Shown here: in pieces, positions 1 through 64,000 of the stretch
How the letters are laid out: each line of letters starts with the position of its first letter
Position numbering within the stretch: the stretch's first letter is position 1
From: Bradyrhizobium sp. CCGUVB1N3
GTDB lineage: Bacteria; Pseudomonadota; Alphaproteobacteria; Rhizobiales; Xanthobacteraceae
NCBI RefSeq assembly: GCF_024199925.1
Contig: NZ_JANADR010000001.1
Coordinates: 9,427,501-9,491,500 of the forward strand
Direction of reading: 5' to 3'
Length of the DNA: 64,000 nucleotides
The notes under the pieces: generated by a model
Seen by the model: the letters and a program-made list of their open reading frames with translations, nothing else
The model's database searches: none
What the model was told of the DNA's origin: nothing
Made by a program: the position numbers and the translations under genes

Positions 1-10
1 TGCCTGAACG

Positions 11-445
11 TCAGGCCTTGCGGAGCGCGAAATGCGCGCCGCAGAACGCCATCACCGCGCCGAGGCACAGTGCAGCGAGGCCTGCCAGCACGCCGGAGAT
101 GGTCGGGATCGGGCTTGGTGCGGCGGCCGCCTGTCCGGCGCCGGCGAGCAGCAGCACGCCGACCGCGATCAGGAACTGCCGCATCCTTTGCGGGATCTGA
201 CCCGAGACGGCGCTCTGCATCAGTGTCGCGGTGAAGTAGCCGCCGGAAAAGCCGACGGTGGCGATCAGCCACCACGCGATCGCCGCACCCGCCGGCATGA
301 ACTCACGCCTGTCCGAGCGCCAAAGCCCGCCGAGGTCGAGCCCGTAGCGCGCGCCCAGCATGTGCACCGCGAGCGCGAGCAGCACGCCCGCGATCATCGC
401 GCCGCCGAGAATCAGGTGACGGGGAAAAAAGGTCGTCTCAGCCAT
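11..445 (-). CDS. Small multi-pass membrane protein, unknown function
   Basis: 144-residue protein with about four hydrophobic segments (roughly residues 9-30, 45-75, 85-107 and 113-140), so an integral inner-membrane protein. I start it at the ATG at 445, which gives MAETTFFPRH; the open frame continues further upstream, but that extension is hydrophilic and low-complexity. No family motif or catalytic residue is recognisable. The next gene on the other strand starts about 75 bases away, so the two are divergent and may share a promoter region. A real gene is likely from the clean membrane topology; the function is unknown. Confidence 0.6.
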   Translation of the reverse strand: MAETTFFPRHLILGGAMIAGVLLALAVHMLGARYGLDLGGLWRSDRREFMPAGAAIAWWLIATVGFSGGYFTATLMQSAVSGQIPQRMRQFLIAVGVLLLAGAGQAAAAPSPIPTISGVLAGLAALCLGAVMAFCGAHFALRKA

Positions 446-521
446 GCCTGATTTGTAGGATGGGTGAGGGCGGTCGCGCAAGCCGATCAGGCCGCGCGCA
501 GAGTTGATAAGGTCGATCGAG

Positions 522-1121
522 ATGTCCGAGGTGCAGGAGGCCGCGCAAGTCACGAGCGAGCAAGGCACGAGCTACGCCTACAAGGCGTCGCTGATCGGCT
601 CGGCGCACCGCTTCGGGCTGACGGATGAGGGCCTGTCGTGGCAGATCGCGGGCCGTGCCGGCCTGTGGCGCTATAGCGAGATCTCGGCGATCCGGCTGTC
701 ATACCGGCCGGTCTCGATGCAGCAGCACCGGTTTCGCGCCGATCTCCGCCATGCGGATGGCGGCCGCATCGCGATCCTGTCGACGACCTGGCAGACCGCG
801 GCGCTGATGGCGGCGCAGGATCACGGTTTTCGCGATTTCATCGTCGCACTGCATGCACGCATGGCAAAGGCGGGTAGCCGCGCCAAGCTGACCGCGGGCC
901 TCGGGCGCGCCGCCTACTCGGCAGCGCTCGCGCTTCTGGCAATGCTGGCGGTGGCGATGGCCGGGCTTCTCATCCGCGCGGTTGCGACCGGCGAATTCAT
1001 CGGCGCGCTGTTCATCGTCGGCTTCGCCGCGCTGTTCACCTGGCAGATCGGCGGCTTCATCCGGCGCAACCAGCCGCGCAGCTACAGCTTTGATCGGCTA
1101 CCCGAGGCGCTGCTGCCATAG
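522..1121 (+). CDS. Hypothetical protein with two C-terminal membrane segments
   Basis: 199 residues from the ATG at 522; a TTG at 504 in the same frame is an alternative. Residues 20-110 are soluble and beta-rich, built around WRYSEISAIRL and later FRADLRHADGGRIAIL, which resembles the PH-like domains found in small bacterial membrane proteins. Two hydrophobic helices follow at about 130-155 and 160-180, then a short basic tail. I predict an inner-membrane protein with a cytoplasmic domain. No catalytic residues are visible and the neighbours do not suggest a role. The PH-like reading is inference from residue pattern only. Confidence 0.6.
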   Translation: MSEVQEAAQVTSEQGTSYAYKASLIGSAHRFGLTDEGLSWQIAGRAGLWRYSEISAIRLSYRPVSMQQHRFRADLRHADGGRIAILSTTWQTAALMAAQDHGFRDFIVALHARMAKAGSRAKLTAGLGRAAYSAALALLAMLAVAMAGLLIRAVATGEFIGALFIVGFAALFTWQIGGFIRRNQPRSYSFDRLPEALLP

Positions 1122-1190
1122 GCACGGCTGCAACCGGCGGTCATCAAACGTGACTTCGCCGGAGCGCGCCCATGTCGCATCCTTGTCGTC

Positions 1191-1781
1191 ATGGACCGCA
1201 CCACGCGAATGCCGACGGCGGATGAGATCGCCGCAATCAATGCCACGCATCTGATCGAGACTCCGCTTCGGCCGGCCGACCTGCTGTTCCTGTTCGGTAC
1301 CCGCGAGGATGTTGCGCTGCGCGCCGTCACCGCGGCGAGGCTCTGGCGGGACGGCTATTTCCGCTGGTCGATTGTCAGCGGCGGGGTGACGCCGGGCTCG
1401 GAGCAATCCGAGTGCAAGCTCATCAAGGCAGCGATGGTCGAAGCCGGCATTCCGGCCGGCCGCATCCTCGAAGAGCACCGGGCGATGAATACGGGGGAGA
1501 ACGTCGTGTTCTCGCTGCCGGTCATCGATGCGGCGCTGGGGCTACAAAATGTTCGCAGCGTGATCTGCCTCGGCAATACCTGGACGGCGCGCCGCTACCC
1601 CATGACGCTTCACAGGCACTGGCCAGAGGCGACGAAAATGCTCGTGACCGTCGACAGTTTTGCGACGCCGCGCCGGCTCTGGCACACCGATGCCGAGTTT
1701 CGCCGCCGCATGCTGCACGAATGGGACAAGATCGCGCCGTACAAAGCGAAAGGCTTCATCGCGGACTGGCCGGAGGCGTGA
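1191..1781 (+). CDS. YdcF/DUF218 family protein
   Basis: 196 residues. The fold signature of the DUF218 (YdcF/SanA/ElyC) family is visible: an early LFLFGT strand (residues about 30-36), then VSGGVTPGSEQSEC, then the conserved E-x-x-AMNTGENV block and a second Rossmann-like strand SVICLGNTWTARR. No signal peptide or membrane segment is seen, so this is the cytoplasmic YdcF type. Family members bind nucleotide-like ligands, and several act in envelope maintenance; the substrate here is unknown. The gene stands alone and converges on the MocR regulator 11 bases downstream. Confidence 0.75.
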   Translation: MDRTTRMPTADEIAAINATHLIETPLRPADLLFLFGTREDVALRAVTAARLWRDGYFRWSIVSGGVTPGSEQSECKLIKAAMVEAGIPAGRILEEHRAMNTGENVVFSLPVIDAALGLQNVRSVICLGNTWTARRYPMTLHRHWPEATKMLVTVDSFATPRRLWHTDAEFRRRMLHEWDKIAPYKAKGFIADWPEA

Positions 1782-1792
1782 GAGCCGGCGCG

Positions 1793-3136
1793 CTACTCCG
1801 TCGAGTCGAAATCCTCTTCCTTCGAGCGCAGCATCGCCGAGAGCGTGCGCAGGCCCGCGTCCAGCTGCTCGAAAGTCGGCGCGCCGAGCGCAAGGCGGAC
1901 CGCGTTGGGGGCGTGACCGTTGGCGATCGCAAACGTTGTGGACGGCGTCAGCGCGATGTCGCGGCGGCCGGCGGCGGCGACCAGCGTCTGCGAGCGCCAA
2001 TGCGGCGGCAGTGCGAGCCACAGATGATAGGACTTCGGGTCGGCCTGGATATCGAAGCCGGCAAGCCGTTGTGCCGCCAGATGCTGGCGCTTGCCCGCAT
2101 CGATGCGTTTGAGGCGCGACAATTCGGCCGCGGTGCCGTCGGCCATCAGCCGCTGCCCGGCCGCGAAGGCATAGCCGGACGCGGTCCAGCCGCCCGAGCG
2201 CACCGAGGCGAGCACGCTTTCGCGCAAATGCGGCGGCGCGACGATGAAGCCGAGCGCGAGCCCCGGCGCGACCTTCTTCGACAGGCTGTCGAGCACAAGG
2301 CAGCGGTCCGGCGCGAGCGAGGCGAGGGGCGCCTCGTCGGTGAGGAAGCCGTAGACGGTGTCCTCGATGATCGGCAGGTCGAGCTTCTCGGCGACGCGCA
2401 GCACGTCGTTGCGGCGGGCGAGCGGCATCGTGATGCCGAGCGGGTTCTGCATCGTCGGCTGGAGATAGAGCGCGGCAAGATGCGCCTCGCGATGCGCCTT
2501 CTGGATCGCGTCCGGTCGCACGCCGTGCTCGTCCATCGCGAGCGGCACCAGCGCGATGCCGAGCCGCGCGGCGATGCCCTTGATGAAGGGGTAGGTCAGC
2601 GCCTCGACGCCGCAGCGTCCGCCCGCAGGCACGAGCGCGGCAAGCGCGGCGGCAATGCATTGCCGCCCGTTCGAGGTGAAGACGAGATGGTCGGCGTTCG
2701 GCGCCCAGCCCTTACGTGCCAGGAATGATGCGGAAATGCTCCGAGCTGCCTGCGTGCCGGTGCTGGTCGCAGGCCGCAGCGCAACCTCGAGCCCTTCGGG
2801 GCGCTCGAGACCGGCGAGGCTCTTTGCGATCATCGCCGATTGCTGCGGCAGGAGCGGATAGTTGAACTCGAAATCGATGCGCGCACCGCGCGGCTCGGCG
2901 GGAGCCGCGACGCCGCGCCGCGCCTCGCCGGAAATGAACGTGCCGCGGCCGACTTCGCCGACGACGAGGCCGCGGCGCAGCAGCTCCGTGTAAACCCGGC
3001 TCGCGGTCGAGACCGCAATGCCGCGCTCATAGGCGAAATTGCGCTGCGGCGGCAGGCGGTCGCCCGGCCTTAACGCCCCGTTAGTGATATCGGCGGCAAT
3101 GGCATCGGCCAGCTTCACGTATTCGAACTTGGACAT
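1793..3136 (-). CDS. MocR-type transcriptional regulator (GntR helix-turn-helix fused to aminotransferase fold)
   Basis: 447 residues from the ATG at 3136 (MSKFEYVKLA). An upstream in-frame ATG at 3187 would place the start inside a repeat cluster, so I reject it. Residues 5-70 are a GntR winged helix (GDRLPPQRNFAYERGIAVST, then SRVYTELLRRGLV and GRGTFIS). The rest is a fold-type I aminotransferase domain with the PLP lysine in DSLSKKVAPGLALGF. MocR proteins sense PLP or amino-compound ligands and usually control a divergent gene. Here that gene is the DUF1127 protein at 3322, and three direct repeats lie between them. Confidence 0.88.
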   Translation of the reverse strand: MSKFEYVKLADAIAADITNGALRPGDRLPPQRNFAYERGIAVSTASRVYTELLRRGLVVGEVGRGTFISGEARRGVAAPAEPRGARIDFEFNYPLLPQQSAMIAKSLAGLERPEGLEVALRPATSTGTQAARSISASFLARKGWAPNADHLVFTSNGRQCIAAALAALVPAGGRCGVEALTYPFIKGIAARLGIALVPLAMDEHGVRPDAIQKAHREAHLAALYLQPTMQNPLGITMPLARRNDVLRVAEKLDLPIIEDTVYGFLTDEAPLASLAPDRCLVLDSLSKKVAPGLALGFIVAPPHLRESVLASVRSGGWTASGYAFAAGQRLMADGTAAELSRLKRIDAGKRQHLAAQRLAGFDIQADPKSYHLWLALPPHWRSQTLVAAAGRRDIALTPSTTFAIANGHAPNAVRLALGAPTFEQLDAGLRTLSAMLRSKEEDFDSTE

Positions 3137-3147
3137 TATTGCACCGA

Positions 3148-3189
3148 GAGCAATGTTTTGCTTGCTCCGAGCATTGTAGTGGAGCATTT
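3148..3189. promoter_or_regulatory. Three direct repeats GAGCAWTK, candidate MocR operator
   Basis: GAGCAATG at 3148-3155, GAGCATTG at 3169-3176 and GAGCATTT at 3182-3189, all in the same orientation, lie immediately upstream of the MocR start at 3136. Starts are 21 and 13 bases apart. MocR regulators are known to bind pairs or sets of direct repeats, one per winged helix, so this is a plausible autoregulatory operator. Seen in sequence; binding is inferred. Confidence 0.45.
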
Positions 3190-3321
3190 AAGTTCCATCA
3201 AGTTCCGCGATTGAGCCCCGGCTGCGCGAGCAATCCGAGGGCAATAAAGGAGCAGGCGCCGATCAGCGTCTGTGCCGGCGGCATCGCTTTCGCCGCGCGG
3301 GACGATTGCCGGAGAAGAAAC

Positions 3322-3558
3322 ATGACCACCATCTCGCAAACTGCCGGGCAGCCTCTCAGCCCACCCTCGTCAGGCGGATTTCTCCGCTCCCTCGTCAACG
3401 GCGCGTCGGCGCTGCTCGACTTCCTGGAGCGCCGTGCCGCCGTCAAGACGCTGAACGAACTCGACGACCGCGCGCTGCGCGACATCGGGATCACGCGCTC
3501 GCAGATCGAGGATGCCGTTTACGGGCAGGTGAAAGCCGAACTGACGCGGTATCTCTAG
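3322..3558 (+). CDS. DUF1127 domain small protein
   Basis: 78 residues from the ATG at 3322, preceded by a good ribosome site (GGAGAAG at 3311-3317). The C-terminal half carries the DUF1127 signature: a helix with LNELDDRALRDIGITRSQIEDAV. The family is abundant in alphaproteobacteria and some members are arginine-rich RNA-binding regulators; this one has the short domain with few arginines. It is divergent from the MocR regulator and is its likeliest target. Confidence 0.8.
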   Translation: MTTISQTAGQPLSPPSSGGFLRSLVNGASALLDFLERRAAVKTLNELDDRALRDIGITRSQIEDAVYGQVKAELTRYL

Positions 3559-3570
3559 GCAACCGTCGGG

Positions 3571-4044
3571 TCAGGCTATCGCGACGTTGCTCCAGGCTTG
3601 GCCCCACGCAACTCCGCGGGCTCGATCGTCGTCGGAACGATCGGGCTTGCGGCGCGGCCTTAGTGTCGCGTTGCGCTCACGCCGATGCCGGACATCCAGC
3701 CGTTGCAGTCCTGTTCGGAGGCTCCGGACCAGTGCCACGGCCCGCGCCGTCGCCTGCCTGGCCACGAACAGCACCGTGGCGACGCGGCTGAGAACGCCGA
3801 GCAGGAACAGCACCGAGAAGATGTCGATATAGGCGAGGAAATCGCCGATCAGCATCAACTCCGGCGGGATCGGGATCCTGTGATAGTAGGCCGCTACAAG
3901 GATAACGACGGGGATGAAGGCGATGACCTGCCGCACCGTCAGCCTGTCCAACAGCGCAGCGAACTGCACCACCAGCACGTCCCATAGCGCATCGCCAATC
4001 GCGAGCGGGACCTCGTAACTCCATTTGCGCCACCAGTCCCGCAT
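3571..4044 (-). CDS. Hypothetical membrane protein, last gene of SixA-Usp operon
   Basis: 157 residues. Two to three hydrophobic segments lie between about residues 40 and 100 (VIAFIPVVILVAAYY, then a pair around FLAYIDIFSVLFLLGVLS). An Arg/Asp-rich tail of some 50 residues follows, with strongly biased composition. It starts 15 bases after the universal stress protein gene and probably shares its mRNA. No known domain is recognisable. The low-complexity tail could be partly non-native, but the membrane part looks genuine. Confidence 0.6.
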   Translation of the reverse strand: MRDWWRKWSYEVPLAIGDALWDVLVVQFAALLDRLTVRQVIAFIPVVILVAAYYHRIPIPPELMLIGDFLAYIDIFSVLFLLGVLSRVATVLFVARQATARAVALVRSLRTGLQRLDVRHRRERNATLRPRRKPDRSDDDRARGVAWGQAWSNVAIA

Positions 4045-4059
4045 ACGATTCCTCCAAAA

Positions 4060-4485
4060 TCAGTGCCTGACCACCAGCACCGAGCATTTGGCGTAACGCA
4101 CCACATGCCCGGCATTTGAGCCGAGGAAATAGGTCCGCATTGCTGGGCGGTGCGAGGTCATGACGATGAGGTCGGCCTTCATGTGCGCCGCTTCCTCCAG
4201 GATCTCGTGATAGATGCCGCCCTGGCGTACCACGCTGGAGATACGCGGGGCGTCGATGCCGGACTCGCGCGCGACGATGGCGAGTGCTTCCTCCGAGGTC
4301 TGGCGCTGCTGCTCGTCGAAATCGGCCGGCACATATTCGGCCAGCATCACCGGCGTCATCGGCAACACGTTGAGCAGGCGCACCGTGCCGCTCCAGGTTT
4401 GCGACAGCGTCGCGGCCGTCGCGATTGCAGGTTTTGCGAGATCGGTGTCGGCGAGGTCGATGGGCACGAGAATGGACTTGAACAT
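4060..4485 (-). CDS. Universal stress protein (UspA family)
   Basis: 141 residues, the normal single-domain Usp length. It opens with FKSILVPIDLAD (the Usp VPVD strand) and ends with the typical GSNAGHVVRYAKCSVLVVRH. In ATP-binding members the last loop reads G-x2-G-x9-G-S. Here the first two glycines are replaced (the loop runs TSHRPAMRTYFLGS), so ATP binding is doubtful and this may be a UspA-like non-nucleotide type. It is the second gene of a three-gene operon with SixA upstream (46-base gap). Confidence 0.88.
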   Translation of the reverse strand: MFKSILVPIDLADTDLAKPAIATAATLSQTWSGTVRLLNVLPMTPVMLAEYVPADFDEQQRQTSEEALAIVARESGIDAPRISSVVRQGGIYHEILEEAAHMKADLIVMTSHRPAMRTYFLGSNAGHVVRYAKCSVLVVRH

Positions 4486-4531
4486 CTGCGCCTCCCTGTC
4501 TTTCGACGGCTGAGGACGGCGCCCTGTGTCC

Positions 4532-5068
4532 TCATGCCTGCTTCAGCAACTTGGGGCTGACGAACAGCACCAGCTTCCCGCGCCGGTACGCCACGTCACC
4601 CCAATCCTTGACGTCAAAGTCGAAGACCGCAAGTCCCGCTGTGGGTAGATTGTGGGCGAGGGCCTTGCGGCCGGCCTCGTCGCCGCCGCCCATCAGCATC
4701 AATGCAATTTCATGCATGCCGGGATTGTGACCGACCAGCATCAGGCTCTTCGGCGAGGCCGGAATGGTTGCGGTGCGAATGGTTTCCAGGAGCTGCGCGG
4801 GGGCGGCGCCATAGAGTTCCGGCAGCAATTCGACCTGGGGCGGCGCAACACGGTCCTTCATCGCATTCCAGGCGATATCCCAGGTCTGCTTGGCCCGCAC
4901 GGCCGGCGAGACCAGCACGGTATCGGGGAACGGCCGGTGATGGGCGATCCAGTCGCCAATCTGGGCTGCATCCCGATGGCCGCGGTCGTCGAGACGGCGG
5001 TCCTGGTCACGGCCGCTCGGTGCGTCAGTCTCGGTCTTGGCGTGACGCAGCAGCATCAAACGGCGCAT
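4532..5068 (-). CDS. sixA: Histidine phosphatase, SixA-like
   Basis: 178 residues. The phosphatase RHG-type motif is at the very N-terminus (LMLLRHAKT, nucleophile His9), with the second catalytic histidine in LMLVGHNPGMHE and an arginine in SPAVRAKQT. Length and motif layout match SixA/phosphohistidine phosphatases, which dephosphorylate phosphohistidine on proteins such as NPr and histidine phosphotransfer domains. First gene of the operon with the universal stress protein. Substrate in this organism unknown. Confidence 0.85.
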   Translation of the reverse strand: MRRLMLLRHAKTETDAPSGRDQDRRLDDRGHRDAAQIGDWIAHHRPFPDTVLVSPAVRAKQTWDIAWNAMKDRVAPPQVELLPELYGAAPAQLLETIRTATIPASPKSLMLVGHNPGMHEIALMLMGGGDEAGRKALAHNLPTAGLAVFDFDVKDWGDVAYRRGKLVLFVSPKLLKQA

Positions 5069-5160
5069 GGCATTCTCGAATCATTCCGGTCTCAATTAAT
5101 GTACAGGCACCGGTTCAGGACAAGGTGACAAGCGCCTGACCGGTGTCTTAAGAAAACGAC

Positions 5161-6624
5161 ATGAGCGAGACTTACACAAGCGTGTCCCAGGAAGAAGCCG
5201 GCTTTCGCGAGCGCGAGCGGCTGTCATTCGATCTCGACGCCGACATTTGCGTGATCGGCGCGGGGCTTGCCGGGCTCACGATCGCGCTGGAGGCGGCTCG
5301 GCTCGGGGCCAGCGTCGCGGTGCTGGAGGGCCGCCATGTCGGCTGGAACGCCTCCGGCAACCAGCTCGGCACCGTGATGCCGGGTTTTGCGCTGCCGCCC
5401 GCCGACCTGATCGAGCGCATCGGTTTCGAGGACGCGCGCGAGCTCTGGGCGCTGTCGAAGGAGGGCGCCGAATTCGTGCGCGCCAACGCCACCGAAGAGA
5501 CGATGCCGGGGATCGGCGTGAGCGACGGAGTGCTCGAGGTCTCCAATGTCGATGCCGGCGACCGGTTGATCAGCCGGCTCCAGATGCTGAACGAGGATTT
5601 CGACACCGAGGCCGAAGGCTGGCAGGCCGACCGCGTGCGCGCGGTGCTCAAGACCGACCGTTATTTCCACGGCGTCTACTATCCGAAGGCGTTTCAGGTC
5701 GACGGCCGGAAGTATGTCCACGGGCTCGCGGTTTTGGCGCGGCGGGCCGGTGCGCGCATCTTCGAGGACACGCCGGTCGTCAGCATCGATCATTCCGGCA
5801 TCCGCAAGCGCATCGTGACGCCGTCGGCGCGCTTACGCGCCACGCATATTGTGCTCGCCGGCAACATCCATCTCGGCGCGCCGCTGAAGCGCCTGTCGGA
5901 CACGCTGCTGCCGGTCTGGCGCTATGCCGGAATCACCGCTCCGCTCGGCGAGCGCCTCTCCGAGATCCTCGCCTTCAAGGGATCGGTGATGGATACCGAC
6001 GGCATCGACCATTTCCGCATCGTCGATGGCGACCGCTTGATGTGGGAAAGCCCGGAGACGACCTGGGCCGCGGGCCCGCAGCGCTTCGCCGGCGCCGTCA
6101 AGCGCCGGATCCGCACCATCTTTCCTGATCTCGGCGAGGTCGAGATCGCCGAGATGTTTGGCGGGGCCACCGGCCAGACCGTGCACGGCATGCCGCAGAT
6201 CGGGCAGCTCCGCAAAGGCCTGTGGGTGGCAAGCGGCTTTGGCCGCCAGGGCATGAACACCTCCGCCATGGCCGGGCAGCTTATCGTCCGCAGCATCCTC
6301 CGGGGTGACGAGCGATGGCGCCTGTTCTCGCCGTTCGAGCTGGTCTGGGCGGGTGGGATCACGGGGCGGGCTGCCGGCCAGATGATCGGGCTCTGGGGCA
6401 GGGCGAGCTCGGCCGCCGCCGGCTCGTTCGCCCGTTACCGCGAGCGGGTGCGGGTCAAGGAGCGGGAGCGCGAGGCGAAGCTGGCTGAAGCCAACCGGGC
6501 CGCCGGTACGGGTCCGCGGCGCCCGCCGCCTGCCGCGGTGCACCCCGTTCGGCCCGCGCCACGGCCGGAACCGGTGCCGCATGCCGAGGAGGCCGTGCCG
6601 CAGGAGCAGGGTGTCTCGCAATAA
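5161..6624 (+). CDS. FAD-dependent amine/amino-acid oxidoreductase (DAO family)
   Basis: 487 residues. The dinucleotide-binding motif is near the N-terminus (ICVIGAGLAGLTIALEAARLG, GxGxxG at residues 33-38), and the second FAD contact lies in GLWVASGFGRQGMNTSAMAG near residue 360. This is the layout of DAO-type oxidases such as gamma-glutamylputrescine oxidase. The last 60-70 residues are Arg/Glu- then Pro-rich (AAVHPVRPAPRPEPVPHAEE) and are not part of the enzyme fold. No signal peptide. Substrate unknown. Monocistronic, about 100 bases before msrB. Confidence 0.8.
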   Translation: MSETYTSVSQEEAGFRERERLSFDLDADICVIGAGLAGLTIALEAARLGASVAVLEGRHVGWNASGNQLGTVMPGFALPPADLIERIGFEDARELWALSKEGAEFVRANATEETMPGIGVSDGVLEVSNVDAGDRLISRLQMLNEDFDTEAEGWQADRVRAVLKTDRYFHGVYYPKAFQVDGRKYVHGLAVLARRAGARIFEDTPVVSIDHSGIRKRIVTPSARLRATHIVLAGNIHLGAPLKRLSDTLLPVWRYAGITAPLGERLSEILAFKGSVMDTDGIDHFRIVDGDRLMWESPETTWAAGPQRFAGAVKRRIRTIFPDLGEVEIAEMFGGATGQTVHGMPQIGQLRKGLWVASGFGRQGMNTSAMAGQLIVRSILRGDERWRLFSPFELVWAGGITGRAAGQMIGLWGRASSAAAGSFARYRERVRVKEREREAKLAEANRAAGTGPRRPPPAAVHPVRPAPRPEPVPHAEEAVPQEQGVSQ

Positions 6625-6721
6625 TTTGAGAAAAAACTCCGCCTGACGGTGTAACGTCGCGCGTTGAAGCCCGTATCTCAGCGCGTGGACAGGTGAAAAG
6701 TCCCCTCGCACGGAGAAAGAG

Positions 6722-7222
6722 ATGTTTGATCGCCGCATCCTGTTGACGTCTGTCGCCGGCCTGTTCGGCCTGACGGCGTTCCGCTGGTCGAGAGCGACCC
6801 CGGCCAAGGCCGCGGAGAAATTCGAGATCGAGAAGACCGAGGCCGAGTGGCGCGCCCAGCTCACGCCTCAGCAGTACGAGATTTTGCGCAACCAAGGCAC
6901 CGAGCGGCCCGGCTCGAGCCCGCTGTTGAAGGAGCATCGCAAGGGCGTTTTCGCCTGCGCCGGCTGCGACCTGCCGCTGTTCGCCTCCGACACCAAGTTC
7001 GAGAGCGGCACCGGTTGGCCGAGCTTCTACCAGCCGATCGAGGGCAATGTCGGCAAGACCGAGGACCGCACCTTCGGCATGGTCCGCACCGAGGTGCATT
7101 GCCGCCGCTGCGGCGGCCATCTCGGCCACGTCTTCGACGACGGTCCAAAGCCCACCGGATTGCGCTACTGCATCGACGGTTTTGGGCTCGTTTTCCACCC
7201 CGCGGCAGCGTCCGCGACATAA
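6722..7222 (+). CDS. msrB: Peptide-methionine (R)-S-oxide reductase MsrB, exported form
   Basis: 166 residues. The N-terminus has a twin-arginine-like or Sec signal ([19 protein letters not shown]), implying export. The MsrB core follows with two zinc pairs, CxxC at 79/82 and 127/130, and the catalytic cysteine at 150 in GLRYCID, where cytosolic enzymes usually have YCIN. WPSF and [12 protein letters not shown] are the diagnostic blocks. It reduces methionine-R-sulfoxide in proteins, here presumably in the periplasm. A good ribosome site (GAGAAAGAG) precedes the ATG. Confidence 0.92.
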
Positions 7223-7322
7223 GGGGTGTGCCCGGCAATTGTTGCCGGCCCGGCAATTGTGCCCCGGTCTCACGGCCGGGGCATGTCTATTTAAATCTTT
7301 GATTTCATTGAAATACCCGCAT

Positions 7323-7338
7323 TGGCATAGGCCTTGCG
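7323..7338 (+). promoter_or_regulatory. Sigma-54 type promoter of flgE operon
   Basis: TGGCAT, five bases, then TTGC: a match to the -24/-12 consensus TGGCAY-N5-TTGC, about 75 bases before the flgE ATG. In Caulobacter-type flagella the hook genes are sigma-54 dependent, which fits. Confidence 0.7.
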
Positions 7339-7411
7339 ACGTCTCCTTCGATTGCGGCCAAGGGTCGCGAACGGTCGGCCGGCCGCCGGAATCGAATTTG
7401 GAGACAAAGTT

Positions 7412-9193
7412 ATGGGTATCTTCGATGCAATGAACACCTCGGTGGGTGGCCTGCAGGCGCAGTCCTACGCGCTTCAGAACATTTCCGGCAATATCGCGAA
7501 CTCCTCCACCACCGGTTACAAGGGCATCGGAACCAGCTTCGAGGATCTCATCCCCGACGCCGAGGTGCCCAGCAAGCAGGTCGCCGGCGGCGTCACCGCG
7601 CATGCGCAGGCCACGATCACGACCCAAGGCACGATCTCGTCCTCCAGCGTCGCGACCAACATGGCGATCACCGGCGACGGCTTCTTCTCGGTGCAGAAGG
7701 CAAGCGGCGTCGTCGACAACGTGCCGGTGTTCGACGGCGTCAACTACTACACGCGCCGCGGCGACTTCCAGGTCAATGCCAACGGCAATCTCGTCAACGG
7801 CGCCGGCTACTATTTGATGGGCGTTGCGGTCGACCCGAAGACCGGCAACGCGCTCGGCAACGTGCCGACGGTGCTGCAATTCCAGAACAACTTCGTCCCG
7901 GCACAGGCGACCACCTCAATCCAATACGCGGCGAACCTGCCATCCCAGCCGAACACGTTGGGGAGCTCGACGGCGACGAGCGGCTCACTCGTGGCCTATG
8001 GTGGCCTCAATCCGTCCGACTTCGTGTCGAGCCCGTTGCCCTATGTCGATGCGACGACCACCGGCACGACCGTCAACAACAAGGCTGCTGCTGCCATCAC
8101 CTCCGCGACGAAGCTGTCAGGCGCCGCGGGTAGCGACTCCTTGACGACGGATTTCGCCGCTGGCGACACGATCGTGGTCGACGGCACCACGATCACCATT
8201 ACCGCGGCCGGCACTGGCTTGCAGGATTCGACCCACGTCCGCGCGGACGATACCGTCGGCGATCTGCTCTCGGCGATCGGCGGGATCACCGGCGTGGCTC
8301 CGACGATCAGCGGCGGCGCCATCACGCTTCACACCGGCGCCATGCAGGATCTCAGCATCACGAGCACGCCGTCGGCCGACCTTTCCACGCTCGGTTTCAC
8401 GAGCCCGGTATCGCAGGCCCACGGCACCGGCAACAGTGTCGTGACCAGCAACGACGTTTCGACCTTCACCAAGGAGTCCATCAGCGGCGGCGCAGTGACC
8501 GCGTACAATGCTACCGGTACGCCGGTGAACCTGCAATTGCGCTGGGGCAAGGTCGACAGCGCCTCTCTCGGCGCCGGGCACTCCGACACTTGGAACCTGT
8601 TCTATCAGTCGAACGCCAGTGCGACCGGCACGCAGACTGCATGGATCAACACCGGCACCAATTTCACCTTTGCCAGCGACGGCTCGCTCACCTCCCCGAG
8701 CGGTTCGGGCATCACCATCCCCAACGTCACAGTCGGAGGCCAGTCGCTGGGCTCGGTTGCCTTCAACATCTCCTCGGGCGGATTGACGCAATATGCGAGC
8801 ACCAGCGGCGCCGTCACCATCAACACCATCACGCAGAACGGCTACGCCGCCGGCCAGCTCCGCTCAGTCGCCGTCAACAACAACGGCATCGTGGTCGGCA
8901 CCTTCTCCAACGGCCAGAACCTCGATCTCGCTGCGGTGACGCTGTCGCACTTCAACGGCACCAACTACCTGAAGGCGATGGACGGCGGCGCCTACGCCGT
9001 CACCGACCAGTCGGGCCCGGCGATCGACGGCGCTTCCGGCACCATCAGCGGCTCGTCGCTCGAGGGATCGAACACCGACATCGCCGACGAGTTCACCAAG
9101 CTGATCGTGACCCAGCAGGCCTATTCGGCCAACACCAAGGTCATCACGACAGCGAACTCGATGGTGCAGGATCTCCTGAACGTGTTGCGCTGA
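7412..9193 (+). CDS. flgE: Flagellar hook protein FlgE
   Basis: 593 residues from the ATG at 7412 (MGIFDAMNTSVGG), with GGAGAC just upstream. The N-terminal rod/hook helix carries ALQNISGNIANSSTTGYK; the C-terminus has SSLEGSNTDIADEFTKLIVTQQAYSANTKVI, the standard axial coiled coil. The protein forms the hook outside the outer membrane. It is longer than a typical hook protein of about 400 residues. Roughly residues 220-340 form a Thr/Ser/Gly-rich insert that resembles segments in FlgL and both flagellins of this window. First gene of flgE-flgK-flgL, downstream of the sigma-54-type site. Confidence 0.95.
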   Translation: MGIFDAMNTSVGGLQAQSYALQNISGNIANSSTTGYKGIGTSFEDLIPDAEVPSKQVAGGVTAHAQATITTQGTISSSSVATNMAITGDGFFSVQKASGVVDNVPVFDGVNYYTRRGDFQVNANGNLVNGAGYYLMGVAVDPKTGNALGNVPTVLQFQNNFVPAQATTSIQYAANLPSQPNTLGSSTATSGSLVAYGGLNPSDFVSSPLPYVDATTTGTTVNNKAAAAITSATKLSGAAGSDSLTTDFAAGDTIVVDGTTITITAAGTGLQDSTHVRADDTVGDLLSAIGGITGVAPTISGGAITLHTGAMQDLSITSTPSADLSTLGFTSPVSQAHGTGNSVVTSNDVSTFTKESISGGAVTAYNATGTPVNLQLRWGKVDSASLGAGHSDTWNLFYQSNASATGTQTAWINTGTNFTFASDGSLTSPSGSGITIPNVTVGGQSLGSVAFNISSGGLTQYASTSGAVTINTITQNGYAAGQLRSVAVNNNGIVVGTFSNGQNLDLAAVTLSHFNGTNYLKAMDGGAYAVTDQSGPAIDGASGTISGSSLEGSNTDIADEFTKLIVTQQAYSANTKVITTANSMVQDLLNVLR

Positions 9194-9231
9194 TCAGCGC
9201 TGACGCAGCGTAACCAGAGGCGGGCAGTAGC

Positions 9232-11100
9232 ATGGGTTTGAGTTCATCCCTCGCCAGCGCGATGAGCGGTCTGCGTGCCAACCAGGCCGCGCTTTCGATC
9301 GTCTCCTCGAACGTCGCCAATTCGCAGACGCCGGGTTACGTCGCCCAGTCGCCGAACCAGATCGAGGTCACCACCGGCGACTTCGGCTCGACGGTGACGA
9401 CCACCGGCGTCAGCCGCGACCTCGACACTTACGTGCAGGGCCAGCTCCGCACCGAGACCGGTGGCGGCGGCTACGCCGACCAGATGGCGAATATTCTGAA
9501 ACAGCTTCAGAATGTGTACGGCAACCCCGGCGGCAGCGGCACGCTCGAAACCGCGCTGAACGATTTCACCAGCTCGCTCCAGGCGCTGTCGACGAGCGCG
9601 GGCGCCTCGTCGGCGCAGACGGTAGCGGTCGCCGCGGCGCAGTCGCTGGCGCAGCAGCTCAACCTCACGACCAAGGGCATCCAGTCGCTGCGCAGCAATG
9701 TCGAGCAGGATCTCGGCACCTCGGCGCAGCAAGCCAACGCGTCGATGCAGCAGATCGCCGACATCAACACCAAGCTGCAAGGCCTGAGCTCGAGCGATCC
9801 GTCGGCGGCGACGCTGATGGATCAGCGCGATCAGGCGATCAACACATTGTCGAAATATGTCGACGTCCGCGTCGTCACCGACGGCTCCAACCAGGCGAAC
9901 GTCTACACCAACACAGGCATCCAGCTTGTCGGCGCCGGCCTCGCCTCGAAGTTCACCTTCACGTCCGCAGGGGCGCTGACGGCGAACTCGCTCTATGACA
10001 GCAATCCGGCCAAATCCGGTGTCGGCGCATTCAACATCTCGCTGCCGAACGGCTCGTCGATCGACGTCGTCGCCAACAACGTGGTGTCGTCGGGACAGAT
10101 TGCCGCTGACCTCAAGCTGCGCGACCAGACGCTGGTGCAGGCGCAGACCCAGGTCGACCAGCTCGCCGCGACGATGGCGAGCGCGATGTCCGACAAGACC
10201 ACGGCCGGCACGGCCGTCGCCGGCCCGCCGTCCGGCTTCGCGGTCGACATTTCCAATACGGCACCTGGCAATTCGGTCAATCTGACCTATACCGATACCG
10301 CGACCAACACCCAGCGCCAGATCGCGATCGTCAACGTGGCGGATCCGGCGGCGCTGCCGTTGCAAAACGCCACCAATGCCAATCCGCTCAAAATCGGCGT
10401 CGACTTCTCCGCGCCGATGGCCTCGATTCTATCGACGCTCAACACCGCGCTGGCCGGCAGCGCGCATCTGTCGTTTGCAGGCTCCGGCACAACGCTCCAG
10501 ATTACGGACGACGGCACTGGTTCGAGCACGGTCAATTCGGCCTCGGTGACCAAGACGATCTCCTCGCTCCAGTCGGGCAATGCGCAAATGCCGTTGTTCA
10601 CGGACGGCAGCGCGCTCTACACCGGCGCGATCACCTCATCGGGATCGCAGATGACCGGGCTTGCCGGGCGCATCGGCGTGAACGCGGCGGTCGTGACCGA
10701 CCCGAGCAAGCTCTCGGTCTACAACACTTCGCCGGTGACGCCTGCCGGCGATACCACGCGCTCGGACTTCCTCTACACGCAGCTCACCAGTTCGGTGTTC
10801 TCCTATTCGCCGACGACGGGGCTGGGCTCGTCGAGCCAGGCGTTCACCGGCACGGTCTCGAGCTATCTACAGCAGTTTCTGAGCATCCAGAGCAACGCTT
10901 CGACCCAGGCGACGGCGTTGCAGCAGGGCCAGAGCGTCGTTGTCTCGACGCTCCAGGCAAAATTCAACTCGACATCCAGCGTCAACATCGACTCGGAGAT
11001 GTCGAACTTGATCCAGCTCCAGAATGCCTATGCCGCCAACGCCCACGTGATGTCGGTGGTGCAAAGCATGATGAACACGTTGCTCCAGGCTCAAACGTAA
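9232..11100 (+). CDS. flgK: Hook-filament junction protein FlgK (HAP1)
   Basis: 622 residues. N-terminal block SSLASAMSGLRANQAALSIVSSNVANSQTPGY is the flagellar rod-domain signature in its FlgK form; the C-terminal coiled coil includes SVNIDSEMSNLIQLQNAYAANAHVMSVVQ. FlgK is the first junction protein on the hook. It begins 38 bases after flgE and is followed 21 bases later by flgL, so the three are one transcript. Length is within the normal range for alphaproteobacterial FlgK. Confidence 0.95.
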   Translation: MGLSSSLASAMSGLRANQAALSIVSSNVANSQTPGYVAQSPNQIEVTTGDFGSTVTTTGVSRDLDTYVQGQLRTETGGGGYADQMANILKQLQNVYGNPGGSGTLETALNDFTSSLQALSTSAGASSAQTVAVAAAQSLAQQLNLTTKGIQSLRSNVEQDLGTSAQQANASMQQIADINTKLQGLSSSDPSAATLMDQRDQAINTLSKYVDVRVVTDGSNQANVYTNTGIQLVGAGLASKFTFTSAGALTANSLYDSNPAKSGVGAFNISLPNGSSIDVVANNVVSSGQIAADLKLRDQTLVQAQTQVDQLAATMASAMSDKTTAGTAVAGPPSGFAVDISNTAPGNSVNLTYTDTATNTQRQIAIVNVADPAALPLQNATNANPLKIGVDFSAPMASILSTLNTALAGSAHLSFAGSGTTLQITDDGTGSSTVNSASVTKTISSLQSGNAQMPLFTDGSALYTGAITSSGSQMTGLAGRIGVNAAVVTDPSKLSVYNTSPVTPAGDTTRSDFLYTQLTSSVFSYSPTTGLGSSSQAFTGTVSSYLQQFLSIQSNASTQATALQQGQSVVVSTLQAKFNSTSSVNIDSEMSNLIQLQNAYAANAHVMSVVQSMMNTLLQAQT

Positions 11101-11121
11101 CCAAGTGTAGGGCTCTGAAAG

Positions 11122-13014
11122 ATGTCGATCAGCAGCATCAACTACTCTTCGTCGATTCTCGGCGCGCAGATACGCAACATCAACCAGCAGCTCACCGACC
11201 TGTCGACGCAGCTGTCCACCGGCAAGCTGTCCCAGAACTATTCGGGCATGGGCACCAACGAAGGCTTCGCGATCGCCTCGCGCGCGCAGCTTTCGAACAT
11301 CGCCGCCTATACCGACACGATCACCAACGTCAACGTCAGCATCAACCTCGCCAACACCGCGCTCCAGTCGCTGACGACGATCCGCAATACGGTGCAGACG
11401 GGCTCCGCCAGCACCGCCCAGGATCTCAACGTCAACGGACAGACCATTGCGCAGAACACCGCCGCGGCCCAGTTCGCCTCGATGGTCGGCGTCCTCAACA
11501 CCCAGTCGGGCAACCGCTATCTGTTCTCTGGGACCGCCTTCAACACGCAGTCCGTCGCCAACGCCGATGATATCATCAACGGCACGACGACGCAGGCGGG
11601 CTTCAAGACCGTCATGGCCGAGCGCCAGGCGGCCGACCTCGGCGCGAATGGCATGGGCCGGCTGGTGCAGACGCAGCCGACGGCGAGCTCGGTGCAGGTG
11701 TCCGAGGACGTCGCAGGATCGCCGTTCGGGCTGAAGATCGCGGCCGTCTCCTCGACGCTGACCGGCGCCACCGTGACGGGGCCGAGCGGATCGCCGGTGT
11801 CCTTCTCGGTCGATCTCAATGGCAACAATCCGAACAATGGCGACAAGCTGAGCGTTCAGTTCACGCTGCCGGACGGCACGACCGAGCAGATCGACCTGAC
11901 CGCCTCCAGTGCGACGCCGACGCCGGCCGGGAGCTTTGCGATCGATGCAAGCACCCCCGTCAACCCGAACAATACCGCCTCGAACCTCAACACCGCGCTG
12001 AACACCGCGATCCAGAAGCTCGCCAACACCTCGCTGGTGGCGGCATCCGCCGTGGCCGCCGGCGACAATTTCTTCAACACGGATAGCTCGGCGATCGGCG
12101 CTGCCAAGACCAACCAGGCGACCCCAGCGGCACCGATCAGTGGCACCACCGCGCTGTCCGGCACGGCTCCCTCGGACTCGATCTCACCCGGCTTCTCCGT
12201 CGGCGATTCCATCACCGTCAACGGCACCACACTGAGCTTCGTCGCCTCGGGCGCGACCGGGAACCAGCTCAACGTCACCGACAGTATCCAGACCCTGCTG
12301 AGCAAGATCGATTCGATCACGGGCACCTCGAAGCCGTCGACAATCCATGGCGGCGTAATCACGATCAACACCGACGATGCAGCGACCCTGAGCATCTCGG
12401 GCTCGACCGCGGGCGCCACGGCTGCGCTTGGCGCGCTCGGCTTCGCCTCGTCGCCGATCACGGCCACCCAGCCGCCCTTGCGTGTCGGCTCCTCACCGGC
12501 GAGCTCGGCGACGACGCTGGTGAACGGCTCGGCCAATACCGTGAAATGGTATCAGGGCAATGACGGGCCCGGCTCGGCGCGCTCGACCGCGGTGGCGCGA
12601 GTCGACGATTCCGTCACGGTGCAATACGGCGCGCAGGCCGACGAGGATGCGATCCGCAGCCAGTTGCAGGCGATTGCCGTGTTCGGCACGTTCTCGACCT
12701 CGCCGACCGGGCAATATTCCGGGGCGCAGGTTGCAGCGCTGAGCCAGCGCACAACGCAGGCGCTGACGCCGCAGCCCGGGCAACAGAAGATCGAGGACAT
12801 CCAGACCGACATCGCGATGGCCCAGAACACGATGAAGGACGCCACCACGCGCCAGACCCAGGCCAAGGCGCAGCTTCAGACCATCATCGACCAGGCCGAG
12901 TCGGCGTCTCCCGACCAGGTCGCGAGCGAGATCCTGTCGCTCCAGAACGCGCTCCAGGCGTCCTACCAGACCACGGCGAATCTGGCGCAGCTCTCGCTCG
13001 TCAAATTCCTGTAA
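11122..13014 (+). CDS. flgL: Hook-filament junction protein FlgL (HAP3, flagellin family)
   Basis: 630 residues. The N-terminal flagellin-type helix (ILGAQIRNINQQLTDLSTQLSTGK) and C-terminal helix (VASEILSLQNALQASYQTTANLAQLSLVKFL) frame a large variable middle, and NRYLFSGTAFNTQ is typical of FlgL. It caps the hook for filament attachment. It is about twice the length of enteric FlgL. Part of the excess, near residues 335-450, is an IN-motif-like module shared with FlgE and the flagellins. Last gene of the hook operon; a CtrA-type box begins eight bases after its stop. Confidence 0.92.
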   Translation: MSISSINYSSSILGAQIRNINQQLTDLSTQLSTGKLSQNYSGMGTNEGFAIASRAQLSNIAAYTDTITNVNVSINLANTALQSLTTIRNTVQTGSASTAQDLNVNGQTIAQNTAAAQFASMVGVLNTQSGNRYLFSGTAFNTQSVANADDIINGTTTQAGFKTVMAERQAADLGANGMGRLVQTQPTASSVQVSEDVAGSPFGLKIAAVSSTLTGATVTGPSGSPVSFSVDLNGNNPNNGDKLSVQFTLPDGTTEQIDLTASSATPTPAGSFAIDASTPVNPNNTASNLNTALNTAIQKLANTSLVAASAVAAGDNFFNTDSSAIGAAKTNQATPAAPISGTTALSGTAPSDSISPGFSVGDSITVNGTTLSFVASGATGNQLNVTDSIQTLLSKIDSITGTSKPSTIHGGVITINTDDAATLSISGSTAGATAALGALGFASSPITATQPPLRVGSSPASSATTLVNGSANTVKWYQGNDGPGSARSTAVARVDDSVTVQYGAQADEDAIRSQLQAIAVFGTFSTSPTGQYSGAQVAALSQRTTQALTPQPGQQKIEDIQTDIAMAQNTMKDATTRQTQAKAQLQTIIDQAESASPDQVASEILSLQNALQASYQTTANLAQLSLVKFL

Positions 13015-13021
13015 GGGAGCG

Positions 13022-13036
13022 TTAAGGCTCCATTAA
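13022..13036 (+). promoter_or_regulatory. CtrA-type box before the four-gene enzyme operon
   Basis: TTAAGGCTCCATTAA: a perfect TTAA-N7-TTAA. It lies between the flgL stop and the ATG at 13086, the only gap in an otherwise packed region. CtrA is the alphaproteobacterial cell-cycle and motility regulator. Its role here is inferred from the site sequence and from further copies before flagellar genes in this window. Confidence 0.6.
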
Positions 13037-13085
13037 CCATGCCTGTTTACCTCTTGGTGAGGATTTGGGGCGCGCGGGGCAATTG

Positions 13086-13868
13086 ATGTCGGATCGGATG
13101 CAGCTTGTGGTCGCAACGCCGTGCTTCGGCGGGCAGGTGTCGAGCATCTATGCGAGCTCGATCTTCTCGCTCCAGCGCGCCGTGCACGGCATGTCCAATC
13201 TCGAGCTCAAGGTGCTCTTGCGCGACGGCGACGCGCTGATCACCCGTGCGCGGGCCAATCTGGTCGCGATGTTCCTCGACGATCCCAAGGCCACGCATTT
13301 CCTGTTTGTCGACGCCGATATCGGCTTTGCGCCCGAGCAGGTGTTCCGGCTGATCGAAAGCGGCGCCGACGTCGTCGCCGGCTGCTATCCGATCAAGCGC
13401 GTCAACTGGGACAAGGCCAGGCGGGCGATCCAGGCCGGCAGAGCCGATGTGCCGGCGGCTTCGCTCGATTACGTGCTGGAGATCGAGGATCCCGACCGCA
13501 TCGTCGTCGTCAACGGATTTACGCGCGTGCGCTACGCGGGCACCGGCTTCCTGATGATCCGCCGTCACGCGCTGGAGGCGATGTGCCGGCATCCGAACTA
13601 CGCGGGCTTGCAGTTCTTCCGCGAGCATTCTCACGACACGCTGGCTGCGAGCCAGAACCGCTTCGCGCTGTTTGAATGCATGATCGACCCGGCAACCGGC
13701 ACCTACCTCTCCGAAGACTTCGCCTTCTGCAAGCGCTGGACCGATATCGGCGGCGAGATCTGGGCCGACATCCAGAGCTCGCTCGACCATGTCGGGCCGT
13801 CGGTGTTCCACGGCGACATCGCCTCGCAATTCGCGCCGGCACCCGCCGCCGCAGCAGACGCTGCCTGA
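13086..13868 (+). CDS. Glycosyltransferase-like protein (GT-A fold), first gene of enzyme operon
   Basis: 260 residues from the ATG at 13086; a TTG at 13065 is an alternative start. It opens with the strand QLVVATPCFGGQVSSIYASS, then RDGDALITRARANLVAMF and FLFVDADIGF, where the DxD is the nucleotide-sugar/metal motif of GT-A enzymes. A later block has RYAGTGFLMIRRHALEAM and YLSEDFAFCKRW, the acceptor-side pattern of Anp1-like and small bacterial glycosyltransferases. No signal or membrane segment. It is followed nine bases later by the PLP-fold gene. The position beside flagellar junction and filament genes suggests, but does not prove, flagellin or surface modification. Confidence 0.75.
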   Translation: MSDRMQLVVATPCFGGQVSSIYASSIFSLQRAVHGMSNLELKVLLRDGDALITRARANLVAMFLDDPKATHFLFVDADIGFAPEQVFRLIESGADVVAGCYPIKRVNWDKARRAIQAGRADVPAASLDYVLEIEDPDRIVVVNGFTRVRYAGTGFLMIRRHALEAMCRHPNYAGLQFFREHSHDTLAASQNRFALFECMIDPATGTYLSEDFAFCKRWTDIGGEIWADIQSSLDHVGPSVFHGDIASQFAPAPAAAADAA

Positions 13869-13877
13869 GCCAGCCGG

Positions 13878-15458
13878 ATGAGCGTCGGCGTATCCCGATT
13901 CCACGCTGACGACGGGCCGCGCTACGGGCTGCGCGACCTTTTCACGCCGCTGGAGACGCTGCTTGCCGCCGGTGGCGACCCGCGACTGGCGCTCGATCCA
14001 CGGGACGGTCTCAACGCCTATGCTTGCGCGCCGCAGCCGACGCCCGAGATCTGGAATTTCGCATCTTCGACCGCATCCTCGATCTCGCAAGCGGCGTATG
14101 AGCGCGCCGCGCTCGCCCGCGAGGAACTCGTGCATAAATCGCTGTTCGACGAGGTGGAGGTCGCCTTCGACGCCCGTCTCGAGGACATGCGCGATGAATT
14201 GCGCACCCATCTCCAGCTCTCGCCGCGGGTCGATGTCGTGTTCTCGCCATCCGGCACCGATGCGCAGCTCTACTCGCTGTTCCTGGCGCGCGCCGTGCTC
14301 GGCGCGCCGCCGGTCACCGTCGTCGTCGGCTCCGACCAGACGGGAAGCGGAACGGCGTTTACCTCGCGCGGGCGCCACTTTAGCTCGGTGACGGCGAGCG
14401 GTGTGTCGGTCCGCAAGGACGGCCCGATCGCAGGTCTTGGCGGCGACAGTATCGCGCTGCCGCTGACGGATGAGGCGGACGCCGACTCCGCGGTGCTTCG
14501 CGCAATCGAGACGGTGGTCGCGCAAGGCGCGCCCGTGCTGCTTCAAATCATGGACTCCTCGAAGTTCGGCTGGCGTGCGCCGAGCGAGGCCTGTCTCGAC
14601 GAGATCGCAAAACGTTGGCCGGGCAAGGTTCAGATCGCTGTCGATGCCTGCCAGATGCGGCTGGGCCGGCGGCGGCTGCGCTTTTATCTCGACCGCGGCT
14701 ACATGGTGCTGGTCACCGGCTCGAAATTCTTCGGCGGGCCGGCCTTCAGCGGCGCGCTGCTGGTGCCCAAGGGATTTGTGCGCGCGCTCGATCGCTTGAA
14801 CGAGATTGCGCCGGGCTTCCTCGACTACGCCAGCCGCTTCGACTGGCCGAAGGGCTGGAACGGCTTGCGATCACGCTTCGAGCGCCGACCGAATTTCGGT
14901 CAGTGGCTGCGCTGGGAGGCGGCGCTGGCGGAGATCGCCAGCTACTACGCGCTGCCCGGTGCCTTCCGCGCCAAGGCGCTCGGCGAGCTCAGGGCCGGCG
15001 TCGACGACATGATCGCCCTGACGCCTTCGCTCGGCGCGATCGCGTCCATCGCGCACCGAAGCGGCGTGGACGACGAGGAGTTCGTCCACGACACGATTTT
15101 TCCCGTCATGCTCCTGCGCGATGGCCGGCCGGTGTCGATCGCCGACACCAACGCGGTCTATCGTGCGCTCGCGCGCGACCTGAACGACGACGGCGTCGGC
15201 AGTGCCGCGGACCGGCAGGTGGCTGCGCAGCGGTATCTCGTCGGCCAGCCGGTGCGTCTGGTGCGGCCAGACGGCACACAAGCCGCGCCGCTGCGGCTCT
15301 GCATCGGTGCGCAGCTCGTGACCGGCGCCTGGTCGGCGGATGCGGCGCAAGCGCAAAGGAATCTTCAGCACGTTCTCGACCGCATCGCCGATGTGCTGGC
15401 GAAGATCGAGCTGCTGCTTGGTCGCACGAACAGTGCGGCATCTGCATCCGGAGCCTGA
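13878..15458 (+). CDS. PLP-dependent enzyme, aminotransferase class V-like fold
   Basis: 526 residues. VDVVFSPSGTDAQLYSLFLARAVLG is the glycine-rich PLP phosphate loop. QIMDSSKFGWRAP, then VQIAVDACQMRLG (the Asp that pairs with the pyridine nitrogen) and YMVLVTGSKFFGGPAFSGALLVP follow in the order of fold-type I enzymes, with Lys of TGSKFFGGP the probable Schiff-base lysine. It is longer than usual class V enzymes (about 400). The C-terminal 120 residues are less typical and include DDEEFVHDTIFPVMLLRDGRP. I cannot assign a reaction. The next gene starts one base after the stop. Confidence 0.65.
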   Translation: MSVGVSRFHADDGPRYGLRDLFTPLETLLAAGGDPRLALDPRDGLNAYACAPQPTPEIWNFASSTASSISQAAYERAALAREELVHKSLFDEVEVAFDARLEDMRDELRTHLQLSPRVDVVFSPSGTDAQLYSLFLARAVLGAPPVTVVVGSDQTGSGTAFTSRGRHFSSVTASGVSVRKDGPIAGLGGDSIALPLTDEADADSAVLRAIETVVAQGAPVLLQIMDSSKFGWRAPSEACLDEIAKRWPGKVQIAVDACQMRLGRRRLRFYLDRGYMVLVTGSKFFGGPAFSGALLVPKGFVRALDRLNEIAPGFLDYASRFDWPKGWNGLRSRFERRPNFGQWLRWEAALAEIASYYALPGAFRAKALGELRAGVDDMIALTPSLGAIASIAHRSGVDDEEFVHDTIFPVMLLRDGRPVSIADTNAVYRALARDLNDDGVGSAADRQVAAQRYLVGQPVRLVRPDGTQAAPLRLCIGAQLVTGAWSADAAQAQRNLQHVLDRIADVLAKIELLLGRTNSAASASGA

Positions 15459-15459
15459 C

Positions 15460-16710
15460 ATGCAGTCCGAAGTTTCGCATCCGCCCGGCGTGAACGCGCC
15501 GCAAGTTGCCGATCGTATCGGCTTTGCGCGGTTGACGCATCAGGCGTTCGCCGGCGTCGATCTGCGGCCGTTACGCGATCAGCTCGTGAGCAGGATCGCC
15601 GAGGGCACCGCGCAGGCGGGCGAGGGGCTCGACCTGTCGCTGATCGCGCAGCTTCTCGGCGACAAGGAGGCAGGTCTTGCGATCCAGGCTGAGGTGCTTG
15701 CCTTCCATCAATTGTTTCGTTCGCCTTGCGCCGTTGCAAAGCCCGCGCTGCGCGTGCTCGCGCTTGCCGCAGCCATCGACATGGGCGGCAACACTCCGAT
15801 CGAATTCCTGCTCGAAAGCTCGGACATCGAGCTGTTGACGCTCTACGTCGTCAAGGGCGTGGGCCTGCCGGAGCCGCTGCCGGATCACGACGTCGCCATC
15901 GTCGTCGCATCCGATTCCGAGGAATGCCGCGAGGCGCTCGCGGCGATCGATAATGCCGTCTCGCGCTGGCCGCGGCCGCTGCTCAACCGTCCGGACCGCA
16001 TCGCCAACCTCGATCGCGACAAGCTGCATCGCCTGCTCGCCGGCACGGCGGGCCTCGACATTCCCGCAACGGTCTGCGCGACGCGCGCGCAATTGTCGGA
16101 TCTGTCGCAAGGACAGATCTGGTGCGAGGATATCACGGCCGAGTTGCGCTTTCCGATGATCGTGCGGCCGCGCGGCACGCATGCCGGCGTGGGCCTCGTG
16201 AAGGTCGACGATGCCGCCGCGCTTGCCGATTATCTGACCGAGCGGCAGGAGCAGGAATTCTTCGTCGCGCGCTTCGTCGACTATTCCAGCGCCGATGGAC
16301 TGTTCCGTAAATATCGCCTCGCCATCGTCGATGGCCGCGCTTACGCCTGTCACATGGCGATCGCAGATCGCTGGGACATCTGGTATCTCAACGCCTACAT
16401 GGCCTTCAGCGAAGAGAAGCGCGCGGAGGAAACCGTCTTCATGCGCGACTTCGATGCCGTCTTCGTGAGCCGTCATCGTGCTGCGCTCGACGAGATGATC
16501 GCCCGCGTGGGGCTGGACTATTTCACGATCGACTGCGCCGAGAACAAGAGTGGCGAGCTCCTGATCTTCGAGGCCGACAACACGGCCGTGGTGCATAACA
16601 TGGATTCGCCGGACGTGTTTCCGTACAAGCAGCCTCAGATGCGCAAGATCTTTGCCGCGTTCACCGCGATGCTGTCGCGACATGCGAAGGCGGACGGGAG
16701 CGGAGCATGA
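15460..16710 (+). CDS. ATP-grasp domain protein
   Basis: 416 residues from the ATG at 15460. The N-terminal 160 residues are helical with no clear family. The C-terminal part is ATP-grasp-like: LRFPMIVRPRGTHAGVGLVKVDD (the ATP-binding Lys/Arg strand and flexible loop), QEQEFFVARFVDYSSADGLFRKYRLAIVDG, and FTIDCAENKSGELLIFEADNTAVVHN, which carries the metal-binding acid and asparagine. Such enzymes join a carboxylate to an amine or thiol through an acyl phosphate. It sits between two PLP enzymes with a 1-base gap and a 4-base overlap, so co-translation is likely. The substrate is unknown. Confidence 0.75.
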   Translation: MQSEVSHPPGVNAPQVADRIGFARLTHQAFAGVDLRPLRDQLVSRIAEGTAQAGEGLDLSLIAQLLGDKEAGLAIQAEVLAFHQLFRSPCAVAKPALRVLALAAAIDMGGNTPIEFLLESSDIELLTLYVVKGVGLPEPLPDHDVAIVVASDSEECREALAAIDNAVSRWPRPLLNRPDRIANLDRDKLHRLLAGTAGLDIPATVCATRAQLSDLSQGQIWCEDITAELRFPMIVRPRGTHAGVGLVKVDDAAALADYLTERQEQEFFVARFVDYSSADGLFRKYRLAIVDGRAYACHMAIADRWDIWYLNAYMAFSEEKRAEETVFMRDFDAVFVSRHRAALDEMIARVGLDYFTIDCAENKSGELLIFEADNTAVVHNMDSPDVFPYKQPQMRKIFAAFTAMLSRHAKADGSGA

Positions 16711-18209
16711 ACGAGATCATCCGGGGCGATATCCAGAGCACTCCTGCAGGCGCGTCGCTCGATCCGCAGGATTGGAATGCGTTTCGTGCGCTCGCTCACC
16801 GCATGCTGGACGAGACGATCGACCAGATTGCCAATGTGCGCGAGCGGGCGGTGTGGCAGCCTGCACCGGACAGCGTTCGCGCGCAATTGAAGGCGGATGT
16901 GCCGCGCGGGGCAACCGATCTCGGCGAGGTCTATCGCGAATTCTCGGAAGTGATCGCGCCTTACGCAACCGGCAACGTCCATCCCGGTTTCATGGGGTGG
17001 GTGCATGGCGGCGGCACCGCGGTCGGCATGCTCGCGGAGATGCTGGCGGCCGGGCTCAACGCCAATCTCGGTGGTCGCGATCACATGCCGATCGAGGTCG
17101 AGCGGCAGATCACCGCATGGATGCGCGAGTTGTTCGATTTTCCAAAAACCGCCAGCGGCATCTTCGTCACGGGGACGTCGATGGCGAATTTGATGGCGGT
17201 GCTGGTGGCGCGCACGAGTGCGCTCGGTGCGCTGGCTCGACAGCATGGCATCGGCAATGACGGCGGACTGCTCACCGCCTACACGTCGAAAGCCGCGCAC
17301 GGTTGCATCGCGAAGGCGATGGACATCGCTGGGCTCGGCACCGATGCGCTCCGTCAGATCGAGATCGACGCCGAGCATCGCATCGACGTTTCGGCACTGC
17401 GTGCGCAGATCGCCGTCGATCGCGAGGTCGGCTTCAAGCCGTTCCTCGTCGTCGCGTCTGCCGGCACCGTCGATATCGGCGCGATCGATGATCTCGCCGA
17501 TCTCGCCCAATTGTGCCGCGAGGAGGGGATCTGGTTCCACGTCGACGGTGCGTTCGGGGCGCTGGCGATCCTTTCGCCTGAGCTTGCGCCGCGCCTTGCC
17601 GGCATCGAGCTTGCGGATTCCGTCGCGCTCGATTTCCACAAATGGGGGCAGGTGCCCTATGACGCCGGCTTCCTCATGGTCCGCGACGGAGAGAAACATC
17701 GGCAGGCTTTTGCGCAGCCTGCGGCGTACTTGCGGCGCGAGGCGAGAGGGTTGGCGGCAGGCTCGCAATGGCCGTGTGATTTCGGCCCCGATCTGTCGCG
17801 CAGTTTTCGTGCGCTCAAAACCTGGTTCACACTGAAGACGTTTGGCACCGACAGGCTTGGCATGATGATCGCGCACACCTGTGCGCTCGCCCGATATCTC
17901 GAAACACGCGTTCTCGCCGAGCCGCGACTGGAATTGCTCGCGCCAGTCAATCTCAACATCGTGTGCTTCCGCTATCGTGCCGATGACGAGGTCAATCGCG
18001 AGATCGTTGCCGATGTCCAGGTTTCAGGCATCGCCGCGCCCTCGAGCACGACGCTGGACGGCAAGTTTGCGATCCGCGCCGCGATCGTCAATCACCGCAC
18101 GGATGTGACCGACATCGACGCGCTGGTGGCCGCCGTGCTGGATTTCGGCGCGCGGCGAACGGGCGATGGTCTGGTCGAGATCGACGCACCGCCGCTTGCG
18201 GCACAGTAA
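16707..18209 (+). CDS. PLP-dependent group II amino-acid decarboxylase family protein
   Basis: 500 residues; its ATG overlaps the ATP-grasp stop (ATGA). It matches the aromatic/group II decarboxylase family: FVTGTSMANLMAVLVAR (phosphate loop), YTSKAAHGCIAKAMDIAGL (ring-stacking His), WFHVDGAFGALAIL (Asp for the pyridine nitrogen) and VALDFHKWGQVPYDAGFLM with Lys312 as PLP lysine. Such enzymes decarboxylate aromatic or acidic amino acids to amines; some are aldehyde synthases. With the ATP-grasp ligase upstream, one reading is that the operon makes an amine and ligates it to something. Terminated by a strong hairpin at 18229. Confidence 0.85.
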   Translation: MNEIIRGDIQSTPAGASLDPQDWNAFRALAHRMLDETIDQIANVRERAVWQPAPDSVRAQLKADVPRGATDLGEVYREFSEVIAPYATGNVHPGFMGWVHGGGTAVGMLAEMLAAGLNANLGGRDHMPIEVERQITAWMRELFDFPKTASGIFVTGTSMANLMAVLVARTSALGALARQHGIGNDGGLLTAYTSKAAHGCIAKAMDIAGLGTDALRQIEIDAEHRIDVSALRAQIAVDREVGFKPFLVVASAGTVDIGAIDDLADLAQLCREEGIWFHVDGAFGALAILSPELAPRLAGIELADSVALDFHKWGQVPYDAGFLMVRDGEKHRQAFAQPAAYLRREARGLAAGSQWPCDFGPDLSRSFRALKTWFTLKTFGTDRLGMMIAHTCALARYLETRVLAEPRLELLAPVNLNIVCFRYRADDEVNREIVADVQVSGIAAPSSTTLDGKFAIRAAIVNHRTDVTDIDALVAAVLDFGARRTGDGLVEIDAPPLAAQ

Positions 18210-18228
18210 TCCCTCAAGAGCGCCTGAA

Positions 18229-18267
18229 AACGAAACCGCCCCGGACCAGGTCCGGGGCGGTTTCGTT
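18229..18267. terminator. Bidirectional hairpin between decarboxylase and flbT
   Basis: A 19-base perfect inverted repeat (arms 18229-18247 and 18249-18267, one base between the arms, so the real loop opens a few pairs). The outer arm is AACGAAAC, giving A-rich and T-rich flanks on both sides. It lies between convergent genes and can end both transcripts. Confidence 0.8.
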
Positions 18268-18283
18268 CAAGATCTGCGAGACT

Positions 18284-18721
18284 CTAGGCTGCCGAGTTGA
18301 CGTCGGCCTTGACCTCGGTCTTGGGATGCGTGGCTTCGAACTGCTCCCGCAACTTGTCCTCATAGGAAATCAGCTTGCGGGCATCCTTGAGCGCGCGATA
18401 GAGGTCGCCGCTCATGATGTTGTTGTTGATGCCCTCGATGATCGGCCAGGCGCTCGGTACCGCCGTGACGATGTCGCGCACCAGGTTGAAATAGGTGCCG
18501 TGCTGGCTCTGCGGATCCGGCGAGATGTACATGAGCTGCACCGCCAGATAGACGAGCCTCGCCGGCGTGTTGGCGGTCTCGGGCGTGAGGATGTCGCGCT
18601 CGCGCAGGATCGGCACGTTCTCGCCGTCGATCAAAAGGCGGGCGCGCTGGTCGGTATTGGTGATCACGCAGTTGCCGACGATGATGCGTTCGTGCGGTCT
18701 GAGCTCGACTTTGAGAGCCAT
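18284..18721 (-). CDS. flbT: Flagellin translational regulator FlbT
   Basis: 145 residues, the usual FlbT length. ALKVELRPHERIIVGNCVITNTDQRARLLIDGENVPILRE is the family hallmark. In Caulobacter, FlbT binds the flagellin mRNA leader and destabilises it until hook assembly is complete, while FlaF acts in opposition. Here flbT is divergent from the first flagellin, while flaF lies downstream of the second flagellin. The target is presumably the flagellin leaders at about 18830-19047 and 20810-20902. Confidence 0.94.
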   Translation of the reverse strand: MALKVELRPHERIIVGNCVITNTDQRARLLIDGENVPILRERDILTPETANTPARLVYLAVQLMYISPDPQSQHGTYFNLVRDIVTAVPSAWPIIEGINNNIMSGDLYRALKDARKLISYEDKLREQFEATHPKTEVKADVNSAA

Positions 18722-19047
18722 GCCTGTTCTCCATCAACGCTTTTGTAAATGAGCGACTGGCGCGCCCAGTCAATGCGGCTGTCGGCTCTGGTTGGGCCTG
18801 ATCCTTGCTGAATGTGGTTAACGCGTCGTAAACGCCGGCGGACATCGCCGAAATGCGAATGATTTCAATTGGCTGTCGGTCGACAAGGGTCCAGCTTAAA
18901 CCGTTGCGAGATACCGTTTCCGCCCGACACGGACAAAAGCGGGGGGTTCATTTCACGGATTGTTAGAAGCTTGGACGCACCGTCCGCCGGTCGTTTGATC
19001 AATCTCGGTCAAACAGGACGCGTAGCTACTACCAGAAAGGTAACAGT
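18722..19047. promoter_or_regulatory. Divergent flbT / flagellin control region
   Basis: 326 non-coding bases. They contain a near-match CtrA box TTAACGCGTCGTAAA at 18818-18832 (one mismatch in the second half) and a weak GG-N10-GC sigma-54-like arrangement at 18795-18808. The flagellin leader runs up to the ATG at 19048, with GAAAGGTAAC as ribosome site. The long leader fits post-transcriptional control by FlbT/FlaF. The promoter assignment is tentative. Confidence 0.45.
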
Positions 19048-20655
19048 ATGTCCGGTATCGTTCTCTCCGCATCGGTTCGTCAGAACCTGCTCTCCCTCCA
19101 GTCCACCGCCGACCTCCTCGCCACCACCCAGTCCCGTCTGTCGACTGGCCGGAAGGTGAACTCGGCTCTCGACAATCCGACCAACTTCTTCACCGCCCAG
19201 GGCCTCGACAACCGCGCCAGCGACATCGGCAACCTGCTCGATGGCATTGGCAACGGCGTCCAGGTGCTGCAGTCCGCCAACACCGGCATCACCTCGCTGC
19301 AGAAGCTGGTCGACAGTGCCAAGTCGATCGCCAACCAGGTGCTGCAGAGCCCGACGGGCTACTCCACGAAGTCGACCGTGACCTCGACCGCGATCACGGG
19401 TGCAACCGCCAGCAACCTGCTGGGCACCGCCTACACCAACAACACGGTCGCCGGCACTGCCGTGCTGAACGACAACACCGGCACTGCGGTCAATATCACA
19501 GCAGCCACCCAGCTGGTTGGCACCGCGGGTGCGGCGTCCGACGACCTTAGCACCGCCATCACCAACGGTTCGGTCCTGACGGTCAACGGCAAGACCATCA
19601 CGTTCGACAACACCGTGACCACTTCGACCCAGGATGCCGCCGGCAACTTCACCATCGGCATCAAGTCGGGCAGCACCTTGACGGTGGGCACCGTGCTTTC
19701 CGCGATCGACACCATCACCGGGACCGGCACGGCTTCGACCGTCGCGAGTGGCAAGCTCACGCTGAGCACCGGCACGACCTCTGATCTCACGATCTCGGGT
19801 TCGGGCAACGTGCTCGCCGCGCTCGGTCTCACCGCCGGCACGACCGCTCGCGTCCCGCCCGCCATCTCGGGCCAGACGCTGACGATCGCCGCCACCGGCG
19901 GCGGCACTGCCACCAGCATCACCTTCGGCACGGGTACCGGCCAGGTCTCGACGCTGAACGGGCTCAATTCGGCGCTCGCGGCGAACAACCTGCAGGCCTC
20001 AATCGACTCCACGGGCGTGATCTCCATCACGACCACCAACGACGCGGCGTCTTCGACGATCGGCACGGTCGGCGGCACGGCCATTACAAGCGCCGGTCCG
20101 TTCCACAGCGCCACCGTGTCGGCTCCGGTCGCCGATCCGACCTCGCAGGCCCAGCGTGCAAGCCTGGTTGCGCAGTACAACAACGTGCTCGCGCAGATCA
20201 ACACGACGGCGCAGGATGCGTCCTTCAACGGCGTGAACCTGCTGAACGGCGACACGCTGAAGCTGACGTTCAACGAAACTGGCAAGTCGACGCTGAGCAT
20301 CACCGGTGTGACCTTCAACACCGCCGGTCTCGGCATCTCGAACCTCACCTCGGGCACCGACTTCCTGGACAACGCTTCGGCCAACAAGGCGCTGACCGTG
20401 CTCAATGCGGCCAGCACCACACTGCGCTCGGAAGCATCGACGCTGGGTTCGAACCTGTCGGTCGTGCAGATCCGCCAGGACTTCAACAAGAACCTGATCA
20501 ACGTCCTGCAGACCGGCTCGTCCAACCTGACGCTGGCCGACACCAACGAGGAAGCGGCCAACAGCCAGGCGCTGTCGACCCGCCAGTCGATCGCGGTGTC
20601 CGCGCTGTCGCTGGCCAACCAGTCGCAGCAGAGCGTGTTGCAGCTTCTGCGCTGA
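19048..20655 (+). CDS. fliC: Flagellin, copy 1
   Basis: 535 residues. N-terminal SIVLS-type flagellin helix with LLSLQSTADLLATTQSRLSTGRKV and FFTAQGLDNRASDIGNLL; C-terminal helix NLSVVQIRQDFNKNLINVLQTGSSNLTLAD ending SQQSVLQLLR. The central 300 residues are Thr/Ser/Gly/Ala-rich and carry IN-motif-like repeats (TVLSAIDTITGTG, later TLNGLNSALAANNLQ). It polymerises into the filament. Large for a flagellin, like the subpolar thick-filament type of Bradyrhizobium. Monocistronic with a strong terminator; flbT is divergent. Confidence 0.95.
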   Translation: MSGIVLSASVRQNLLSLQSTADLLATTQSRLSTGRKVNSALDNPTNFFTAQGLDNRASDIGNLLDGIGNGVQVLQSANTGITSLQKLVDSAKSIANQVLQSPTGYSTKSTVTSTAITGATASNLLGTAYTNNTVAGTAVLNDNTGTAVNITAATQLVGTAGAASDDLSTAITNGSVLTVNGKTITFDNTVTTSTQDAAGNFTIGIKSGSTLTVGTVLSAIDTITGTGTASTVASGKLTLSTGTTSDLTISGSGNVLAALGLTAGTTARVPPAISGQTLTIAATGGGTATSITFGTGTGQVSTLNGLNSALAANNLQASIDSTGVISITTTNDAASSTIGTVGGTAITSAGPFHSATVSAPVADPTSQAQRASLVAQYNNVLAQINTTAQDASFNGVNLLNGDTLKLTFNETGKSTLSITGVTFNTAGLGISNLTSGTDFLDNASANKALTVLNAASTTLRSEASTLGSNLSVVQIRQDFNKNLINVLQTGSSNLTLADTNEEAANSQALSTRQSIAVSALSLANQSQQSVLQLLR

Positions 20656-20685
20656 TACGCGGCGAAAATCGCCAGCCAAAGCATC

Positions 20686-20716
20686 GCGGCGGGGCATTTG
20701 CCCCGCCGCTTTTTTT
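20686..20716 (+). terminator. Rho-independent terminator of flagellin 1
   Basis: GCGGCGGGG (20686-20694), a six-base loop, CCCCGCCGC (20701-20709), then seven T. It lies 30 bases after the stop. Confidence 0.93.
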
Positions 20717-20794
20717 CGTCTCGCGATACGACCGCTTGGCAGGGGGGGCGGTCGTGGGATTAACCGATCGCTAACCCTGCCGCTTAAGCCGCCA

Positions 20795-20809
20795 TTAACC
20801 TTAATTTAA
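20795..20809 (+). promoter_or_regulatory. CtrA-type box before flagellin 2
   Basis: TTAACCTTAATTTAA, a perfect TTAA-N7-TTAA, about 95 bases before the ATG at 20903. The flagellin 1 terminator just upstream means copy 2 has its own promoter here. Confidence 0.6.
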
Positions 20810-20902
20810 AGGACAGCCCCTAAAACTGGACAAAAGCCAATTCTCCAGATCGGCGAGCCCCGATTCGTACCCGGTTTCGCGTCTCAACAGGAAGATCCGC
20901 CA

Positions 20903-22513
20903 ATGTCCAACATCGTTCTTTCGGCATCAGTTCGCCAGAACCTGTTGTCGCTTCAGTCGACGGCAGACCTGCTCGCGACGACGCAGGAGCGCCTTGCGAC
21001 CGGAAAGAAGGTGAACACCGCGCTCGACAACCCCACCAACTTCTTCACTGCCCAGGGGCTCGACAATCGCGCCAGCGACATCAGCAATCTCCTCGACGGC
21101 ATCAGCAATGGCGTTCAGGTGCTGCAGGCCGCCAACACCGGCATCACCTCGCTGCAGAAGCTGGTCGACAGCGCCAAGTCGATCGCGAGCCAGGTGCTGC
21201 AAAGCCCGACGGGCTATTCGCCCAAATCCAACGTCACGTCAGCCGTGATTACCGGTGCGACCCCCAACAATCTGCTCGGCACGGCCTATACCAACAACAC
21301 GGTCACCGGCACCGCCGTCAACAACGACAACACGAGCGGCGCGCAGCCGATCACCGCGGCGACCAAGCTGATCGGCACCGCCGGCGCGGGTTCCAACGAC
21401 CTCGGTACCGCAATCACCAATGGCTCGGTTCTGACCGTCGACAACAAGACCATCACCTTCTCGACCTCGCAGACCACCTCAACCACCGATTCCTTTGGCA
21501 ACGTCACCATCGGCATCGGCTCCGGCAGCACCTTGACGGTTCAGACCGTGTTGAGCGCGATCGACAGCATCACCGGTGCCGCGACGGCCTCGACCGTCAA
21601 CGGTAGCGGCCAGCTGGTGCTGAGCACCGGCACGACGCAGGATCTGACGATCTCCGGCTCAGGCAACGTGCTCACGGCGCTCGGCCTCGCCGCCGGCACC
21701 ACCGCCCGCGTCCCGCCCCCGCTGAGCGGCGAGACGCTGACGATCGGTGCAACCGGCGGCGGCACCGCGACGAGCATCACCTTCGGCACCGGCACCGGAC
21801 AGATCTCGACGCTCAATCAGCTCAATGCGGCGCTGGCGGCGAACAACCTGCAAGCAACGATCGACACGACGGGACACCTCAACATCGTGACATCCAATGA
21901 TGCGGCTTCCTCGACGATCGGCACGATCGGCGGCACGGCTGCGGCGAGCGGTCAGCCCTTCTACGGCCTGACCGCGCCAGCCCCTGTCGCCGACCCGGAT
22001 TCTCAGGCCACTCGTGCGAATCTCGTCGCGCAGTACAACAACGTGCTGGCACAGATCAATACGACTGCGCAGGACTCCTCCTACAATGGTGTGAACCTGC
22101 TGAATGGCGACACGCTGAAGCTCGTGTTCAACGAAACGGGAAGATCCACGCTGACCATTCAGGGCGTAACGTTCAACTATGCCGGCCTCAGCCTTGCGCC
22201 ACTGACCCAGACTGTTGATTTCCTCGACACCAATTCGGCGAACGCCGTCCTTACGTCGCTCAATTCGGCCAGTACGACGCTTCGTGCAGAGGCATCGACG
22301 CTCGGTTCGAACCTGTCGATCGTGCAGATTCGCCAGGATTTCAGCAAGAACCTGATCAACGTGCTGCAGACCGGTTCCTCCAGCCTGACCCTCGCCGATA
22401 CGAACGAGGAGGCGGCGAACAGCCAGGCGCTGTCGACGCGGCAGTCGATCGCGGTCTCCGCTTTGTCGCTGGCCAACCAGTCGCAGCAGAGCGTACTGCA
22501 ACTGCTCAGGTAG
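20903..22513 (+). CDS. fliC: Flagellin, copy 2
   Basis: 536 residues, tandem paralogue of copy 1 with almost the same N-terminal 105 residues and C-terminal 100 residues. The centre differs in many positions but keeps the same module order (ITAATKLIGTAGAG, TVLSAIDSITGAATAST, ISTLNQLNAALAANNLQ). Both copies therefore probably assemble into the same filament. It has its own promoter region with a CtrA-type box and its own terminator. Multiple flagellin copies are normal in this group. Confidence 0.95.
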   Translation: MSNIVLSASVRQNLLSLQSTADLLATTQERLATGKKVNTALDNPTNFFTAQGLDNRASDISNLLDGISNGVQVLQAANTGITSLQKLVDSAKSIASQVLQSPTGYSPKSNVTSAVITGATPNNLLGTAYTNNTVTGTAVNNDNTSGAQPITAATKLIGTAGAGSNDLGTAITNGSVLTVDNKTITFSTSQTTSTTDSFGNVTIGIGSGSTLTVQTVLSAIDSITGAATASTVNGSGQLVLSTGTTQDLTISGSGNVLTALGLAAGTTARVPPPLSGETLTIGATGGGTATSITFGTGTGQISTLNQLNAALAANNLQATIDTTGHLNIVTSNDAASSTIGTIGGTAAASGQPFYGLTAPAPVADPDSQATRANLVAQYNNVLAQINTTAQDSSYNGVNLLNGDTLKLVFNETGRSTLTIQGVTFNYAGLSLAPLTQTVDFLDTNSANAVLTSLNSASTTLRAEASTLGSNLSIVQIRQDFSKNLINVLQTGSSSLTLADTNEEAANSQALSTRQSIAVSALSLANQSQQSVLQLLR

Positions 22514-22546
22514 TCCCGGAGCTGACGGGCCTGGTTTGAGATTTCG

Positions 22547-22576
22547 CGGCGAGGCTGGTGCCTCGCCGTTCTATTT
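22547..22576 (+). terminator. Rho-independent terminator of flagellin 2
   Basis: CGGCGAGGC (22547-22555), a four-base loop, GCCTCGCCG (22560-22568), then TTCTATTT. It lies 33 bases after the stop. The following 230 bases up to flaF are non-coding and must hold the flaF promoter; I found no convincing consensus there. Confidence 0.82.
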
Positions 22577-22804
22577 GAATGAGATCGCTAAGACTCGATT
22601 AGCTGAGATCGATATATGACAAGTGCTGTCATTTACAGCGCATGCACTCGCATTTAGCTTTGACGTGAGAGAAGAATCCGCGACCCGTACTTGTCCGGAG
22701 TGCTTCCACACTCTCACGTAAGCAAATCTTAAGCGGTGCTGCCTAGGGTTGGGAAAGAAATCCTTAAGCCTGTTCAACGGGCGAGGAAGCCTCCAGGGTG
22801 ATCA

Positions 22805-23173
22805 ATGTCGAATTCTGCTGCTTCGGCCTACGCGCGTGTCGCTACGACCACTGCATCTCCTCGTGATATCGAGGCGCAGACGCTGCTGAAGGCCGCGAAC
22901 AAGCTGCAGGACGCGATCAATAGCGCCGACCCGCTCAGCGAGCAGACGATGCAGGCGCTGATGTTCAACCGCAAGCTCTGGACCATTTTTCTGAGCGAAG
23001 CGATGCGCGACAACAGTCCGCAGCCGCTCGATGTGCGGCAGAAGATCGCCAACATCAGCGTGTTCGTGCTGAGCCAGACTGCAGCGTTGCAGGCCAGCCC
23101 GCAGTTCGATCACTTCCGTCCGCTGATCGAGATCAACCGTAACATCGCGGCCGGTCTGTCCGGCCGGCCGTAG
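22805..23173 (+). CDS. flaF: Flagellar biosynthesis regulator FlaF
   Basis: 122 residues. AYARVATTTASPRDIEAQTLLKAANKLQ and the later MFNRKLWTIFLSEAMRDNSPQPLDVRQKIANISVFV are the FlaF signature. In Caulobacter FlaF is required for flagellin translation or secretion and opposes FlbT. Followed 9 bases after its stop by a GTG-initiated gene with which it shares an mRNA. Confidence 0.93.
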   Translation: MSNSAASAYARVATTTASPRDIEAQTLLKAANKLQDAINSADPLSEQTMQALMFNRKLWTIFLSEAMRDNSPQPLDVRQKIANISVFVLSQTAALQASPQFDHFRPLIEINRNIAAGLSGRP

Positions 23174-23182
23174 GAGGTCCTC

Positions 23183-23548
23183 GTGGCCGACGTGATGAGC
23201 ATCCTGTCGAGCTCGTATAAATCGGCCGGCATGTCGGTTCCGAGCAAGACCAAGTACGTCGCGGTCGACGCGACGCTCTACCAGGGCACCTGGTCCGGCA
23301 CATATTCCGACGGCAAGAAGTTCTCGCTCACCATCTCGGAAGTCAGCGGATTTCGCGCGCAGGTCAGGTATCAGAGCGGCGGCACGTCGCAATATCAGCA
23401 GGTCCTGATCAAGGACTCTTCGTTTCGCTTCGGCAATACGAAGTTCACGCTGACCGGTTCTGGCAAGGCGCAGATCAAGAACGTCGTCACCGATCCCGTG
23501 ACGGGCTCGAGCTATCTCGACACGGCCCAGGCTACGATGAGCACCTAG
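23183..23548 (+). CDS. Hypothetical protein co-transcribed with flaF
   Basis: 121 residues, GTG start at 23183 chosen because AGGAGG (23172-23177) lies at ideal spacing. The central part is a lipocalin- or beta-barrel-like strand set: YQGTWSGTYSDGKKFSLTISEV, then FRAQVRYQSG, then FRFGNTKFTLTGSGKAQIKNVV. No signal peptide. The function is unknown; its position between flaF and a FlaG-like gene suggests a flagellar accessory role. Its stop overlaps the stop of the convergent gene by four bases. Confidence 0.75.
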   Translation: MADVMSILSSSYKSAGMSVPSKTKYVAVDATLYQGTWSGTYSDGKKFSLTISEVSGFRAQVRYQSGGTSQYQQVLIKDSSFRFGNTKFTLTGSGKAQIKNVVTDPVTGSSYLDTAQATMST

Positions 23549-23907
23549 GCGCTGCGGTCGGTCGAGACCGGACGCGGGAGCTCGGACTTGCTCAGATCGA
23601 GGGCGTGGAAATAGGCGCGGCGACGCAGCATCGCGTCGTCGGGAAATTGCGTCACCACCGCGTCCGTCTTTTCATTGACGACCTGAAAGACGAACGAAGC
23701 CGCGGCCTGGTTGAACACGACCTGGCGCGAGACGTTCTCATTGCCCTGCAAATCATTGCGCGCGGCCGCGCTCGCATCGCTTGCGGCGACCGTCTGGTTT
23801 GCCGGCAAATCGGTTTGCACGGCGTCGTTCGCCGTCGCGCTCGACGCCGATATGGGCAACGTAGCGGCCGGTATCCCCACCGGCCTGATACTGAAATCTG
23901 TACTCAC
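23545..23907 (-). CDS. FlaG-like protein
   Basis: 120 residues from the GTG at 23907, preceded by AGGAGG. The first 70 residues are a disordered Ala/Asn/Ser-rich linker. The C-terminal part (SFVFQVVNEKTDAVVTQFPDDAMLRRRAYFHALD) matches the FlaG pattern of a short beta hairpin with 'vvDekTgevIrqiP'. FlaG proteins influence filament length in other bacteria. The gene is convergent with the flaF operon and downstream of the flgI-flgJ-flgN-like operon, separated from it by about 150 bases, so it may be the operon's last member or independent. Confidence 0.65.
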   Translation of the reverse strand: MSTDFSIRPVGIPAATLPISASSATANDAVQTDLPANQTVAASDASAAARNDLQGNENVSRQVVFNQAAASFVFQVVNEKTDAVVTQFPDDAMLRRRAYFHALDLSKSELPRPVSTDRSA

Positions 23908-24061
23908 GGCAGCCTCCTGGCCTTGCCCCCGAGTCAAATCCCACCCCGTCCAATCGCGCAACTATGGGGAACTACTATTAAAGGTCCGGTTACGGAATAT
24001 GGCTAACGGCGCACCTGATTCGCGGCGCGCATTTTCATCAAATCGGGCCTATCGGGCATTC

Positions 24062-24577
24062 TCAGAGCGAGCGGCTGACTGAGAGCGGCGTAATGTGGCG
24101 CGGGCCCGGTGCCGCGCGCCGTCCGGTGGCGGTGTAGGTGTTCGGAACGTTGCGCTTCTGGATCTCGGCGTTGACGCCGCGGATCACGCTCTCGGACACC
24201 GCGTGTGCGGTGGCGAGCACGGTGAGATTGACTTGCAGCATGGCGCGGAACGCATCGTGATGGCGATGCAGCGTCGAGAGCAGCTCGGGCGCGGATTTCG
24301 CAAGCTGAGTCTGGTTCGCCTTGAGCTGGCTGACGGCGCCGACGTAGCGGCGGGACAATTCCTGCTTCTTCGATTCAAATGCCAGCGCTTCGCGCAAGCG
24401 GCCCGCACGCACCAGCTCGGTCTCCCGCTCGATCAGCCCGAGCAGCGCGCTCATCGCGTCCATCAGGTCCTCAGCGAGCTTGCGCGCCTCTGCGCTGCCC
24501 GGTGCGCTCGCGCTGCCGGGTGCAGCGGCAGCGCGAGGGGCGGGCACCGGCTGACGTGACGCGTTGAAGTGGTTCAT
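24062..24577 (-). CDS. FlgN-like flagellar export chaperone
   Basis: 171 residues. After an Ala/Pro-rich N-terminus (to about 28) comes one long helical hairpin: ARKLAEDLMDAMSALLGLIERETELVRAGRLREALAFESKK, continuing through LSTLHRHHDAFRAMLQVNLTVLATAHAVSESVIRGV. This is the FlgN pattern, whose members chaperone FlgK and FlgL to the export gate. Located 12 bases after flgJ in the flgI operon. The name rests on helix pattern and context, since FlgN proteins are poorly conserved. Confidence 0.7.
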   Translation of the reverse strand: MNHFNASRQPVPAPRAAAAPGSASAPGSAEARKLAEDLMDAMSALLGLIERETELVRAGRLREALAFESKKQELSRRYVGAVSQLKANQTQLAKSAPELLSTLHRHHDAFRAMLQVNLTVLATAHAVSESVIRGVNAEIQKRNVPNTYTATGRRAAPGPRHITPLSVSRSL

Positions 24578-24589
24578 GTCGTTTGGACC

Positions 24590-24955
24590 TTATGCCGTGC
24601 GGACGGTTTTCGCCTGCTGCAGAATGAGGGTGCGGTAGACTTCGCTGGCCACGCCGACACCGCCGGCATTGGCGAAATTCTTCGAGTACTGCTCGGTCAG
24701 CATCGAGCGCCACACGCCGGTGCCGACCGTGTCGCCGAACGGCCCTTCGCCCTTCAGGCCCGACGTCATCTGCGAGAACATCGCGTTGAGGAACATGCCC
24801 TCGAAGTCGGTCGCGGTCTTCTGGGCCTTGGCCTGCTGCTGCGGCGAGACCTTTTGCAGGGCGCTCGCAAGCTCGAAGTCGGGCCGGCCGTTGCGGCTCT
24901 GCACCGAGAAGGTGGAGGAGGCGACGGGGGCCGAATTGATCATGCCGGTCTGCAT
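24590..24955 (-). CDS. flgJ: Rod-binding protein FlgJ (N-terminal type, no muramidase)
   Basis: 121 residues from the ATG at 24955, whose A overlaps the flgI TGA; a GTG at 24958 is an alternative. AQKTATDFEGMFLNAMFSQM and WRSMLTEQYSKNFANAGGVGVASEVYRTLI are the rod-binding domain. As is typical for alphaproteobacteria, the C-terminal peptidoglycan hydrolase domain of enteric FlgJ is absent, so a separate hydrolase must open the wall for the rod. Confidence 0.9.
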   Translation of the reverse strand: MQTGMINSAPVASSTFSVQSRNGRPDFELASALQKVSPQQQAKAQKTATDFEGMFLNAMFSQMTSGLKGEGPFGDTVGTGVWRSMLTEQYSKNFANAGGVGVASEVYRTLILQQAKTVRTA

Positions 24956-26079
24956 CACATCACCTCGATGTCGGCTTCGATCGCGCCGGCGGCCTTGATC
25001 GCCTGGAGGATGCTGATGAGGTCGCGCGGGCCGATGCCGAGGCCGTTGAGGCCGTCGACGAGCTGCTGGAGCGAGACGCCGTCCTTGACGACCGCGAACT
25101 TCTTGCCGTCCTCGGTGACGCTGACGCCGCTGCGCGGGGTGACCACGGTCCGGCCGCGCGACAGCGGATTGGGCTGGCTCACTTGGGGGCTCTCGGAGAT
25201 CGTGACGGTGAGATTGCCCTGCGCGACTGCGACGGTAGCGACGCGGACGTCACGGCCCATCACGATGATGCCGCTTCGTTCGTCGATGATGATCTTGGCG
25301 GCGAGATCAGGATCGACCTGGAGCTGCTCGATCTCGGTGAGGAAGGCGACGACGTTGCCCTTGAACTCCGGCGGAATCGAGAGCTGCACAGTGGAGGGAT
25401 CGAGCGGCTCGGCGCTCTTGACGCCGAGATAGTCGTTGATGGCGGCCGCGATGCGTTTTGCCGTGGTGAAGTCGGCATTGCGCAGCGCCAGCCGCACGTT
25501 CGGCAGGCGGTTCAGCGCGAACTCGATCTCGCGCTCGATGATGGCGCCGTTGGCGATGCGCCCCACCGTCGGCACGCCGCGAACGATTTTTGCGGCTTCG
25601 CCCTCGGCCTGGAAGCCGGAGATCGCGAGCGAGCCCTGGGCGACCGCATAGACGTTGCCGTCGGCACCTAACAGGGGGGTGACGAGCAGGGTGCCGCCCT
25701 GCAAATTCTTGGCATCACCGAGCGCGGACACCGTGACGTCCATGCGCGTGCCCTGTGTCGCGAAGGCCGGCAGATTGCCGGTCACCATGACGGCGGCGAC
25801 GTTGCCGGTGCGGATGGTGGCGCCGCGGATGTTGACGCCCATGCGTTCCAGCATCGCCTGCAGCGACTGCTTGGTGAAAGGGATGTTGTTGAGCGTGTCG
25901 CCGGTGCCGTTGAGGCCGACGACGAGGCCGTAGCCGATGAGCTGGTTCTGCCGGACACCTTCGATATTGGCGAGGTCCTTGATGCGCGAGGTCGCGCTTG
26001 CAGGCACGGCCATGAACGCCAGCGCTGACAGCGCGGCACATGCCGCCCCCAATAACCTTGCCCAACGCACGCCTGGCAT
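24955..26079 (-). CDS. flgI: Flagellar P-ring protein FlgI
   Basis: 374 residues with a Sec signal peptide (ARLLGAACAALSALAFMAVPASA). TSRIKDLANIEGVRQNQLIGYGLVVGLNGTGD is the diagnostic start of the mature protein, and the end VDGLNGLGIGPRDLISILQAIKAAGAIEADIEVM is also typical. It builds the periplasmic P ring around the rod. First gene of flgI-flgJ-flgN-like, with a sigma-54-like promoter about 75 bases upstream. Confidence 0.96.
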   Translation of the reverse strand: MPGVRWARLLGAACAALSALAFMAVPASATSRIKDLANIEGVRQNQLIGYGLVVGLNGTGDTLNNIPFTKQSLQAMLERMGVNIRGATIRTGNVAAVMVTGNLPAFATQGTRMDVTVSALGDAKNLQGGTLLVTPLLGADGNVYAVAQGSLAISGFQAEGEAAKIVRGVPTVGRIANGAIIEREIEFALNRLPNVRLALRNADFTTAKRIAAAINDYLGVKSAEPLDPSTVQLSIPPEFKGNVVAFLTEIEQLQVDPDLAAKIIIDERSGIIVMGRDVRVATVAVAQGNLTVTISESPQVSQPNPLSRGRTVVTPRSGVSVTEDGKKFAVVKDGVSLQQLVDGLNGLGIGPRDLISILQAIKAAGAIEADIEVM

Positions 26080-26154
26080 CCTCTGCTCCCCGAGGCTCCT
26101 TTAGATCTCGGACCCGTTCGACACTCCCATGACGAGCTGGTCCGAACCTCTCTA

Positions 26155-26170
26155 TGCGAGCGCCGTGCCA
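26155..26170 (-). promoter_or_regulatory. Sigma-54-like promoter of flgI operon
   Basis: Read on the minus strand: TGGCAC-GGCGC-TCGCA. This has a perfect -24 element and a conserved GC at -12 with one mismatch in the TTGC box. The spacing to the flgI ATG at 26079 is about 75 bases, as for flgE. Confidence 0.55.
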
Positions 26171-26288
26171 GCGTGATGCGGTGAAGCTAGACGGTTGAAT
26201 AGGTTGATTAAATTGCGCTTCATCGGCGCCAGCCGATGTTCGCCTTGAGGAGCGAAACTGCCGCCTGTCGGCAGATTTTGCCGGGCTG

Positions 26289-26303
26289 TTTACGCCTCAT
26301 TAA
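26289..26303 (+). promoter_or_regulatory. Near-match CtrA box before fliX
   Basis: TTTACGCCTCATTAA, one mismatch to TTAA-N7-TTAA, 47 bases before the fliX ATG. Confidence 0.4.
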
Positions 26304-26349
26304 CCATAATGCGGCGAAGCTGCCGCCATCGATCACGCGGATTCCTTCG

Positions 26350-26763
26350 ATGCGCATCTACGGACCGAATGGCACCACGCTTGGAGCGCCCGCCAGCCAG
26401 ACCAGGCGGACGAGCTCCGGCACCTTCGTGCTGCCCGATACCTCCTCGACGCAGGAGACCAAGTCCGCATCCGCGCCGAAGGCCGCTGCCAACATTGATG
26501 CGCTGCTTGCGCTGCAGGGCATCGAGGAGGACCCGGTCGAGCGGCGCAAGCGCTCGGTCGCCCGCGGCAAGACCGCGCTCGACGTGCTCGACGATCTCAA
26601 GATGGGACTGTTGTCGGGTAACCTCGACGCCTCGACGGTGATGCGCCTGCGCGATGCGGCAGCAAACCTCAAATCGTCCTCCGGTGATCCCGGCCTTGAT
26701 GCCGTGCTCTCCGAGATCGAGCTGCGCGTCGAGGTCGAACTCGCGAAGGCCGGGCAGGCCTGA
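26350..26763 (+). CDS. fliX: Flagellar assembly regulator FliX
   Basis: 137 residues from the ATG at 26350 (MRIYGPNGTTLG). The C-terminal half, IDALLALQGIEEDPVERRKRSVARGKTALDVLDDLKMGLLSG, is the FliX signature. In Caulobacter FliX couples basal-body assembly to the sigma-54 activator FlbD. Here it is divergent from flgI, one of the genes whose promoter looks sigma-54 dependent. flbD itself is not in this window. The longer upstream frame is non-coding leader. Confidence 0.9.
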   Translation: MRIYGPNGTTLGAPASQTRRTSSGTFVLPDTSSTQETKSASAPKAAANIDALLALQGIEEDPVERRKRSVARGKTALDVLDDLKMGLLSGNLDASTVMRLRDAAANLKSSSGDPGLDAVLSEIELRVEVELAKAGQA

Positions 26764-26768
26764 GCGTT

Positions 26769-26957
26769 ATCCGTCGTCCTGAGGTGCTCGCGTAGCGAGC
26801 CTCGAAGGGCGATGGCCCGGCGGTCGCCGCGAGGACATTGAACGCGCTGATTCATCTCGGCCGTTCATCCTTCGAGGCTCCCAGCGCGGTGCTGCGCACC
26901 GCGCTACTCGCGCCTCCAGCGACAACGGCTTCGCCGTTGCGCGGGGATGACGGGGTC
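26769..26957. repeat. Dispersed palindromic repeat overlapping the end of the HxlR gene
   Basis: About 190 bases of imperfect inverted repeats: CGTCCTGAGG ... CGAGCCTCGAAGG at one end, CCTTCGAGGCTC in the middle, short hairpins GCGGTGCTGCGCACCGC and AACGGCTTCGCCGTT, and GGGGATGACG at the far end. This style of intergenic repeat is widespread in Bradyrhizobium. It begins six bases after fliX and covers the last codons of the HxlR gene. Confidence 0.7.
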
Positions 26958-27332
26958 TCTTGACGCCGCTTCCTGCTTCTGCTGCGCGTCGTAGCGGCGC
27001 TGGGCGGCGAGGACGTCCTTCAGGTTCTCCTCGGCCCAATCGCGCAAGGGATCGACAGCGGCGGCGAGCGTCAGCCCGAGCTGCGTGATCGAATACTCGA
27101 CCGTCACCGGAACGGTTGCGATGGCGCGGCGCTTGATCAATCCGTCGCGTTCGAGTGACTTGAGAACCTGGCTCAACATCTTCTGCGAAATGCCTTCAAT
27201 CGTCCGGCGCAACTGATTGAAACGCATCGCCTCCGCGCGCAGCAGCAACAGGATCAGCACCGCCCATTTGTCGCCGACGCGATCGAGGATCTGGCGCGTC
27301 GGACAATTGGCTGCGTAGACGTCGGGCTTCAT
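26904..27332 (-). CDS. HxlR-family transcriptional regulator
   Basis: 142 residues. CPTRQILDRVGDKWAVLILLLL, MRFNQLRRTIEGISQKMLSQVLKSLERDGLIKRR and VEYSITQLGLTLAAAVDPLRDW are the HxlR winged helix in order. The single N-terminal cysteine (Cys10) is the residue that senses oxidants or quinones in several HxlR proteins. The last 20 or so residues (from about SRDPVIPAQRRSR) are encoded by the dispersed repeat, so the native C-terminus has been replaced or extended. Divergent from an NAD(P)-binding reductase, its likely target. Confidence 0.88.
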   Translation of the reverse strand: MKPDVYAANCPTRQILDRVGDKWAVLILLLLRAEAMRFNQLRRTIEGISQKMLSQVLKSLERDGLIKRRAIATVPVTVEYSITQLGLTLAAAVDPLRDWAEENLKDVLAAQRRYDAQQKQEAASRDPVIPAQRRSRCRWRRE

Positions 27333-27352
27333 GTCTTGGTTCCTCGCGATCT

Positions 27353-27453
27353 GTTCCGGTTACGCGTTCCGGTTACTCTTGCGTAAGCAGGTAAGCCAAA
27401 AGTGCTCTCTTAACACCAGCATTCTTTGCGATATCTAGTCACCGCTAGTTACC
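27353..27453. promoter_or_regulatory. Two tandem direct repeats in the HxlR/reductase divergent region
   Basis: GTTCCGGTTAC occurs at 27353-27363 and 27366-27376 (13-base period), close to the HxlR start. CTAGTCACC and CTAGTTACC occur at 27435-27443 and 27445-27453, close to the reductase start. HxlR dimers bind short repeated sites; one of these pairs is a candidate operator. Confidence 0.4.
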
Positions 27454-27474
27454 ACAGAAGCAAAGGAGCCTTCC

Positions 27475-28086
27475 ATGAAAATCGCAGTCGTCGGGGCCTC
27501 GGGCCGGGCCGGTTCGGAGATCACCAAGGAACTGTCCCGCCGCGGCCATGCCGTCACCGCCATCGCCCGGAACCCGGAGAAGATTGCCAGCCTGCCGAAC
27601 GTCGCCCCGACGAAGGGCGACGTGCTCGACCAGGCCGGGCTCGCCAAGCTCTGGGCCGGGCAGGACGTCGCCATCAGTTCCGTCCACTTCCTGGCCAGCG
27701 ATCCGCACAAGCTGATCGGCGCCGCCAAGGACTCGAAGGTTGGCCGCTACCTCGTGGTCGGCGGTGCGGGCAGCCTCGAGGTCGCGCCGGGCGTGAAACT
27801 GGTCACAACCCCCGGTTTTCCCGCCCAATACAAGGCCGAAGCGGAGAAAGGTTCCGCATTCCTCGATCTGCTGCGGCAGGAAAAGGAACTGAATTGGACC
27901 TTCATCTCGCCGTCGGCCCTGTTCGTGGAGGGTGAGCGGACCGGCAAGTTCCGGCTTGGGACCGATCAGCTTCTCGCAGATGCGAGCGGGAAGAGCTGGA
28001 TCACCTTCGCTGATTACGCCATTGCACTGGCCGACGAGATCGAGCGGCCTTCGCATCTGCGGAAGCGTTTCACGGTCGGCTACTGA
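27475..28086 (+). CDS. NAD(P)H-binding reductase, NmrA/SDR type
   Basis: 203 residues. The N-terminal KIAVVGASGRAGSEITKELSRRGHAV is an atypical-SDR Rossmann motif (GASGxxG, residues 7-13). VGRYLVVGGAGSLEVAPG and LNWTFISPSALFVEGERTGKFRLG follow as in the YwnB/NmrA-like group. No classical YxxxK is seen. These proteins reduce quinones or act as redox-dependent regulators. The divergent HxlR regulator with an N-terminal cysteine suggests an electrophile- or quinone-responsive pair. The substrate is inferred only. Confidence 0.82.
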   Translation: MKIAVVGASGRAGSEITKELSRRGHAVTAIARNPEKIASLPNVAPTKGDVLDQAGLAKLWAGQDVAISSVHFLASDPHKLIGAAKDSKVGRYLVVGGAGSLEVAPGVKLVTTPGFPAQYKAEAEKGSAFLDLLRQEKELNWTFISPSALFVEGERTGKFRLGTDQLLADASGKSWITFADYAIALADEIERPSHLRKRFTVGY

Positions 28087-28093
28087 GTGGATA

Positions 28094-28147
28094 ACCGCCC
28101 CCAGGTGCTTGCCGATAAAGCTGCCGGTGCAAGGACTTGGGGGCGGT
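28094..28147. terminator. Hairpin after the reductase gene
   Basis: ACCGCCCCCA at 28094-28103 pairs with TGGGGGCGGT at 28138-28147 around a 34-base loop that contains smaller inverted segments. It begins 8 bases after the stop. No T-run follows, so it may be a mRNA-stabilising or factor-dependent end rather than a simple terminator. Confidence 0.4.
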
Positions 28148-28168
28148 AACGCCAACATCAGGGAAATA

Positions 28169-28197
28169 TTGTCTGTCACAAGAGGCCGCTATATAAG
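28169..28197 (+). promoter_or_regulatory. Candidate sigma-70 promoter of dksA
   Basis: TTGTCT, 17 bases, TATAAG, about 60 bases before the proposed dksA start. Confidence 0.4.
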
Positions 28198-28255
28198 CCC
28201 GGCTCAACGGACCCTGTCCGTCGCGAGTCGTTGCTTAAAAAAGAATAGGCCGCCC

Positions 28256-28666
28256 TTGGAAAAGTTGAAAAATTACCGACCGACCGAAAAAGAGCCTTTC
28301 ATGAACGACCGGCAGAAGGAGTACTTCCGTTTGAAGCTCCTCGCCTGGAAGGATGAGATCCTCAAAGAGTCCAAGCTCACCCTGCAAGCTCTGCAGGAGG
28401 AGAACGTCAACCACCCCGATCTCGCCGATCGGGCTTCGTCCGAAACCGACCGTGCCATCGAACTCCGCGCCCGCGACCGCCAGCGCAAGTTGATCGCCAA
28501 GATCGATGCAGCGCTTCAGCGTATCGAGGACAACACCTACGGCTATTGCGAAGAGACCGGCGAGCCGATCTCATTGAAGCGGCTGGAAGCCCGCCCGATC
28601 GCAACGCTGTCGGTGGAAGCGCAGGAGCGCCACGAGAAGCGCGAGAAGGTTTATCGCGACGAATAG
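28256..28666 (+). CDS. dksA: RNA polymerase-binding transcription factor DksA
   Basis: 136 residues from a TTG at 28256 (EKLKNYRPTEKEPFMNDRQ); an ATG at 28301 would remove residues that alphaproteobacterial DksA proteins conserve, so I prefer the TTG. The coiled coil includes NHPDLADRASSETDRAIELRARDRQRKL. The zinc-finger region reads YGYCEETGEPISLKRLEARPIATLSVEAQ, with one cysteine instead of four. This single-cysteine form is the usual alphaproteobacterial type. DksA acts with ppGpp on RNA polymerase in the stringent response. Confidence 0.9.
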   Translation: MEKLKNYRPTEKEPFMNDRQKEYFRLKLLAWKDEILKESKLTLQALQEENVNHPDLADRASSETDRAIELRARDRQRKLIAKIDAALQRIEDNTYGYCEETGEPISLKRLEARPIATLSVEAQERHEKREKVYRDE

Positions 28667-28769
28667 GCCGGAAGGCCAAAGGCGTCCGCCGCTTGAATGC
28701 CGCGGATCCCGCGCGTAGACTCGCGCCGCCATGATGATTTGCTCTCTCAACATCGCATCGGTCTTCTTC

Positions 28770-28832
28770 CTGGGCTGATCCCGCTTCCATGAGGAAGCGC
28801 TGATCGACCCCGTGGGCTGTGCCCAGCGGGAT
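28770..28832 (+). other. Structured segment in the PhyH leader
   Basis: The 243-base gap before the PhyH gene contains a perfect GCTTCC-ATGA-GGAAGC hairpin (28783-28798) and TGGGC-TGT-GCCCA (28813-28825). It also contains long-range complements CTGGGC (28770) with GCCCAG (28821), and ATCCCGC (28778) with GCGGGAT (28826), whose order would form a pseudoknot. Whether this is an RNA element or a decayed repeat cannot be told from sequence alone. Confidence 0.3.
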
Positions 28833-28909
28833 TCCAGTGAACCGAATGAGTCGGCCGGGTTCCGCATGACGCGAACCGACGATGGCTGGCGACAGCTCGA
28901 GAGACAATC

Positions 28910-29719
28910 ATGACCGATAGAGATGAAGTGCGTGCGCTGAGCGCCGCGCAAATTGCGCAATTCATTGCGCAAGGCTTTGTCCGGATTGACAACGCCTTTC
29001 CCCGGGAACTCGCAGAGCAGGGCCGCGCCATCTTGTGCCGCGATCTGCCCTGCAGCGAGCACGACCCGTCGACCTGGACACGCCCGGTGATCCGGCTGTC
29101 CGGGTATGGCAATCCGCCGTTCCCAGAAATCGCCAACACGCCAGTGCTGCATCGCGCGTTCGACCAGCTGGTCGGTGCGGGTCGTTGGCGGCCGCGCAAG
29201 GATATCGGCGGCACCTTCGCTGTGCGCTTCCCGCATCCGGACGATCCCGGCGATGCCGGCTGGCACATCGATCTCAGCTTCCCCGGCGAGGATTGCGATC
29301 CCAACGAGCGGCACGATCATTCGGCGTGGCGGGCCAACATTGTCTCGCGCGGGCGCGCGCTGTTGATGCTGTTCCTGTTCTCCGATGTCCGCAAGGATGA
29401 TGCGCCGACGCGGATCAGGGTCGGCTCGCACATGCCGATGGCGCGCTATCTGGCGCCGGCGGGCGAGGCCGGGCGGTCGCGGATGGTGCTGGATGAGATG
29501 GGCGCCGACTGCGAGATCGCGCTCGCGACGGGCGCGGCGGGCACCGTCTATCTCTGCCATCCCTTCCTGGTGCACGCGGCGCAGCAGCATCGCGGAAAGG
29601 CGCCGCGCTTCATGGCACAGCCCGATCTTCCTCCTGCCGAGCCGTATCGGCTCGATCGCGCCGATGGTGACTATTCGCCGGTCGAGATCGCGATCCGTAT
29701 CGCGCTCGGACGTGACTGA
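28910..29719 (+). CDS. Phytanoyl-CoA dioxygenase (PhyH) family oxygenase
   Basis: 269 residues. Fe(II)/2-oxoglutarate oxygenase with the metal facial triad: His119 and Asp121 in GWHIDLSFPGED, and a distal histidine at 217 or 222 in YLCHPFLVHAAQQHRGKAPRFM, followed by an arginine for 2-oxoglutarate. TRIRVGSHMPMARYL is the usual PhyH 'GSH' element. It hydroxylates a small-molecule substrate I cannot identify. Monocistronic between dksA and a decayed region. Confidence 0.82.
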   Translation: MTDRDEVRALSAAQIAQFIAQGFVRIDNAFPRELAEQGRAILCRDLPCSEHDPSTWTRPVIRLSGYGNPPFPEIANTPVLHRAFDQLVGAGRWRPRKDIGGTFAVRFPHPDDPGDAGWHIDLSFPGEDCDPNERHDHSAWRANIVSRGRALLMLFLFSDVRKDDAPTRIRVGSHMPMARYLAPAGEAGRSRMVLDEMGADCEIALATGAAGTVYLCHPFLVHAAQQHRGKAPRFMAQPDLPPAEPYRLDRADGDYSPVEIAIRIALGRD

Positions 29720-29959
29720 CGAAGGCGATGTTCGCCCATGCTGTCGTGGCGCGTGTTCACGCGCCACGGCCATCTCGTTGCGTGATGCGGTTCATCGCGG
29801 CGAACACGAAAACTGAATCGCGATCAAGGGACTAGACCCAACTCCTTCCTGCTCACGTGAGCTCGGAAGAGAAAGAGCCTTCACTTCAGGTGAGGATGTT
29901 TTTGCGAGTCGGAGCAACGGGATCGACTCGACTTCTAAAGATGCGGCCAGCGGCACGAA

Positions 29960-30207
29960 GCATCGCCATCGTCGCGCATCCTGTGCCTGCGCGGAGCGTG
30001 CGCCGCCATAAAGCCGGGACCAGCTCAACAACTCCTTAACGGCCGGCAGCAGGCCATAGGCCGCATCGGTCAGCTCGTACGCCACCCGCAGCGGCTTTTC
30101 GGCGAAGTTGATTTGGCAGACGAGCCGTCCTGCTCGAGCTGGCGCGGCTGCGTCGCCGGCATGTGCTGGGTGATGCCGGCGGCCGACCGCCGCAAGGCGC
30201 CGAAGTG
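29960..30207 (-). pseudogene. HxlR-family regulator remnant, frameshifted
   Basis: Minus strand. One frame (about 30204-30124) reads FGALRRSAAGITQHMPATQPRQLEQDG. A second frame from about 30128 downward reads GRLVCQINFAEKPLRVAYELTDAAYGLLPAVKELLSW. Joined, they give the HxlR wing ('FGALRRs..GITQkML..qLreLE.DGLv.r...aE.PlrVeYeLT..G..LlPal..L..W'). The N-terminal helix with the conserved Cys is absent. So this is a truncated, frameshifted HxlR gene; the shift falls near 30125. Confidence 0.6.
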
Positions 30208-30239
30208 TAGCCCGCCGGGTTCCACGCCTCCAGGCGCCG

Positions 30240-30350
30240 GACTGGTCGGTGCGCCTCGTCGCGACCGGCGTTCCCAGGCTGCCCTACAGCCTGCCGAAGG
30301 CGAGGCGGCTGCTCGGCTGGCAGGCGCGATCCATAACGAGGCAATTCTGA
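30240..30350 (+). pseudogene. Possible NAD-dependent epimerase C-terminal remnant
   Basis: Plus frame from 30240: DWSVRLVATGVPRLPYSLPKARRLLGWQARS, then stop shortly after. The SLPKARRLLGWQAR stretch is the C-terminal signature of sugar-nucleotide epimerases (KARRLLGW.PR). No start and no Rossmann domain is present nearby. Together with the HxlR remnant this makes 29720-30482 a gene graveyard; nothing else is supported there. Confidence 0.35.
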
Positions 30351-30482
30351 GCTCTGCCGAGAGCCTGATCCGGCTTGGCCTCGTCAAGGCGTAACGCGTG
30401 CGCTCCTCCCGCAGCGCTTGTCAGGCGGGAGCGGGGATGCTGAAGTGGCGACTTCAGTTGCGTAGCGTGGGAGTCGGCGCCG

Positions 30483-31262
30483 ATGGACAGAATTCTCGCA
30501 GCCGCAAAGGCGATCGCGCTGGCGCGCCGCAACCACGCTGCCCTCGCGCCGCTCGAGGTTCCCCCGCGCGATGAGGCAGAGGGTTACAAGATCCAGCGCG
30601 CGCTGCACGACGTGCTGCTGCCCCATGTCGGCTCGCTGGTTGGCTACAAGATCGGCTGCACCAGCCAGGTCATGCAGGACTACATGCAGATCGACCATCC
30701 CTGCGCCGGCGGCGTGTTCGAGAAGGTCGTGTACGACAGCCGCGCAAAACTGGCCGTTTCCGACTATGTCCGCGTCGGCGTCGAATGCGAAATCGCCGTG
30801 CGGCTGATGCGCGACCTTGCCCCCGGCGAGGCTCCGTTCACCGCCGAATGGGTGGGAGAGGCGGTCGATGCCTACGCCCCCGCGATCGAGATCGTCGACG
30901 ACCGCTATGTGAAGTGGGAGACGATGGGCGCGCCGACGCTGATCGCGGATGATTTCTTCGCCGCCGGCTGCGTGCTTGGTGAGGCGGTTCCGCGTTCGTC
31001 GGTGCCCGACCTCAAGGCGGTCGCCGGCCGCGCCCTCGTCAACGGCGAGGAGGCGGGCAAGGGTACCGGCGCCGACGTGCTCGGCCATCCCCACAACGCA
31101 CTCGCTTGGCTCGCCAATCATCTTGCCGCCGAAGGCAAGGGCCTGCATGCCGGCCAGCTCGTGCTCACCGGCAGCCTCGTGAAAACGCTGTGGCTGAAGG
31201 CCGGCGACAAGGTGCGGATGGAGCTGGACGGTCTTGGTGTGGTGGAAGCGAAGTTTACGTGA
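30483..31262 (+). CDS. 2-keto-4-pentenoate hydratase-like protein (FAH family)
   Basis: 259 residues. VGYKIGCTSQVMQDYMQIDHPCAGGVFEKVV and VGVECEIAVRLMRDLAPG carry the FAH/hydratase metal site (ECEIA, the acidic pair), followed by YAPAIEIVDDRYVKWE and LTGSLVKTLWLKAGDKVRMELDGLG. The fold matches MhpD-type hydratases and 4-oxalocrotonate decarboxylases, which act late in meta-cleavage of aromatic compounds. No other pathway gene is adjacent, so the physiological substrate is open. Ribosome site is weak. Confidence 0.85.
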   Translation: MDRILAAAKAIALARRNHAALAPLEVPPRDEAEGYKIQRALHDVLLPHVGSLVGYKIGCTSQVMQDYMQIDHPCAGGVFEKVVYDSRAKLAVSDYVRVGVECEIAVRLMRDLAPGEAPFTAEWVGEAVDAYAPAIEIVDDRYVKWETMGAPTLIADDFFAAGCVLGEAVPRSSVPDLKAVAGRALVNGEEAGKGTGADVLGHPHNALAWLANHLAAEGKGLHAGQLVLTGSLVKTLWLKAGDKVRMELDGLGVVEAKFT

Positions 31263-31285
31263 GGGCAATAGCCTCATTTTCCGCA

Positions 31286-31405
31286 GTCATTCCCCGCGAA
31301 GGCGGGGAATCCAGTACGCCGCAGCATAGCGATTGAATCAAAGGCGTCTTGGAGTACTGGATCGTCCGCCCCAGTGCGCAATTGCGCACAAGGCGGACGA
31401 TGACA
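31286..31405. repeat. Dispersed repeat with GTGCGCAATTGCGCAC palindrome
   Basis: Opens with TCATTCCCCGCGAAGGCGGGGAAT, an inverted repeat, and ends with the palindrome GTGCGCAATTGCGCAC (31374-31389) and GGCGGACGATGACAG. The CAATTG-centred palindrome recurs twice in the repeat at 63768-63888. It fills most of the 302-base gap between the hydratase and flgH; the remainder holds the flgH terminator. Confidence 0.65.
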
Positions 31406-31463
31406 GTGTTCGTTTGTCGTAATTGCCGCGCTCGTGGCGAGCCGACAGTCACAACAACGCCGA

Positions 31464-31507
31464 CCAAAAATCTTGCGGCCTCCGGCAGGGGAGCTACCGG
31501 AGGCCGC
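31464..31507 (-). terminator. Terminator of the flgFGAH operon
   Basis: Arms GCGGCCTCCGG (31475-31485) and CCGGAGGCCGC (31497-31507). Read on the minus strand the hairpin is followed by AAGATTTTTGG. It lies about 57 bases after the flgH stop. Confidence 0.85.
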
Positions 31508-31564
31508 GTAGAACATCACGTTGTGCCTAGGTTCACAACGAGATGTGGGAGCTCGGGAGAAGCT

Positions 31565-32329
31565 TTAGAAGGGCAGCAGCACGTCCATCACTTGCTGGCC
31601 GTAGCGCGGCTGTTGCACGTCGGTGATCTGGCCGCGGCCGCCATAGGCGATGCGGGCCTGGGCGATCTTGGTGGAGTCGATGGTGTTGTCGCTCTGGATG
31701 TCCTCGGGCCGGACGATGCCGGCGACGACCAGCTCGCGAATCTCGTAGTTGACGCGGATCTCCTGCTTGCCTTCGACGACGAGATTGCCGTTCGGTAGCA
31801 CCTGGGTCACGACCGCCGCGACGTTGGTCTGCAAGGCTTCCTGGCGCTGGACGGAGCCCTTGCCGTCGCTCGATGACGTCGAGTCGGTGGTGAGGAGGCG
31901 GCCGGGCAGGACCTTGAGGGGCTGCGTGACCGTTTTGCTGCCGATGAAATCGGTAATCCCTGAATCTTCCTTGGCGGTGCGGCTGCGCTGGGTCTCGTTG
32001 GCGATGTTGGCCTTGTCGGTGAAGTTGACGGTGATCGTGAGGAGGTCGCCGACCCGATTGGCGCGCTGGTCCTTGAAGAAGGCGCGGCTGCCGTTGCGCC
32101 ACAGCGAGTTCGGATTGTAGGAGGCGACTTCCGGCTTCGGCATCGGCATCTGCACCGGCTTGTAGCCGGGCTGCGTCGTCGGATTGTCGATCGCGGACAG
32201 TTTCGGCTGTTCGCCGATCTGCGACAGACGGTCGATCGAGGAGCACCCGCTCGCAAAGGCGAAGGTGGCGAGCAGCGTGCCGGAGAGGGCGATACGACGA
32301 AGGCGGGCCGCGGAACTGAACTTGGACAT
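31565..32329 (-). CDS. flgH: Flagellar L-ring protein FlgH
   Basis: 254 residues, lipoprotein signal with lipobox FASGC (Cys at about 29). NSLWRNGSRAFFKDQRANRVGDLLTITVNFTDKANI is the FlgH hallmark, and the end RPEDIQSDNTIDSTKIAQARIAYGGRGQITDVQQPRYGQQVMD also matches. It forms the outer-membrane L ring. Last gene of flgF-flgG-flgA-flgH with a 3-base gap to flgA. Confidence 0.95.
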   Translation of the reverse strand: MSKFSSAARLRRIALSGTLLATFAFASGCSSIDRLSQIGEQPKLSAIDNPTTQPGYKPVQMPMPKPEVASYNPNSLWRNGSRAFFKDQRANRVGDLLTITVNFTDKANIANETQRSRTAKEDSGITDFIGSKTVTQPLKVLPGRLLTTDSTSSSDGKGSVQRQEALQTNVAAVVTQVLPNGNLVVEGKQEIRVNYEIRELVVAGIVRPEDIQSDNTIDSTKIAQARIAYGGRGQITDVQQPRYGQQVMDVLLPF

Positions 32330-32332
32330 GAC

Positions 32333-33430
32333 TTACTCTGACTTGGCTTGTGCTTGCGCGATCTGGGTTGGCGAAACGGGGGCCTGGATCAGGCTTTGGG
32401 CGAGGGCGGCCGCTGCGGGCGTCTCCTCGCGTCTGGACGAGGTCTGTTCGACCGTGGGGGCGGCCGGCGCGGATTGGCTGGCGCCCTGGACCGTGACCTG
32501 GCCGCGGCCGGTGACGACGCCCTGGAGCGTACGCTTGGACTGCATGTTGAGGACCGAGACGGTGTCGCCCTCGGAGCCGCTGTCGACCGCCTTGCCGCGG
32601 GTGGTGAGGTAGAGGCCCGGCACCTGGTAGATGATGGTGACATTCTGGTCGCGCTGCACGAGGTCGGGCTTTGCGATGTCGGCGACCCGGACCGCGCTGC
32701 CCGCCCGCATCGGATGACGGAGCTGCATGCCGACCGCTCGCTCGCGCGAGGCCGCTTCGCCCTGGACATCCGCCCTCGGGCGGCGCTCCAGCGTGACGTC
32801 GGACGACTTCAGCATCTCGGAGCGGTCGATGTCGCGGGTCAGCACGGCGACCTCCACCGTCTCGATTGCGGTGCCGGTGAGGCGCAGCTTGGCCGGCGCG
32901 AGGCTGTTCTCGTTGTTGATCTCGAAGCTCAGGTCGAAGCGGCCGCTGCGCGCGTCGTAGCGCGTGGCAGTCGCCTGGAGTGCACCGGTGTTGGAGGCAT
33001 CCAGCCGCACGTCGGAGACGCCGCGGTCGAACGTGACGGTGATGTTGGCGGCGTCCCCGAGGCCGAAGCGGCGCTCGAGCGCGGAGGCGACCGCGAGCTC
33101 GAGATCCTTGTTGGCAAGCGTGCGCGCGAGTCGCGTGACCGTGACCTCCTTGAGGTCGCCGGTCATCACGCCGATCACCTGCTTGGCGCGCAGCACGCTC
33201 AGGACCTGCGCGACCGGCAGCGCGCCGGTGGTGCCGAGATCGGGCGAGCGGTAGACCGGGATCTGCGCGGCGGAGCCCGCATTGTCGATGAGGTCGCCGA
33301 CCCGCACCACATCGGAAGTGACGGTGATGCTGGCGCGCAGCGTCGGCGGCGCGATGCCGTCGTCGGCGGCGCATGCCGGCGCGGAGAGTGCGAACAGGGT
33401 GGCAAGGGTGGTGATGGTCTTGCGCATCAT
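32333..33430 (-). CDS. flgA: P-ring assembly chaperone FlgA
   Basis: 365 residues from the ATG at 33430 (MMRKTITTLATLF), which has better spacing from GGGA than the ATG at 33436. Signal peptide to about residue 22. The C-terminal SAF-like domain includes DIDRSEMLKSSDVTLERRP and ADIAKPDLVQRDQNVTIIYQVPGLYLTTRGKAVDSGSEGDTV, the FlgA pattern. It chaperones FlgI during P-ring assembly. It is longer than enteric FlgA (about 220) because of an extra N-terminal region, common in this group. Confidence 0.93.
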   Translation of the reverse strand: MMRKTITTLATLFALSAPACAADDGIAPPTLRASITVTSDVVRVGDLIDNAGSAAQIPVYRSPDLGTTGALPVAQVLSVLRAKQVIGVMTGDLKEVTVTRLARTLANKDLELAVASALERRFGLGDAANITVTFDRGVSDVRLDASNTGALQATATRYDARSGRFDLSFEINNENSLAPAKLRLTGTAIETVEVAVLTRDIDRSEMLKSSDVTLERRPRADVQGEAASRERAVGMQLRHPMRAGSAVRVADIAKPDLVQRDQNVTIIYQVPGLYLTTRGKAVDSGSEGDTVSVLNMQSKRTLQGVVTGRGQVTVQGASQSAPAAPTVEQTSSRREETPAAAALAQSLIQAPVSPTQIAQAQAKSE

Positions 33431-33439
33431 CGTCATTCC

Positions 33440-34228
33440 CTAGCGGAACAGCGCCGTGGTGGATTGCATCATCTGGTCGGCGGCGCTGATCACCTTGGCG
33501 TTCATCTCGTAGGCGCGCTGTGCGGCGATCAGGTCGCTCATCTCCGAGACGACGTCGACATTGGCCTGTTCGAGGCTGCCCTGCGTGATCGTGCCGTAGC
33601 CTTCGGAGCTCGCGGTGCCGTCCTGCGGCGAGCCGGAGGAGGGCGTTTCGGTGAACTGGTTGTTGCCGACCGGCTGGAGGCCCGCCTTGTTGATGAAGCG
33701 CGTCAGCGCGAGCTGGCCGATGATGGTCGAGCTCGACGAGCCCGGCAGCGTCACCGAGACCTGGCCCTGCACGTTGACCGTGAGGCCCGAGGCGTTGTTC
33801 GGGATCGTGATGGTCGGCTGCACCGGGTTGCCCTGGGCGGTGACGATGCGGCCCTGGTTGTCCATCTGGAAGGTGCCGTCGCGGGTGTATTGGTAGGTCC
33901 CGTCAGGCATCAGGACCTTGAAGAAGCCTTCGCCCGAGACCGCCAGATCGAGATCGTTGCCGGTCTGCGACAGCGTGCCCTGGGTCATGCTGCGCGGCGT
34001 GCCGACCGTCTTGACGCCGCCACCGATGTCGACGCCGACCGGCAGGATGGTGCCCTGGTCCGACGACTGCGCGCCGACGCGGCGGATGTGCTCGTAGATC
34101 AAATCCTGGAACGCCGCGGTCTGCTTCTTGAAGCCGGTGGTGCGCAGGTTCGCGATGTTGTTGGAGATGACCTGCACGTTGAGTTCCTGTGCCGCCATTC
34201 CGGTCGCAGCGGTGTGAAGCGCTTGCAT
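33440..34228 (-). CDS. flgG: Distal rod protein FlgG
   Basis: 262 residues, the standard length. QALHTAATGMAAQELNVQVISNNIANLRTTGFKK at the N-terminus and QGSLEQANVDVVSEMSDLIAAQRAYEMNAKVISAADQMMQ at the C-terminus are the rod helices. GLTVNVQGQVSV lies in the central domain. It forms the distal rod through the P and L rings. Confidence 0.96.
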   Translation of the reverse strand: MQALHTAATGMAAQELNVQVISNNIANLRTTGFKKQTAAFQDLIYEHIRRVGAQSSDQGTILPVGVDIGGGVKTVGTPRSMTQGTLSQTGNDLDLAVSGEGFFKVLMPDGTYQYTRDGTFQMDNQGRIVTAQGNPVQPTITIPNNASGLTVNVQGQVSVTLPGSSSSTIIGQLALTRFINKAGLQPVGNNQFTETPSSGSPQDGTASSEGYGTITQGSLEQANVDVVSEMSDLIAAQRAYEMNAKVISAADQMMQSTTALFR

Positions 34229-34249
34229 GTCAATCGTCTCCTGGTGGCG

Positions 34250-35011
34250 TTACGCTGGAACGTCGGCGAGCTTCTCGATCGCCGATTTGTGCATGTCGCT
34301 CTGCTGCTGGAGCAGGTTGGCGACCTGGGTGTACGTCCGCATCACTTCGACCATGCGGCTCATTTCGCCGACCGCGTTCACGTTCGACTTCTCGATGTAG
34401 CCCTGGCGCACGGTGGACTTGGCGTCGACCTGCTGGTTCGCGGAACCCTGGGCGTAGAGATTGGCGCCCTGCTTGGCGAGCTTCTGCGGGTCGTCGAAGG
34501 CGACCATGCGGATCTTGCCGCGGATCGAGTCGACACGGGCCGTGCCCTCGAGGACGGTCACCGTGCCGTCGGGCGCGACGTTGATGTCGTGGTCGGTAGG
34601 CTGGAAGGTGATCGGGCCGGCATTGCCGAGCACGAGATTGCCGTCCGACGTGACGAGCTGGCCCTGGTTGTTCAGCGAGAACTTGCCGTCGCGGGTGTAG
34701 CGCTCGCCGCCGGCGGTCTGCACCGCGAAATAGGAATTGCCGTCGACCGCGAGGTCGAGCGGGTTCTTGGTCTCCTCCATCGGGCCCTGGCCGACGTCGC
34801 GGAAGGTGCCGCGGTCCTGCACATAGGAGACCCGGCGGTCGGAGCCGACGAAATTGTCCTCACGCGCGCGGGAGTTGAGGAATTCCTCAAACAGCGTGCG
34901 ATCGGCCTTGAAGCCGTTGGTGTTGGCATTGGCGACGTTGTTGGCGATGACATCCATCTGCCGTTCCAACGTCATCTGCCGCGATAGACCGACCAGAAGC
35001 GCGTTCTGCAT
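34250..35011 (-). CDS. flgF: Rod protein FlgF
   Basis: 253 residues from the ATG at 35011 (MQNALLVGLSRQMTLERQM); the upstream in-frame extension is leader. DVIANNVANANTNGFKADRTLFEEF is the rod N-domain. RQGYIEKSNVNAVGEMSRMVEVMRTYTQVANLLQQQSDM is the C-terminal helix. Proximal/distal rod component, first gene of the operon. Divergent from fliL across a 386-base control region. Confidence 0.95.
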   Translation of the reverse strand: MQNALLVGLSRQMTLERQMDVIANNVANANTNGFKADRTLFEEFLNSRAREDNFVGSDRRVSYVQDRGTFRDVGQGPMEETKNPLDLAVDGNSYFAVQTAGGERYTRDGKFSLNNQGQLVTSDGNLVLGNAGPITFQPTDHDINVAPDGTVTVLEGTARVDSIRGKIRMVAFDDPQKLAKQGANLYAQGSANQQVDAKSTVRQGYIEKSNVNAVGEMSRMVEVMRTYTQVANLLQQQSDMHKSAIEKLADVPA

Positions 35012-35201
35012 CGGATGGTTCTCCCCTGTGGAGGTCCGCTTCGCCCGCTCTCCCAAGCGTCTTGGCCGACCCGTCGATGAGACCTTCGGGCTCTCCCAAA
35101 CCGTCCGGTCTCGGCCCTTTCTCAGCGAAAGCCGTGCCAACGCGAAAAATGACGTATTTACAGTAGTTTAGGTGCTCGGGAGGGGTGGGCGAGGGGCGGC
35201 A

Positions 35202-35277
35202 GAAAGGTTCTGTTGACCATGTTTGCCCGGCAGATTTTTCCTAGCGCGGGGGCAATCGAAAGGTTCTGTTAACCATG
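35202..35277. promoter_or_regulatory. Direct repeat in the flgF/fliL control region
   Basis: A 20-base sequence of the form GAAAGGTTCTGTTrACCATG occurs at 35202-35221 and 35258-35277 (19 of 20 identical), 56 bases apart. The second copy contains GTTAACCATG, a CtrA half-site. The pair is a good candidate for a shared regulator site of two divergent flagellar operons. The rest of 35012-35397 shows no clear promoter. Confidence 0.5.
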
Positions 35278-35397
35278 ATTACCGTAGCGTTTGCAGCCAT
35301 GAGGAGCGCGTAGCGCGCTGGGGCATTTGTATCGCGTCACTGGCCGACCAGGAGGCTTCGCTCTCTCAGACCCTTTATGTGAGCGAGCGCGGCGACC

Positions 35398-35898
35398 ATG
35401 GCAGAGAACGAAGCGGAAGGCGGCGCAGCCACTGACGGCACTGAGGCGGCCCCGCCGAAGAACAAGCTCAAGCTCATCATCATCGCGGTCGCCGCGCTCG
35501 CCATTCTCGGCGGCGGTGCGGCAACCTGGTTCCTCTTCTTCCGTCATGGCGACGACGAGCATCATGCCGAGGCCGCGCCGCCGCCGAAGCCACCGGCCTT
35601 CGTCGACGTGCCCGACATGATGGTCAACCTCGCCGGCGCGCCCGGCGAGCGCGTGCAATATCTGCGGCTCAAGATCGTTCTGGAGCTGAAGGAAGAGAAG
35701 CAGATCGAAGCGATCAAGCCGACGATGCCGCGTGTCACCGACATCTTCCAGACCTATGTGCGGGAACTGCGCCCGTCCGACCTCAACGGCTCCGCCGGCA
35801 TCTTCCGCCTCAAGGAAGAGCTGACCAAGCGCGTCAACGCGGCGGTCGCGCCGATCCAGGTCAGCGCGGTGCTGTTCAAGGAAGTCGTGGTGCAGTGA
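35398..35898 (+). CDS. fliL: Flagellar basal-body-associated protein FliL
   Basis: 166 residues. A short cytoplasmic N-terminus, one membrane helix (KLKLIIIAVAALAILGGGAATWFLFF, about 24-48), then the periplasmic FliL domain with FVDVPDMMVNLAGAPGERVQYLRLKIVLEL and the end VSAVLFKEVVVQ. FliL surrounds the stator units. It is followed 18 bases later by fliM. Confidence 0.94.
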   Translation: MAENEAEGGAATDGTEAAPPKNKLKLIIIAVAALAILGGGAATWFLFFRHGDDEHHAEAAPPPKPPAFVDVPDMMVNLAGAPGERVQYLRLKIVLELKEEKQIEAIKPTMPRVTDIFQTYVRELRPSDLNGSAGIFRLKEELTKRVNAAVAPIQVSAVLFKEVVVQ

Positions 35899-35916
35899 GG
35901 GTAATGGGCTAGCGCC

Positions 35917-37110
35917 ATGGCGGGCAACGATCCAGTCGACCAAGATGCCATAGCCGCCCAATGGGAGGCCTCGCTCGATTCCGAGGATCCCGCGGAGGCC
36001 GCTGCCGAGAATGAACTATCCGAGACCATGGCCCTGCAATGGGCGGCCATGGTCGAGGACGGCAGCCGCGATCTCGGCAACGGCAAGAACTCGGGCGAGC
36101 GGGTGCTGTCGCAGGAGGAGATCGACAATCTCCTCGGCTTCACCGTCGGCGATGTCACGCTCGACGACCATTCCGGCATTCGCGCGATCATCGATTCGGC
36201 GATGGTCTCCTACGAGCGCCTGCCGATGCTCGAAATCGTCTTCGACCGCCTGGTGCGGTTGCTGACGACCTCCTTGCGCAATTTCACCTCCGACAACGTC
36301 GAAGTCTCGCTCGACCGCATCACCTCGGTGCGTTTCGGCGACTATATGAACTCGATCCCGCTGCCGGCCGTGCTCTCGGTGTTCAAAGCCGAGGAGTGGG
36401 AAAACTTCGGCATGGCGGTGGTCGATTCCAGCCTGATCTATTCGATGATCGATGTGTTGCTCGGCGGTCGGCGCGGCGCGAGCCAGCTCCGCATCGAGGG
36501 CCGGCCCTACACCACGATCGAGACCGAGCTGGTCAAGCGGCTGGTCGAGGTGGTGCTGGCCGACGCCGAACAGGCATTCCGGCCGCTGTCGCCGGTGACC
36601 TTCACGATCGACCGGCTCGAGACCAATCCGCGTTTCGCCGCGATCAGCCGTCCTGCGAACGCCGCGATCCTGGTGCGACTGCGCATCGACATGGAAGATC
36701 GTGGCGGCAACATCGAACTACTGCTGCCTTACGCGACCATCGAGCCGATCCGGGGCGTCCTGCTCCAGATGTTCATGGGCGAAAAGTTCGGCCGCGACAC
36801 GATCTGGGAAGGCCATTTCGCCACCGAGATCGTCCAGGCCGAGATCGCGGTCGATGCCGTGCTCTACGAGGCCGACATTCCGCTCAAGCAGCTGATGCGG
36901 CTGAAGGTCGGCGACACGCTGCCGCTGGACATGCGCGCGGATGCCAACGTGACCGTGCGCTGCGGCAGCGTCACGCTGACCGAAGGGCGGATGGGACGCG
37001 TCGGCGACCGCGTCGCGATCCGCGTGACGAAACCCCTGCGGAAGCCAGGTACGACACTTGCGATGTTCGAGAAGGTCGACGAGCAGAACAAGATGATGGA
37101 GGCACCATGA
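35917..37110 (+). CDS. fliM: Flagellar motor switch protein FliM
   Basis: 397 residues. The core from about residue 75 is typical: IRAIIDSAMVSYERLPMLEIVFDRLVRL and DVEVSLD-like strands, with a C-terminal SPOA domain (LKQLMRLKVGDTLPLDMRADANVTVRCG). The CheY-P-binding peptide LSQEEIDNLLG, usually at the extreme N-terminus, starts only near residue 64. It is preceded by an acidic extension containing two similar segments, AIAAQWEASL and MALQWAAMV. fliN and fliG are not in this window. The stop overlaps the next ATG. Confidence 0.94.
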   Translation: MAGNDPVDQDAIAAQWEASLDSEDPAEAAAENELSETMALQWAAMVEDGSRDLGNGKNSGERVLSQEEIDNLLGFTVGDVTLDDHSGIRAIIDSAMVSYERLPMLEIVFDRLVRLLTTSLRNFTSDNVEVSLDRITSVRFGDYMNSIPLPAVLSVFKAEEWENFGMAVVDSSLIYSMIDVLLGGRRGASQLRIEGRPYTTIETELVKRLVEVVLADAEQAFRPLSPVTFTIDRLETNPRFAAISRPANAAILVRLRIDMEDRGGNIELLLPYATIEPIRGVLLQMFMGEKFGRDTIWEGHFATEIVQAEIAVDAVLYEADIPLKQLMRLKVGDTLPLDMRADANVTVRCGSVTLTEGRMGRVGDRVAIRVTKPLRKPGTTLAMFEKVDEQNKMMEAP

Positions 37111-37553
37111 ACCACTCCCTAGGCATGGCGATCGAGATGCTGGTCGCGATCCTCCTGATGCTGACGATCGGCTACTGCATCCTGCTCAACAAGCGGCTGA
37201 CGCGCTTGAAGGCGGACGAGCATTCGCTGAAAGCCGTCATTGGCGAGCTGATCACCGCGACCGAGATTGCCGAGCGCGCGATCGGCGGGTTGAAGCTCGC
37301 AGTCCGCGACGTCAACGAGAATCTCGGCAGCCAGCTCGCCGCCGCAACGCAGATGTCCGACCAGCTCTACCGCCAGCTCGGCGAGGCCGACAACGTGGTG
37401 CGGCGCCTGTCCAAGATCGCCATCGCTGCGCGCCCCGTGACGAATCCGGAAGCTGCCGCAGCCCCGGTCGCCAAGCCCTCGGCGGCGAAGGCGGTGGCGG
37501 CGGCTGCCGAAGCGTTCTCCGAGCGCAGAAGGTCCAACGGGCTTGCCGCATAA
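37107..37553 (+). CDS. DUF6468 family flagellar-operon protein
   Basis: 148 residues; its ATG overlaps the fliM stop (ATGA). One N-terminal membrane helix (IEMLVAILLMLTIGYCILLNKRL, about 8-30) is followed by a coiled coil with KADEHSLKAVIGELITATEIAERAIGGLKLAVRDV and an Ala-rich tail. It belongs to a small family found beside fliL/fliM/motE in alphaproteobacteria. It is probably membrane-anchored and cytoplasmic; the function is not established. Confidence 0.8.
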   Translation: MNHSLGMAIEMLVAILLMLTIGYCILLNKRLTRLKADEHSLKAVIGELITATEIAERAIGGLKLAVRDVNENLGSQLAAATQMSDQLYRQLGEADNVVRRLSKIAIAARPVTNPEAAAAPVAKPSAAKAVAAAAEAFSERRRSNGLAA

Positions 37554-37562
37554 AGTCGCTGT

Positions 37563-38336
37563 ATGAAATCCTTTCGTAACATCCGCGTCATTCCCGTCGT
37601 GCTGATCGCAGTCGCCGCCCTCGCGACGCTGAAGGTCGCGGGCCTCGTGATCAACGGCGGCTATGTGTTCGACTACCAGCCGAACACGACCAAGAAGTCG
37701 TGGGCGCAGGAGAACCTCAACTTCCCGACCGGCCGCGAAGACCCCGACATCACCGGCTCGACGCATGGCGCGCCGAAGGAGGCTTCCAAGGAGGAGGCGC
37801 CGAAACCGGCCGCGCCCGAGACCAAGCCCGAAGGCAAGGTGATCAAGCCGGAGGAATCCCGCGAGCAAACCTCGCCGGCCGAGCGCGCGATTCTGGAGCG
37901 CTTGCAGAACCGCCGCCAGGAACTCGAAGCGCGCCAGCGCGAGATCGACATTCGCGAGAGCCTGCTCAAGGCGGCCGAGAAGCGCATCGAGTCCAAGGTC
38001 GAGGAGATGAAGGCGGTGGAATCCCGCATTTCCACCTCCGCGGCCGAGCAGAAGGCGGCGGAAGCTCAGCGCCTCAAGGGGCTCGTGACCATGTATGAGG
38101 GCATGAAGCCGAAGGACGCCGCGCGAGTGTTCGATCGCCTGGAGATGGGTGTGCTGATCGAGATCGCCACGCAAATCGCCCCACGGAAGATGTCGGACAT
38201 CATGGGCTTGATGCAGTCCGAGGCTGCCGAGCGGCTGACGGTCGAGATGGCGCGCCGCGCCGGCGGCGGAGACCGCTCCGGGGATGCGGCCGATCTGCCC
38301 AAGATCGAGGGTCGCCCGACACCAAAGTCCAATTGA
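37563..38336 (+). CDS. motE: MotE-like motility chaperone (MgtE N-domain type)
   Basis: 257 residues. Signal-anchor near the N-terminus (VIPVVLIAVAALATLKVAGLVI), a Pro/Glu/Lys-rich linker, a coiled coil from about 95 to 160 (RAILERLQNRRQELEARQREIDIRESLLKAAEKR). It ends with a helical domain with YEGMKPKDAARVFDRLEMGVLIEIATQI, the MgtE-N type fold used by MotE. In Sinorhizobium MotE stabilises the periplasmic motor protein MotC. Last gene of fliL-fliM-DUF6468-motE. A 17-base tandem repeat overlaps its stop. Confidence 0.85.
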   Translation: MKSFRNIRVIPVVLIAVAALATLKVAGLVINGGYVFDYQPNTTKKSWAQENLNFPTGREDPDITGSTHGAPKEASKEEAPKPAAPETKPEGKVIKPEESREQTSPAERAILERLQNRRQELEARQREIDIRESLLKAAEKRIESKVEEMKAVESRISTSAAEQKAAEAQRLKGLVTMYEGMKPKDAARVFDRLEMGVLIEIATQIAPRKMSDIMGLMQSEAAERLTVEMARRAGGGDRSGDAADLPKIEGRPTPKSN

Positions 38337-38362
38337 AGACCTGGATCAATTGAAGACCTGGA
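38330..38362. repeat. 17-base tandem repeat at the motE stop
   Basis: CAATTGAAGACCTGGAT occurs at 38330-38346 and again, but for its last base, at 38347-38362. The first copy contains the motE TGA. The rest of the gap to 38652 has no recognisable gene. Confidence 0.7.
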
Positions 38363-38654
38363 GAAGACAGCCGGGACGAGCTTCGGCAGGGCCGAGCGGT
38401 ATCGCGCTACGCCGGGTGCCGGATTTCTGCAGTGCAGCTTGCGCCACTTCGATGATGAATTAGGGCGCTGGTAATCTCTGCCGATAATGCTTCTCGGCAT
38501 GAGAGTTGCGATGGCTACATTTGTTGCTCTCCTCGCTCTTCATTTCGTGGATGAGCAGCTATTCGGCGCCCGGTACACCCGAGGTGCAACGGCAATGCTG
38601 GTGCAGATCGCGAGGTCGTTCGGTTAGGTGGCGGAGGCTGTTCGCGTCCAGACT

Positions 38655-38756
38655 AAAGCGCGATGAGATTAGGATGAATCGTCATCGCGCTTTAGGTTGT
38701 TGTTTGTGCATGATCTTTTCGGAAAACCGCTTCACACTTTTCCGGATCATGCCCTA
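38655..38756. repeat. Dispersed palindromic repeat (GCATGATC ... GATCATGC type)
   Basis: Two parts: AAAGCGCGATGA ... TCATCGCGCTTT, then GCATGATCTTTTCGGAAAACCGC followed by CACTTTTCCGGATCATGC. The second part is the same element, in opposite orientation, as the one at 56001-56049. Such elements are scattered through Bradyrhizobiaceae genomes. The next small gene ends at its edge (stop at 38754-38756). Confidence 0.8.
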
Positions 38757-39008
38757 GTTCACGAGCCGCCGGTCACCACAGCGATCTCCGACTTTGCCAG
38801 CCGTCGAATCGCGCCAGCTTTCGAGAGAAATTGGCATCCCGCATTTTTGCTTGATCAGCGCCGCCTTGGTGACGCGCGTCACAAGATGCAGAGTGCTGTG
38901 GCAGCAGGAGCATTCGTAAACCTTCAGGGCATATCCCCTGGCGATCGGAACGAGAGCAACGAGTGCTCGTGCCCTGCTACACAGAATACAGCTTGCTTCC
39001 CCGTACAT
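38754..39008 (-). CDS. Small protein with two cysteine pairs, possible zinc ribbon
   Basis: 84 residues. CILC at residues 7-10 and CSCC near 33-36, separated by ALVALVPIARGYALKVYE, resemble a zinc-ribbon knuckle pair preceding a 'G-x6-YEC' strand seen in small rhizobial proteins. The last 30 residues are atypical and the stop lies inside the dispersed repeat, so the C-terminus may be altered. No clear ribosome site. Could be a decaying gene. Confidence 0.4.
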   Translation of the reverse strand: MYGEASCILCSRARALVALVPIARGYALKVYECSCCHSTLHLVTRVTKAALIKQKCGMPISLESWRDSTAGKVGDRCGDRRLVN

Positions 39009-39287
39009 CGATCGAGCCCCCGCTGACCAATCGAATTCGGATCATTATGACGACAGTCATTCTGAGTCGTGCATTGCTTGCAACATCTATCGAGTGAGCG
39101 GAAGCGGTCGGCAACAGTCCTTTTGCCGGATGAAGTGCCCAGCTTCGCGTTTCAGCTGTAGCCGAATGGAGCTTCAGCTTCTGAACGTGCGATGAGTTGA
39201 CGCGTGCAAATGTGAGGTGGCTGACAGTCGCGCCGAACGGTTCGTCTTAATTTTAGCCATTGGCAATCAGCAGCGCAGGAGGAAGCT

Positions 39288-39482
39288 ATGAACTACTCGT
39301 CCGTAGCCGAGCGCGCGATTGAGATCGTCAATCGGCTGCTCATCGCGGCGATGACATCCGCCTGGACCTCTGCATTGGATCACCAGCACGCGTTGCCGAC
39401 GTCTGAGGAAGATTGTAGCGCCGATGAATGCTCGGAGCAGGAACGTTCTCTCGTGAAAAACTTGGCAGAGAAGCACCACTGA
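39288..39482 (+). CDS. Small hypothetical protein with strong ribosome site
   Basis: 64 residues. AGGAGGA lies 5-6 bases before the ATG, the main reason to accept it. The sequence is a helix (SSVAERAIEIVNRLLIAAMTSAW) followed by an acidic Cys-containing segment and KNLAEKHH. No family recognised. The 280 bases upstream (39009-39287) show no gene. Confidence 0.5.
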   Translation: MNYSSVAERAIEIVNRLLIAAMTSAWTSALDHQHALPTSEEDCSADECSEQERSLVKNLAEKHH

Positions 39483-39524
39483 AAGCTGGCTCGCGCCGAA
39501 CGCGCCGCGTCCATGGTTGAGCTG

Positions 39525-39884
39525 TCAGCGATCTCCGATCCGAGCGCGCCACCGGGCCTCGAACGTGTCGAAATCTCTCGCGGCCGACGCTTGCGAGTCC
39601 AATGGATTGGTCGACCTTACCGCGATCGCGGTTGTAACCTCTGCGTCGGCACCTGCCTGGGCCTCCCCGTGCTTCGGCCACTCCAGCAGCGATTTGGAGA
39701 GCATTGGCTTGCCCTCGTACCAGCATTTCCGCCCATCGATAAGGCGATAGGACCACCAGCGCCCCTGCGTCGACGACGGTATCGCGCTGCTGCATTGTTG
39801 CTTCGCCACCGCGTCGCTTCTTCCCATTGGCAAGAGCCCAAGGGCGCAAGCGGCGAGAGCGATCGATCGGAGGCGGCTCTTCAT
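39525..39884 (-). CDS. Small secreted protein of the WWxYRxxDGRKCWYEG type
   Basis: 119 residues with a signal peptide (RSIALAACALGLLPMGRSDAVA). The mature protein has two cysteines and the block GRWWSYRLIDGRKCWYEGKPMLSKSLLEWP, a pattern found in many small Bradyrhizobium exported proteins. The role is unknown. Its ATG overlaps the stop of the upstream 62-residue gene (ATGA), so the two form an operon. Confidence 0.7.
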   Translation of the reverse strand: MKSRLRSIALAACALGLLPMGRSDAVAKQQCSSAIPSSTQGRWWSYRLIDGRKCWYEGKPMLSKSLLEWPKHGEAQAGADAEVTTAIAVRSTNPLDSQASAARDFDTFEARWRARIGDR

Positions 39885-40069
39885 TGGTCCGCACTAGAAT
39901 TACTTCGCTGCTGTAATCGACTTACAGCAACGACCAGCTCGGGACGTTCGAGAACTTCGATCAGCTTGTCGAGAGTACGCTCGGTACTCTGGGGGCGCGG
40001 CTGAAGATATTCTTCGAGGATCGATTGCGCTTCGCTGATTGCATGAAGTGCTAATTGTTGATCAGTCAT
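39881..40069 (-). CDS. Small helical protein, first gene of two-gene operon
   Basis: 62 residues from the ATG at 40069 (MTDQQLALHAISEAQSILEEYL); a GTG at 40072 is adjacent. It is predicted all-helical: TERTLDKLIEVLERPELVVAVSRLQQR. Upstream AAGAAG serves as ribosome site. Similar short proteins occur in Bradyrhizobium; the function is unknown. Translationally coupled to the secreted protein at 39525. Confidence 0.6.
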   Translation of the reverse strand: MTDQQLALHAISEAQSILEEYLQPRPQSTERTLDKLIEVLERPELVVAVSRLQQRSNSSADQ

Positions 40070-40217
40070 CACTTCTTACCCATCTAAAAAAATTGCGCGC
40101 TATGAGAGGCGGAATAAATCAAGTCGCTTTTGGGGAATATTCACGCTTTCCACTTGGTTCCGATCAAATTTTGTTTCGACGTGGAACCCGAGACAGACAC
40201 CTGCCGGTCGAAATTCT

Positions 40218-43200
40218 TCACACCAGCAGCTCGTGATGAGAGGCGTCAGCGCGAGCGGAGGCCAGGTTCAAGGTGTCAGCGGAGTCGTGCCCCGGCGCAA
40301 GCGCTTCAATCGCTGGGACTCCGAGCAGTCCCGGGTGTGCTGTGTTTGCAACCGGATCAAGCGACGAAGGGGTAGGGGGCAGCTCCGTGAGCGCAATAGC
40401 GTTCAAGCCTTTGGAATCGGCAATCTCGTTCCTGAAGTGAAATGCGTCTTCAGCGCCGAGTGCTGTGAGAGGGTGTGAGCCCAGGAGCGCGAGTGTGGCA
40501 GCGGACAATTCAGAATGATCCGCGGCAGACTGAATGGCCGCGATGCCTTGCTCGCTTGCTGCGCTGGAGACCCGATTGGCCGCGAACGAAAAAACAAAAT
40601 GGTCGCTGTTGGTGGCGAGATGGTTGGCATTGAGCCCGCTGATCGTCTCAGGATTCGTTTCAGCCTGGCCGATGTCGTCCCCGCTCTTGGTGGCCGTCGT
40701 CGGACTGCTGGAGCTGCCCGACGCCATTTCGACTTGGCTGGGGTCGTTCGTCGAGTCTGGACTGGCTGCCGAGTGAAGTGTTTGGCTGGCGTCGCTTCCG
40801 CCCGCTGTGCCGTCTTGTTTCGATGGCCCATCGGTTGATGGCGGATCCGTTTGCGTTGCGGTGGCTTGGCTGTCGAGGTCCCGGAAGCCTGCGCCGTGGA
40901 TGGTAATCGTCACAACCTGTGGGGTGCCGTCGATCGTGGTCACCGTGAAGGTATCGGTCAGCGTATCGCACGCCTTGAGCGCCCGGACCGCGCAGTTGTC
41001 CTCGTCGAGTGCGTAGGTCCATACGCCCGCCGCCGTCATCGTGAAGGTGCCGTAGCCGTGCGTGCTCCACTTGGGCGCGCACACCGCGGTGAACGTGTTG
41101 GACGGATTGTCGACATCAGTGTCGCTGAGCATGCCGGTGGCCTTCGGTGCCTCCGGCGTCCTGCAGACGGGTTCGGTCACTGAGCCCGTCGTGGTACCTT
41201 GGATGATGGCGGGGTCGTTGGCGCCTTGGATGGTGATCGTCACCACCTGCGGCGTGCCGTCGATCGTGGTCACCGTGAAGGTGTCGGTGAGCTTGTCGCA
41301 GACATTGAGCGCCTGCACGGCACTGTTGCTGTTGTCGAGCGTGTAGGTCCAGACGCCCCCTGCCGTCATTGTGAAAGTGCCGTAGCCGCCCGCGCTGGCC
41401 TTGGGCGCGCACACCGCGGTGAACAAGTTGGATGGATTGTCGACATCAGTGTCGGTCAGTGCGCCGGTCGCGGTCGGCATACCCGGCTTGCAGCCGGCGG
41501 CCTCGATCACGCATCCGGTTGTCCTGCCGCAGATGATGGCGGGATCGTTGGCGCCATGGATGGTGATCGTCACCACCTGTGGCGTGCCATCGATCGTGGT
41601 CACGGTGAAGGTGTCGGTCAAGGTGTCGCCGACATTGAGCGCCTGCACTGCGCACTTGCTGTTGTCGAGCGTGTAGGTCCAGACGCCGGCCGCCGTCATC
41701 GTGAAGGTGCCGTAGCCGCCCGCTTCGGGCGAGCAGATCGGCACGAAAGTGTTGGGCGTATTGTCGACGTCGGTGTCGGTCAGCGTACCCGTCGCGGTCG
41801 GAATTCCCGGCTTGCAGCCGGCTGCCTCGGTCACCGAGCCGGTCGTGTCGCCCGAGACAATCGCGGCATCGTTGGCGCCGTGGATGGTGATCGTCACAAC
41901 CTGCGGCGTGCCGTCGATGGTCGTCACGGTGAACTTGTCGGTCAAGGTGTCGCCAACATTGAGCGCCTGGACCGTGCTGTTGGCGTTGTCGGCCGTGTAG
42001 GTCCAGACGCCCGCCGCCGTCACCGTAAACGTGCCGTAGCCGCCCGTGCTGGCCTTGGGCGAACTCACGACTGTGAAGGTGTTGGGCGCATTGTCGACGT
42101 CTGTATCGGTCAGTGTGCCGGTCGAGGAAGCGCCGGGCGCCCCATTGGCAATGCCGCCCGCTTCGATTGACGAACCGGCCGCGACGCCGGAAATGATGGC
42201 GGCGTCGTTGACGCCATCGATGTTGATTGTGAAGGTCTGAGCAGTCGAAAGGTTGCCGTCCGACACCGTAATGACGAAATCATCCGTCGTCGGCGCCGTC
42301 AGCGCGTTGATCGCGTCACTGTTCGGTACGAAGGTATAGGCGCCGCTGACGCTGTTCACATAAAGCGTGCCATAGGTGCTGCCTTTCGACACATCATACG
42401 TCACTCCACCCAGGACCGTATTGCCGGCGGTCCCGCCGCTGATACCGAAAACCAGTGGCGCGTCACTGGTGCTGCTGGCGCTGAACGTGCCGCTGGTCGC
42501 AGTGAAGGTGTCAAACAGCACCGTATCGAGTTCGACCGGTCCCGACTGAATATTGAGCGTCGGCGGCGAATGAAAGATCTCGGGAACGACGATGGTGCTA
42601 GGCAGTATGATCGGAAGCGAATGTAGCTGCGCGGGAGCATCGGACTCTATGAAATTGATCGGCTCCAGCGGCAGCGTCTCCGGGAAGGGAGTCGTACCGG
42701 AGCCCTTCGGCCCGATCTCCTTCGAGAGATTGGCCCACACGTCATGCTCCGCCGCCTGGAGCTCCTCCATGCGGGCCATACTATTGACGAGCTGGTTGAC
42801 GCTGACCGATGACCCAATCTTGTTGAGCAGGACCGTCTCGCCAGGATCCTCCACGATGATGTGTCGTGGGATCGCCTCCTTTGTCACGAGCTCGAACGCG
42901 CCGTGCTCGACGTCCTTGTACGTGATGCTGTCGTTGTCCAGGAACGTGATGTTCGCGTCTGCGGCCTCGGCACCCTTCAACATCGAGAACATCAATGCTC
43001 CGAGCGTCAGCATTCCGAACCCGCCCGTATGGATCCGGCCGCGAATGCTCCCAACAGGTGTGTCGAGCGTCAGGGCGCCGCTCTTTGCCGACCGGCCGGC
43101 AACGAAAGCAAAGGTGCCTTTGGATATCGTGAACAGGGCCGAACACGCGATGCCGTCGGGATCGCAGACGAATTCGCGCAGCTCCATGCGGGCATCGCTG

Positions 43201-43430
43201 GAGAGGTTGAAGAAGGTGTCGTCAATGAAGCGAATGCCGATCTGACCGTCGGCGGAAGTCTCGATCACGTCACCGAGGCAGAGTGGATCACCAACCATGA
43301 CTTCGGTGGCGATACCGCTCGCGCGCCTGAGGATGCCGCAACCGATCGCCGTGTGGACGGTCCCGATTATCTTCGGAGGCGGGACCACGGAGGTCACGTC
43401 TCCGGCCTCAACGCCGGACGCAACTAACAT
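40218..43430 (-). CDS. Giant FecR-domain / VCBS-repeat surface protein
   Basis: 1070 residues. Residues about 20-140 are a FecR-like domain (VMVGDPLCLGDVIETSADGQIGIRFIDDTFFNLSSDARM, KGTFAFVAGRSAKSGALTLDTPVGSIRGR). After a linker come a cadherin-like unit ending TFTINIDGVNDAAI and four VCBS repeats of about 110 residues (TLTDTDVDN ... GYGTFTMTAAGVWTYTLDN ... TDTFTVTTIDGTPQVVTITIHGA). The C-terminal 200 residues are Ser/Ala-rich. No Sec signal is visible, so type I export is likely, but no transporter gene is in this window. Adhesin or biofilm protein is the usual role. About 16 cysteines are present, which is odd for this class. Confidence 0.82.
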   Translation of the reverse strand: MLVASGVEAGDVTSVVPPPKIIGTVHTAIGCGILRRASGIATEVMVGDPLCLGDVIETSADGQIGIRFIDDTFFNLSSDARMELREFVCDPDGIACSALFTISKGTFAFVAGRSAKSGALTLDTPVGSIRGRIHTGGFGMLTLGALMFSMLKGAEAADANITFLDNDSITYKDVEHGAFELVTKEAIPRHIIVEDPGETVLLNKIGSSVSVNQLVNSMARMEELQAAEHDVWANLSKEIGPKGSGTTPFPETLPLEPINFIESDAPAQLHSLPIILPSTIVVPEIFHSPPTLNIQSGPVELDTVLFDTFTATSGTFSASSTSDAPLVFGISGGTAGNTVLGGVTYDVSKGSTYGTLYVNSVSGAYTFVPNSDAINALTAPTTDDFVITVSDGNLSTAQTFTINIDGVNDAAIISGVAAGSSIEAGGIANGAPGASSTGTLTDTDVDNAPNTFTVVSSPKASTGGYGTFTVTAAGVWTYTADNANSTVQALNVGDTLTDKFTVTTIDGTPQVVTITIHGANDAAIVSGDTTGSVTEAAGCKPGIPTATGTLTDTDVDNTPNTFVPICSPEAGGYGTFTMTAAGVWTYTLDNSKCAVQALNVGDTLTDTFTVTTIDGTPQVVTITIHGANDPAIICGRTTGCVIEAAGCKPGMPTATGALTDTDVDNPSNLFTAVCAPKASAGGYGTFTMTAGGVWTYTLDNSNSAVQALNVCDKLTDTFTVTTIDGTPQVVTITIQGANDPAIIQGTTTGSVTEPVCRTPEAPKATGMLSDTDVDNPSNTFTAVCAPKWSTHGYGTFTMTAAGVWTYALDEDNCAVRALKACDTLTDTFTVTTIDGTPQVVTITIHGAGFRDLDSQATATQTDPPSTDGPSKQDGTAGGSDASQTLHSAASPDSTNDPSQVEMASGSSSSPTTATKSGDDIGQAETNPETISGLNANHLATNSDHFVFSFAANRVSSAASEQGIAAIQSAADHSELSAATLALLGSHPLTALGAEDAFHFRNEIADSKGLNAIALTELPPTPSSLDPVANTAHPGLLGVPAIEALAPGHDSADTLNLASARADASHHELLV
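40895..42207. repeat. Four tandem ~328-base repeats encoding VCBS domains
   Basis: The boundary phrase encoding VTITIHGAND recurs at about 40890, 41215, 41545 and 41871, with a related boundary at about 42205. Nucleotide identity is high in the second half of each unit and lower around the cysteine codons. They are prone to recombination or to miscopying in assemblies. Confidence 0.85.
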
Positions 43431-43835
43431 AGCCTTCGACCTCGTCAGTCGAGGAACTCAGGCTCAGCGTGGCGCCGTTTTTCTTTCGCTCTGGTCTGCC
43501 TTCGCCACGAGATCAATACATCATGGCGCCGGCAGCCCGAGGCTTGCCCGCCGAAATCCTGATCGAGATGACCCAAGTCGATTCAAGAAAGAGACGCGTT
43601 CAGCGCGAGGCCGCTGTGAACTACTTTCGTCTCGCTGAATATCCGGCCCCTTCCATCGAAGCGATCTGCTTTTCCAAATGAGAGGTAGTGCAATTTCGCG
43701 GCATTCCGGATCTGCGGAACAAAAATAGGCCGGCGGGGTGGATTTAACAACAATTAAATTATACTATTTGCCGTCCTACTTGCGAAAAACCGTAGAGGAC
43801 TGGGGGCGAAGATCTTCTCGATGAAGGGGGAGGTC
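43431..43835. promoter_or_regulatory. Divergent region between two FecR genes
   Basis: 405 bases without a convincing gene. An AT-rich stretch (43740-43775, with TTTAACAACAATTAAATTATAC) is the likely promoter core for the downstream FecR gene. A weak open frame at 43469-43681 has no ribosome site and no recognisable domain. Confidence 0.35.
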
Positions 43836-44495
43836 ATGCGCGCGCATTCGATAGTCGGATTAGTGGTCGCTTTCGTTCTGACGCTCACCGGCTTTTTGCC
43901 CGATGCTGCGCGCGCGCAAGCCGATTCCGCCAAGCCAGTTCTTCAGAACTTTTCGTCGAAGCCAATTGGGAAGGTCGTAGCCGCCGCGGGCTCCGTCACA
44001 ATCGAGCACGCGAACGCGGTCGTCGTTCAGGCCAACGTGCCCCCCCAAGCCAATCAGACGAAAGTCGGCGATCCCGTCTATCTGGGGGACGTGGTGCTGA
44101 CGGGGGATGACGGTCGCGTTGGCATCAACTTTACCGATGGCAGCTCGTTCAACCTGTCGAGCAACGCGCACATGACTTTGGACGAGTACGTCTACGACCC
44201 GAACGGAAAGTCCAATTCGACTTTCTTCAGCCTCGCCAAAGGGACGTTCACCTTCGTTGCCGGCAAGGTCGCGAAAACCGGTGACATGAAGGTCGACACC
44301 CCGGTCGCCACGATGGGCATCCGAGGCACCACGCCCCATGTCGAGATCTCCGACAACGGGTCGGTAAAATTCTCTACCCTCATCGAGGAGGGCAAGAGCA
44401 AGAGCAAGGTGACAAAGAAATCCGCCGCGTCCACCGGGTCATCCGAACAGAAAGCCGACCGCAAGCTCAACTTGAACATCTGCCGACGATGCTAG
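43836..44495 (+). CDS. FecR-domain exported protein
   Basis: 219 residues from the ATG at 43836, chosen over the one at 43821 because GGGGGAGG lies at proper spacing. Signal peptide to about residue 30 (SIVGLVVAFVLTLTGFLPDAARA). The FecR domain runs from about 45: GKVVAAAGSVTIEHANAVVV, VGDPVYLGDVVLTGDDGRVGINFTDGSSFNLSSNAHMTLDEYVYDP, GDMKVDTPVATMGIRG. It is the intact, cysteine-poor version of the domain in the divergent giant protein. Such stand-alone FecR proteins are periplasmic or surface structural modules. A TPR gene follows 53 bases later. Confidence 0.82.
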   Translation: MRAHSIVGLVVAFVLTLTGFLPDAARAQADSAKPVLQNFSSKPIGKVVAAAGSVTIEHANAVVVQANVPPQANQTKVGDPVYLGDVVLTGDDGRVGINFTDGSSFNLSSNAHMTLDEYVYDPNGKSNSTFFSLAKGTFTFVAGKVAKTGDMKVDTPVATMGIRGTTPHVEISDNGSVKFSTLIEEGKSKSKVTKKSAASTGSSEQKADRKLNLNICRRC

Positions 44496-44548
44496 AAGCC
44501 TTTCACCAGGGATAGAAATTTCCCCAATCCGTGATCGGGATTCCTGAT

Positions 44549-45412
44549 ATGAAGCCGAGCACGACAGGAACCATCACCGGCGGCGTGGCGTCCGGTCTCG
44601 TCCTGCTATTGCTCCAGTTGCCGGCGGTGGCGCAGACTCCTAAGGAGGAAGGGAGCTATCTCAAGACGATCGAGCTGTGCAACAGCGTCGCGCGCGCATC
44701 GCTCGAAGCGCGAATTGATGGTTGCACTGCGTTCATCGACGCGCACCGAGGCGCGACGAAGGCCTTGGCCATCGCCTACAACAATCGCGGCAATGCTTAT
44801 GCTGAAACGGGACGCTATGACCGCGCCATCCACGATTTCGATCAATCGATCGAGCTCAATCCTGGCTATACCAAGGCGTTCAACAACCGCGGTGTGGCCC
44901 ACCTGATGAAAGGCGAATACGACCTCGCGATCGAGTCTCTGGATGAGGCCATCAAGCTCAATCCCAGCTACGGCGAGGCCTTCGCGAACCGTGCACAGGC
45001 CAATCTGCGAAGGAACGCGTATGATCGTGCGGCGCAGGATTACGACGAGGTCATCCGGTTGCGGCCAGATCTGGCGGGCGCGTGGAGCGGACGCTGTTGG
45101 GCCCGAACCATGTTGGGCGCTCTACCGGCCGCGCTCGAAGACTGTAACAAGGCGCTGCAATCGGGATCGGGCAATGCGGCAACCTACGATTCGCGCGCTC
45201 TGGTCTACCTGAAGATGGGCCAGCTAGCCGCGGCCATCGATGACTATAACTCAGCGCTGCGGCTCGAGCCGAAGCTGGCGAGCGCGCTTTATGGGCGCGG
45301 ACTTGCCAGACTCAAGCAGGGCGACAAGGCCTTGGGTGATGCCGATATCGCGGCGGCACAGGCAGTTCAGCCCGGGATCGGCGACGACTTCGTGCGCTAC
45401 GGCGTGCGGTAG
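44549..45412 (+). CDS. Exported tetratricopeptide-repeat protein
   Basis: 287 residues from the ATG at 44549, with signal peptide VASGLVLLLLQLPAVAQ. About six TPR units follow: AIAYNNRGNAYAETGRYDRAIHDFDQSIELNP, AFNNRGVAHLMKGEYDLAIESLDEAI, AFANRAQANLRRNAYDRAAQDYDEVI and so on to the end. A periplasmic protein-protein scaffold. Probably co-transcribed with the FecR gene upstream, suggesting the two act together. A long-loop terminator lies downstream. Confidence 0.85.
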   Translation: MKPSTTGTITGGVASGLVLLLLQLPAVAQTPKEEGSYLKTIELCNSVARASLEARIDGCTAFIDAHRGATKALAIAYNNRGNAYAETGRYDRAIHDFDQSIELNPGYTKAFNNRGVAHLMKGEYDLAIESLDEAIKLNPSYGEAFANRAQANLRRNAYDRAAQDYDEVIRLRPDLAGAWSGRCWARTMLGALPAALEDCNKALQSGSGNAATYDSRALVYLKMGQLAAAIDDYNSALRLEPKLASALYGRGLARLKQGDKALGDADIAAAQAVQPGIGDDFVRYGVR

Positions 45413-45624
45413 AGGCTGGGACCGTGCTAGCAGCATCGATTGGAGCGCTACAGGAGATCGCCACACGCCATCATTGTGCCGATTTGGAATCTCCACTGCG
45501 AATATCGAGGTATTAAAATCCGGTGTTCAGCCGGGTTCGATGGTGCTTAGATTTAATCTGCGTGACGACGTGACGGGCGCAGGCTTACGGACTCCGCCCG
45601 CCACTTTGGAGTAGGCATTCCCTT

Positions 45625-45690
45625 AAGGCCCGCCTCCAACTCTTGAAATTTTCCGTTCTTCCCAACACTCGGAGGCGGGCCTTTTATTTT
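45625..45690 (+). terminator. Long-loop terminator after the TPR gene
   Basis: AAGGCCCGCCTCC (45625-45637) and GGAGGCGGGCCTT (45671-45683) form a 13-base stem with a 33-base loop, followed by TTATTTT. The remaining bases up to 45833 show nothing recognisable. Confidence 0.75.
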
Positions 45691-45833
45691 GCAGCAGACC
45701 GTGGGTCGCGAACTGGTGGCCCGAACATACGGAAGTCATCGTCCGGTTCTGTTCAAGAGATGTTGCCGTGGGCCGCACCGTTGGCCAAGAAGTCCGTTGC
45801 CATGCCACGCTGCGCAGTCCGGTAGGATGGCAC

Positions 45834-45867
45834 CGTAGCATTACTCTCCTCGTAGCATTACTCTCCT
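45834..45867. repeat. Perfect 17-base tandem duplication before a gene start
   Basis: CGTAGCATTACTCTCCT occurs twice in a row (45834-45850, 45851-45867), ending 8 bases before the ATG at 45875. Because 17 is not a multiple of three, the duplication changes the frame upstream of the start. Confidence 0.8.
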
Positions 45868-45874
45868 CGTTGTG

Positions 45875-46522
45875 ATGTTCTGTCTCGCACACGCCGTGCT
45901 GGGGGCGCGTGAAGCAAGAGCCCAGTGTTCAGCGCGCGATGTGCTGCAAAGTCAACTCCGGCTCAAGAACACTCCCTCACCACGAGCGCCGCGCGTTCCA
46001 ATCCGCTCCGCCGCCGACGTTCAGGTGTGGAAGACGATTGCGGTAGGCACATTTGCAGATAAGTTCACCCTCACGGGCGCCCTGGAGGCGGTCGGGTGCA
46101 GCGTTGGAAATCTGGCAGGTGAAGTTCTCGCCAGTCCTGTCTTTTCCCTCAGCGTTACGAAAACGAACGCGGATCTCTTCGCGGTCTTCGTAGCCGAGCT
46201 GGGCTTTCTGACCGACACGGCGCCGCTGGGAGATATCTATGCGCGCGCTCGGCAGCTGGGTTTTGCGTTTGCGCCAGCAGAGGTCGCCCCACAACTGAGG
46301 CTGCAATATTTCGATCAGCCGGTTGGTGAATTTCTCATCATTGGAATGGAGCCGATCAGCACGAGGGAGGGCGAGCCAGTCATTCTGACAGTGGCCAATG
46401 GCGGAGCAGGACTGATTATCATCGGGCAGGATGGCAAGGCTGACGCACAAATATCCGTACGATCCCGCTTTCTGTTCGTGCGGCCGACAGGAGCCGAGAC
46501 CGCAGCATTCGTCCTGCCCTAA
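45875..46522 (+). CDS. Hypothetical exported protein
   Basis: 215 residues from the ATG at 45875 (GTG at 45872 also possible). The first 18 residues (FCLAHAVLGAREARAQ) look like the end of a signal peptide whose beginning may have been lost to the upstream 17-base duplication. The mature part has two cysteines and beta-rich segments (FADKFTLTGALEAVGCSVGNLAGEVLAS, GEFLIIGMEPISTREGEPVILTVANGGAGLIIIGQDG). No family recognised. Neighbours are unrelated. Confidence 0.6.
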   Translation: MFCLAHAVLGAREARAQCSARDVLQSQLRLKNTPSPRAPRVPIRSAADVQVWKTIAVGTFADKFTLTGALEAVGCSVGNLAGEVLASPVFSLSVTKTNADLFAVFVAELGFLTDTAPLGDIYARARQLGFAFAPAEVAPQLRLQYFDQPVGEFLIIGMEPISTREGEPVILTVANGGAGLIIIGQDGKADAQISVRSRFLFVRPTGAETAAFVLP

Positions 46523-46587
46523 GACTATCGGCTGCTGAGAGGACAACTTCCCCGAGGCGATTGGCGGACTTCACTGGGCAAGACCCC

Positions 46588-49380
46588 TCACGGACCGCCC
46601 GATTGCCGGCGGATGTCTTCGAGCAGGCTGCGCATCGCCTCGATCTCCTTGCCGAAGCCTGCCCAATCACCGGATTTCAATCGCTCCATGGCCTGACCGT
46701 AGTGAGCAAGCGCCTCTTGTGCGCGTGCCGCCGCGGCCCCATCGCCAGGCGATTCCGGGGTCCCACCCGACGCTCTCGTTGCGGGCCCGCTGTTTGCGAA
46801 GAGCGCCGACAAAGCTTCCTCAAGCGTTTCCTTCATGACGACGTGCTCGCCATAGGCGGCAATCACCCGTTTCAGCTCCGGCAAATGCCCTTGCTCGGCC
46901 CGCAAATACAGTGGCGAGACGTAGAGGATTGAATTCTCGATTGGGATCACAAGGAGGTTTCCTCTGATCACCCGCGATCCCATCTGGTTCCACAGCGAGA
47001 TCTGCTGGGAGATCTCCGTGTTCTGATGAATGCGCGCCTCGATCTGGAACGGTCCGTAGACCAGCTTCTCCTTGGGAAATTCGTACACGATCAGCTTGCC
47101 ATAGCCGGGCTCGTCGCAGCGCGCGGCGAGCCACGCGATCATGTTGTCGCGGCGGCTCGGTACCATCGGGATCATCAGAAAGAACTCGGCTTGCGATTCA
47201 CCCGGCAGCCGCATGATGATGTAGTAGGGCGCCATCGCGGTCGTGCCGTCCATTGCAGAGATGCCGTCGCCGGCCGGCTGGCGCGGGAATTGCCAGAGAT
47301 CCTCGCGGTTGTAGAAAACATCGGCAGATTCCATGTGATAGGTTTGGAAAAGCCGAGCCTGTATGAGGAAGAGGTCTTCGGGATAGCGAATATGCCTTTG
47401 CAGATCGGCAGGCATTGCCGTGAACGGCTTGAAGAGAGCCGGGAAAATTCGACGATAGGTCGCGGCGATCGCGTCCGCCTGGTCCATCAGATAGAAGTCG
47501 ACAGTGCCGTTATAGGCATCGATGATCACTTTCACCGAGTTTCTGATGTAGTTGAGATTGAGGCTGGACGCCCGCTGCGCGTAGGGAAAATATTCGCTGG
47601 TCGTGTAGGCGTCCTGAATCCAGAACATCCGGCCCTCGCTGACGACGAGGTAGGGATCGCGATCCAGCATCAGGAACGGGGCAATCGTGCCGACCCGCTC
47701 CTGAATGTTGCGCCGGATCATGATCCGGCTGCCGTCGACGATGTAATCCGAGAGAAGAAGGTTCACGTCGTTGAAATGGTGGGCGAAGATCAGTCGCCGC
47801 ACCATGCTCGACAGCGGGACGCCGCCGTCGCCGTCATAGGACGCGTAGACGTTGTCCTTTCCCTTGGGATAATCGAACTCCGGCACGGTTGCCTTGACGA
47901 TGACGTAGTCCTCTGTCTGCTGCCCGTAGTAGATGCGCGGCTCGCGAATGTCGGGACCACCCTGCGCAACCGGAGGAACATCGTGCAGGTAGAGGAGCGG
48001 AAGCCCTTCGCTGCTCTTCTGGGTGACCGGACTCAGCACCGCACCATTGCCGTGGGTGAACAGGATGTGGCGGTTGACCCAGGTCTGCGCGTTGGGCGGC
48101 AGAAGCTCGGAATTCAGCTCGCGTGCCGAGAGCATCACGCTCTGGTAGGTGCCGCCGAGCCAGTAGCGGTCGACATCGAGGTTACGCAGCTTGTAGTAGG
48201 TGCGGATCTCCTGCAATTGCGCGTAGGTGTCGGCCAATGGTTGCCAATCCCACAGCCTTATATTCTCGATCGTGGCCTTGTTGGCTTCGAGCGTGCGGAA
48301 GGTCAGGGTATGCTCGGCAGGGAACGGCTTCGGTGAGATTCGATTGAGATTGTAGGCCTCCCGGGTCAGCGCGATGTTGCGTTCGATGTAGGGACGCTCC
48401 CAGTCCAACTCGTTTGGCCTGACGTAGAAGCGCTGAAAAGCTGCGGGGATGATGCCCGACAGCAGGAAAGCGGCGCTGAACAGCAGCGCAATCGCGGCGG
48501 TGGGGAGGCGGTAGGTGCGGACCCACAGGTTCGCCCATGCGGTCAAGGCGGCGACGATCGACAGCGCGATCAGGATCCACAGGACCGGCAATTCGACGTT
48601 GACGTCGGTATAGCCTGCGCCGACCACCACGCCGTTGTCGCCGAACAGCAGATGGTAACGGTCGAGTCCGTAGGACCACGCCTTCACGCCGAAGAAAAGG
48701 CCAAGCAGCGCCGAACCGTGGGAGATCGCCGCCGGCGACATTCGCTGGGCCCGGTCCTCGATGTCGCCATGCACCCAATAGACAAATCCAGCGAACAGTG
48801 CGCTCATGACGAGCGTCAGCATTGCCCAGTTCTTGACAGCGACAAACGCGGGCAGGGAGAACAGGTAGAAACCGATATCCTTGCCGTACAGGGGATCGTT
48901 GCTGCCGTAGGGCACCTGATAGATGAACCGGAGCAGTGTGGCCCAGTTGCCGACCTCGCCCCAGGCGACAAGCAAGGCGAAGAGGCAGCTGCTGGCGGCG
49001 ATCACGCCGCGCCACGGCAGCCGCTCGCGCAGGAATTCAAGCGGATCAGGCTGAGCCGCAGCGGCCGCAAGTGTTGGGACGAAGGCCGCGGGCAGCCGGG
49101 GTCGCCGCCCGGCAAGACCAAGCGCAATCCGCGCGTTCACCCACAAGACCGTGGCCGTCGCGGCGAAAACGACAAGGAAGCCAGCGGTTTTGGCGCCGAT
49201 CGTGATCCAGAAGATCTGCCTGTAGCCGACCGCAGCGAACCACATCCAGTCGACCAGGATGTCGCTCACGAGAGCGAGCAGGATCAGGCCAATGACGACG
49301 GCGATGGCCGCGATAATGAACCCTGCCGCAGCACTGCGCCGCGGTGCCTTCTGGCCGGGTCCGGGGATCCCGATCGTCAT
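46588..49380 (-). CDS. UPF0182 family membrane protein
   Basis: 930 residues from the ATG at 49380 (MTIGIPGPGQK). The first 330 residues hold about seven membrane helices (GFIIAAIAVVIGLILLALVSDILVDWMWFAAVG, and later WILIALSIVAALTAWANLWVR). A large extracytoplasmic domain follows with RPYIERNIALTREAYNL, IRLWDWQPLADTYAQLQEIRTYY and PILTP-like blocks typical of UPF0182. The extreme C-terminus is Ala/Gly-rich. The family is widespread but of unknown function. Monocistronic. Confidence 0.9.
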   Translation of the reverse strand: MTIGIPGPGQKAPRRSAAAGFIIAAIAVVIGLILLALVSDILVDWMWFAAVGYRQIFWITIGAKTAGFLVVFAATATVLWVNARIALGLAGRRPRLPAAFVPTLAAAAAQPDPLEFLRERLPWRGVIAASSCLFALLVAWGEVGNWATLLRFIYQVPYGSNDPLYGKDIGFYLFSLPAFVAVKNWAMLTLVMSALFAGFVYWVHGDIEDRAQRMSPAAISHGSALLGLFFGVKAWSYGLDRYHLLFGDNGVVVGAGYTDVNVELPVLWILIALSIVAALTAWANLWVRTYRLPTAAIALLFSAAFLLSGIIPAAFQRFYVRPNELDWERPYIERNIALTREAYNLNRISPKPFPAEHTLTFRTLEANKATIENIRLWDWQPLADTYAQLQEIRTYYKLRNLDVDRYWLGGTYQSVMLSARELNSELLPPNAQTWVNRHILFTHGNGAVLSPVTQKSSEGLPLLYLHDVPPVAQGGPDIREPRIYYGQQTEDYVIVKATVPEFDYPKGKDNVYASYDGDGGVPLSSMVRRLIFAHHFNDVNLLLSDYIVDGSRIMIRRNIQERVGTIAPFLMLDRDPYLVVSEGRMFWIQDAYTTSEYFPYAQRASSLNLNYIRNSVKVIIDAYNGTVDFYLMDQADAIAATYRRIFPALFKPFTAMPADLQRHIRYPEDLFLIQARLFQTYHMESADVFYNREDLWQFPRQPAGDGISAMDGTTAMAPYYIIMRLPGESQAEFFLMIPMVPSRRDNMIAWLAARCDEPGYGKLIVYEFPKEKLVYGPFQIEARIHQNTEISQQISLWNQMGSRVIRGNLLVIPIENSILYVSPLYLRAEQGHLPELKRVIAAYGEHVVMKETLEEALSALFANSGPATRASGGTPESPGDGAAAARAQEALAHYGQAMERLKSGDWAGFGKEIEAMRSLLEDIRRQSGGP

Positions 49381-49529
49381 GTCCGCACTATAGCAGAACG
49401 GCAGCCCGGGCGGCGCTCCGTGGACGTGCGACCGATGGCGCGAACTGCCCATACGCTGGAGGCCCGGACTGGCCATTTCGGAGACGGTGGTGCGGCGCAG
49501 CGAGCGCAGGTCAAATCAAACCGACAGCA

Positions 49530-49544
49530 TTAACAAGTCCTTAA
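49530..49544 (+). promoter_or_regulatory. CtrA-type box before the large TPR gene
   Basis: TTAACAAGTCCTTAA, perfect TTAA-N7-TTAA, 70 bases before the proposed ATG. Confidence 0.6.
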
Positions 49545-49613
49545 TTGGCGAAACCTTAAAGTCGAGGGCACGGGCCGGCCCCATTGCCGGCATGGATCGT
49601 CGGACCGGATGAA

Positions 49614-52600
49614 ATGCCGCCAATGGCGCGACAGGCTGCCGCTGGATTTTGGTCGCGAGCCCGCGCCTTGGTATTGACCTCGGCGCCGGGCGCGCGCCGT
49701 CATGTCCGCGCGCTGTCCACACTGGCCGCCTGCCTGTTGGTGGGCCTGGCTTCGCCTGCGCGCGCCGAACCGGTGCGGGGCGAGGCGACGTTCTCGGCCG
49801 CCGGCGGCTTTGCGCGCCTCGTCATCAAGCTCGGCGAGGACGTTTCCTCCGAGGTGACGACCGCGGGCTCGATCCTGATCATCCGCTTCGAGCGACCGGT
49901 CGATGTGCCGGTCGATCGCATCCCGGAGGGAGCACCCGACTACGTCAATTCCGCGCGGCGCGATCCCGACGGCGGGGCGATCCGGCTGTCGCTGGCGCGC
50001 CGCGTCACCGTCAATACCATGAATGCCGGCGAGCGGACCTTCGTCGACCTTCTGCCCGAGGGTTGGAAGGGCGCGCCGCCGAGCCTGCCGATGGACGTGG
50101 TGAAGGAACTCTCCGATCGCGCGCGTGCCGCCGAGCGCGCGCTGCGCGCCCAACGCGTGGCCGCCGAGACCAAGAAGCGTCCGCCGATCCGCGTTCGCGC
50201 CTCGGTGCAACCGACCTTCGTGCGCTTCGTCTTCGAGATGCCCGACGGCGTCGGCGTCTCTTCGGTGCTCAACGAGCAGAAACTGACGCTCGCCTTCAAC
50301 GCCAATCTCAACTTCGATCTCGCCGACGCGGTCGTGGCAGCCCCGCCGAACGTGGCCTCGATCAAGCAGAAGGCCGACATCGACCAGACCAATGTCGAGA
50401 TCGCGCTGATCGGCGAGGCCGACGTGCACTCTTTCCGCGACGACAAGAACTATGTCGTCGACGTCGCCTTCCAGCCGGACAAGAACAAGGCCGCGACGAC
50501 GGCCGAGCAGGTCCTGGCACCGGCAAAGCCGGCCGCGGCCCATGGACCGCATGCGGCGGCCGAGAAGAAGGAGATGCCGCGCGAGCTCGCGCCGCCCACC
50601 TCCGAGGCCATCGCGCGCGAGGCGAAGATCGAGGTGAAGCCTGAGGCGGCGGGCGCGCCGCCAGCTGCCGAAGCGCCGAAGCCCGCGCCGGTGCAGGCCG
50701 CGCCCGAACCTGTTGCGGCTGAAGCTGCGCATCCGGCCGAGACGCCGAAACCTGCGCCAGCGGCTGCAGAGGCCGCGGCGCCGGCTGCCGCGCCGAAACC
50801 CGCGGCACCGATGGCGGCCGAAGCGCCGAAGGAGCCGGTGAAGGAGGCCGCGAAGGAGCCGGTCAAGGACGCGCCGAAGGACATGGCGAAAGCCGCACCA
50901 GTCGAGGCGCAGGCTGCGGCCGTCTCGCAAGACGCCGCGCCGAGCGTCGATGCCCGCCGCGACAGCGACGGCCTGCGCGTGACGTTCCCGCTCTCGGTCG
51001 CAACCCCCGCCGCCGCGTTCCGTCGCGGCGACACGGTCTGGCTGGTGTTCGATACGCAGAAAGCCATCGATGTCGAGCCGATCCGCGCCAAGGGCGGCGC
51101 GATGATCGGCGAGGTCAGCCGCACGCCGCTCGACAAGGGCCAGGCCATCCGCATCCGCCTCAACCGGCCGCTGGTCTATTCGCTGTCGAGCGAGGAGAAC
51201 GGCAAGGAGACCAACTGGCTCCTGACGCTCGCCGACAAGATCCAGGCGACGCCGCTGCCGTTGATGATGATGCGCAACATCACCGACCCGGCGCTCGCCA
51301 ATATCGCGATCCCCTTCGCCAATCCGGGCTTGCTGCACAAGCTGACCGATCCCGACGCCGGCGACACCCTCTATGTCGTCACCGCGCCACGGCCGGTTCG
51401 TGGCTTCATCAAGCGGCAGGACCTGGTCGATCTCTCGCTGCTCGAATCCGCGCACGGCATCGCCATTCGTCCGAACTCCGACGAGGTCGGCGTCGAGGTC
51501 GGCTCCGACAAGGTGATCCTCGGCAAGAAGGGCGGGCTGACGCTCTCGCCGGTTGACGTCTCCGCCGAGCGCGCGCCGACCGCGGTGCGGCCGGTCTTCA
51601 ACATCGAGGAATGGCGCAAGGGCCAGTCCGAGCTGTTCATGAACCGGCAGAGCGCGCTGGTCGCCGCGATCGCGGCGGTCGAGCCGGCGCAGCGCTCGAT
51701 CCCGCGCCTTGACCTCGCGCATTTCTACATGTCGCGCGCCATGTATCACGAGGCCAAGGCGATCACCGACGTCATGCTGAACGATTCCCTCAACAAGGAG
51801 GAATCCTCGGCGCTGATCATGCACGCGATCTCGAGCATCCTGATCGGCCGGCCGGGGCAGGGGCTGAAGGATCTCGCCAATCCCGTGATCGGCAACAGCC
51901 ACGACTCGCAGCTCTGGAAGGCGCTCGCCTATGCGCGCCAGGGCAAATGGGCGGATGCTCGCGAGAAGTTCAAGAACGTTGAGTTCGCCATCGCCTCGCT
52001 GCCGCTCGACGTCCAGCGCATCGTGACGATGGATGCGATGCGGGCCTCGCTCGAGGTGAAGGACTATGCCGGCGCCTCCAAGCGGCGCGGCGAGCTCGAG
52101 GTTGTCGGCGTGCCGCCGGACATGGCGCCGTCCTTCGCGGTGCTGCGCGGCCGGCTCGCCGAAGCGCTCGGCCACGACAAGGACGCACTCGACGACTACA
52201 AGTTCGCGGTCGGCTCGGACGACCGGCCGGCGGCCGCCGAGGCCAAGCAGCTCGAGGTGGCGCTCCGCCAGAAGCGCGACGAGATCACCAAGGACGACGC
52301 GCTGCGCGAGCTCGAGACGCTGGCGATGACCTGGCGCGGCGATGCCATCGAGGTGAAGACGCTCCAGTTGCTGGCGCGGATGTATGCCGACATGGGGCGT
52401 TACCGGGATGCGCTCGCCGCGGCGCGCACCGCGACCAAGCTCCAGCCGAATGCGGACGCCTCGCGCCAGGCGCAGGACCTCGCGCAGGAGCTGTTCGCGC
52501 AGATCTTCCTGAGCTCCAAGGGCGACGATCTTCCGCCGATCGAGGCACTCGGGATGTTCTACGAGTTCCGCGAGCTGACGCCGATCGGCCGGCGCGGCGA

Positions 52601-53378
52601 CGAACTGATCCGCAAGCTTGCCGATCGCCTGGCGTCCATCGATCTGCTCGACCAGGCCGCCGAGCTCCTGCAATACCAGGTCGACCACCGCCTCGAGGGT
52701 GCCGCGCGCGCGCAGGTCGCGGCCCGTCTTGCCATGGTCTATCTCGCCAACCGCAAGCCCGACATGGCGATCTCGGCGCTGCGCGCGAGCCGCATCAGCG
52801 ATCTGTCCGGCGAATTGCGTCAGCAGCGTCTGCTGCTCGAGGCGCGTGCGCAGAGCGACGTCGGCCGTCATGACCTCGCGCTCGACATCGTTTCCAACGT
52901 CGCGGGCCGCGAGGCGATCCGCCTGCGCTCCGACATTTTCTGGGCGGCGCGGCGCTGGCGCGAATCCGCCGAGCAGATCGAGCTCTATTACGGCGAGCGC
53001 TTTCGCGACTTCAAGCCGCTCAACGCGGTCGAGAAGAGCGACGTGATCCGTGCCGCCGTCGGCTACGCGCTTGCCGACGATGCGATCGGGCTGTCACGCT
53101 TCCGCGAGAAATACGCGCCCTTGATGAGCGAGAGCTCCGACCGGCTCGCCTTCAACATAGCGAGCAAGCCGGCGGCCGCCTCCAGCGCCGAATTCGCCGA
53201 GATCGCGAAGCTCGCTGCCAGCGTCGACACGCTTGACGGCTTCCTGCGCGAGATGAAGCAGCGCTTCCCCGATGCCACCGCCCGCGCGCCCATGCCGCCG
53301 CAGGCCAAGGACGAGACCGAGCACACCGGCTCGCTGCCCGCGATCCCGCCGGTGAGGCAGATCAAGATGACCCGCTAG
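49614..53378 (+). CDS. Large exported TPR-type protein inside the flagellar region
   Basis: 1254 residues from the ATG at 49614 (ATG at 49623 also possible). Signal peptide RALSTLAACLLVGLASPARA. Residues about 50-260 are an AMIN-like beta-rich region (FARLVIKLGEDVSSEVTTAGSILIIRFERPVDV). Residues about 290-440 are an Ala/Pro/Lys/Glu-rich linker. A second beta domain runs to about 690. The last 550 residues are helical TPR-like repeats (AHFYMSRAMYHEAKAITDVML, LQLLARMYADMGRYRDALAAARTATKLQPN). A periplasmic scaffold, possibly binding peptidoglycan through the AMIN-like parts. A perfect CtrA-type box and the flagellar neighbours suggest a motility or polar role; I do not recognise a named homologue. 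Confidence 0.75.
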   Translation: MPPMARQAAAGFWSRARALVLTSAPGARRHVRALSTLAACLLVGLASPARAEPVRGEATFSAAGGFARLVIKLGEDVSSEVTTAGSILIIRFERPVDVPVDRIPEGAPDYVNSARRDPDGGAIRLSLARRVTVNTMNAGERTFVDLLPEGWKGAPPSLPMDVVKELSDRARAAERALRAQRVAAETKKRPPIRVRASVQPTFVRFVFEMPDGVGVSSVLNEQKLTLAFNANLNFDLADAVVAAPPNVASIKQKADIDQTNVEIALIGEADVHSFRDDKNYVVDVAFQPDKNKAATTAEQVLAPAKPAAAHGPHAAAEKKEMPRELAPPTSEAIAREAKIEVKPEAAGAPPAAEAPKPAPVQAAPEPVAAEAAHPAETPKPAPAAAEAAAPAAAPKPAAPMAAEAPKEPVKEAAKEPVKDAPKDMAKAAPVEAQAAAVSQDAAPSVDARRDSDGLRVTFPLSVATPAAAFRRGDTVWLVFDTQKAIDVEPIRAKGGAMIGEVSRTPLDKGQAIRIRLNRPLVYSLSSEENGKETNWLLTLADKIQATPLPLMMMRNITDPALANIAIPFANPGLLHKLTDPDAGDTLYVVTAPRPVRGFIKRQDLVDLSLLESAHGIAIRPNSDEVGVEVGSDKVILGKKGGLTLSPVDVSAERAPTAVRPVFNIEEWRKGQSELFMNRQSALVAAIAAVEPAQRSIPRLDLAHFYMSRAMYHEAKAITDVMLNDSLNKEESSALIMHAISSILIGRPGQGLKDLANPVIGNSHDSQLWKALAYARQGKWADAREKFKNVEFAIASLPLDVQRIVTMDAMRASLEVKDYAGASKRRGELEVVGVPPDMAPSFAVLRGRLAEALGHDKDALDDYKFAVGSDDRPAAAEAKQLEVALRQKRDEITKDDALRELETLAMTWRGDAIEVKTLQLLARMYADMGRYRDALAAARTATKLQPNADASRQAQDLAQELFAQIFLSSKGDDLPPIEALGMFYEFRELTPIGRRGDELIRKLADRLASIDLLDQAAELLQYQVDHRLEGAARAQVAARLAMVYLANRKPDMAISALRASRISDLSGELRQQRLLLEARAQSDVGRHDLALDIVSNVAGREAIRLRSDIFWAARRWRESAEQIELYYGERFRDFKPLNAVEKSDVIRAAVGYALADDAIGLSRFREKYAPLMSESSDRLAFNIASKPAAASSAEFAEIAKLAASVDTLDGFLREMKQRFPDATARAPMPPQAKDETEHTGSLPAIPPVRQIKMTR

Positions 53379-53383
53379 GCCCT

Positions 53384-53536
53384 CTGACCATCTCGATCCT
53401 GCGCGACGGCGACAGCGGGGAGTTCCGCGCCAAGGCCGACCGGGCCACCATCGACAAGCCCGGCTACCCCGAATGTGTCGTCATGCTCGTGCAGATCGGG
53501 CATCACCTCAGCAAGCACTATGACGTGAAGGGGTAG
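53384..53536 (+). pseudogene. Possible gene fragment without a start codon
   Basis: 51 codons open from just after the TPR stop, reading LTISILRDGDSGEFRAKAD and on to MLVQIGHHLSKHYDVKG. The residue mix looks protein-like, but no start codon or ribosome site is present. It may be the end of a lost gene. Confidence 0.25.
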
Positions 53537-53555
53537 AGGACCTCGCAACGAGGCG

Positions 53556-54311
53556 TCAGCCCCCGTAACTCTGCACCAAACTCCCTGCCACCAGCGACCA
53601 GCCGTCCACCAGCACGAAGAAGATCAGCTTGAACGGCAGCGACACCACCGCCGGCGGCAACATCATCATGCCCATCGACATCAGGACCGAGGCGACGACG
53701 AGGTCGATGATCAGGAAGGGCAGGAACAGGAGGAAGCCGATCTCGAAGGCGCGCTTCAGCTCGGAGATCATGAAGGCGGGGATGAGGATGCGGAGCGCGA
53801 GCTCGTCCGGCGTCGCGGGCGGTGCTTCGCCCGAGAGGTCCATGAAGAGTTTCAGATCCTTCTCGCGCACGTTCTTCTGCATGAAGCCGCGCAGGGGGAC
53901 TGAGGCGCGCTCGAGTGCGGCCTCGACGGTGATCTGGTTGGCGACCAGCGGCTTGATGCCGTCATCATAGGATTTCTGCAGGACCGGTCCCATCACGAAG
54001 AAGGTGAGGAACATCGCGAGCGCGATGATCACCGAGTTCGGCGGCGCGGTCGCGGTGCCCATGGCGGTGCGCAGCAACGACAGCACGACCACGATGCGCG
54101 TGAACGACGTCATCATGACCAGGATCGACGGCGCGATCGACAGCACCGTGAGCAGCGCGATGAGCTGGATCGCGCGCTCGGTGACGCCGCCGCCACCCTG
54201 GCCGCCGAGATTGATGCTGATGTCCTGCGCATGCGCAGGCGCCGCCAGGAGAGCGGCGCCGATCAGGACAGGAAGGAAAAAAACTCTACGCGGGAAAGCC
54301 GGGCGTCTCAC
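53556..54311 (-). CDS. fliP: Flagellar export gate protein FliP
   Basis: 251 residues; GTG start at 54311 overlapping the fliO stop. Signal peptide (VFFLPVLIGAALLAAPAHA), then QLIALLTVLSIAPSILVMMTSFTRIVVVLSLLR and PAFMISELKRAFEIGFLLFLPFLIIDLVVASVLMSMGMMMLPP, the FliP hallmark. It forms the core of the export gate with FliQ and FliR, whose genes lie in the operon at 55.6 kb. Confidence 0.97.
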   Translation of the reverse strand: MRRPAFPRRVFFLPVLIGAALLAAPAHAQDISINLGGQGGGGVTERAIQLIALLTVLSIAPSILVMMTSFTRIVVVLSLLRTAMGTATAPPNSVIIALAMFLTFFVMGPVLQKSYDDGIKPLVANQITVEAALERASVPLRGFMQKNVREKDLKLFMDLSGEAPPATPDELALRILIPAFMISELKRAFEIGFLLFLPFLIIDLVVASVLMSMGMMMLPPAVVSLPFKLIFFVLVDGWSLVAGSLVQSYGG

Positions 54312-55246
54312 GAAGACGGCTTCGGACGGCCGAGGAGCGAGGCCATCTCGTCTTCGAGATTTTCAAAGCTCGTCTTTGCGGGCGCAGCCGGGGCAGGTGC
54401 CTCGTTGCGCGACGGGCGCACCGCGGGTGCCGGCGGCTCGGGCGCAACGGGAGGCGCGACCGTCTCGCCGGCGGGCCGGCGCAGTGCGGCCTCGAGTCGC
54501 TGCGCCATCTCGGCGAGATTCTGCTCGGCGCTCGAGGGCCCGGCCGGGGGCGGAGGCGCCGGCGGGGCAGGAGGTGCCGGGGGAGGCGGTGGCGGCGCGG
54601 CGGCGCGCACCGGCGGAACCTTCGCCGGCTCGCTCTGGCGCGGGGGACGCGGCATCATCGGCTCGCTGCGCGGGACGCGCGGCGGCATCGGCTCGGGCCT
54701 CGCCTGCGGCTCGCGCTCGGGGCGCGGCGCGATCGGTTCGGCGCTGAAGCCGGCGAGCGGATCGCTGCGGCGCTCGGTGAGCGCAGGCGCGGGGCGGCGC
54801 ACTTCGTCGGCGAAGGAGGGGCGCGCAGGCCGCGGCGGCGGCTCGGGCATCTGAGGCTCGGAGTGGTCGAGCAATTCGGGGCGCGGCGAGGGCTCATCCC
54901 AGGCGGCAGGTTCGGGCATCGGGGCGAGGCGCGGCGGCTCGGCATTCCCCGACCGTTGCGGCAACTGATCGCGACTCGGGGCGGCACGCACGATGTTGGG
55001 CTCGACGACGATGTCGGTCGGACCGCCGATCATCAGGAGATGTTCGACATTGTCGCGCCGGACCAGCACCAGGCGGCGGCGTCCGTCGACGGCGGCGGCA
55101 TCGATCACGGCAAGCCGGGGCATCCGGCCGCGCTGCGTGTTGGCGCCCAGCCGGTTCGTCGCGAATCGGCGAACCAGCCACGCGGCCAAGCCGATCAGCG
55201 CCAGAACGACGATGAACGCGAAGATAAAGGTCAAAGGGCCTTGCAT
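54308..55246 (-). CDS. fliO: FliO-type flagellar export assembly protein with long proline-rich tail
   Basis: 312 residues from the ATG at 55246. One membrane helix (LTFIFAFIVVLALIGLAAWLVRRF, about 4-27), then the short FliO domain RMPRLAVIDAAAVDGRRRLVLVRRDNVEHLLMIGGPTDIVVE. From about residue 90 on the protein is a Pro/Arg/Glu-rich disordered tail with a run of prolines near 225-245, ending in a helix SFENLEDEMASLLGRPKPSS. FliO chaperones FliP ring formation. Translationally coupled to fliP. Confidence 0.88.
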   Translation of the reverse strand: MQGPLTFIFAFIVVLALIGLAAWLVRRFATNRLGANTQRGRMPRLAVIDAAAVDGRRRLVLVRRDNVEHLLMIGGPTDIVVEPNIVRAAPSRDQLPQRSGNAEPPRLAPMPEPAAWDEPSPRPELLDHSEPQMPEPPPRPARPSFADEVRRPAPALTERRSDPLAGFSAEPIAPRPEREPQARPEPMPPRVPRSEPMMPRPPRQSEPAKVPPVRAAAPPPPPPAPPAPPAPPPPAGPSSAEQNLAEMAQRLEAALRRPAGETVAPPVAPEPPAPAVRPSRNEAPAPAAPAKTSFENLEDEMASLLGRPKPSS

Positions 55247-55596
55247 ACTTGTCCCCGGCATATGGCGCTTGTCTCATGCGGCCAATGGTCGAAATCCATC
55301 CCGACCAACAGCTCGCGACGCCCCAGAAGTTCGATCCCTTAACACCCAACGGCAAGTTCTGCCGTCCCCAGTTCTTAATAACCCATGAATCGTCCGATCC
55401 AAAACGACTTCTTGGGGATTGTTCCGGAGCCAAGCGGTTGGGTTAACGAGTATTTTGGAGGCGTAGAATCACGGGGACGAAACTTTGGCGTCTCAAGGAG
55501 GGACATCTGCCGGTGACATCTTAACCAGCCGTTAACCATACACGCGGCAAATTCTGCCTAGCTCCGGGTCTGATCCGGGGCAAGGAGCCGCAAGCC
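55247..55596. promoter_or_regulatory. Divergent fliO / flgB control region
   Basis: 350 bases without a gene. The flgB side carries a perfect CtrA-type box at 55521-55535. The fliO side has several TTAA motifs (55337, 55375, 55443) but none in N7 pairs. Confidence 0.5.
55521..55535 (+). promoter_or_regulatory. CtrA-type box before flgB
   Basis: TTAACCAGCCGTTAA, perfect TTAA-N7-TTAA followed by CCAT, about 60 bases before the flgB ATG. In Caulobacter the early basal-body operons are direct CtrA targets, which supports this reading. Confidence 0.7.
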
Positions 55597-56001
55597 ATGT
55601 CCATCAACGACCTCCCGGTGCTCTCGGCGCTTCGCACCAAGATGCAGTGGCACCAGGAACGCCAGCGCGTCCTGTCCGAGAACGTCTCCAATTCCGACAC
55701 GCCCAGCTTCCGGCCGCGCGACCTGGTCGAGCCCAAGTTCGATAAGGCCGGCGCGGTCACCGGCTCGATGGGGCCGATCGCGATGGCCCGCACCAGCGCC
55801 TCGCACATGACGCCGTCGGGCGCGCCGTCGAGCTTCGACCAGAACAAGAATGCGGGCTTCGAGACACGCCCTGCGGGCAACGCGGTCAATCTCGAGGAGG
55901 AGATGATGAAGTCCGCCACGAACCAGATGGATTACGCGGCCGCGACCTCGCTCTACTCCAAGAGCCTGCACCTTCTGAAGACAGCAATCGGTAAGGGCTA
56001 G
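55597..56001 (+). CDS. flgB: Proximal rod protein FlgB
   Basis: 134 residues, standard length. LSALRTKMQWHQERQRVLSENVSNSDTPSFRPRDL is the rod motif. The end VNLEEEMMKSATNQMDYAAATSLYSKSLHLLKTAI is the C-terminal helix. First gene of flgB-flgC-fliE-fliQ-fliR-flhB; a dispersed repeat begins at its stop codon. Confidence 0.95.
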   Translation: MSINDLPVLSALRTKMQWHQERQRVLSENVSNSDTPSFRPRDLVEPKFDKAGAVTGSMGPIAMARTSASHMTPSGAPSSFDQNKNAGFETRPAGNAVNLEEEMMKSATNQMDYAAATSLYSKSLHLLKTAIGKG

Positions 56002-56049
56002 AGCATGATCCGGAAAAGTGTGCAGCGGTTTTCCGAAGAGATCATGCTC
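56001..56049. repeat. Dispersed palindromic repeat between flgB and flgC
   Basis: GAGCATGATCCGGAAAAGTG followed by a short centre and CGGTTTTCCGAAGAGATCATGCTC: an imperfect inverted repeat that shares its arms with the element at 38655-38756. It starts on the last base of the flgB stop and can form a strong hairpin in the operon mRNA. Confidence 0.85.
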
Positions 56050-56076
56050 AAACCAAAGAGCTAGCGGAGGCGCATC

Positions 56077-56502
56077 ATGGCGAATGACAGCAGCGACTTC
56101 GCCCGTTCGATGGCGATTGCGACCTCCGGCCTGCGCGCGCAGGCCGGGCGCATGCGGGTGATCTCGGAGAACATCGCGAACGCGGATTCCACCGCCCAGA
56201 CCGCCGGCGGTGATCCCTACCGGCGCAAGGTGCCGACCTTCTCCTCCGCGCTCGACCGCTCGCTGGACGCACAGGTCGTCACTCTCGGCAAGATCAAGCC
56301 CGACCAGTCCAACTTCCGCGTCAAATACGAGCCGAATAATCCGGCCTCGGACGCAAGCGGCAACGTCAAATATCCGAACGTGAACTCGGTGGTCGAAATG
56401 ACCGACATGCGCGATGCGCAGCGGTCCTATGAAGCCAATCTCAACATCATCAGTGCGACGCGCCGGATGATCCAGCGCACGCTCGACATCCTCAAGGCCT
56501 GA
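56077..56502 (+). CDS. flgC: Proximal rod protein FlgC
   Basis: 141 residues. SMAIATSGLRAQAGRMRVISENIANADST and the end YPNVNSVVEMTDMRDAQRSYEANLNIISATRRMIQRTLDIL are the FlgC signature. Preceded by AGCGGAGG as ribosome site. It follows flgB after a repeat element and precedes fliE by 17 bases. Confidence 0.96.
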   Translation: MANDSSDFARSMAIATSGLRAQAGRMRVISENIANADSTAQTAGGDPYRRKVPTFSSALDRSLDAQVVTLGKIKPDQSNFRVKYEPNNPASDASGNVKYPNVNSVVEMTDMRDAQRSYEANLNIISATRRMIQRTLDILKA

Positions 56503-56519
56503 ACAGGAGGCTCAAAGCC

Positions 56520-56828
56520 ATGGCTTCACCGACGATTGCTGCCAACGCCTATGCCAACCTCGCGCGCGTGCTGGAAAACAGCGCCGCCGGCAAGGGATCG
56601 GAGACGAACGGCCCGTCCTTCGCCGCGCTGCTCAAGGACTCCGTCGGCAGCGTCATCGAATCCGGCCGCAAATCCGATGCGCAGACGGTAGCCATGGCGA
56701 GCGGCAAGGCCAACGTGATGGACGTGGTGACGGCGGTCGCCGAGACCGACGTCGCCGTCTCGACGCTGGTGTCGGTGCGCGACCGGGTGATCCAGTCCTA
56801 CGAAGACATCATGAAGATGGCGATCTGA
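56520..56828 (+). CDS. fliE: MS ring-rod junction protein FliE
   Basis: 102 residues. The C-terminal GKANVMDVVTAVAETDVAVSTLVSVRDRVIQSYEDIMKM is the FliE signature. It joins the MS ring to the rod and is the first exported substrate. A dispersed repeat lies between it and fliQ. Confidence 0.94.
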   Translation: MASPTIAANAYANLARVLENSAAGKGSETNGPSFAALLKDSVGSVIESGRKSDAQTVAMASGKANVMDVVTAVAETDVAVSTLVSVRDRVIQSYEDIMKMAI

Positions 56829-56837
56829 TCTTCTGTA

Positions 56838-56912
56838 CGTCATTCCGGGGCGGTGCGAAGCACCGAACCCGGGATCTCGAGATTCCGGGTTCGCGCTGCG
56901 CGCGCCCCGGAA
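56838..56912. repeat. Dispersed palindromic repeat between fliE and fliQ
   Basis: GTCATTCCGGGGC at the left, CCCGGGATCTCGAGATTCCGGG in the centre, and GCGCCCCGGAA at the right, with smaller hairpins such as GGTGCGAAGCACC. Same class as the element at 63768-63888, which has the same TCATTCCGGGGC and ATCTCGAGATT parts. Confidence 0.8.
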
Positions 56913-56943
56913 AACTGATGGGTTGTAAGGCGAGAATTCAACA

Positions 56944-57207
56944 ATGACCGGACCTGAAACGCTTGACGTTGCCCGCGATGCGATCTGGACGATCGTGATC
57001 GTGTCGTCGCCGTTGATGGTGGTGGGGCTCGTGGTTGGTGTCGTGGTGTCGCTGTTCCAGGCGCTGACGCAGATCCAGGAGCAGACCCTGATCTACGTGC
57101 CGAAAATCCTCGCGATCTTCGCGACCATGCTGCTGGCATTACCCTTCATGGCCGATGCGCTCCATTCCCACATGCTGCGGATATCGTCGCGAATCATCGG
57201 CGGCTGA
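56944..57207 (+). CDS. fliQ: Flagellar export gate protein FliQ
   Basis: 87 residues, two membrane helices (AIWTIVIVSSPLMVVGLVVGVVVSLFQA and ILAIFATMLLALPFMADALHSHM) with LTQIQEQTLIYVPK between them, the FliQ signature. Part of the FliPQR export gate. Confidence 0.96.
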   Translation: MTGPETLDVARDAIWTIVIVSSPLMVVGLVVGVVVSLFQALTQIQEQTLIYVPKILAIFATMLLALPFMADALHSHMLRISSRIIGG

Positions 57208-57224
57208 TGCAGTATGCGTAAACC

Positions 57225-57995
57225 ATGCGCATCGACGTCTCGCTGCTGCCGGCGCTCGCCGCGGCCTTCATGCTCGCCTTCGCCCGGGTCGGCGCGATGG
57301 TGATGCTGCTGCCGGGCCTCGGCGAGACCAATATTCCGACGCGCATCAAGCTGTCGATCGCGCTGCTGCTCACGCTGATCATCCTGCCGCTACATCGCAA
57401 CGCCTACCATGTCGACATGGGCTCGATCGCCTCGCTCCTGGTGCTGATGCTGCATGAGATCGCGATCGGCATCGTGCTGGGCGCGACCGCCCGCGTGACG
57501 CTCGCCGCCCTCCAGGTCGCCGGCGCCGTGATCGCGCAGCAGATGGGGCTCGGCTTCGTCACCTCAGTCGATCCGACGCAGGGCCAGCAGGGTGTGCTGG
57601 TCGGCAACTTCCTGACCATGCTGGGCGTGACGCTGCTGTTCGCGACCGACAGCCATCACCTCGTGATTGCTGCGCTCAACGACAGCTATGCGATCTTCGC
57701 GCCGGGCGAGACGATGGCAAGCGGCGATGTCGCTTCGCTGGCGACGCGCGCCTTCGCCGCCGCGTTCCGTCTGGGCTTGCAACTCGCCGGGCCGTTCCTG
57801 GTGTTCGGCCTCGTCTTCAATATCGGGCTTGGCGTGCTGGCGCGGCTGATGCCGCAGATGCAGGTCTATTTCGTCGGCGTGCCGCTCTCGATCTTCGCCG
57901 GGTTTCTCGTGCTCGCCGTGGTGCTCGCGGCGATGATGGGCACGTTCCTCGATTACTTCATCGGTGTCATGCACCAGATGATGCCGCTGAAGTGA
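57225..57995 (+). CDS. fliR: Flagellar export gate protein FliR
   Basis: 256 residues, about six membrane segments. AAAFMLAFARVGAMVMLLPGLGETNIPTRIKLSIALLLTL, then LHEIAIGIVLGATARVTLAALQVAGAVIAQQMGLGF and GLGVLARLMPQMQVYFVGVPLSIFAGFLV, the FliR hallmark blocks. Spaced 17 bases from fliQ and 7 from flhB. Confidence 0.96.
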   Translation: MRIDVSLLPALAAAFMLAFARVGAMVMLLPGLGETNIPTRIKLSIALLLTLIILPLHRNAYHVDMGSIASLLVLMLHEIAIGIVLGATARVTLAALQVAGAVIAQQMGLGFVTSVDPTQGQQGVLVGNFLTMLGVTLLFATDSHHLVIAALNDSYAIFAPGETMASGDVASLATRAFAAAFRLGLQLAGPFLVFGLVFNIGLGVLARLMPQMQVYFVGVPLSIFAGFLVLAVVLAAMMGTFLDYFIGVMHQMMPLK

Positions 57996-58002
57996 GGGAT
58001 TG

Positions 58003-59082
58003 ATGGCGGACGACAACGATCCCGAGAGTCAAACAGAAGACCCGACACAGAAGCGCCTCGAGGAGGCGCTCGAACGCGGCGACGTCGCCAAGAGCCAGGA
58101 GATCAACACCTGGTTCATGATCGCGGGCGGCACGCTCGTGGTCTCGACCTTCTCGGGCTCGATCGGCAGCGGGCTGGTGACGCCGATGCGCAACCTGCTC
58201 GCCAATTCCTGGATGATCAAGACCGACGGCGGGAACCTGCTCGCGCTGATGCAGCAGATCGAAGTCGCGGTTGTCGCCGCGATCGGCGTGCCATTGCTGA
58301 TGCTGGTGCTGGCTGCGATCGCCGGCAACATGCTCCAGCACCGCCTGGTGTGGTCGGCCGAATCCCTGAAACCCAAATTCAGCAAGCTTTCGCCTGCAGC
58401 CGGCCTCAAGCGCATCTTCGGCAAGCAGGCGGCGGCGAACTTCCTCAAGGGCATCGGCAAGCTGATCGTGCTCGGCGCGGTCATGACCATGATCCTGTGG
58501 CCGGAGCGGTACCGCATGGAGGCGATGGTCAAGCTCGACCCGGCCGCCATGTTGGGCGCCACCACCAGCATGACCATCCATCTGCTCGGCGCAGTGGTCG
58601 CGGCGCTCGCGATCATCGCCATCGCCGACTATTTCTTCCAGTATCGCAGCTGGTTCCAGCGGCAAAAGATGTCGCTCCAGGAGATCAAGGAAGAGTTCAA
58701 GCAGTCCGAAGGCGACCCGCACATCAAGGGCAAGATCAGGCAGTTGCGGCAGCAGCGCGCCAAGAAGCGCATGATGGCGGCGGTTCCAAAGGCCTCCGTG
58801 ATCATCACCAACCCGACCCACTATTCGGTGGCGCTGTCCTACGAGCGCGGCATGCAGGCGCCGATCTGCGTCGCCAAGGGCGTCGACAATCTCGCCTTCA
58901 AGATCAGGGAGGTTGCCCGCAACCACGACATCCCGATCGTCGAGAACGTGCCGCTGGCGCGGGCGCTCTATGCCACCGTAGAGATCGACAAGGAAATCCC
59001 GGTCGAGCACTACCATGCTGTTGCCGAGGTCATCGGCTACGTCATGCGGCTGAAGCGCGGATTTGGCGCCGGACGGCAATAA
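58003..59082 (+). CDS. flhB: Flagellar export switch protein FlhB
   Basis: 359 residues from the ATG at 58003. The start carries DNDPESQTEDPTQKRLEEALERGDVAKSQE, four membrane helices follow, then the cytoplasmic domain with the autocleavage motif NPTH (Asn270-His273) in VIITNPTHYSVALSYERGMQAPICVAKG. Self-cleavage at Asn-Pro switches export from rod/hook to filament substrates. Last structural gene of the operon; cckA begins 155 bases later. Confidence 0.97.
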   Translation: MADDNDPESQTEDPTQKRLEEALERGDVAKSQEINTWFMIAGGTLVVSTFSGSIGSGLVTPMRNLLANSWMIKTDGGNLLALMQQIEVAVVAAIGVPLLMLVLAAIAGNMLQHRLVWSAESLKPKFSKLSPAAGLKRIFGKQAAANFLKGIGKLIVLGAVMTMILWPERYRMEAMVKLDPAAMLGATTSMTIHLLGAVVAALAIIAIADYFFQYRSWFQRQKMSLQEIKEEFKQSEGDPHIKGKIRQLRQQRAKKRMMAAVPKASVIITNPTHYSVALSYERGMQAPICVAKGVDNLAFKIREVARNHDIPIVENVPLARALYATVEIDKEIPVEHYHAVAEVIGYVMRLKRGFGAGRQ

Positions 59083-59237
59083 AGCACCCGAAAAGTACCG
59101 GAAATGGCCGTAAACTGGGAATCAGCGTACGTTTCGTCCCTGCCGCCCTTGCGCCTGCGGGTCCGATTCAGGCAGGGAGGGCCCGTTGCGCGCGGTTCGC
59201 GCGTTCTTTTCCTGCCGACAGGCTACGCCCACCTGAG

Positions 59238-61811
<2,574 letters not shown>

Positions 61812-61979
61812 GCTGGGGGATCGGGCGATGGCGCCGCATTCCTACTCGCAAATAACAGGTAATTCCGCACCACCCCGCGACTGAGGGCCGCAGCCGCAGG
61901 TTCCGAAACCGGCTTCACTTTTGCGTTCCACTGCCCATCTTAATGCCACCTCCCCATGCCGGGGATTTGGGAAACGCAC

Positions 61980-62927
61980 ATGGATTTCTCGTTACGCAGC
62001 CGCAGTCTCGTGAAGGCGATTGCCGTCGTGCTGGCGCTGGCGCTGCCGACCGCGCTCGCGATCACCTCCGCCGACGCCCGCGTCGGTGGCGGCCTCTCGT
62101 CGGGCTCGCGCGGTTCGCGGACCTTCTCCGCACCGCCGTCGACCTCGACCGCCCCGGGCACGGCCACCCCCTTCAACCGCACCTATAGCCAGCCGGGCGC
62201 GAACTCGACCGCGCCGATGGGGGGCGGCATGTTCAACCGTCCGGGCGGCAGCATGCTGCGCGGACTCGCGGCGGGCTTCATCGGCGCCGGCCTGTTCGGA
62301 CTGCTGTTCGGCGGCGGCCTGTTCGGTGGCCTCGGCGGCCTGTCGTCGATCCTCGGCCTGATCCTCCAGATCGTGCTGGTCGTGTTCCTGGTGCGCATGG
62401 CGATGTCCTGGTGGCAGCGCCGTCACACACCACAGGCGGCCTATGCGGGGGCGGGCGCAGCCAGCGGACCGCAGCCGAGCTATCGCAGCGGACTTGGTTT
62501 CGGTCTTGGCGCCAACAACGCGCCGCTGGAGATCCAGCCGGCCGATTACGAAAGCTTCGAGCGCCTGCTCGGGGATATCCAGGCCGCCTGGTCGAACGAG
62601 GATGTTGCAAAATTGCATACGCTCGCGACGCCGGAAATGGTCGCCTATTTCGAGAAGGATCTGACCGAGAACCGTGCCCGCAACGTCGTCAACAAGACTT
62701 CCAACGTGAAGCTGTTGCAGGGCGATCTGGCGGAAGCCTGGCGCGAGGACGTGACCGACTATGCCACCGTCGCGATGCGCTTCGCGCTGACCGACAAGAC
62801 GGTCGATCGCAACACCGGCGCAATCGTTGCCGGCAGCGAGCAGCCGACCGAAATCACGGAGGTGTGGACCTTCGCGCGCCGGCCCGGCAGCAACTGGGAA
62901 CTGTCGGCGATCCAGCAGACCAACTGA
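61980..62927 (+). CDS. Tim44-domain membrane protein
   Basis: 315 residues from the ATG at 61980. A signal/anchor (AIAVVLALALPTALAITSADA), a Ser/Thr/Pro-rich segment, then a glycine-rich hydrophobic region (AAGFIGAGLFGLLFGGGLFGGLGGL, and SILGLILQIVLVVFLVRMAMSWW). The C-terminal Tim44-like domain runs from about 185: PADYESFERLLGDIQAAWSNEDVAKLHTLATPEMVAYFEKDL. Bacterial Tim44-like proteins are poorly understood; they may bind membranes or phospholipid. Monocistronic, with its own terminator. Confidence 0.85.
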   Translation: MDFSLRSRSLVKAIAVVLALALPTALAITSADARVGGGLSSGSRGSRTFSAPPSTSTAPGTATPFNRTYSQPGANSTAPMGGGMFNRPGGSMLRGLAAGFIGAGLFGLLFGGGLFGGLGGLSSILGLILQIVLVVFLVRMAMSWWQRRHTPQAAYAGAGAASGPQPSYRSGLGFGLGANNAPLEIQPADYESFERLLGDIQAAWSNEDVAKLHTLATPEMVAYFEKDLTENRARNVVNKTSNVKLLQGDLAEAWREDVTDYATVAMRFALTDKTVDRNTGAIVAGSEQPTEITEVWTFARRPGSNWELSAIQQTN

Positions 62928-62949
62928 TCGCCTTGCGACCTCTGGAACA

Positions 62950-62980
62950 AAGGCGTCGTGCTCCGGCACGGCGCCTTTTT
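62950..62980 (+). terminator. Terminator of the Tim44-domain gene
   Basis: A 12-base stem (arms 62950-62961 and 62966-62977, one G-T pair), loop TCCG, then TTT G TTT. It lies 22 bases after the stop. Confidence 0.88.
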
Positions 62981-63075
62981 GTTTGGGTACTTCACGTCGC
63001 GGCGGCGGAATAATGCGGCGCGCCTCGGGTTCGAGTCAGGCGGCGGCCAAAATAAAATCACAACCGGAGGAAGCG

Positions 63076-63762
63076 ATGACCCGTTTCGAGAGACCGACGA
63101 CATTCCCAAGCTTCGCGTTCGCCGTGGCTGCGCTCGCCTTGCTCGCGGCACCGTCTGCTCAGGCACAATCGGCCGACATGACCTTCTTCGTCACCTCCAG
63201 CGGGCCCGGCAAGGGCGCCGATCTCGGCGGCCTCGATGGCGCCGATGCGCAATGCCAGAAGCTCGCGCAATCCGCCGGCGCCGGCACCAAGACCTGGCAC
63301 GCGTACCTTTCGACGCAGGCCGCCGACGGCAAGCCCGCCGTCAACGCGCGCGACCGCATCGGCAAGGGTCCCTGGCAGAATGCGAAGGGCGCCGTCATCG
63401 CCAAGGACGTTGCCGATCTGCACAGCGCCAACAAGATCAACAAGGAGACGTCGCTGACCGAGAAGGGCGAGGTGGTGAACGGTTTTGGTGACCAGCCGAA
63501 CCGGCACGACGTCCTGACGGGATCGCAGCCCGACGGCACGGCCTTCGCAGGCACCGACGATCGAACCTGCAAGAACTGGACGTCCAGCACGCAGGGAGCG
63601 GCGATGGTCGGCCATTCCGACGTCAGCGGTCCGGCCACGAACCCGACGGCTAAATCCTGGAATACCGCACATCCCTCGCGCGGTCCCGATGGCGGCTGCT
63701 CGCAGGCCGACCTGAAGAGCACCGGCGGCGACGGGCTGCTCTACTGCTTCGCGGCGAACTAG
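63076..63762 (+). CDS. Exported lectin-like protein
   Basis: 228 residues from the ATG at 63076, with CCGGAGGAAG as ribosome site. Signal peptide AFAVAALALLAAPSAQA. The mature protein starts MTFFVTSSGPGKGADLGGLDGADAQCQKLAQ, then WHAYLSTQ, ARDRIGKGPW and, near the end, GGCSQADLKSTGGDGLLYCFAAN. This arrangement (GADLGGLxGADxxCQ ... aYLST ... aRDRIG ... LYCF) with four cysteines is the C-type-lectin-like fold of small secreted bacterial proteins annotated as lectins. Carbohydrate binding is not proven. Monocistronic. Confidence 0.75.
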   Translation: MTRFERPTTFPSFAFAVAALALLAAPSAQAQSADMTFFVTSSGPGKGADLGGLDGADAQCQKLAQSAGAGTKTWHAYLSTQAADGKPAVNARDRIGKGPWQNAKGAVIAKDVADLHSANKINKETSLTEKGEVVNGFGDQPNRHDVLTGSQPDGTAFAGTDDRTCKNWTSSTQGAAMVGHSDVSGPATNPTAKSWNTAHPSRGPDGGCSQADLKSTGGDGLLYCFAAN

Positions 63763-63767
63763 GGGAA

Positions 63768-63888
63768 GTCATTCCGGGGCCTGCGTGATCGCGAACCCCA
63801 ATGCGCAATTGCGCATTGGGGAATCTCGAGATTCTCAGGTGCGCAATTGCGCACCATAGTTCGATGCTTCGCATCGCCCCGGAATGAC
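63768..63888. repeat. Dispersed palindromic repeat
   Basis: GTCATTCCGGGGC at 63768 pairs with GCCCCGGAATGAC ending at 63888. Inside are the palindromes ATGCGCAATTGCGCAT (63801-63816) and GTGCGCAATTGCGCAC (63839-63854) and the centre ATCTCGAGATT. Related to the elements at 56838 and 31286. Confidence 0.85.
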
Positions 63889-63942
63889 GGAGACTGTGAT
63901 CGTCTGCTAAACTCGTCGCAGATAGATCACGGATAATCCCTC

Positions 63943-64000
63943 ATGAAATACGAGCTCTATTACTGGCCCGAGATCCAGGGCCGCGGCGAATATGTGCGGC
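63943..64000 (+). CDS. Glutathione S-transferase, N-terminal part only
   Basis: Runs off the window end. The 19 visible residues (KYELYYWPEIQGRGEYVR) match the first strand of GST proteins, with the catalytic-type tyrosine region YYWP. Only the start can be described. Confidence 0.6.
   Translation, partial: MKYELYYWPEIQGRGEYVR

Follow-up and report, generated by a model that had tools for sequence, protein, structure and literature searches.

An optional gene set between flgL and flbT in Bradyrhizobium as a possible flagellar filament-modification cassette

Genes and signals of the locus

The window analyzed here, a 64-kb stretch of Bradyrhizobium DNA, carries four closely packed genes encoding a glycosyltransferase (GT), a fold type I PLP enzyme (PLP), an ATP-grasp ligase, and a group II decarboxylase (DDC), all situated between flgL and the flbT and flagellin genes (Table 1). 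The locus has features of a flagellin-modification island, with a glycosyltransferase and tailoring enzymes adjoining flagellin genes and an ATP-grasp ligase in the same locus. The first-pass annotation had described this packing, with gaps of 9 and 1 bases and a 4-base overlap, and a perfect CtrA-type box ahead of it; open reading frames and coordinates bear out the former, and the candidate box is indeed an exact match to the consensus.

Table 1. Features of the locus, in window coordinates.
Feature	Position	Strand	Description and basis
flgL, upstream slot border	11122..13014	+	hook-filament junction protein, presumed from sequence and synteny; ORF, relatives at same place
CtrA-type box TTAAGGCTCCATTAA	13022..13036	+	exact TTAA-N7-TTAA, upstream of GT
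29-base leader	13037..13065	+	almost invariant across 36 loci
GT	13086..13868	+	GT-A/Anp1-like glycosyltransferase, 260 aa
PLP	13878..15458	+	526 aa; fold type I enzyme, class V-like; optional in the set
ATP-grasp ligase	15460..16710	+	RimK-like, 416 aa, core member
DDC	16707..18209	+	group II PLP decarboxylase, 500 aa, core member; 4-base overlap with ligase gene
flbT, downstream slot border	18284..18721	-	ORF; relative L216 matches PF07378 FlbT
flagellin gene	19048..20655	+	ORF, 535 aa
second flagellin gene	20903..22513	+	536 aa, ORF; preceded by boxes at 20784 and 20795

The box is exact in 41 of the 54 set-bearing loci tested, has one mismatch in 9, and is absent from 4, all of them deep-branch loci; its TTAA half-sites are invariant across 36 aligned loci. 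The leader that follows it is probably the core promoter and 5' end. No second copy of the leader occurs in the window at up to 3 mismatches, and scans for sigma-70-type promoters and terminators gave no signal above shuffles. The leader was also considered as a conserved RNA structure, but its fold is no better than those of shuffled sequences (z 0.48), and the idea was rejected.

Catalytic motifs of the set are intact. The GT is GT-A-like; the Anp1 profile matches 6 of 12 relatives and not the window protein itself, Asp76 and Asp78 (DxD-type) are invariant in 12 aligned sequences, and no TPR match was found. The DDC matches PF00282 and retains the His, Asp, and Lys of the PLP site. Because the PLP enzyme has no Pfam match at E 0.1, PF00266 included, and its predicted model is class V-like, it is placed in that class by fold only. 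Relatives of this enzyme include a 75%-identical protein (P0026) in the soybean symbiont B. diazoefficiens, and NRPS genes adjoin relatives in the genome of the window itself, in G331, and in G370. For the ligase, the best structural matches of the predicted model point to a RimK/ArgX-type ATP-grasp fold over residues 97-416, with inositol kinases and Ddl within 2 Z units of those matches and a moderate model confidence (pLDDT 73.3, pTM 0.68); its score against TIGR00768 (NCBIfam RimK) is 22.3 bits, far under the cut-off of 143.4. The model further predicts an extra N-terminal part of about 85 residues, composed of four helices. A TPR was considered for this part, but none of 17 close ligase members has a Pfam TPR.

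Distribution of the set and flagellin size

Among 98 Bradyrhizobium genomes, the ligase and DDC are present in exactly the same 65 and, as far as contigs can be read, always occupy the same position within the flagellar cluster; GT occurs in 62 and PLP in 56, neither ever without the ligase-DDC pair. These counts leave out matches of 32-47% identity for GT, 32-37% for PLP, and 26-38% for ATP-grasp proteins, and accept as present several split or partial genes (GT in G367, in two pieces, and in G379; the ligase in G351; a DDC with one stop in G325). In 26 of the 33 genomes that lack the set, flgL and flbT directly abut, so the slot is optional.

How the four genes have been gained and lost can be followed on several trees. 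On a tree of 83 loci, from which L032, L034, and L036 are omitted since their contigs end inside the set, GT requires 6 changes and PLP 9, with no linkage shown between the two (median p 0.5). Among the loci, L031 and L201 are one contig under two names, and L158 and L188 overlap. On the FlgK tree, a single change is enough to account for the ligase and DDC, which keep to one of its sides. Two neighboring genes served as a check on vertical descent: on the tree of w5161 (65 loci, of which 40 bear the set) the set must change 2 times, and on that of flgI (28 loci, only 5 of them set-bearing) 4 times, 2 of which are forced by starred branches. The ligase and DDC are a constant core to which GT and PLP come and go. 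On these gains and losses, together with the genus tally, the four-gene unit envisaged in the first-pass annotation is rejected as an indivisible one.

Outside the genus, the ligase lies in flagellar clusters in 2 of 8 contexts (G048 and G095), and a joint set of ligase, DDC, and PLP, not near flagellar genes, is seen in G255, G267, G064, and G123, four genomes that belong to two other families. Relatives of the GT are found beside flagellin, flbT, or flaF genes in 3 of 12 contexts (G024, G149, and G184). In deep Bradyrhizobium branches (G311, G325, G333, G339, and G344), a gene of FlmG-like build, combining TPR with a GT9-like part, joins the operon. Separate, scattered genes in relatives had been named beforehand as an outcome that would refute the proposal. 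That is partly the case, because GT and PLP come and go and the ligase, DDC, and PLP sets of other families are mostly non-flagellar, yet the ligase-DDC pair is constant within the genus. The proposed link to the flagellar regulon is supported by the shared position, the conserved box, and the occurrence of GT relatives within the flagellar clusters of bacteria from other families.

A further expectation was that the set tracks with large flagellins. Flagellins could be read at 45 loci. Of these, the 23 that bear GT all have large ones of at least 508 aa, judged by a 500-aa limit chosen after the data were seen, and all 4 with ligase and DDC but without GT have small ones; flagellins on two separate GT-less branches measure 384-418 aa. 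This pattern is broken by G309 and G323, both on broken contigs, and is not significant after correction for kinship (median p 0.25); the GT-bearing locus L261 shows one 435-aa flagellin reading beside flagellins of 746 aa. A correlation between the set and large flagellins across whole genomes is rejected, for genomes lacking the set also carry them, either at the locus itself, where 4 of the 18 readable ones encode flagellins of 507-752 aa, or elsewhere (open reading frames of 753-775 aa in G376, G341, G330, and G302). The expectation is thus half borne out, for GT at this locus with exceptions, and not for the set as a whole. The first of the two flagellins in Table 1 is the probable GT substrate.

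A possible role in filament modification

The set is tentatively interpreted as a cassette that modifies the filament of the subpolar (thick) Bradyrhizobium flagellum and that a genome may have or lack, a reading to which somewhat less than an even chance is given. Modification of the filament or the cell surface in general, raised from the outset, is supported. A CtrA-type promoter would drive the cassette, coupling synthesis of its enzymes to that of the flagellar proteins. GT would add a sugar, before export, to the extra and probably surface-exposed part of large flagellins; DDC would decarboxylate an amino acid to an amine, which the RimK-like ligase would join to a carboxylate carried by the glycan or an acceptor protein; and at loci that have it, the class V-like PLP enzyme would make or trim the amino-acid unit. 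As the ligase-DDC pair is retained at loci that lack GT and carry small flagellins, its step does not need GT, and the cassette is not a single inseparable four-step pathway. By analogy, tested ATP-grasp genes for flagellin modification in Clostridium and Shewanella lend this chemistry some help. In favor of the cassette are its place between flgL and flbT, the exact match of ligase and DDC occurrence, the slot that stands empty in most genomes without the set, the flagellin sizes at loci with and without GT, the GT relatives of G024, G149, and G184, the FlmG-like gene of deep branches, and the CtrA dependence of flagellin-glycosylation genes in Caulobacter. Counting against the cassette are the non-flagellar sets of the four genomes named above, the low share of flagellar ligase contexts outside the genus (2 of 8), the G309 and G323 exceptions, the 435-aa reading in L261, the kinship-corrected p value, and the 4 loci without a box.

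Another, rather unlikely explanation is that one transcript serves two unrelated functions, with GT glycosylating flagellin and DDC and ligase, with PLP, making a soluble amide metabolite such as a signal or protectant. The sets without flagellar neighbors in other families, the PLP relatives beside NRPS genes, and the retention of ligase and DDC where GT is absent all favor it, but the pair stays in the flagellar cluster across the genus, the ligase also enters flagellar clusters in G048 and G095, and the ATP-grasp genes tested at flagellin loci modify flagellin, according to available excerpts (PMC5207246, PMC3765264). It is more doubtful still that an external flagellar protein, whether flagellin or a hook-junction protein, is itself the acceptor onto which DDC and the RimK-like ligase couple an amine, GT being a separate add-on for large flagellins. 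The moderate confidence of the ligase model, its closely ranked alternative folds, and the lack of TPR in its relatives weigh against this. The corresponding version of the cassette, a two-enzyme amidation with GT added, housed in a slot behind flgL whose modification genes can be exchanged, is likewise improbable; no such coupling was found among the best literature matches. That the set merely hitch-hikes, without a flagellar role, by linkage to one flgE-flgK-flgL-fliC type would fit the single change on the FlgK tree but is very improbable in view of the intact motifs, the conserved box and leader, and the recurrent links with flagellar clusters seen in other families.

If the cassette reading is true, a filament decorated by such widely retained yet optional genes would matter for swimming and attachment as well as for how plants recognize flagellin, and the locus would offer a test case for ATP-grasp/decarboxylase pairs at flagellar loci, with the presence or absence of the slot contents a source of natural comparisons. 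In B. diazoefficiens, the subpolar flagellum is described as the one responding to chemoattractants (PMC4823718, in part).

Comparison with known systems

RimK and ArgX ligases carry out ATP-dependent amide formation on proteins or carriers; the window ligase resembles them in its predicted ATP-grasp fold but differs in its helical N-terminal extra and its score far below the RimK cut-off. Decarboxylase/ATP-grasp pairs of the methanofuran and carnosine types are possible chemical analogies.

According to the first-pass annotation, no such combination of enzymes was known to be described, and the best literature matches do not contradict this, although two systems come near it. Neither the available text of a Bradyrhizobium RpoN study containing the words flagellum and ATP-grasp (PMC13207237) nor that of a comparison of flagellar systems within Bradyrhizobium (PMC6406911) mentions the operon. 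In Clostridium difficile type B, as far as the excerpted accounts go, the locus (GT1-3, CDR20291_0244-0247) likewise combines glycosyltransferase genes and an ATP-grasp carboxylate-amine ligase gene at the flagellin locus; the ATP-grasp gene is needed for full modification, and the terminal peptidylamido sugar is missing from the ligase mutant (PMC5207246, PMC5207245). It differs in its GT and ATP-grasp families, its FemAB-like, ornithine-cyclodeaminase-like, and FdtB-like proteins, and its Gram-positive host, and no decarboxylase is named in those accounts. The Shewanella oneidensis sfmABCDE operon includes SfmE, a 412-aa ATP-grasp protein whose deletion shifts flagellin mass, but the same partial source lists a nonulosonic-acid synthase-like SfmA, a reductase, and a methyltransferase, and describes no DDC or class V PLP enzyme (PMC3765264). 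The lack of a decarboxylase in both descriptions counts against the cassette.

Caulobacter FlmG joins an N-terminal TPR and a C-terminal GT-B in one protein of about 600 aa that uses pseudaminic acid, as portrayed in extracts of PMC7591256. Assignment of the window GT to this family was considered and rejected, as this GT-A/Anp1-like protein of 260 aa without TPR is set apart from FlmG by that description; the TPR plus GT9-like protein of deep-branch operons shares the FlmG build in part. The likeness thus lies in these deep-branch Bradyrhizobium genes and, by the same extracts, in the CtrA-dependent expression of the Caulobacter flagellin-glycosylation genes (PMC7591256).

The packed genes after flgL and their leader

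Reading of the open reading frames recovers, at identical coordinates, the four packed genes that the first-pass annotation had placed between flgL and flbT. All lie on the forward strand, the first three spaced 9 and 1 bases apart and the last overlapping its neighbor by 4 bases, and encode a GT-A/Anp1-like glycosyltransferase (GT), a class V-like PLP enzyme (PLP), a RimK-like ATP-grasp ligase and a group II PLP decarboxylase (DDC). The genome itself spans 10.4 Mb in three contigs. Among the matches listed, every organism named in 120 rows is Bradyrhizobium, as are 39 of 40 loci, the other being Parvibaculum. Because the 68-kDa subpolar flagellins of B. diazoefficiens are bll5843-bll5846, according to the accessible text of PMC4823718, and some relatives of the PLP protein bear the name Bll5850, the flagellum encoded here is identified as the subpolar one.

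The perfect CtrA-type box reported in the gap before the GT gene is likewise borne out as an exact TTAA-N7-TTAA. Five such sites occur in the window versus 0.03 expected, including two before the second flagellin gene and one before flgB. The exact box is present in 41 of the 54 set-bearing loci examined, mostly at the same distance from the flgL stop codon; the other 13 all belong to the deep branch, where nine (one strain counted twice) have a one-mismatch box. Neither form was found in L102, L199, L200 or L208, four of these 54 loci. An alignment of 36 loci shows no variation in the eight half-site bases and variation at four positions of the spacer, while the following 29 bases vary at one position and are otherwise the same in at least 35 loci, so that the entire leader, not the box alone, is conserved. 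Neither a second copy of this leader in the window nor a special RNA fold of it was found. In Caulobacter, the flagellin glycosylation genes flmG, flmA and neuB are described as CtrA-dependent in the accessible part of PMC7591256; CtrA would presumably act at the box here.

Positions of features in the window and of related genes elsewhere (L, fetched locus; G, genome)
Feature	Sequence	Position	Observation
CtrA-type box	window	13022-13036	starts 7 bases past flgL stop
Leader	window	13037-13065	directly follows box
Exact TTAA-N7-TTAA	window	49530-49544	before 1264-aa ORF (49584) with weak TPR matches; possible non-flagellar CtrA target
Stretch after flgL	G370 (L228)	11080-17709	two radical-SAM genes, GT87-like protein, phosphonate-binding-like protein, acyl-CoA dehydrogenase; may be a further modification set
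GT relatives	L177	8254-8997; 12011-12733	amid prophage-like genes, consistent with phrog_1574 match
GT relatives (44-48%)	set-less G366 (L195); G306 (L196)	8254; 9049	outside flagellar cluster, beside apparent ABC-transporter genes (judged from N-termini)
PLP relative (32% identical)	G000:C3 (own genome)	185930-187429 (L043 8901-10448; upstream L166, L167)	overlaps end of NRPS gene that closes with AMP-binding, carrier and thioesterase domains
Ligase relatives with N-terminal TPRs (Pfam on L098)	G000:C1 (L098); also G318 (L197, L198)	2649346-2650380	two back to back in G318 and several other genomes

Distribution of the set within Bradyrhizobium

The genus sample comprised 98 genomes, this one included, drawn from a larger group; members were counted at operon-level identity, with split or partial members scored as present. 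Ligase and DDC occur in the same 65 genomes, GT in 62, PLP in 56 and the complete set in 54. GT or PLP without ligase and DDC is found in none of the 98; three DDC-bearing genomes lack GT (G309, G323, G386) and nine lack PLP. A FlgK tree built from 83 loci calls for one change each in ligase and DDC, six in GT and nine in PLP, and in a 45-locus tree the set is confined to one side of a 100/100 branch. This distribution fits a ligase and DDC core pair with GT and PLP as optional partners, and also agrees with simple linkage to a single kind of filament cluster.

The flgL region was fetched from all 33 set-less genomes. flgL and flbT abut in 26, with 65-170 bases and no exact box between them; flagellin genes directly follow flgL in G343 and G316; G370, G363 and G329 show a stretch lacking flbT and flagellin; and G326 reaches a contig end. 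The slot in G324 is occupied by a protein, with TPRs its sole Pfam matches, that gives a 38% BLAST match to the TPR + GT9-like protein described below. Read together, these regions show the site downstream of flgL to be an optional slot. In deep branches the operon carries extra genes, as in L031 (the L201 contig): PLP, ligase, a solute-binding-protein gene, TPR + GT9-like, GT, a second ligase and DDC. The TPR + GT9-like gene lies within the operon in 5 of 25 genomes searched (G311, G325, G333, G339, G344); the present genome has no more than distant matches (40-43%), which are located elsewhere.

The glycosyltransferase and flagellin size

The suggestion that the set tracks with large flagellins holds in part. 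Flagellin genes could be read at 45 loci. Every one of the 23 that bear GT encodes flagellins of 508 to 812 aa, and all four with ligase and DDC lacking GT (L008, L015, L102 and L204, on two separate tree branches) have flagellins of 384-418 aa. Additional GT loci encode 524-908 aa; the exception is L261, where one flagellin reads as 435 aa next to another of 746 aa. However, four set-less loci also have large flagellins (507-752 aa; 14 have small ones, 386-419 aa), and in the GT-less G309 and G323 other contigs encode flagellins of 760 and 547 aa, respectively. Including these two, five independent pairs give two to three in agreement, none opposed and two to three showing no difference (median p 0.25). 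The association of GT with large flagellins is suggestive, not proven. The comparison does establish that loci without GT retain ligase and DDC.

L008 (Bradyrhizobium sp. AS23.2) has lost the full GT gene and keeps a remnant, matching the last third of GT, between flgL and PLP, adjoining 417-aa flagellins. In set-less G376, G341, G330 and G302 (L189-L192), 753-775-aa flagellin ORFs lie outside the flgL-flbT cluster, close to apparent chemotaxis or response-regulator genes.

Relatives, proposed function and known systems

Eight genomes outside the genus, among 297 of the order, have a strong ligase match (E < 1e-70). Two place it within a flagellar cluster: beside flgE and convergent with DDC in G048, and 123 bases past a fliI-like ATPase gene in G095, with fliM, fliG, flgB and flgC close by. 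DDC, ligase and PLP stand together in G255, G267, G064 and G123, with no flagellar matches across the 6-19 kb retrieved, and are spread across contigs in G170. In G033 the overlapping neighbor of the ligase gene encodes a TPR-sulfotransferase. Of 12 contexts retrieved for GT relatives, three are flagellar clusters (G024, G149, G184), without PLP, ligase or DDC, and one other resembles a prophage (L177). GT and the ligase/DDC/PLP group therefore have separate histories that meet in Bradyrhizobium.

G024, G149 and G184, from other families of the order, carry two to four GT-family copies around flagellin, flbT and flaF (L169, L170, L176), which may make this a flagellar GT family of broader interest. 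PLP relatives in G331 and G370 (L205, L206) adjoin thioesterase/carrier ORFs; together with the NRPS neighbor in this genome, they suggest that a sister group of the PLP family is associated with peptide assembly lines.

We tentatively favor a role for the set in decorating the subpolar filament. GT would put a sugar on the large flagellins, DDC would produce an amine, the ligase would couple it to a carboxylate, on glycan or on protein, and PLP would provide or trim the amino unit. The main alternative, somewhat less likely, is that ligase and DDC produce a soluble metabolite. Direct protein amidation is less likely still.

Among the papers listed from mostly open-access literature on flagellin with ATP-grasp and decarboxylase or pyridoxal, Bradyrhizobium flagellin glycosylation, and flagellum with TPR and ATP-grasp, none was recognizable as an account of this operon, and locus names gave no paper. 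ATP-grasp genes have already been described at flagellin-modification loci. In the accessible text of the sources, a C. difficile type B mutant in the ATP-grasp gene CDR20291_0245 is without the terminal peptidylamido sugar (PMC5207246), taurine, alanine and glycine being constituents of that sugar's cap (PMC5207245), and deletion of Shewanella sfmE (SO_3265, ATP-grasp) shifts flagellin mass (PMC3765264). The set described here thus shares with both systems an ATP-grasp gene, whose role in flagellin modification was tested there, but differs in its decarboxylase, which neither system includes as described in those portions of the papers.
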